A stretch of DNA of 17,807 nucleotides from Streptosporangiaceae bacterium (GTDB lineage: Bacteria > Actinomycetota > Actinomycetes > Streptosporangiales > Streptosporangiaceae), in NCBI GenBank assembly GCA_025934635.1, contig JAICWX010000181.1, positions 1 to 17,807 of the forward strand, given 5' to 3'. The position numbers and the translations under genes are program-made. Numbering within the stretch: the first letter of the stretch is position 1; each line of letters starts with the position of its first letter. The notes under the pieces are model-generated. The model searched no databases and was not told the origin of the DNA. It worked only from the letters and a program-made list of their open reading frames with translations. Positions 1 to 17,807 of the stretch are shown one piece after another.

Positions 1-507
1 ATCCACCGATTCGGGCAGCCCGAACCCGCCCGCGGTCTGCAGCGTCGCCATGCCGTGACAGGCGGCCCGCCACATCCGCACGGCGTGGATGAGGGCGGTG
101 CCCTCCAGGCGGTAGCCCGCCAGGGCCGCGCTGATCACCTCGAACGCCTGCGTCGCGACCTCGATGTGCTCCTCGTCGCCCGGTGCGGGCGCCAGTACGC
201 TGGCCGCGTAGCGGCCCGGGTGAGCCAGCGCGTAGCCGCGGTACGCGGCGGAGATGGCCCGCAGCGCGTCGGTCCCCGACACCCCCGCCGCCGCCCGGGC
301 CCCGACACCGGCCAGTTCGCGCACGGCCAGCAGGGCGATACCGCGCCGGACCTCGTCCAGGCCGCTGACGTGCTTGTACAGGCCGGGCAGGGAAACCCCG
401 CAGCGCTGCGCGACCGCCGCCAGCGTGAGCCGGTCCAGGCTCGCCTCGTCGGCGACCTCCGCGGCCTGGCGGACGATCCGCTCCGGGGTCAGCCCGGCGC
501 GCGGCAT
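1..507 (-). CDS. TetR/AcrR family transcriptional regulator (3' end outside window)
   Basis: The ATG lies at 507-505 and the frame stays open to base 1, giving 169 codons with the C-terminal end missing. The N-terminus (MPRAGLTPERIV) leads into a TetR helix-turn-helix at about residues 10-56, with the typical run LTLAAVAQRCGVSLPGLYKH. The C-terminal part (around HAVRMWRAACHGMATLQ, then GGFGLP) resembles the WHG-type TetR ligand-binding domain. It follows the membrane-protein gene by only 3 nt on the same strand, so the two should be co-transcribed. The likely role is a ligand-responsive repressor of its own operon, with the palindrome at 1296-1310 as candidate operator. The family is clear; the ligand cannot be told. 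Confidence 0.88.
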   Translation of the reverse strand, partial: MPRAGLTPERIVRQAAEVADEASLDRLTLAAVAQRCGVSLPGLYKHVSGLDEVRRGIALLAVRELAGVGARAAAGVSGTDALRAISAAYRGYALAHPGRYAASVLAPAPGDEEHIEVATQAFEVISAALAGYRLEGTALIHAVRMWRAACHGMATLQTAGGFGLPESVD

Positions 508-510
508 GTC

Positions 511-1287
511 TCAGCGGTCCCTCGGGTCGGTCCTCATGCCGATCATGATGCCGCAGCCGGTCATGAACGCCAGCAGCAGCACCAGCGCGGGTCCGGCCGC
601 GGCCGCCAGCGACGCCGCCAGCAGCAGGTACACCAGCCCGGAGGCGGCGATCGCGACGGCCAGCGCGGCCCCGGTCCAGCGCAGCCAGCGGGGCAGCGCC
701 GCCATCGCCGCCGCGGCCGCGGCCAGCACGGCCAGCGCCAGCATCTTGACCCCGTCCAGCCGGTCGACCGACGCGTACAGCACGGACGCCGCCCCCGGCG
801 CCATGGTCGCGGCCAGCACCATCCCGAGGACGGCCTGCCCGGCCGAGATGGTCGCCGCGACCAGGCCGGAGACCAGCGCGAGGCGCCCCGCGGCCGGGGC
901 GCCGCGGCCGCGGGCGAACCGGGCCAGTGCCACCGCGATAACCGCGATCCCGATAGCCGGCAGCCCCTCGGTGAGGACGAACTGGGCGGCGACCGCCGGA
1001 CCGTGACCGGCCAGCGCCGCGACGACCTCGGCGCCAGGCGCCCCGAGCCGCGGGCTGGGCGCCGGCACCGCCAGCCCCGCCACCCAGGACAGCGTGTACC
1101 CGATCCCGGTCACGCCGGGGACCGTCAGCCACCCCCGGCGCCGGACCGCCCGAGCCGGCCCGCTGCCAGCGCCCGTGGTGCCAGCGCCCGTGGTGCCAGC
1201 GCCCGCGGTGCCCGCGCCCGTCGTGCCAGCGCCCGTCGTGCCCGCGCCCGTGGTGCTGTTGTGACGTGCCATCAAGTTAATTGCCAT
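511..1287 (-). CDS. Multi-pass membrane protein with N-terminal TTGAG repeats
   Basis: This 258-residue protein has ATG at 1287 and a second in-frame ATG at 1272 (Met6); neither has a strong Shine-Dalgarno. Residues 12-41 are six tandem TTGAG-type pentapeptides (one is TAGAG). A basic stretch (RAVRRRGW, 47-53) follows, then about six hydrophobic segments (roughly 55-75, 88-103, 108-124, 135-160, 180-199 and 203-250). The fold resembles small DUF4386-like integral membrane proteins, but I cannot name the family with certainty. It is the first gene of a two-gene unit with the TetR regulator, so it is probably the regulator's target. The repeat tail would precede the first membrane segment. Function unknown. 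Confidence 0.8.
   Translation of the reverse strand: MAINLMARHNSTTGAGTTGAGTTGAGTAGAGTTGAGTTGAGSGPARAVRRRGWLTVPGVTGIGYTLSWVAGLAVPAPSPRLGAPGAEVVAALAGHGPAVAAQFVLTEGLPAIGIAVIAVALARFARGRGAPAAGRLALVSGLVAATISAGQAVLGMVLAATMAPGAASVLYASVDRLDGVKMLALAVLAAAAAAMAALPRWLRWTGAALAVAIAASGLVYLLLAASLAAAAGPALVLLLAFMTGCGIMIGMRTDPRDR
1165..1254 (-). repeat. 15-bp tandem repeat x6, in frame (TTGAG codons)
   Basis: Six 15-bp units lie inside the membrane-protein gene. On the plus strand they vary around gtggtgccagcgccc. The period is a multiple of three, so gain or loss of units would change tail length without a frameshift. Confidence 0.9.
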
Positions 1288-1310
1288 AGCTTTAAGTTAA
1301 TCTAATTAAC
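1274..1310. promoter_or_regulatory. Candidate TetR operator: palindrome plus repeated half-site
   Basis: GTTAAT-CTA-ATTAAC (1296-1310) is a perfect 6+6 inverted repeat with a 3-bp centre. The octamer AAGTTAAT occurs at 1274-1281 and again at 1294-1301, 20 bp apart. The stretch is strikingly AT-rich in a very GC-rich window and covers the start of the membrane-protein gene, the expected place for an autoregulatory TetR site. Binding by the adjacent regulator is inference. Confidence 0.5.
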
Positions 1311-1329
1311 CAAGATACGCAAACCCTTT

Positions 1330-1365
1330 CAGACCGCCCGGCAGACCGCCCGGCAGACCGCCCGG
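1330..1365. repeat. 12-bp tandem repeat x3 (cagaccgcccgg)
   Basis: Three perfect head-to-tail copies of cagaccgcccgg occupy 1330-1341, 1342-1353 and 1354-1365, followed by a degenerate GC-rich continuation. They are intergenic, upstream of the membrane-protein operon. Confidence 0.9.
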
Positions 1366-1496
1366 CGCCCGGCCGGGGCAACCGGCCGGGCGACCCGGCC
1401 CGGCAACCCCCGTCCCGGCGACCCGGCCGGGCAAAGGTCCCAGCCGTCACCTTCGCCCCGCCAGCCTCGCCCGTTACGCGTCCCGTCCCCTTGGCT

Positions 1497-1554
1497 ACGA
1501 CATCGATGCTCCATCAATGCCGCGATCACGACCTTGATGCTCCATCGATGTCGT
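1497..1554. repeat. Composite inverted/direct repeat with CATCGATG half-sites
   Basis: ACGACATCGATG (1497-1508) is matched by its exact reverse complement CATCGATGTCGT (1543-1554). Inside, GATGCTCCATC occurs twice in direct orientation (1505-1515 and 1536-1546). Each half contains an imperfect palindrome of the form CATCGATG-CTC-CATCAATG. It may be a dispersed palindromic (REP-like) repeat or a paired operator; the sequence alone does not decide. Confidence 0.75.
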
Positions 1555-1596
1555 TAACCGCGCCGCCGGGGGACACTCGCGGCCTGACATCAGACG

Positions 1597-1632
1597 CACC
1601 ACCAGCACCACCAGCACCACCAGCACCACCAG
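1597..1632. repeat. 9-bp tandem repeat x4 (caccaccag)
   Basis: Four perfect copies of caccaccag lie about 40 bp past the stop of the asparaginase gene, followed by decayed copies (cactactaacaccacc) to about 1648. Confidence 0.9.
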
Positions 1633-1671
1633 CACTACTAACACCACCGCCCCGCGAGGGCCGCCGAGGAA

Positions 1672-2646
1672 TTACCCCTCCGGGGCGAAACGCACCGCGC
1701 GGATAACGCCGACCTGTGCTTCCCCGCCGATGACCGCGATGGTGGCGAGCTCGTCGGGAACGGCGGCGCCGAGCAGGCGCAGCGTGGCCACCGTGACCGG
1801 GGTCCGGCCGCGCTGCGCCCCGTCGTCGATCTTGACGGCGCCGGCCCTCCCGTCGGCCAGCGCGAACGCGTCGACGCCCTCCGCGCCCGCCTTGAGCAGC
1901 AATCCCGGTACCGCGTTCATCAGTAGCCGCTCGTCCCGGATGGTGCCGCTGGTCCAGGCCGGGTACGCGCGCATGGCGTCGGCCACCCGGCGCTCCGCGC
2001 TGCCGGGTGCCGCGATCACCAGCTCCCGGAAGGCGCGCGCCAGGCCGCCCAGCGTCAGCGCGAACAGCGGCGCGCCGCAGCCGTCCACCCCGGTAGCGGT
2101 CACCGGCTCGCCCGCCAGGTCCTCGACCGTGCTCCGGAGCGCCTGCTGCAGCGGGTGACCGGGCGCCAGGTACCCGGCCGTGTCCCAGCCGTTCCGCACG
2201 CAGGTGGCCAGCATCGCCGAGTGCTTGCCCGAGCAGTTCATCCGGATCCGGGACATGTCCTCGCCGTCGGCCATCAGCCGCCGCGCGGTCTCCAGGTCCA
2301 GCGGCCACGATGGCGGGCAGCGCAGGTCGGCCTCGGTCAGCCCGGCTCCTGACAAGATCTTGCGGACCCCGTCGACGTGGAAATCCTCGCCCGAGTGGCT
2401 GGCCGAGGCCAGCGCCAGCAGCTCGCCGTCCAGGTCGAGCCCGCAGCGGAGCATCCCGGTCGCCTGCAGCGGCTTGTTCGCCGAACGGGGGAAGAACGGC
2501 ACCGCCGTGTGCCCGGCGCTGATCACCTGGGTCCCGTCGGCGGCCAGCCCCGCGACCGCGCCGCGGTGCCGCGATTCGGTGAAGCCCGAACGCACCACCT
2601 CGGCGACCACAGGGTTCACGTCAGCGTCTTCCGTAAAGATCGTCAT
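1672..2646 (-). CDS. Asparaginase, ReAV-like (asparaginase II / class 3) family
   Basis: The protein is 324 residues from ATG at 2646 to TAA at 1674-1672, a normal length for this family. It hydrolyses L-asparagine to aspartate and ammonia and is probably cytosolic, as no signal peptide is seen. Family landmarks are present: SANK (55-58, the Ser-x-x-Lys pair), ASHSGE (82-87), NCSGKH (137-142, Cys and Lys of the metal/active site), DGCGAP (188-193, second Cys) and AVKIDDG (270-276, Lys). These correspond to the catalytic and zinc-binding residues described for Rhizobium etli ReAV. The open frame extends upstream, but homology begins at this Met. No Shine-Dalgarno is visible, so a leaderless or very short leader is possible. 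It is divergent from dtd. Confidence 0.88.
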
Positions 2647-2659
2647 GCAGGCAGTCTGC

Positions 2660-2716
2660 CCGGTGCGATGGCGCCGGGGTAAGGCGCACCGGCAAAGCCG
2701 GGAAAGGGCGCACCGG
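2660..2716. promoter_or_regulatory. Repeated CGCACCGG element in divergent promoter region
   Basis: The octamer CGCACCGG occurs at 2685-2692 and 2709-2716 in direct orientation, each within a repeated GGCGCACCGG, and inverted (CCGGTGCG) at 2660-2667. A small hairpin CGGC-AAA-GCCG lies at 2690-2700. All are in the 85-bp gap between the divergent asparaginase and dtd starts, so a shared operator is possible. Confidence 0.35.
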
Positions 2717-2717
2717 G

Positions 2718-2723
2718 TAACCT
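2718..2723 (+). promoter_or_regulatory. Candidate -10 element of dtd (leaderless start)
   Basis: TAACCT fits the TANNNT pattern and ends 8 nt before the dtd ATG. No Shine-Dalgarno precedes the ATG, so transcription may begin at or next to the start codon. No convincing -35 was found. Confidence 0.35.
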
Positions 2724-2731
2724 GCCCTGCT

Positions 2732-3157
2732 ATGCGAGCTGTGGTGCAGCGGGTGAGCCGGGCCAGCGTGGCCGTGGACGGCGAGGTCACCGGGGCGATC
2801 GAGGAGCCGGGCCTGCTCGTCCTGGTCGGCGTGACTCACGACGACACCCCGGAGCAGGCCGGCAGGCTCGCGGCCAAGCTGTGGGGCCTGCGCATCCTCG
2901 ACGGCGAGAAATCATGCTCCGACGTGGCTGCCCCGCTGCTGGTGATCAGCCAGTTCACGCTCTACGCGGACCTGGCCAAGGGCCGTCGCCCGTCCTGGTC
3001 CGCGGCCGCCCCCGGCCCGGTGGCCGAGCCCCTGGTCGGTGCCGTCGTGCAGGCCCTGCGTGACCTCGGCGCCCGGGTCGAGACCGGCATCTTCGGCGCC
3101 GACATGAAGGTCTCCCTGGTCAACGACGGCCCGGTCACTATCATCGTCGACCTGTGA
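2732..3157 (+). CDS. dtd: D-aminoacyl-tRNA deacylase (DTD)
   Basis: This 141-residue protein removes D-amino acids (and Gly mischarged on tRNA-Ala) from tRNA, a cytosolic homodimeric proofreading enzyme. It starts [19 protein letters not shown], a canonical DTD N-terminus. Both active-site motifs are present: SQFTLYAD (the SQxxL motif, about 74-81) and NDGPVT (the NxGPxT motif, near the C-terminus). Length matches the usual 140-150. The frame is open far upstream, but homology starts exactly at this ATG; no Shine-Dalgarno is seen. It is divergent from the asparaginase gene and convergent with the dioxygenase gene, with about 98 bp between the two stops. Confidence 0.95.
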
Positions 3158-3255
3158 CCGGGACGGGGCGCTAGGAGCCCGCCGGGCCCAGGCCGGCCAG
3201 TTTGCACCGCGGCCGGGCGAGCAGCGATATCTGGTCATCGTCGGCCGGTCGGTCC

Positions 3256-4266
3256 TCAGGTAACTGGCGGGGTGCCGTGGGTGTGGAACGACTCGATCGT
3301 CTTCAGGCCCCAGGCCTGGCCCCTGGCCCGTTCGGCCTCGGTCCAGGTGATCGTGCGCCAGTCGGGGGCGAGCACCAGCCGGGCGACCGGGTTGCAGAGC
3401 TCGATGCGGTTGCCGCCCGGCTCGTAGACGTACAGGAAGAACGTCTGCTGGATGGCGTGCTTGTGCGGCCCGGTCTCGATGAACACCCCGCGGTCCAGGC
3501 AGATGTCCGCCGCGCGGAGGATGTCGTCGCGGGTGTCGGGCGCGAATGCGATGTGGTGCAGCCGCCCGGTCGTCCCGGTCCAGTCCCGCGTGTACACCAG
3601 GTCGTAGCCCTTGTTGGTGAAGTGCAGCCACTGCGCCGAGATCGTGCCGTCGTCGAGCATGATCTGCTCGGTGACCCGGCCGCCGAGCACGTCCCGGACG
3701 AACGCGCCGTTGGCCGCCACGTCCCGGCCCAGGTAGTTCACGTGGTCGAGCCGCCGGACGCTGACACCGCGCGCCGGGTACGCCTGCGCCTGGTTCTTCA
3801 GCGCGGGCTTCAGCGAATCGGGCGGGGTGTACCACTCCGTTTCCCAGTACAGCTCGAGCTCGTGCCCGTCCGGGTCGCGGAACAGGTAGGTCGGCCCGAT
3901 CCCGGGATCGCCGTCCGTCCAGCCGATGCCGAGCCCGGCCGCCTCGATCGCCGCCACCCGCGCCTCGAGGGCGGCCTGGCTCGAGGCCCGCAGCCCGACC
4001 CGGCGGATGCCCGAGGTCTCGTGCGCGGTCAGCTTGACCGTGTGGTGCTCATAGTCGTCCCAGGTACGCAGGTAGACCGAGTTGCCGTCGCGGCCGGTCT
4101 CGGTCAGCCCGAGCACCTCCACGAAGAACCACAGGCTCTGCTCCGGTTCCGGCGTCAGCAGCTCGACGTGCCCGAGGTGGGCGACCTCCTGCAACGGCGG
4201 CCGGGTCGCGGCCGCAGCGGCCGAAGCCGCCGAAGCGGCCGCGTCGGCGGCGTCAGGGCTTGTCAC
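3256..4266 (-). CDS. Extradiol ring-cleavage dioxygenase, catechol 2,3-dioxygenase-like (VOC type I)
   Basis: This 336-residue protein starts at GTG 4266 with a good GGAGGT five bases upstream. It should open a catecholic ring next to the diol using Fe(II) (or Mn(II)) and O2. Two VOC modules follow an Ala-rich N-terminal tail (residues 7-20): one from about 27-140 and a catalytic one from about 170-300. The metal triad is His175 (RLDHVNYL), His238 (LHHIAF) and Glu289 (NRIELC); Tyr281 and His270 match other active-site residues. The position of the second-sphere acid/base His (His199/200 in well-known members) appears to be Tyr221 (KGYDLVY). The GTG overlaps the galD stop as GTGA, so the gene is translationally coupled and last in the operon. 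Substrate unknown. Confidence 0.85.
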   Translation of the reverse strand: MTSPDAADAAASAASAAAAATRPPLQEVAHLGHVELLTPEPEQSLWFFVEVLGLTETGRDGNSVYLRTWDDYEHHTVKLTAHETSGIRRVGLRASSQAALEARVAAIEAAGLGIGWTDGDPGIGPTYLFRDPDGHELELYWETEWYTPPDSLKPALKNQAQAYPARGVSVRRLDHVNYLGRDVAANGAFVRDVLGGRVTEQIMLDDGTISAQWLHFTNKGYDLVYTRDWTGTTGRLHHIAFAPDTRDDILRAADICLDRGVFIETGPHKHAIQQTFFLYVYEPGGNRIELCNPVARLVLAPDWRTITWTEAERARGQAWGLKTIESFHTHGTPPVT

Positions 4267-5339
4267 AAAGACCTCCGGGGGAAGACGGTGCCGTCGAAAA
4301 GCTTGCGGGCGGTGCGCACCACGCCCGAGCGGACCACCCGGGGCGGCCGGCTGGCCACGTCCAGCTCGGCCTCGACCTCGAGGTGGCCGGACGGGTGCTC
4401 GATGTCGAACCGGGTCTGCCCCGGCTTGACGGCGGCCAGGCCGGCCCCGGCCGCCCCGTCCAGCAGCAGCGCGGTCGCCACGCTGACCGCGCCGAGCACC
4501 CCGATCGACTCATGCACCCGGACCGGGATGAAGGTCCGGGTGCAGATCGTCCCGCCGTCCGCCGGCGCCGCCACCAGCGAGATCTTCGGCACCGAGGCCG
4601 CCGAGACGTCACCCAGCCCCATCAGCGAGCCGGCCGCCAGCTGCAGCGCCCGTACCCGCCGTCGCAGGTCGTCGTCGGCCTCGAGCTCGGCGACGGTCTC
4701 ATAACCGCTGCGGCCGAGCGCGGCGGCCGGCACCACCACCACCGGCATGCCGTTGTCGATGCAGGTGACGGTGACGCCGTCGATATCGTCGGTCACGTTC
4801 CCGGTCGGCAGCAGCGCGCCGGTCGCCGACCCCTCGGTGTCCGCGAAGTCGAGCACGATCGCCGCGGCCGTCCCCGGCACCCCGGCGATCGCTGTTTCCC
4901 CCTCGTACTCCACGGCGCCGTCCGCCCCGGTGAAGGCCGCGGTAGCCATGCTGTCCGAGTTGACCATGTGGATCCGCACCGGCGCGGCGGCGGCCAGGCC
5001 GCGCTCGATCGCGAACGGGCCGACCCCGGCGAGCAGGTTGCCGCAGTTCTGCCGGTCCGACACGGTGGCCTGATCGACGCCGACCTGCAGGAACAGGTAG
5101 TCGACGTCCGCGTCGGGGCGGGACGAGGGGGAGATCACCGCCACCTTCGAGGTCAGCGGGTGCGCCCCGCCGATCCCGTCGATCTGCCGCGCATCCGGGC
5201 TCCCCATGATCCGCAGCAGCAGGTCATCCCGTTCGGCCGGATCTTCGGGCAGGTCACGGGCCAGGAAGTAGGCCCCTTTCGAGGTCCCGCCGCGCATCAG
5301 CATGCACCGCACGCCGTCACCCGCCGGGCCCTCATTCAC
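4263..5339 (-). CDS. galD: 4-oxalomesaconate tautomerase-like, PrpF family
   Basis: The protein is 358 residues if it starts at GTG 5339, which overlaps the upstream aldolase stop by 8 nt. That start gives VRCMLMRGGTSKGAYF, lining up with the GalD N-terminus; upstream sequence in this frame is antisense-like. GalD converts the keto/enol forms of 4-oxalomesaconate in gallate breakdown. Visible signatures are MRGGTSKG (about 15-22), MGSPDARQIDGIGGAHPLTSKVA (two conserved blocks around 45-67), QNCGNLLAGVGPFA (Cys99), LLPTGN, TCIDNGMP, and SIGVFGAVSVA-like HESIGVLGAVSVA. Resemblance to Pseudomonas putida GalD is strong throughout, much better than to methylaconitate isomerase PrpF. It is the middle gene of galC-galD-dioxygenase. 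Confidence is high for family, good for the reaction. Confidence 0.88.
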   Translation of the reverse strand: MNEGPAGDGVRCMLMRGGTSKGAYFLARDLPEDPAERDDLLLRIMGSPDARQIDGIGGAHPLTSKVAVISPSSRPDADVDYLFLQVGVDQATVSDRQNCGNLLAGVGPFAIERGLAAAAPVRIHMVNSDSMATAAFTGADGAVEYEGETAIAGVPGTAAAIVLDFADTEGSATGALLPTGNVTDDIDGVTVTCIDNGMPVVVVPAAALGRSGYETVAELEADDDLRRRVRALQLAAGSLMGLGDVSAASVPKISLVAAPADGGTICTRTFIPVRVHESIGVLGAVSVATALLLDGAAGAGLAAVKPGQTRFDIEHPSGHLEVEAELDVASRPPRVVRSGVVRTARKLFDGTVFPRRSL

Positions 5340-6024
5340 CGGGCTGGGCCTTGACGTACTCGACCCCGAGCGCGGCGAGCTTGTCCCGCAGGCCGTACAG
5401 GTCCAGGCCGAGCTGGCCGCCGGCCAGTTCCGCGCGGTTCCGCTCCTCCTTGGCCTCCCGGGACCGCGCGGCATCCAGCGCCGGCCCGATGTCACCGCGC
5501 GGCACGCACACCACGCCGTCGTCGTCGGCGATGATCGCGTCGCCCGGCGTGATGATCTGGCCGCCGACGGACACGGGCACGTTGACCGCGCCCGCGGTCT
5601 CCTTGACCGTGCCCTGGGCGCTGACCGCGGCCGACCAGACACCGAAGCCCATCGCCCGCAGCTCGGCCACGTCCCGCACGCCGGCCTCGATGACCAGGCC
5701 CCGGACCCCGCGCGCGGCCAGCGACGTGGCCAGCAGCTCGCCGAACATCCCGTCCGTGGACGGCGAGGCGGTCGTGACCACCAGCAGGTCCCCGGCCTGG
5801 CACTGCTCCACCGCCGCGTGGATCATGAGGTTGTCCCCGGGCCAGCACAGCGCGGTGACCGCGGTCCCGCCGATCCGCGTCCCGTCCTGGATCGGGCGCA
5901 GGCCGGGACCGAGGTACCCGGCCCGCCCGATCGCCTCGTGCACGGTGGCCACGCCGAGCCCGGCCAGCTGGTCCACGACGGCCAGGTCGGCCCGGGCAAT
6001 ACCGGTGACGATCACGTTGCGCAT
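5332..6024 (-). CDS. galC: 4-carboxy-4-hydroxy-2-oxoadipate aldolase, GalC/LigK (RraA-like) family
   Basis: This 230-residue class II aldolase-like protein cleaves 4-carboxy-4-hydroxy-2-oxoadipate to pyruvate and oxaloacetate and can decarboxylate oxaloacetate. The RraA/HMG-CHA aldolase fold is recognisable: VHEAIGRAGYLGPGLRP near the N-terminus, CWPGDNLMIHAAVEQ (60-74), GELLATSLAARGVRGLVIE (95-113), the metal/substrate pair Arg117-Asp118 in GVRDVAELR, and GDAIIADDDGVVCVP. The C-terminal helix (REAKEERNRAEL) is typical. The ATG at 6024 has no Shine-Dalgarno of its own; it overlaps the stop of a 12-codon ORF as TGATG, suggesting coupling. RraA-type RNase E inhibitors share the fold, but context and length favour the aldolase. 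Confidence 0.87.
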   Translation of the reverse strand: MRNVIVTGIARADLAVVDQLAGLGVATVHEAIGRAGYLGPGLRPIQDGTRIGGTAVTALCWPGDNLMIHAAVEQCQAGDLLVVTTASPSTDGMFGELLATSLAARGVRGLVIEAGVRDVAELRAMGFGVWSAAVSAQGTVKETAGAVNVPVSVGGQIITPGDAIIADDDGVVCVPRGDIGPALDAARSREAKEERNRAELAGGQLGLDLYGLRDKLAALGVEYVKAQPGE

Positions 6025-6062
6025 CAGCTCAACCTGTCCGTCACCTGCGGGAACACGCGCAT
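6024..6062 (-). CDS. Short upstream ORF (12 aa), possible leader peptide
   Basis: ATG at 6062-6060 is preceded by AGGAGA (6075-6070) with 7 nt spacing, a much better ribosome site than anything in front of galC. It encodes MRVFPQVTDRLS and stops with TGA sharing its last base with the galC ATG (TGATG). The peptide has no known match I recognise. It may load ribosomes onto galC by re-initiation or act as a leader peptide. Too short for coding statistics. Confidence 0.45.
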   Translation of the reverse strand: MRVFPQVTDRLS

Positions 6063-6087
6063 GTAAGTCTCTCCTAGGTGGACTGCG

Positions 6088-6120
6088 GCAGGCCCAGGTT
6101 GGGTCCGGCGTTGCGCCGGA
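6088..6120 (-). promoter_or_regulatory. Tandem hairpins between the regulator gene and galC
   Basis: TCCGGCG-TTG-CGCCGGA (6104-6120) is a perfect 7-bp stem with a 3-nt loop; beside it, CCCA-GGT-TGGG with partly paired flanks forms a second small hairpin at about 6088-6106. They lie 98 nt past the regulator stop in transcription order and before the short ORF. There is no T-tract. A weak terminator, attenuator or RNA-processing site is possible. Confidence 0.4.
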
Positions 6121-6160
6121 GCTGCGTGCGCGCTGACTGCCGGCATGGATTCCTGCTGGC

Positions 6161-6847
6161 TCACCGGATGTCCTCCCCGGGCTGGTCGAGCAGCGCCGCG
6201 ATCACGCTGCGCAGGTGGCGGCGGGTGGCCTCCTCGGCCTCGGCGGGCTGGCGGCCCGCGATCGCGGTGATCATCGCCAGGTGCTGGGGCAGCGACTGCT
6301 GCGGCCGTCCCGGCCGGAGCGACAGCTGGAACTGGTGCCGGACCAGCTGCCCGTTGAGCCGCTCGAGCAGGCTGGCCGCCACCGGCTGGGCGGAGAGCTC
6401 GCGGACCAGCCGGTGCAGCTCGTGGTTGAGCGCGGAGTACTTCAGCGGCTCGCCGTCGGCGACGCTGCGCTCCATCTCGGCACCCAGCTGGCGCAGCCGC
6501 GCGGCCGCGGGCTCGGTGACCCGCTCGGCCGCCTTCGCGGCGCACAGTCCCTCCAGCACCATCCGGCACTCGATGATGGCGACCGCCTCGTCGACGCTGA
6601 TGGTCCTGACCCGGGCCCCGCGGTTCGGTATCCGCTCGACCAGCCCTTCGGCCGTCAGGTCGAACAGCGCCGCGCGCAGGCTGGCCCGCGTCACCCCCAG
6701 CGTCCCGGCCAGTTCCTCCTCGACGAGCCGCTGCCCGGGCGCCATGTCTCCCGCCAGGATCGCCCGCCGCAGCCGTTCAGCCGCCAGCCGCCGTCCCGGA
6801 GCACCTGCCATCGGCTTGGCCGGCGGCGCGTCCTCTGCCCCATGCAC
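6161..6847 (-). CDS. GntR family (FadR/FCD subfamily) transcriptional regulator
   Basis: This 228-residue protein starts at GTG 6847, chosen because a strong promoter ends 6 nt upstream; a start at Met13 (6811) would also keep the DNA-binding domain. A winged helix occupies about residues 17-83 (ERLRRAILAGDMAPGQRLVEEELAG, then GVTRASLRAAL, ERIPNRGARV). The FCD ligand domain runs about 88-222 with the metal-binding set Asn141/His145 (NHELH), His189 (QHL) and His211 (RRHL). FCD regulators sense small organic acids and usually repress the adjacent catabolic genes. It lies immediately upstream of galC-galD-dioxygenase on the same strand, so a pathway intermediate is the likely inducer. A palindrome overlaps its own -35 box. 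Confidence 0.93.
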   Translation of the reverse strand: MHGAEDAPPAKPMAGAPGRRLAAERLRRAILAGDMAPGQRLVEEELAGTLGVTRASLRAALFDLTAEGLVERIPNRGARVRTISVDEAVAIIECRMVLEGLCAAKAAERVTEPAAARLRQLGAEMERSVADGEPLKYSALNHELHRLVRELSAQPVAASLLERLNGQLVRHQFQLSLRPGRPQQSLPQHLAMITAIAGRQPAEAEEATRRHLRSVIAALLDQPGEDIR

Positions 6848-6853
6848 GTGGCG

Positions 6854-6882
6854 ATCTTAAAAGTGCATAACAAAATTGTCAA
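6854..6882 (-). promoter_or_regulatory. Promoter of the GntR gene, consensus -35/-10, leaderless
   Basis: Read on the minus strand: TTGACA (6882-6877), a 17-bp spacer, and TAAGAT (6859-6854). This is the best sigma-70-type promoter in the window. The GTG start at 6847 comes 6 nt after the -10, so the predicted transcript begins at the start codon. No Shine-Dalgarno exists, in keeping with leaderless translation. Confidence 0.65.
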
Positions 6883-6886
6883 CAAT
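6875..6886. promoter_or_regulatory. Candidate GntR/FadR operator ATTGT-CA-ACAAT
   Basis: A 5+5 inverted repeat with a 2-bp centre matches the general TTGTNNACAA-like form bound by FadR-type GntR proteins. It overlaps the -35 box of the GntR promoter, so binding would block transcription of the regulator and perhaps the operon. A second inverted pair, ATGCAC (6842-6847) with GTGCAT (6863-6868), flanks the -10. Confidence 0.5.
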
Positions 6887-6910
6887 CCGTCGGGCCGGGA
6901 CGGGCGTCCC

Positions 6911-6944
6911 GGGGCGGGCGGGCCGGGGCGGAGCGGGGCGGGGG
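6911..6944 (+). other. G-quadruplex-forming motif in divergent intergenic region
   Basis: Four runs of three or more G with loops of 1, 1 and 2 nt lie at 6911-6914, 6916-6918, 6920-6922 and 6925-6928. Two further G-runs follow at 6935-6938 and 6940-6944. This meets the standard G3 quadruplex pattern and lies between the divergent GntR and B3/B4 genes. Folding is not proven. Confidence 0.5.
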
Positions 6945-6964
6945 CCTGGCCCTGCGTGCCGGCC

Positions 6965-6982
6965 CCTGCACTATCGTGCAGG
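6965..6982. promoter_or_regulatory. Palindrome CCTGCAC-TATC-GTGCAGG before the B3/B4 gene
   Basis: A perfect 7+7 inverted repeat with a 4-bp centre ends 25 bp before the ATG at 7008. Its centre contains TATCGT, which fits a TANNNT -10, so an operator over the promoter is plausible. The TGCAC/GTGCA core also occurs around the GntR -10. Confidence 0.45.
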
Positions 6983-7007
6983 CACCACACCGAACCGGAG
7001 GCGCACC

Positions 7008-7751
7008 ATGAACCAGGCCGGCACCCAGGAACAGGTCAGCCAGGAAGCCAGCGGCTGGCTCGACCTGGTCACGGTGGACGAATCGGTCCTGGAGCTGTGT
7101 CCCGGCTACACCGCGCTGGTCATCGTGGCCGAAGGGCTGCAGCCCGGCCCGGGCGACGCGGCCACCGACGCGCTGCTGAGCGAAGCCGAGGCGAAGGCCC
7201 GGGCCGTGCTCGGCGGCTCCGGACCCGAGCAGCTCGGGCCGGTGGCCGCCTGGCGGCTCGCCTACCAGGCCTTCGGGGCCAAGCCGAAGCGCACCCGGCC
7301 CAGCGTCGAGGCGCTGCTGCGCCGGGTGGAGGCCGGGCTGCCCCGGATCGACCGGCTCACCGATATCTACAACGCGATCTCGGTCAGCCACCTGCTGCCG
7401 GCCGGCGGGGAAGACCTGGCCCGGTACCGCGGCCCGGCCCGGCTGACCCGCGCGGCGGGGGACGAGCCGTTCGACACCATGCGCGACGGGCAGCCGGTGA
7501 CCGAGCACCCCGAGCCGGGCGAGGTGATCTGGCGCGATGACGACGGCGTGACCTGCCGCTGCTGGAACTGGCGGCAGTGCGTCCGCACCAGGATCACCGG
7601 CGCCACCACCAGCGCCATGTTCATCCTCGACGGCCTGGCCGAGCTCGGCCCGGACGGGCTGGCCGCCGCCGGGCAGGACCTGGCCGGCCGGCTGACGGCG
7701 TTCAACCCGGGCGCCCGCCTGGCCTGGCGCCGGATCGGCGCCGCCAATTAA
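7008..7751 (+). CDS. B3/B4 tRNA-binding domain-containing protein
   Basis: This 247-residue protein starts at ATG 7008, with GGAGG six bases upstream. The sequence matches the stand-alone B3/B4 domain proteins, which resemble the editing-site region of the phenylalanyl-tRNA synthetase beta chain. Signature stretches are LVIVAEGL near residue 45, WRLAYQAFGAKPKRTRPSVEALLRR (about 81-105), LPRIDRLTDIYNAISVSHLLP (110-130), EPGEVIWRDDDGVTCRCWNWRQC (165-188) and TTSAMFILDGL (about 198-208). Stand-alone members are thought to bind or edit tRNA or a metabolite, but the function of most is unknown. It is soluble, with no signal peptide. It is divergent from the GntR gene and is followed by the structured leader of the ankyrin gene 28 bp after its stop. 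Confidence 0.85.
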   Translation: MNQAGTQEQVSQEASGWLDLVTVDESVLELCPGYTALVIVAEGLQPGPGDAATDALLSEAEAKARAVLGGSGPEQLGPVAAWRLAYQAFGAKPKRTRPSVEALLRRVEAGLPRIDRLTDIYNAISVSHLLPAGGEDLARYRGPARLTRAAGDEPFDTMRDGQPVTEHPEPGEVIWRDDDGVTCRCWNWRQCVRTRITGATTSAMFILDGLAELGPDGLAAAGQDLAGRLTAFNPGARLAWRRIGAAN

Positions 7752-7778
7752 CTTTCCCGGTAAGCACGGGCGGAGGTA

Positions 7779-7926
7779 CCCTGGGCGCAGGTTCGCAGGG
7801 CACCCCCGGTCCGCGGGAAGGACAGAGTCCACCTGTGCCCGGCCCGCTAACCGGGCCACTGACTGACAGCAGGCATTCCTCCTTTCGGCTTGCGACGCGG
7901 ACCGCAGGCGCACGAAAGGAGCCATC
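7779..7926 (+). promoter_or_regulatory. Candidate structured mRNA leader with RBS-sequestering hairpin
   Basis: Between the B3/B4 stop and the GTG at 7927 lies a dense set of complementary segments: CCCTG 7779-7783 with CAGGG 7796-7800; GGGCAC 7798-7803 with GTGCCC 7835-7840 (these two are mutually exclusive); GGAC 7820-7823 with GTCC 7827-7830; GGCCCG 7841-7846 with CGGGCC 7852-7857; and CTCCTTTCG 7879-7887 with CGAAAGGAG 7913-7921. The last stem buries the ribosome site. In addition, GGTCCGCG 7808-7815 is exactly complementary to CGCGGACC 7896-7903 in the loop of that RBS hairpin, which would make an 8-bp loop-loop contact. A possible -10 is TACCCT at 7777-7782. It matches no riboswitch class I can recognise. 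Confidence 0.5.
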
Positions 7927-10584
7927 GTGCCCGACCTGCCCGCCGAACCCAGCCTCCAGCAACTCCGCCACCAGGCCAGGGACCTGCAGCGCGCGGTACG
8001 CCGAGGTGTCCCGGACGCACTCGCCGAGGCGGTGCAGCGCTACCCGGGTGCCCGCCCGGACGCCAGCTTCCCGCTGAGCGCGGCCCAGCTGGTCGTGGCC
8101 CGGCGGTATGACTTCCCGAGCTGGACCAGGCTGCGCCGCTACGTCGAGGTCGTCGAACGGTACAGCCGCTTCCCGGGGCGGATGGCGGCGGACAGCCCGG
8201 CCGACCAGTTCCTCCGCCTGGCATGCCTCTCTTACGAAGACGACCAGCCGGAACGGTGGGTGCAGGCCCGCGCGCTCCTCGCCCGGCACCCGGAGATCAC
8301 GCAGGTCAGCGTGTACGCCGCGGCCGCCGCGGCGGATGTGCCCCGGCTCCGCGCGCACCTGGCCGGCGACCCGGGGGCAGCGGCCCGGCCGGGCGGCCCC
8401 TTCCGCTGCGAGCCGCTGTTCTACCTGGCCTACGCCCGCCACGACCCCGCCGCCGGCGCGGATGGCGTGCTCGCCAGCGCCCGGATCCTGCTCGGTGCGG
8501 GCGCCGACCCGAACGCCGGCTACCTGTGGCACGGCCTGCCCACCCCGTTCACCGTGCTGACCGGCGTGTTCGGCGAGGGCGAGCTGGGGCCGGAGCGCCA
8601 GCCGCGCCACCCGCACGCGCTGGCCCTGGCCCGCCTGCTGCTCGAGGCCGGCGCCGACCCCAACGACGGCCAGGCGCTGTACAACCGGATGTTCGAGCCG
8701 GGTAACAATCACCTGGAGCTGCTCTTCGAGTTCGGCCTCGGCACCGGCGACGGCGGCCCGTGGCGGGCCCGCCTCGGCGACGCCCTCGACCCCCCCGAGC
8801 AGCTGGTGCGCGGGCAGCTGGCGTGGGCGATCACCCACGGCATGACCGAACGGGTCCGGCTGCTCGCCGAGCACGGCACCGACCTCGTCGCGCCGTTCGC
8901 CGACGGGACCACTCCCGCGCACTGCGCGGCTGCCACCGGGCATCCCGAGCTCGTCCGCTTCCTGGTCGCCCGCGGCGCCGCCGCGCCCGACCTCGATCCG
9001 GAGCAGCGCTTCGCCGCTGCCGCCCTGGCCGCGGACCAGGTCGCGCTCGACGAGCTGCGGGCCGCCCGGCCCGGCCTGGCCCGGGAGGTCCGGGCGGCCC
9101 GCCCGGCGCTGATCGTGTGGGCGGCGGCCCAGGGCCGCCCCGGCTCGGTCGAGCTCCTGGCCGGGCTCGGCTTCGACGTCAACGCCCTGGGCCGCTCCGA
9201 CGTCCCCGCCGAGGAGCCGTGGCAGACCGCGCTGCACGTCGCGGCCATGGAAGGCCGCGAGGACCTGGCCCGGAGCCTGCTCCGGCTCGGCGCCGACCCC
9301 GGCCTGCGCGACCACCGCTTCGGCTCCACCCCGCTCGGCTGGGCCCGCTACTTCGGCCAGGAGCAGCTGGCCGGCCTGCTCGAACCGCTGACCCCCGGGG
9401 AAGAGCCCGCCGCCGGTGACGGATCCGCCCGTCCATTACCCCGAACGGGGCTGGCTCACCTGGCCGGCGAACACCGGCTGCCCCGTGGCGACCTCGAGGA
9501 TCGCGAACAGGAACGGCCGGTCCACGACCACTGTGACCGGTGGCGGCGCCTGGATCACGGCCGCCGCGGCCATCAACAGCGCGGTGGCCACCGCGGCCTC
9601 GGTACCGTGCTCGTCAACGTCGATATACGCCTTGTGCGCCACCGCGCCGATCCGCAGCGGCCCAGCTCCGGTGATGCCGCTGAAGTCAGCCTCGGCACCG
9701 AACGCCTGGACGGCACCGAGCCGCTCCAGGGCTGGAACGAGATCGAACGCCGCTTCCAGCCGGAACCGGGGCAGGGCCAGCGTGACCTCGTGCCTGGCCG
9801 CCCCGGCCAGCAGGCCGGCGAACCCGGCCGCCGCTACCTTCGGCCGCAGCTCCGCCAGCGGGCCATCCGGCAGCAGCACGGCCATGGTCAGGCCGACGTC
9901 GAGATAGGGGAGCAGCACGGCCTGGTACCCGTCCCCGCGCAGGTAGTCCCGCGTCGCCGTGCCGTGCATGACCGGGACGGTAACGCCCGGGCGGTCCGGG
10001 CCGTCCGGGTAGAACGGCGCGTCGTCCGTATCGTCCTCATCGAAGGGGCGGGTCCAGGCCGCCTTCAGGTAGACCGCGCTGGCGAGCACCAGCCTGGTCA
10101 GCTCGCCGACGGAGCCGGGCGGCAGCAGCCCGGTGATCTTGCCCTCGGTCTGCCCGGCGATCGCGGCGTTGATCGCGGCCCGTGCCTGCTCGGGCGCGGC
10201 GGCGAAATCCGCAGTAGCCAGGACGGCCCCGGCCAGGCGGCTGAGCCGGGCGGTGAACTCGGGCCGCACCGCGAACCCGGACTGGAGCCAGGCCGTGTTC
10301 GGCGCCCGGAACACCGCCGTGCCCGGGCCGGACGGGACCGCGCTCGCTTCGCCGGAATCGGGCTTGCCGTCGAGGTGCAGGACCGCGGCCAGTTCCGCCG
10401 CGGTCCGCCCGCGCGCTCCGTACCAGGCCATCAGCAGCGCGCCGGCCACGCTGGACGGCGAGAAGACCAGGTCGGCGGCACCGGCGGCCAGCACCTCGTA
10501 CAGATCCGCGCCGAATACCGCCGCTGTCCCTTCGTTGCGCACCATTCGTTCCTACCCGGACGAGATGAAACCATGGCCGGGTGA
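7927..10584 (+). CDS. Ankyrin-repeat protein; frame lacks its expected stop and runs on antisense to serpin
   Basis: GTG 7927 follows AAAGGAG by 5 nt. Residues 1-75 form the helical N-terminal module typical of actinobacterial ankyrin proteins (SLQQLRHQARDLQRAVRRG, then FPLSAAQLVVARRYDFPSW). Ankyrin units are visible near 185 (ARILLGAGADPNAGY), 237 (ARLLLEAGADPNDG), 311-350 (TPAHCAAATGHPELVRFLVARGA), 406 (GSVELLAGLGFDVNALG) and 435-480 (TALHVAAMEGREDLARSLL, GSTPLGWARYFGQ). Homology-like sequence ends at LLEPLTPGEE, about base 9405. The frame then stays open for about 390 codons, opposite the serpin gene, with poor GC3. A TGA at 9417-9419 would be reached by a 1-nt insertion in the C/G run at 9392-9400. 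The true protein is probably about 495 residues. Likely role: protein-protein binding; partner unknown. Confidence 0.75.
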   Translation: MPDLPAEPSLQQLRHQARDLQRAVRRGVPDALAEAVQRYPGARPDASFPLSAAQLVVARRYDFPSWTRLRRYVEVVERYSRFPGRMAADSPADQFLRLACLSYEDDQPERWVQARALLARHPEITQVSVYAAAAAADVPRLRAHLAGDPGAAARPGGPFRCEPLFYLAYARHDPAAGADGVLASARILLGAGADPNAGYLWHGLPTPFTVLTGVFGEGELGPERQPRHPHALALARLLLEAGADPNDGQALYNRMFEPGNNHLELLFEFGLGTGDGGPWRARLGDALDPPEQLVRGQLAWAITHGMTERVRLLAEHGTDLVAPFADGTTPAHCAAATGHPELVRFLVARGAAAPDLDPEQRFAAAALAADQVALDELRAARPGLAREVRAARPALIVWAAAQGRPGSVELLAGLGFDVNALGRSDVPAEEPWQTALHVAAMEGREDLARSLLRLGADPGLRDHRFGSTPLGWARYFGQEQLAGLLEPLTPGEEPAAGDGSARPLPRTGLAHLAGEHRLPRGDLEDREQERPVHDHCDRWRRLDHGRRGHQQRGGHRGLGTVLVNVDIRLVRHRADPQRPSSGDAAEVSLGTERLDGTEPLQGWNEIERRFQPEPGQGQRDLVPGRPGQQAGEPGRRYLRPQLRQRAIRQQHGHGQADVEIGEQHGLVPVPAQVVPRRRAVHDRDGNARAVRAVRVERRVVRIVLIEGAGPGRLQVDRAGEHQPGQLADGAGRQQPGDLALGLPGDRGVDRGPCLLGRGGEIRSSQDGPGQAAEPGGELGPHREPGLEPGRVRRPEHRRARAGRDRARFAGIGLAVEVQDRGQFRRGPPARSVPGHQQRAGHAGRREDQVGGTGGQHLVQIRAEYRRCPFVAHHSFLPGRDETMAG
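9436..10545 (-). CDS. Serpin family protein, inhibitory-type hinge
   Basis: The protein is 369 residues from ATG at 10545 (AGGA a few bases upstream) to TAA at 9438-9436, a normal serpin length. Landmarks are VFSPSSVAGALLMAWYGARG (27-46), NTAWLQ (83-88), LVLASAVYLKAAWTRPF (152-168), ALPRFRLE (257-264), DFSGIT (287-292), AHKAYIDVDEHGTEAA (303-318) and DRPFLFAI (342-349). The hinge EHGTEAAVATA has Gly and small residues at P15-P9, as in inhibitory serpins. The reactive loop (about 312-341) is Ala/Val/Ile/Pro-rich with no Arg or Lys at any plausible P1, pointing to an elastase- or subtilisin-like target. There is no signal peptide, so it should act inside the cell. It is tail-to-tail with the ankyrin gene. 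Confidence 0.93.
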   Translation of the reverse strand: MVRNEGTAAVFGADLYEVLAAGAADLVFSPSSVAGALLMAWYGARGRTAAELAAVLHLDGKPDSGEASAVPSGPGTAVFRAPNTAWLQSGFAVRPEFTARLSRLAGAVLATADFAAAPEQARAAINAAIAGQTEGKITGLLPPGSVGELTRLVLASAVYLKAAWTRPFDEDDTDDAPFYPDGPDRPGVTVPVMHGTATRDYLRGDGYQAVLLPYLDVGLTMAVLLPDGPLAELRPKVAAAGFAGLLAGAARHEVTLALPRFRLEAAFDLVPALERLGAVQAFGAEADFSGITGAGPLRIGAVAHKAYIDVDEHGTEAAVATALLMAAAAVIQAPPPVTVVVDRPFLFAILEVATGQPVFAGQVSQPRSG

Positions 10585-10928
10585 ACTGGTTCATGACGGC
10601 CGGCCCGGAGGAGTTCCTGAGCGTGGCCGGGGAGTTCCTGCGCGCCGAGCCCGCCCGGAACTCCGTGATGCTGACCGTGACCGCGGACCTGCTGGCCACC
10701 GGGCCCGCGAACGGTCCCGCCGGGATGCTGTACGGCTGGTGGCGGCCGGATGACGGTCCGCTGGCGGCCGCCAGCCAGGCGGCCCTGGACGCGGGGACCG
10801 GGGAGGTGGTGCTCTACACCGACCTGGCCAATCCCACCAGCAACGCCCTGTACGAGCGCCTCGGCTACCGCCCGGTCGAGGACCGCGTCGTCCTGACCTT
10901 CACCCCGGCGGCTACGCTTCACCCGTGA
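10581..10928 (+). CDS. Internally deleted GNAT-family acetyltransferase remnant
   Basis: This 115-residue ORF starts at GTG 10581, with no clear Shine-Dalgarno. Residues 1-58 (MNWFMTAGPEEFLSVAGEFL, then ARNSVMLTVTADLL and LYGWWRPDDG) look like the N-terminus of an actinobacterial GNAT family whose members are usually about 270-290 residues. Residues 60-107 (ASQAALDAGTGEVVLYTDLANPTSNALYERLGYRPVEDRVVL) look like the extreme C-terminus of the same family. The middle, including most of the GNAT core and the acetyl-CoA-binding R/QxxGxG/A loop, is missing, with an in-frame join near residue 59 (about 10755-10766). It is probably not an active acetyltransferase. Its stop overlaps the next start as GTGA. 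Confidence 0.7.
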   Translation: MNWFMTAGPEEFLSVAGEFLRAEPARNSVMLTVTADLLATGPANGPAGMLYGWWRPDDGPLAAASQAALDAGTGEVVLYTDLANPTSNALYERLGYRPVEDRVVLTFTPAATLHP

Positions 10929-11368
10929 GCGGACTCGAGAACTTCGCCCGGCTCGTCGATGGCGACCACGGCCTGTGCGTGGTGTCCACGCTGCGGCCCG
11001 ACGGGACCATCGCCTCGTCGGTGGTGAACGCGGGCGTGCTGCCGCATCCGGTAACCGGCGATCAGGTTGTCGGCCTGGTCAGCCGCGGCGACGCGCAACG
11101 GCTGGCGCACCTGCGGGCCCGGCCGCGGGCCACCGTGGCCATCCGGGCGGGCTGGCAGTGGGCCGCCGTCGAGGGTCCGGCCGAACTGGCCGGGCCGGAC
11201 GACCCGATGCCGGGGGTCGACGCCGAGCGGCTGCGCCTGCTGCTGCGCGAGATCTTCACCGCGGCCGGCGGGACGCACGACGACTTCGACGCCTACGACC
11301 AGGTGATGGCGGCCGAGCGCCGCGCCGCGGTCCTGGTTTCCCCGGCCCGCGTCTCGCCCCGCGACTGA
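10925..11368 (+). CDS. PPOX-class (F420/flavin-dependent) oxidoreductase family protein
   Basis: This 147-residue protein starts at GTG 10925, overlapping the GNAT stop by GTGA. It has the split-barrel pattern of pyridoxamine-5'-phosphate-oxidase-like proteins: a short N-terminal helix (FARLVDGDHGLCVVSTLRPDG), strand pairs SSVVNAGVLPHPVTGDQVVGLVSRG, a helix ending in a LRARPRATVAIRAG stretch (about 63-76), and WAAVEGPAEL (79-88). The arrangement matches the small F420-binding group found in actinomycetes, which reduces unsaturated or oxidised substrates, but FMN or heme binders share the fold. No catalytic residue can be assigned. It is probably co-transcribed with the alpha/beta hydrolase that starts 6 bp after its stop. 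Confidence 0.78.
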   Translation: MSGLENFARLVDGDHGLCVVSTLRPDGTIASSVVNAGVLPHPVTGDQVVGLVSRGDAQRLAHLRARPRATVAIRAGWQWAAVEGPAELAGPDDPMPGVDAERLRLLLREIFTAAGGTHDDFDAYDQVMAAERRAAVLVSPARVSPRD

Positions 11369-11374
11369 GCAGCC

Positions 11375-12271
11375 GTGGACACCGAACGGCGCTCGGTCAC
11401 CCGCCCCGGCGGCCGCGTGATCGAATTCCTGGTGGCCGGCCCGGCCGACGGCCTGCCGCTGGTCCTGCACGAGGGCACGCCCTGCGGCCTGGCCCTCTAC
11501 CCGCCGACCGTACAGGCCGCCGCGATCCGCGGCCTGCGGGTGATCCTGGCGGCCCGGCCCGGCTACGAGGGGTCGACGCCCCGGCCCGGCCGGCGCGTCG
11601 TGGACGTGGCGCAGGACACCGCGGCGGTCCTGGACGAGCTCGGCGCGGACGGCTTCGTCACGGCGGGCTGGTCCGGCGGCGGCCCGCACGCGCTGGCCTG
11701 CGCCGCGGCCCTGCCGGAGCGCTGCCTGGCGGCGGCGTCGATCGCCGGGGTCGCGCCGTACGCGGCCCCCGGCCTGGACTGGATGGCGGGGATGGGCCCG
11801 GAGAACGTCGCCGAGTTCGGCGCGGCGCTGGCCGGCCAGGCTGAGCTGACCGCCTTCCTCGACCGCGAGGCGGCCACCATGGGCTGCGTGACCGGCCCGG
11901 ATGTGGCGCAGGCGTTCGGCGGCCTGGTGATCGAGGCCGACCAGGCGGTGCTCACCGGGGAATTCGCCGACCACGTCGCCACCCTCCTGCGGACCGCGCT
12001 GAGCTCCGGCATCGCGGGCTGGCGGGACGACGACCTGGCGTTCACCCGGGACTGGGGCTTCTCCCTGACTCCGGAGCCGCCGCTGCGCGCCGCCATCTGG
12101 CAGGGCGACCAGGACCGGATGGTCCCGTTCGCGCACGGCCAGTGGCTGGCCGCTGCCATCCCCGGCGCCCGCGTGCACCTGATGCCCGGTGACGGCCACC
12201 TGTCCATGACCATCAGCGCCTTCGACCAGATCCTCGACGACCTCCTCGACCTGGCCGGCCTCACCGCGTAA
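11375..12271 (+). CDS. Alpha/beta hydrolase fold protein
   Basis: This 298-residue protein starts at GTG 11375, six bases after the previous stop; the Shine-Dalgarno is weak. The catalytic triad is readable: nucleophile Ser100 in GWSGGGPHAL, acid Asp245 or Asp247 in WQGDQDRMVP, and His275 in PGDGHLSM. The oxyanion region is LHEGTP (31-36) and strand β4-like VILAARPGYEGS (57-68) precedes the nucleophile elbow. A cap of helices lies at about 130-220. There is no signal peptide, so it is a cytosolic esterase, epoxide hydrolase or C-C hydrolase type; Asp is not the nucleophile, which excludes dehalogenase and epoxide-hydrolase chemistry. The substrate is unknown. Confidence 0.9.
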   Translation: MDTERRSVTRPGGRVIEFLVAGPADGLPLVLHEGTPCGLALYPPTVQAAAIRGLRVILAARPGYEGSTPRPGRRVVDVAQDTAAVLDELGADGFVTAGWSGGGPHALACAAALPERCLAAASIAGVAPYAAPGLDWMAGMGPENVAEFGAALAGQAELTAFLDREAATMGCVTGPDVAQAFGGLVIEADQAVLTGEFADHVATLLRTALSSGIAGWRDDDLAFTRDWGFSLTPEPPLRAAIWQGDQDRMVPFAHGQWLAAAIPGARVHLMPGDGHLSMTISAFDQILDDLLDLAGLTA

Positions 12272-12298
12272 TCGCCCGGTCGCTGGCACAATGCTCTG

Positions 12299-14707
<2,409 letters not shown>

Positions 14708-14746
14708 CATCGGGTAACCCACTTCCCGACTTCCTAGGAGCACACC

Positions 14747-16711
14747 GTGTCCAGCCAGCAGCTTCGTATCACCCTCGCCGGAAGCGAGCATGTGGTCGAG
14801 GCGGGCACGACGGCGGGCGCGGCCCTCGGCCCCGAGCCGGGCGTCATCGCGGCCAGGGTCAACGGCGAACTGCGCGACCTGGCCAGTCAGGTCGCCGACG
14901 GGGACGCGGTGGAGCCGGTCACCATCGCCAGCGACGACGGCCGCTACATCGTGCGGCACTCGGCCGCGCACGTCATGGCGCAAGCCGTGCAGGACCTGTT
15001 CCCGCAGGCCAAGCTGGGCATCGGGCCGCCCGTGGAGAACGGCTTCTACTACGACTTCGACGTGGACAAGCCGTTCACCCCCGAGAACCTGAAGGCCATC
15101 GAGGCCAGGATGCGCCAGATCGTCAAGCAGGGCCAGCGGTTCTCCCGCCGGGTGGTGACCGACGAGCAGGCCCGGTCCGAGCTCGCCGCCGAGCCGTACA
15201 AGCTCGAGCTGATCGGCCTCAAGGGGCACCCCTCGTCCGAGGACGGCGAGTCGGTCGAGGTCGGCGGCGCGGAGCTGACCATCTACGACAACCTGAACCC
15301 GGCCACCGGCGAGCTGTGCTGGAAGGACCTGTGCCGCGGCCCGCACCTGCCGGACACCCGGGCCATCCCGGCGTTCAAGCTGATGCGCGCCGGCGGGGCC
15401 TACTGGCGCGGAAGTGAGAAGAACCCGCAGCTGCAGCGGATCTACGGCACCGCCTGGGAATCGCGGGACAAGCAGGACGCGCACCTGCGGTTCCTCGAGG
15501 AGGCCGAGAAGCGCGACCACCGCAAGCTCGGCGCGGAGCTCGACCTGTTCTCGTTCCCGGTCGAGCTCGGCAGCGGGCTGCCCGTCTTCCACCCTAAGGG
15601 CGGCATCATCCGCCGGGTGATGGAGGACTACTCCCGCCGCCGCCACGAGGAGGCCGGGTACGAGTTCGTCAACACCCCCCATGTCACCAAGGAAGACCTG
15701 TTCATCACCTCCGGGCACCTGGAGTGGTACAAGGACGGCATGTTCCCGCCCATGGTGCTGGACGGGGCCACGTACTACAACAAGCCGATGAACTGCCCGA
15801 TGCACATCCTGATCTACGCGTCGCGCGGGCGGTCCTACCGGGAGCTTCCGCTGCGGCTGTTCGAGTTCGGCACCGTGTACCGGTACGAGAAGTCCGGGGT
15901 GGTGCACGGCCTGACCCGGGCCCGCGGCTTCACCCAGGACGACTCGCACATCTTCTGCTCCCCCGGGCAGCTGCAGGACGAGCTGGCCTCGCTGCTGACG
16001 TTCGTGGTCGGGCTGCTGCGCGACTTCGGGCTGACGGAGTTCGAGGCGGAGCTGTCCACCCGGCCGGAGAAGTACGTGGGCGAGCTGTCGGAGTGGGCCG
16101 AGGCCGAGGCGGCGCTCAAGCACGCGCTCGACGTGTCCGGCCTGCCGTACGTGGTCGCCGAGGGCGAGGGCGCCTTCTACGCCCCCAAGATCGACGTGCA
16201 CGTCAAGGACGCGATCGGCCGCCGCTGGCAGCTGTCCACCCTGCAGGTGGACCTGCAGGAGCCGGTCCGGTTCGGCATCGAGTACCAGGCCGCCGACGGC
16301 ACGCGGCAGCGCCCGTACATGATCCACCGCGCGCTGTTCGGATCCATCGAGCGGTTCTTCGGCATCTTGGTCGAGCACTACGCGGGGGCCTTCCCGCCCT
16401 GGCTGGCGCCGGTCCAGGTGACCGGCATCCCCGTCACCGACGCGCACGTGCCCTACCTGGAGAAGGTCGCCGCGAGCCTGCGTGAGCAGGGCATCCGGGT
16501 CGAGGTCGACGCCAGCGACGACCGGATGCAGAAGAAGATCAGGACCGCGCAGCGGCAGAAGGTGCCGTTCATGCTGATCGCGGGCGACGACGACGTGACC
16601 GCCGGCGCGGTCTCGTTCCGGTACCGGGACGGAACGCAGAAGAACACCGTTCCGGTGGCGGACGCCGTCGCGGAGATCGTCACCGCCGTGCGCGACCGCG
16701 TCCAGGTATAG
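14747..16711 (+). CDS. thrS: Threonine--tRNA ligase
   Basis: This 654-residue protein charges tRNA-Thr. It starts at GTG 14747, with AGGAG six bases upstream. Domains: TGS at about 5-62, editing domain at about 65-240 with His71/His75 (HSAAHV) and Cys196/His200 (CRGPH); class II catalytic core at about 260-550 with zinc ligands Cys350 (NCPMH), His401 (DDSHIF) and His527 (MIHRALFGS); and anticodon-binding domain at about 555-654. Motif 2 is [13 protein letters not shown] and motif 3 is [13 protein letters not shown]. The length is typical for actinomycetes. All key residues are present. The HIT gene follows 10 bp after the stop, so they form an operon. No T-box or long leader is present upstream. 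Confidence 0.98.
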
Positions 16712-16721
16712 GGGCCGCCCC

Positions 16722-17279
16722 GTGGCTGACCCTGACGACGTCTTCGCGGGTGTCCCCGATGCCTTCGGGCGGCTGTGGACCCCGCACCGGCTGGCCTACA
16801 TCAAGGGCGAGAACAAGCCGTCGGGCCCGGGGGAGGACGAGGGCTGCCCGTTCGACCGGGCACCGAAGCTGAGCGACGAAGAAGGCCTGATCGTCGCGCG
16901 CGGCGAGCTGGTGTACGCGGTCCTGAACCTGTACCCCTACAACGCCGGTCACGTGCTGATCTGCCCGTACCGGCACGTGGCCGACTACACCGACCTGACG
17001 GCCGCCGAGACGGCCGAGTTCTCCGAGTTCACCAAGCACACGGTGCGGGCGCTGCGGCGGGCCTCCGGGGCGCACGGCTTCAACATCGGCATCAACCTGG
17101 GCACCGTGGCCGGCGCCGGCATCGCCGCCCACCTGCACCAGCACGTGGTACCCCGGTGGGGCGGCGACACCAACTTCATGCCCATCACCGCCAGCACCCG
17201 CGTCCTGCCCCAGCTCCTGGCGGACACCCGCAAGCTCATCGCCAGCGCCTGGCCCAGGGGGGCCTGGGGGGACGGGTAG
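16722..17279 (+). CDS. HIT family protein, probable AP4A phosphorylase
   Basis: This 185-residue protein starts at GTG 16722, just after the thrS stop; an AGGGG-like site overlaps that stop. The histidine triad is His137-Leu-His139-Gln-His141 (HLHQHVVPRW), followed by GGDTNFMPI, the pattern of the mycobacterial AP4A phosphorylase Rv2613c, which also lies beside thrS. The N-terminal part has WTPHRLAYIKG (19-29), CPFDRAP (42-48) and NLYPYNAGHVLICPYRH (69-85). The enzyme phosphorolyses diadenosine tetraphosphate to ADP and ATP in the cytosol. ThrRS is a known source of Ap4A, so the pairing makes sense. A simple HIT hydrolase cannot be excluded. Confidence 0.93.
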   Translation: MADPDDVFAGVPDAFGRLWTPHRLAYIKGENKPSGPGEDEGCPFDRAPKLSDEEGLIVARGELVYAVLNLYPYNAGHVLICPYRHVADYTDLTAAETAEFSEFTKHTVRALRRASGAHGFNIGINLGTVAGAGIAAHLHQHVVPRWGGDTNFMPITASTRVLPQLLADTRKLIASAWPRGAWGDG

Positions 17280-17280
17280 T

Positions 17281-17319
17281 CCCCCCAGACCGGGGGGTCA
17301 CCGGGGGGTCGTCCCCCGG
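17281..17319. terminator. Double GC-hairpin, candidate bidirectional terminator
   Basis: Two strong hairpins fill the gap between the convergent HIT and EF-G-like genes: CCCCCC (17281-17286) with GGGGGG (17292-17297), loop of 5; and CCGGGGG (17301-17307) with CCCCCGG (17313-17319), loop of 5. There is no U-tract, as is common in actinomycetes. Confidence 0.6.
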
Positions 17320-17326
17320 GGGATAA

Positions 17327-17807
17327 TCAGTCCGGCTTGGAGTCGGCCGCGACCTTGGCCGCCAGGTGCGCCGGGAGCGGCTCATGCCGCAGGTAGGCCC
17401 GCGTGAACGAGCCCGTGCCGTGCGACACCGAACGCAGGTCGATGGCGTACCGGGTGATCTCGAGTTCCGGGATCTCCGCCTTCACCAGCGTCCGGCCCAC
17501 GCCGATCGGCTCGGAGCCGAGCACCCGGCCGCGGCGGCCGGACAGGTCCGACATCACCGCGCCCACGTAGTCGTCGGGCACCAGCACGCACACCAGGTCG
17601 ACCGGCTCGAGCAGCGTCGGCTGCGCCTTGGCCACCGCGTCCCGCAGCGCCAGCCGGCCGGCCTTCTGGAAGGCCATGTCGGAGGAGTCCACCGAGTGCG
17701 CCTTGCCGTCGTACAGGGTGACCCGGACACCGGTCATCGGGTAGCCGGCCGTGACGCCCTGCTCCATCTGCCAGCGGACGCCCTTTTCCACCGACGGGAT
17801 GAACTGC
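17327..17807 (-). CDS. Elongation factor G-like protein, C-terminal part (5' end outside window)
   Basis: About 160 C-terminal residues are present; the gene enters from the right edge and ends at TGA 17329-17327. The stretch FIPSVEKGVRWQMEQG and YPMTGVRVTLYDGKAHSVDSSDMAFQKAG is EF-G domain IV, and VDLVCVLVPDDYVGAVMSDLSGRRGRVLG through YAIDLRSVSHGTGSFTRAY is domain V. Sequence such as RWQMEQGVTAGYPM and the RHEPLP ending fits the actinobacterial EF-G-like paralogue (EF-G2 type) better than canonical fusA, and no ribosomal-protein str operon genes are near. The GTPase domain lies outside the window, so activity cannot be judged. A GTG at 17791 is an internal Val, not the start. Confidence 0.9.
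   Translation of the reverse strand, partial: QFIPSVEKGVRWQMEQGVTAGYPMTGVRVTLYDGKAHSVDSSDMAFQKAGRLALRDAVAKAQPTLLEPVDLVCVLVPDDYVGAVMSDLSGRRGRVLGSEPIGVGRTLVKAEIPELEITRYAIDLRSVSHGTGSFTRAYLRHEPLPAHLAAKVAADSKPD

Follow-up and report, generated by a model that had tools for sequence, protein, structure and literature searches.

A two-pseudoknot RNA leader that encloses the Shine-Dalgarno sequence of genes with a common N-terminal domain

Results

The leader and its gene

We analyzed a window of 17,807 nucleotides from a Streptosporangiaceae bacterium (contig JAICWX010000181.1), in which positions 7777-7926 form the leader of an ankyrin-repeat gene on the forward strand. The encoded protein starts at a GTG codon and opens with an 85-residue, four-helix N-terminal domain (7927-8181, +; AlphaFold2 and a domain profile), followed by an ankyrin-repeat part (8182-9440, +; Pfam Ank families). 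The reading frame is stop-free from 7927 to 10584 (+) and extends antisense through a serpin gene (9436-10545, −; PF00079, E = 4.5e-80); in the nearest relative, L043, the ankyrin frame is likewise open up to the contig end.

A preliminary description of this DNA had drawn attention to two pairings, and both are present in the sequence as described. A perfect 9-bp stem joins 7879-7887 (CTCCTTTCG) to 7913-7921 (CGAAAGGAG) and encloses the Shine-Dalgarno sequence AAAGGAG (7915-7921), which lies 5 nt upstream of the GTG at 7927, and an 8-bp complement links 7808-7815 to 7896-7903. For DNA this rich in GC, the minimum free energy of the leader is ordinary (z = −1.57), with 12 of 200 shuffled sequences folding equally well or better, so that the single sequence is no proof of structure and the proof has to be comparative.

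Alignments of related leaders (A1 and A5, below) define the remaining elements, all on the forward strand. Hairpin P1 (7790-7804; 7790-7792/7802-7804, plus 7794-7800), which is weak in the window, carries CAGG in its loop. As in its relatives, where an NAGG loop sequence pairs with CCUN' just 3' of P2, this CAGG (7796-7799) pairs with CCUG (7832-7835) to form pseudoknot PK1. Between the two PK1 strands lie GUCCGC (7809-7814), the 5' strand of a second pseudoknot, PK2, and hairpin P2 (7820-7830; GGAC-AGA-GUCC, 7820-7823/7827-7830). A variable linker (7836-7877), in which about 14 nt are an insertion relative to the nearest relative (alignment with L001/L043), leads to the Shine-Dalgarno hairpin. 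Here the anti-Shine-Dalgarno strand of the outer stem (7879-7887, assigned from its pairing in A1) is followed by the inner stem P4 and its loop (7888-7909; 7888-7892/7905-7909), in which GCGGAC (7897-7902) forms the 3' strand of PK2, and by the Shine-Dalgarno strand (7913-7921). Judged by these pairings, the conserved 5' part of the leader is a small pseudoknot composed of P1, PK1 and P2. The computed energies are about −24 kcal/mol for the Shine-Dalgarno hairpin and about −15 kcal/mol for the kissing duplex.

Collection of related leaders

A search with the leader DNA in 100 related genomes returned 12 places at E ≤ 0.01. Eight of these (L001-L005, L007, L008, L012) lie upstream of genes with a common N-terminal protein region, and the other four (L006, L009-L011) are chance matches. 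A pattern derived from the shared core and scanned over a genome collection identified at least 119 loci holding 120 matches, distributed among actinobacteria, alpha-, beta- and gammaproteobacteria, Gemmatimonadota, Acidobacteriota, Planctomycetota, Verrucomicrobiota, Armatimonadota (Chthonomonadaceae) and Melainabacteria. The leader family thus spans about eight phyla, as assigned from the names of the records, many of which are metagenome bins.

Alignment A1 contains 59 rows, namely the window and 58 of the 80 leaders taken from 80 of the at least 119 loci; near-duplicates, L059, and L044 (which has no hairpin) were left out. Because the letters CCGCGGGAA..GG.C..AG.CC.CCT were set by the search pattern and GCGG by the alignment script, values of 100% in A1 hold partly by construction. 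We therefore gathered leaders anew through the downstream protein. Alignment A5 contains 53 rows, the window and 52 leaders collected with a profile of the N-terminal domain (A4) in genomes; some of these leaders had been pattern matches too. Each row was also required to have a hit to a covariance model, R1, in which neither PK1 nor PK2 is scored as paired. Domain genes with no clear R1 hit (L172, L191, L218, L223, L226, L227), a cut leader (L180), a nearest relative replaced by the window (L171), second domain copies, and loci L235-L246 and L255-L259 were left out.

Two wider scans extended the collection. A phylum-wide covariance search identified leaders in at least 7 of 296 genomes, a figure that is unusable as a frequency since scoring stopped at 10 candidates in each genome, where there could be thousands. 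Allowing up to two mismatches, the pattern matched in 60 of 297 genomes of the family; the reversed control pattern matched in 24 genomes, so that single matches of this kind are untrustworthy. A phage origin of the leader was considered and set aside, as a viral contig collection contained no exact match to the one pattern searched.

The pattern matches also locate a promoter element. TANNNT occurs 37 to 29 nt upstream of CCGCGG in 105 of the 119 testable matches among the 120 listed, compared to 0-4 occurrences in other 9-nt bins; in an earlier subset from 80 of the at least 119 loci, the box is present in 72 of 81. In the window this −10 element is TACCCT (7777-7782, +), and its fixed place means that the transcript should begin at P1, with a predicted start at about 7789. 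A start downstream of about 7880, which the preliminary description had named as a result that would refute its reading, is not indicated by this prediction.

Conservation and covariation of the helices

In the protein-collected alignment A5, 93.2% of cells are paired, compared to 83.2% in shuffled alignments and 33-42% after sliding by 1-3 columns. Changes on both sides are seen at 18 of 23 pairs (8.6 after shuffling), and the covariation score is 0.298, against 0.120 shuffled; none of 500 shuffles attains the observed pairing, both-side changes or covariation. A1 behaves similarly, with 91.6% of cells paired (85.6% shuffled) and a covariation of 0.276 (0.170 shuffled). The covariance check in relatives that the preliminary description proposed therefore comes out in favor of the structured translational leader it had postulated.

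The postulated loop-loop contact on the closed Shine-Dalgarno hairpin is borne out as PK2, which is paired in 53 of 53 rows of A5 with compensatory changes at four of its six pairs. Its extent is smaller than first drawn: the inner 6 bp (7809-7814/7897-7902) of the 8-bp complement are kept in 59 of 59 rows of A1, partly by construction, but the two outer pairs in only 15 of 59. A loop hexamer GCGG[AG][CT] lies at the expected distance in 117 of the 120 matches listed, the exceptions being L044 and the chance matches L132 and L153. In 116 of these 117 it pairs over all six bases, including the two free letters before CCGC (GU/AC in 97, AU/AU in 10, GC/GC in 6, and three with a G-U pair); L059 has the one hexamer without six-base pairing. 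At letters free of any pattern, three leaders that are R1 hits of the phylum scan show coordinated changes: GUCUGC/GCAGAC in L166, GUUCGC/GCGAAC in L167 and GCUCGC/GCGAGC in L168. More generally, the 3' variants GCGGAU, GCGGGC, GCGAAC, GCGAGU and GCAGAC track the 5' strand.

The helices of the 5' core are similarly maintained. PK1 is complete in 55 of 59 rows of A1; in A5, 97.2% of its cells are paired and all four pairs show changes on both sides, with the first pair read as C-G in 25 rows, G-C in 17 and A-U in 3. P2 is kept in 59 of 59 rows of A1 and has 98% of cells paired in A5, where its third pair is GC in 33, AU in 17 and CG in 2 rows and its fourth is CG in 35, AU in 10 and UA in 5. 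For P1, 82% (A1) and 80% (A5) of cells are paired, and three of four pairs show changes on both sides. In the downstream hairpin, P4 is kept in 52 of 59 rows of A1, and in A5 it has 88% of cells paired with changes on both sides at five of five pairs. The Shine-Dalgarno stem (7879-7886/7914-7921) is complete in 24 of 59 rows of A1, with about 82% of cells paired and 8 of 9 pairs changed on both sides. Row by row, the stem does better than shuffled versions of the leader's own flanks in 29 of 53 leaders (p ≤ 0.05), the window not being among them; by these comparisons the stem is real as a set and weaker in individual sequences.

Among the stems named in the preliminary description, the kissing helix and, as a set, the Shine-Dalgarno stem are conserved. 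The mutually exclusive upstream helices it had proposed fare differently and were rejected: relatives keep 7779-7783/7796-7800 in 3 of 59 rows of A1 and 7798-7803/7835-7840 in 1 of 59, and the small pseudoknot stands as the core. As far as comparison of aligned leaders can show, this is an RNA family with two pseudoknots, an enclosed Shine-Dalgarno sequence, and a −10 box at a fixed place.

Association with an N-terminal domain

At E ≤ 1e-3, the domain profile matches behind 115 of the 120 matches listed and in none of the upstream control stretches, with 35 of these proteins being rows of the profile itself. In the earlier subset from 80 of the at least 119 loci, the domain lies behind 78 of 81, with one control hit. 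The five matches lacking the domain comprise the two chance matches, L132 and L153, which have none of the rest of the RNA; L059, which looks frameshifted (domain E = 0.048), and L108, which looks broken; and L095, whose leader is followed first by an AHSA1-type gene and then, in the same operon, by a domain-ankyrin gene.

The association also runs in the other direction. In genomes drawn by taxonomy (excluding G627), 28 of 30 distinct domain genes have an R1 leader. Of the other two, L172 shows on inspection by eye a complete leader, whose PK2 spans 7 bp and whose R1 score is 20 bits, and L191 has a truncated leader. Both domain hits in a plasmid collection (L253, L254) have the leader. With leader-selected genomes and G627 added, 67 of 76 domain genes have an R1 leader. 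Those with no R1 hit include L218 and L223, which carry the type II leaders described below; L227, with a variant leader by eye; L226, whose gene start is not plausible; and L235, the second gene of an operon whose head has a leader at 83 bits. No leader was found for L239, also the second gene of an operon, or for L258, where the domain is joined to a membrane protein of ferric-reductase type in Sphingosinicella. In L240, about 300 bases separate the leader from the domain match.

Some loci depart from the simple arrangement of one leader and one domain. At L235/L268 and L095 the leader is at the operon head and the domain gene further downstream, and L188, L189, L190, L207, L234 and L240 each have a second domain match within the same reading frame. 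Domain matches occur at 10 places in genome G632 and at 12 in G628. We detected no shared gene neighborhood: the largest recurring neighbor family is present at 6 of 59 loci (from the first 80 loci, with same-genus repeats dropped and frames of at least 130 aa counted). The leader looks like a built-in control handle of the gene family defined by the N-terminal domain.

AlphaFold2 predicts the domain with a mean pLDDT of 90.3 and helices at residues 10-25, 29-38, 50-60 and 66-80. Comparison of this fold with the PDB gave no usable match, a negative that speaks against no particular fold, and Pfam and NCBIfam hold no clear family of its own for the domain in these copies. Part of it is weakly similar to Glyoxalase_8 (PF20066), which reaches E ≤ 1 in 10 of 36 members, with 9.2e-4 as the lowest value; the L172 domain scores 25.0 bits against a cut-off of 23.7. 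The domain is basic, with a net charge of +4.4 per 100 aa compared to −3.8 for the rest of the protein, and the charge is higher in the domain in 61 of 64 proteins; arginine or lysine occupies positions 14, 18 and 59 in 36 of 36.

The C-terminal part consists of ankyrin repeats in 30 of 39 scanned proteins. Other fusions are to Methyltransf_25 (L048), PNP_UDP_1 (L098), APH (L172), DUF1835 (L214), FliM (L220), Glyoxalase (L218, and after ankyrin in L222), PhyH (L225) and Ferric_reduct (L258), as well as Beta-lactamase in L170, where the N-terminal domain is recognized by eye only. PADLOC gave 39 hits, to PDC-M72A (26), Ankyrin (12) and mad2 (1). We rejected a defense-system reading, as the PDC-M72A match of the window protein, the one inspected, falls in the ankyrin part and recurring neighbors are few.

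Type II leaders and comparison with Rfam

One branch of the domain has diverged and is fused to glyoxalase (VOC). At seven of seven loci examined in this branch, the leader has diverged as well but retains the core; these loci are L218/L247, L223 and, on rhizobial plasmids, L248-L252, with Kribbella also represented. Type II-like proteins occur on six plasmid records, of which five were taken in and one, H2, left out. The type II leader reads GUAGG-GCGC, a CGGC/GCCG hairpin, GGGC-loop-GCCC and RCCUAC; it is shorter, lacks PK2, and has PK1, the inner hairpin and P2 paired in all seven. At L248-L252 it lies about 80 bases before position 701. In four of the seven (L248, L249, L250, L252), inspection by eye shows another GUAG close to the start codon with which CCUAC could also pair, possibly forming a different platform. 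Single-sequence searches for the type II domain matched 0 of 149 and 1 of 150 genomes, the one being the query's own, and are probably insensitive. The core is thus common to type I and the seven type II leaders, whose platforms differ, making it more conserved than the platform. Since type II has the core without the kissing loop, the core is separable from the Shine-Dalgarno hairpin, as an aptamer is from its platform.

The preliminary description had placed the leader in none of the riboswitch classes it considered, and Rfam 15 agrees. The leader alone gave four matches at E ≤ 10, all far under the gathering threshold; for the whole window, the single match at E ≤ 1 fell short of the threshold and lay elsewhere than in the leader; and another twelve loci, whose leaders are of type I, type II or a variant form, gave three matches at E 4-5, far below threshold. 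By the gathering threshold, the leader is not a member of any Rfam 15 family. Elsewhere in the window, at 15604-15674 (−), there is a sub-threshold match to the drz-agam-1 ribozyme (26.7 bits against a threshold of 37, E = 0.11), antisense to a 654-aa reading frame that we take to be threonyl-tRNA synthetase; this match is probably due to chance.

Discussion

We propose that the leader is a cis-acting translational OFF switch that is shut by the kissing loop and most likely fed back by the N-terminal domain, a combined model that we consider about evenly balanced between right and wrong. In this model, transcription would start at P1, and P1, PK1 and P2 would together make up a compact folded core at the 5' end, with GUCCGC on display. 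This strand would kiss the GCGGAC loop of the Shine-Dalgarno hairpin and lock the hairpin shut; with the core out of that state, the hairpin would be less stable and ribosomes could start. PK2 connects the core in its folded form with the hairpin in its closed form, so its formation would keep translation off, and we are rather confident in equating the closed state with translation off.

What sets the core is a more delicate matter. We favor the product itself, whose basic N-terminal domain would bind the core as feedback repression, although we would put this at slightly short of an even chance. The domain is favored as the input because the association follows it whatever the effector, recurring neighbors are few, and the domain is basic. 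Moreover, the near-constant partner of the leader is a protein domain and not a pathway, so protein feedback fits at least as well as a metabolite. More tentatively, the locus may represent a self-contained header of promoter, kissing-loop RNA and RNA-binding domain, placed as one unit on unrelated effectors (ankyrin, glyoxalase, kinase-like, methyltransferase, beta-lactamase-like and others) across many phyla, with each protein controlling its own translation via its first 85 residues, possibly as a nascent chain.

A metabolite or ion riboswitch is a serious alternative, though less likely than not. P1, PK1 and P2 would then be the aptamer, and ligand binding would dock PK2 and shut the Shine-Dalgarno hairpin, as in cobalamin riboswitches. 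The conserved unpaired letters of the core, the pairing of one core with two different downstream platforms in types I and II, and the spread over about eight phyla all agree with such a sensor, and the fused enzymes could act on a common compound. On the other hand, we found no unrelated gene family behind the leader (the domain is encoded directly behind nearly all listed matches, and next in the operon at L095), the loci share no neighborhood, and Rfam holds no match at threshold. The preference for protein feedback over a riboswitch is nevertheless small, because common descent of one riboswitch-controlled gene family would give the same association.

It is unlikely that another trans-acting factor, protein or small RNA, acts on the core, or that the leader serves mainly in mRNA stability or ribosome standby. 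While the conserved core could be the site of any factor, it is hard to name one that is common to about eight phyla and needed only by a sparse family, and the enclosed Shine-Dalgarno sequence and PK2 point to initiation rather than to stability or standby. RNA thermometers are Shine-Dalgarno hairpins of marginal stability with little conserved sequence. The enclosed Shine-Dalgarno sequence would suit a thermometer that melts on warming, but we rejected this reading as very improbable, since the letters of the core and the pseudoknots are retained from phylum to phylum and a hairpin and kissing duplex of the computed energies should not melt physiologically. Chance complementarity in GC-rich DNA, to which the ordinary folding energy of the window and the two spurious matches among the 120 listed might point, is negligible given the compensatory changes in the 53 protein-collected leaders, equaled in 0 of 500 shuffles.

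The leader adds a widespread structured RNA family without an Rfam 15 match. With the domain as sensor, the family would amount to an RNA-protein regulatory cassette carried by unrelated proteins across many phyla. With a metabolite as the input, the family would represent a new class of riboswitch, and the ligand would account for a large family of functionally unknown bacterial fusions to ankyrin repeats and enzymes. A small RNA and an 85-residue protein suffice to test either reading directly. A literature search, in part limited to the top-ranked results, returned no report of such a leader, and the word ankyrin has no occurrence in the main texts of three surveys of structured RNAs (PMC11109978, PMC8632094, PMC6429828).

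Several known systems resemble the leader in part. The covariance model of the cobalamin riboswitch was not among the leader's matches at E ≤ 10. That riboswitch family carries the Rfam number RF00174. In cobalamin riboswitches, as described in PMC9600662, the 5' domain and an expression-platform hairpin make contact through kissing of their loops, and this contact influences downstream structures. The likeness to our leader is that a kissing loop, here PK2, would pass the state of a 5' domain to the platform, which does not amount to membership: the leader has a different core, and the gene downstream encodes the domain plus ankyrin repeats and is no B12 gene. The pnuC motif is described as a pseudoknotted leader that serves one gene family and is able to occlude the ribosome-binding site (PMC8632094), and as the NAD+-II riboswitch (PMC7749635). 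Our leader differs from it in structure and in genes, and has no Rfam match. Riboswitches commonly, though not obligatorily, control unrelated genes of one pathway, an association not seen for this leader. The leaders of ribosomal proteins such as S15 and L20 are pseudoknotted 5' leaders of autoregulated genes. Like them, our leader is a pseudoknotted element before one gene family whose product may bind it; unlike them, its putative partner is an unnamed N-terminal domain with changing C-terminal parts in about eight phyla. As for such autoregulatory leaders, it is confined, among the matches listed, to the genes and operons of its putative binding protein.
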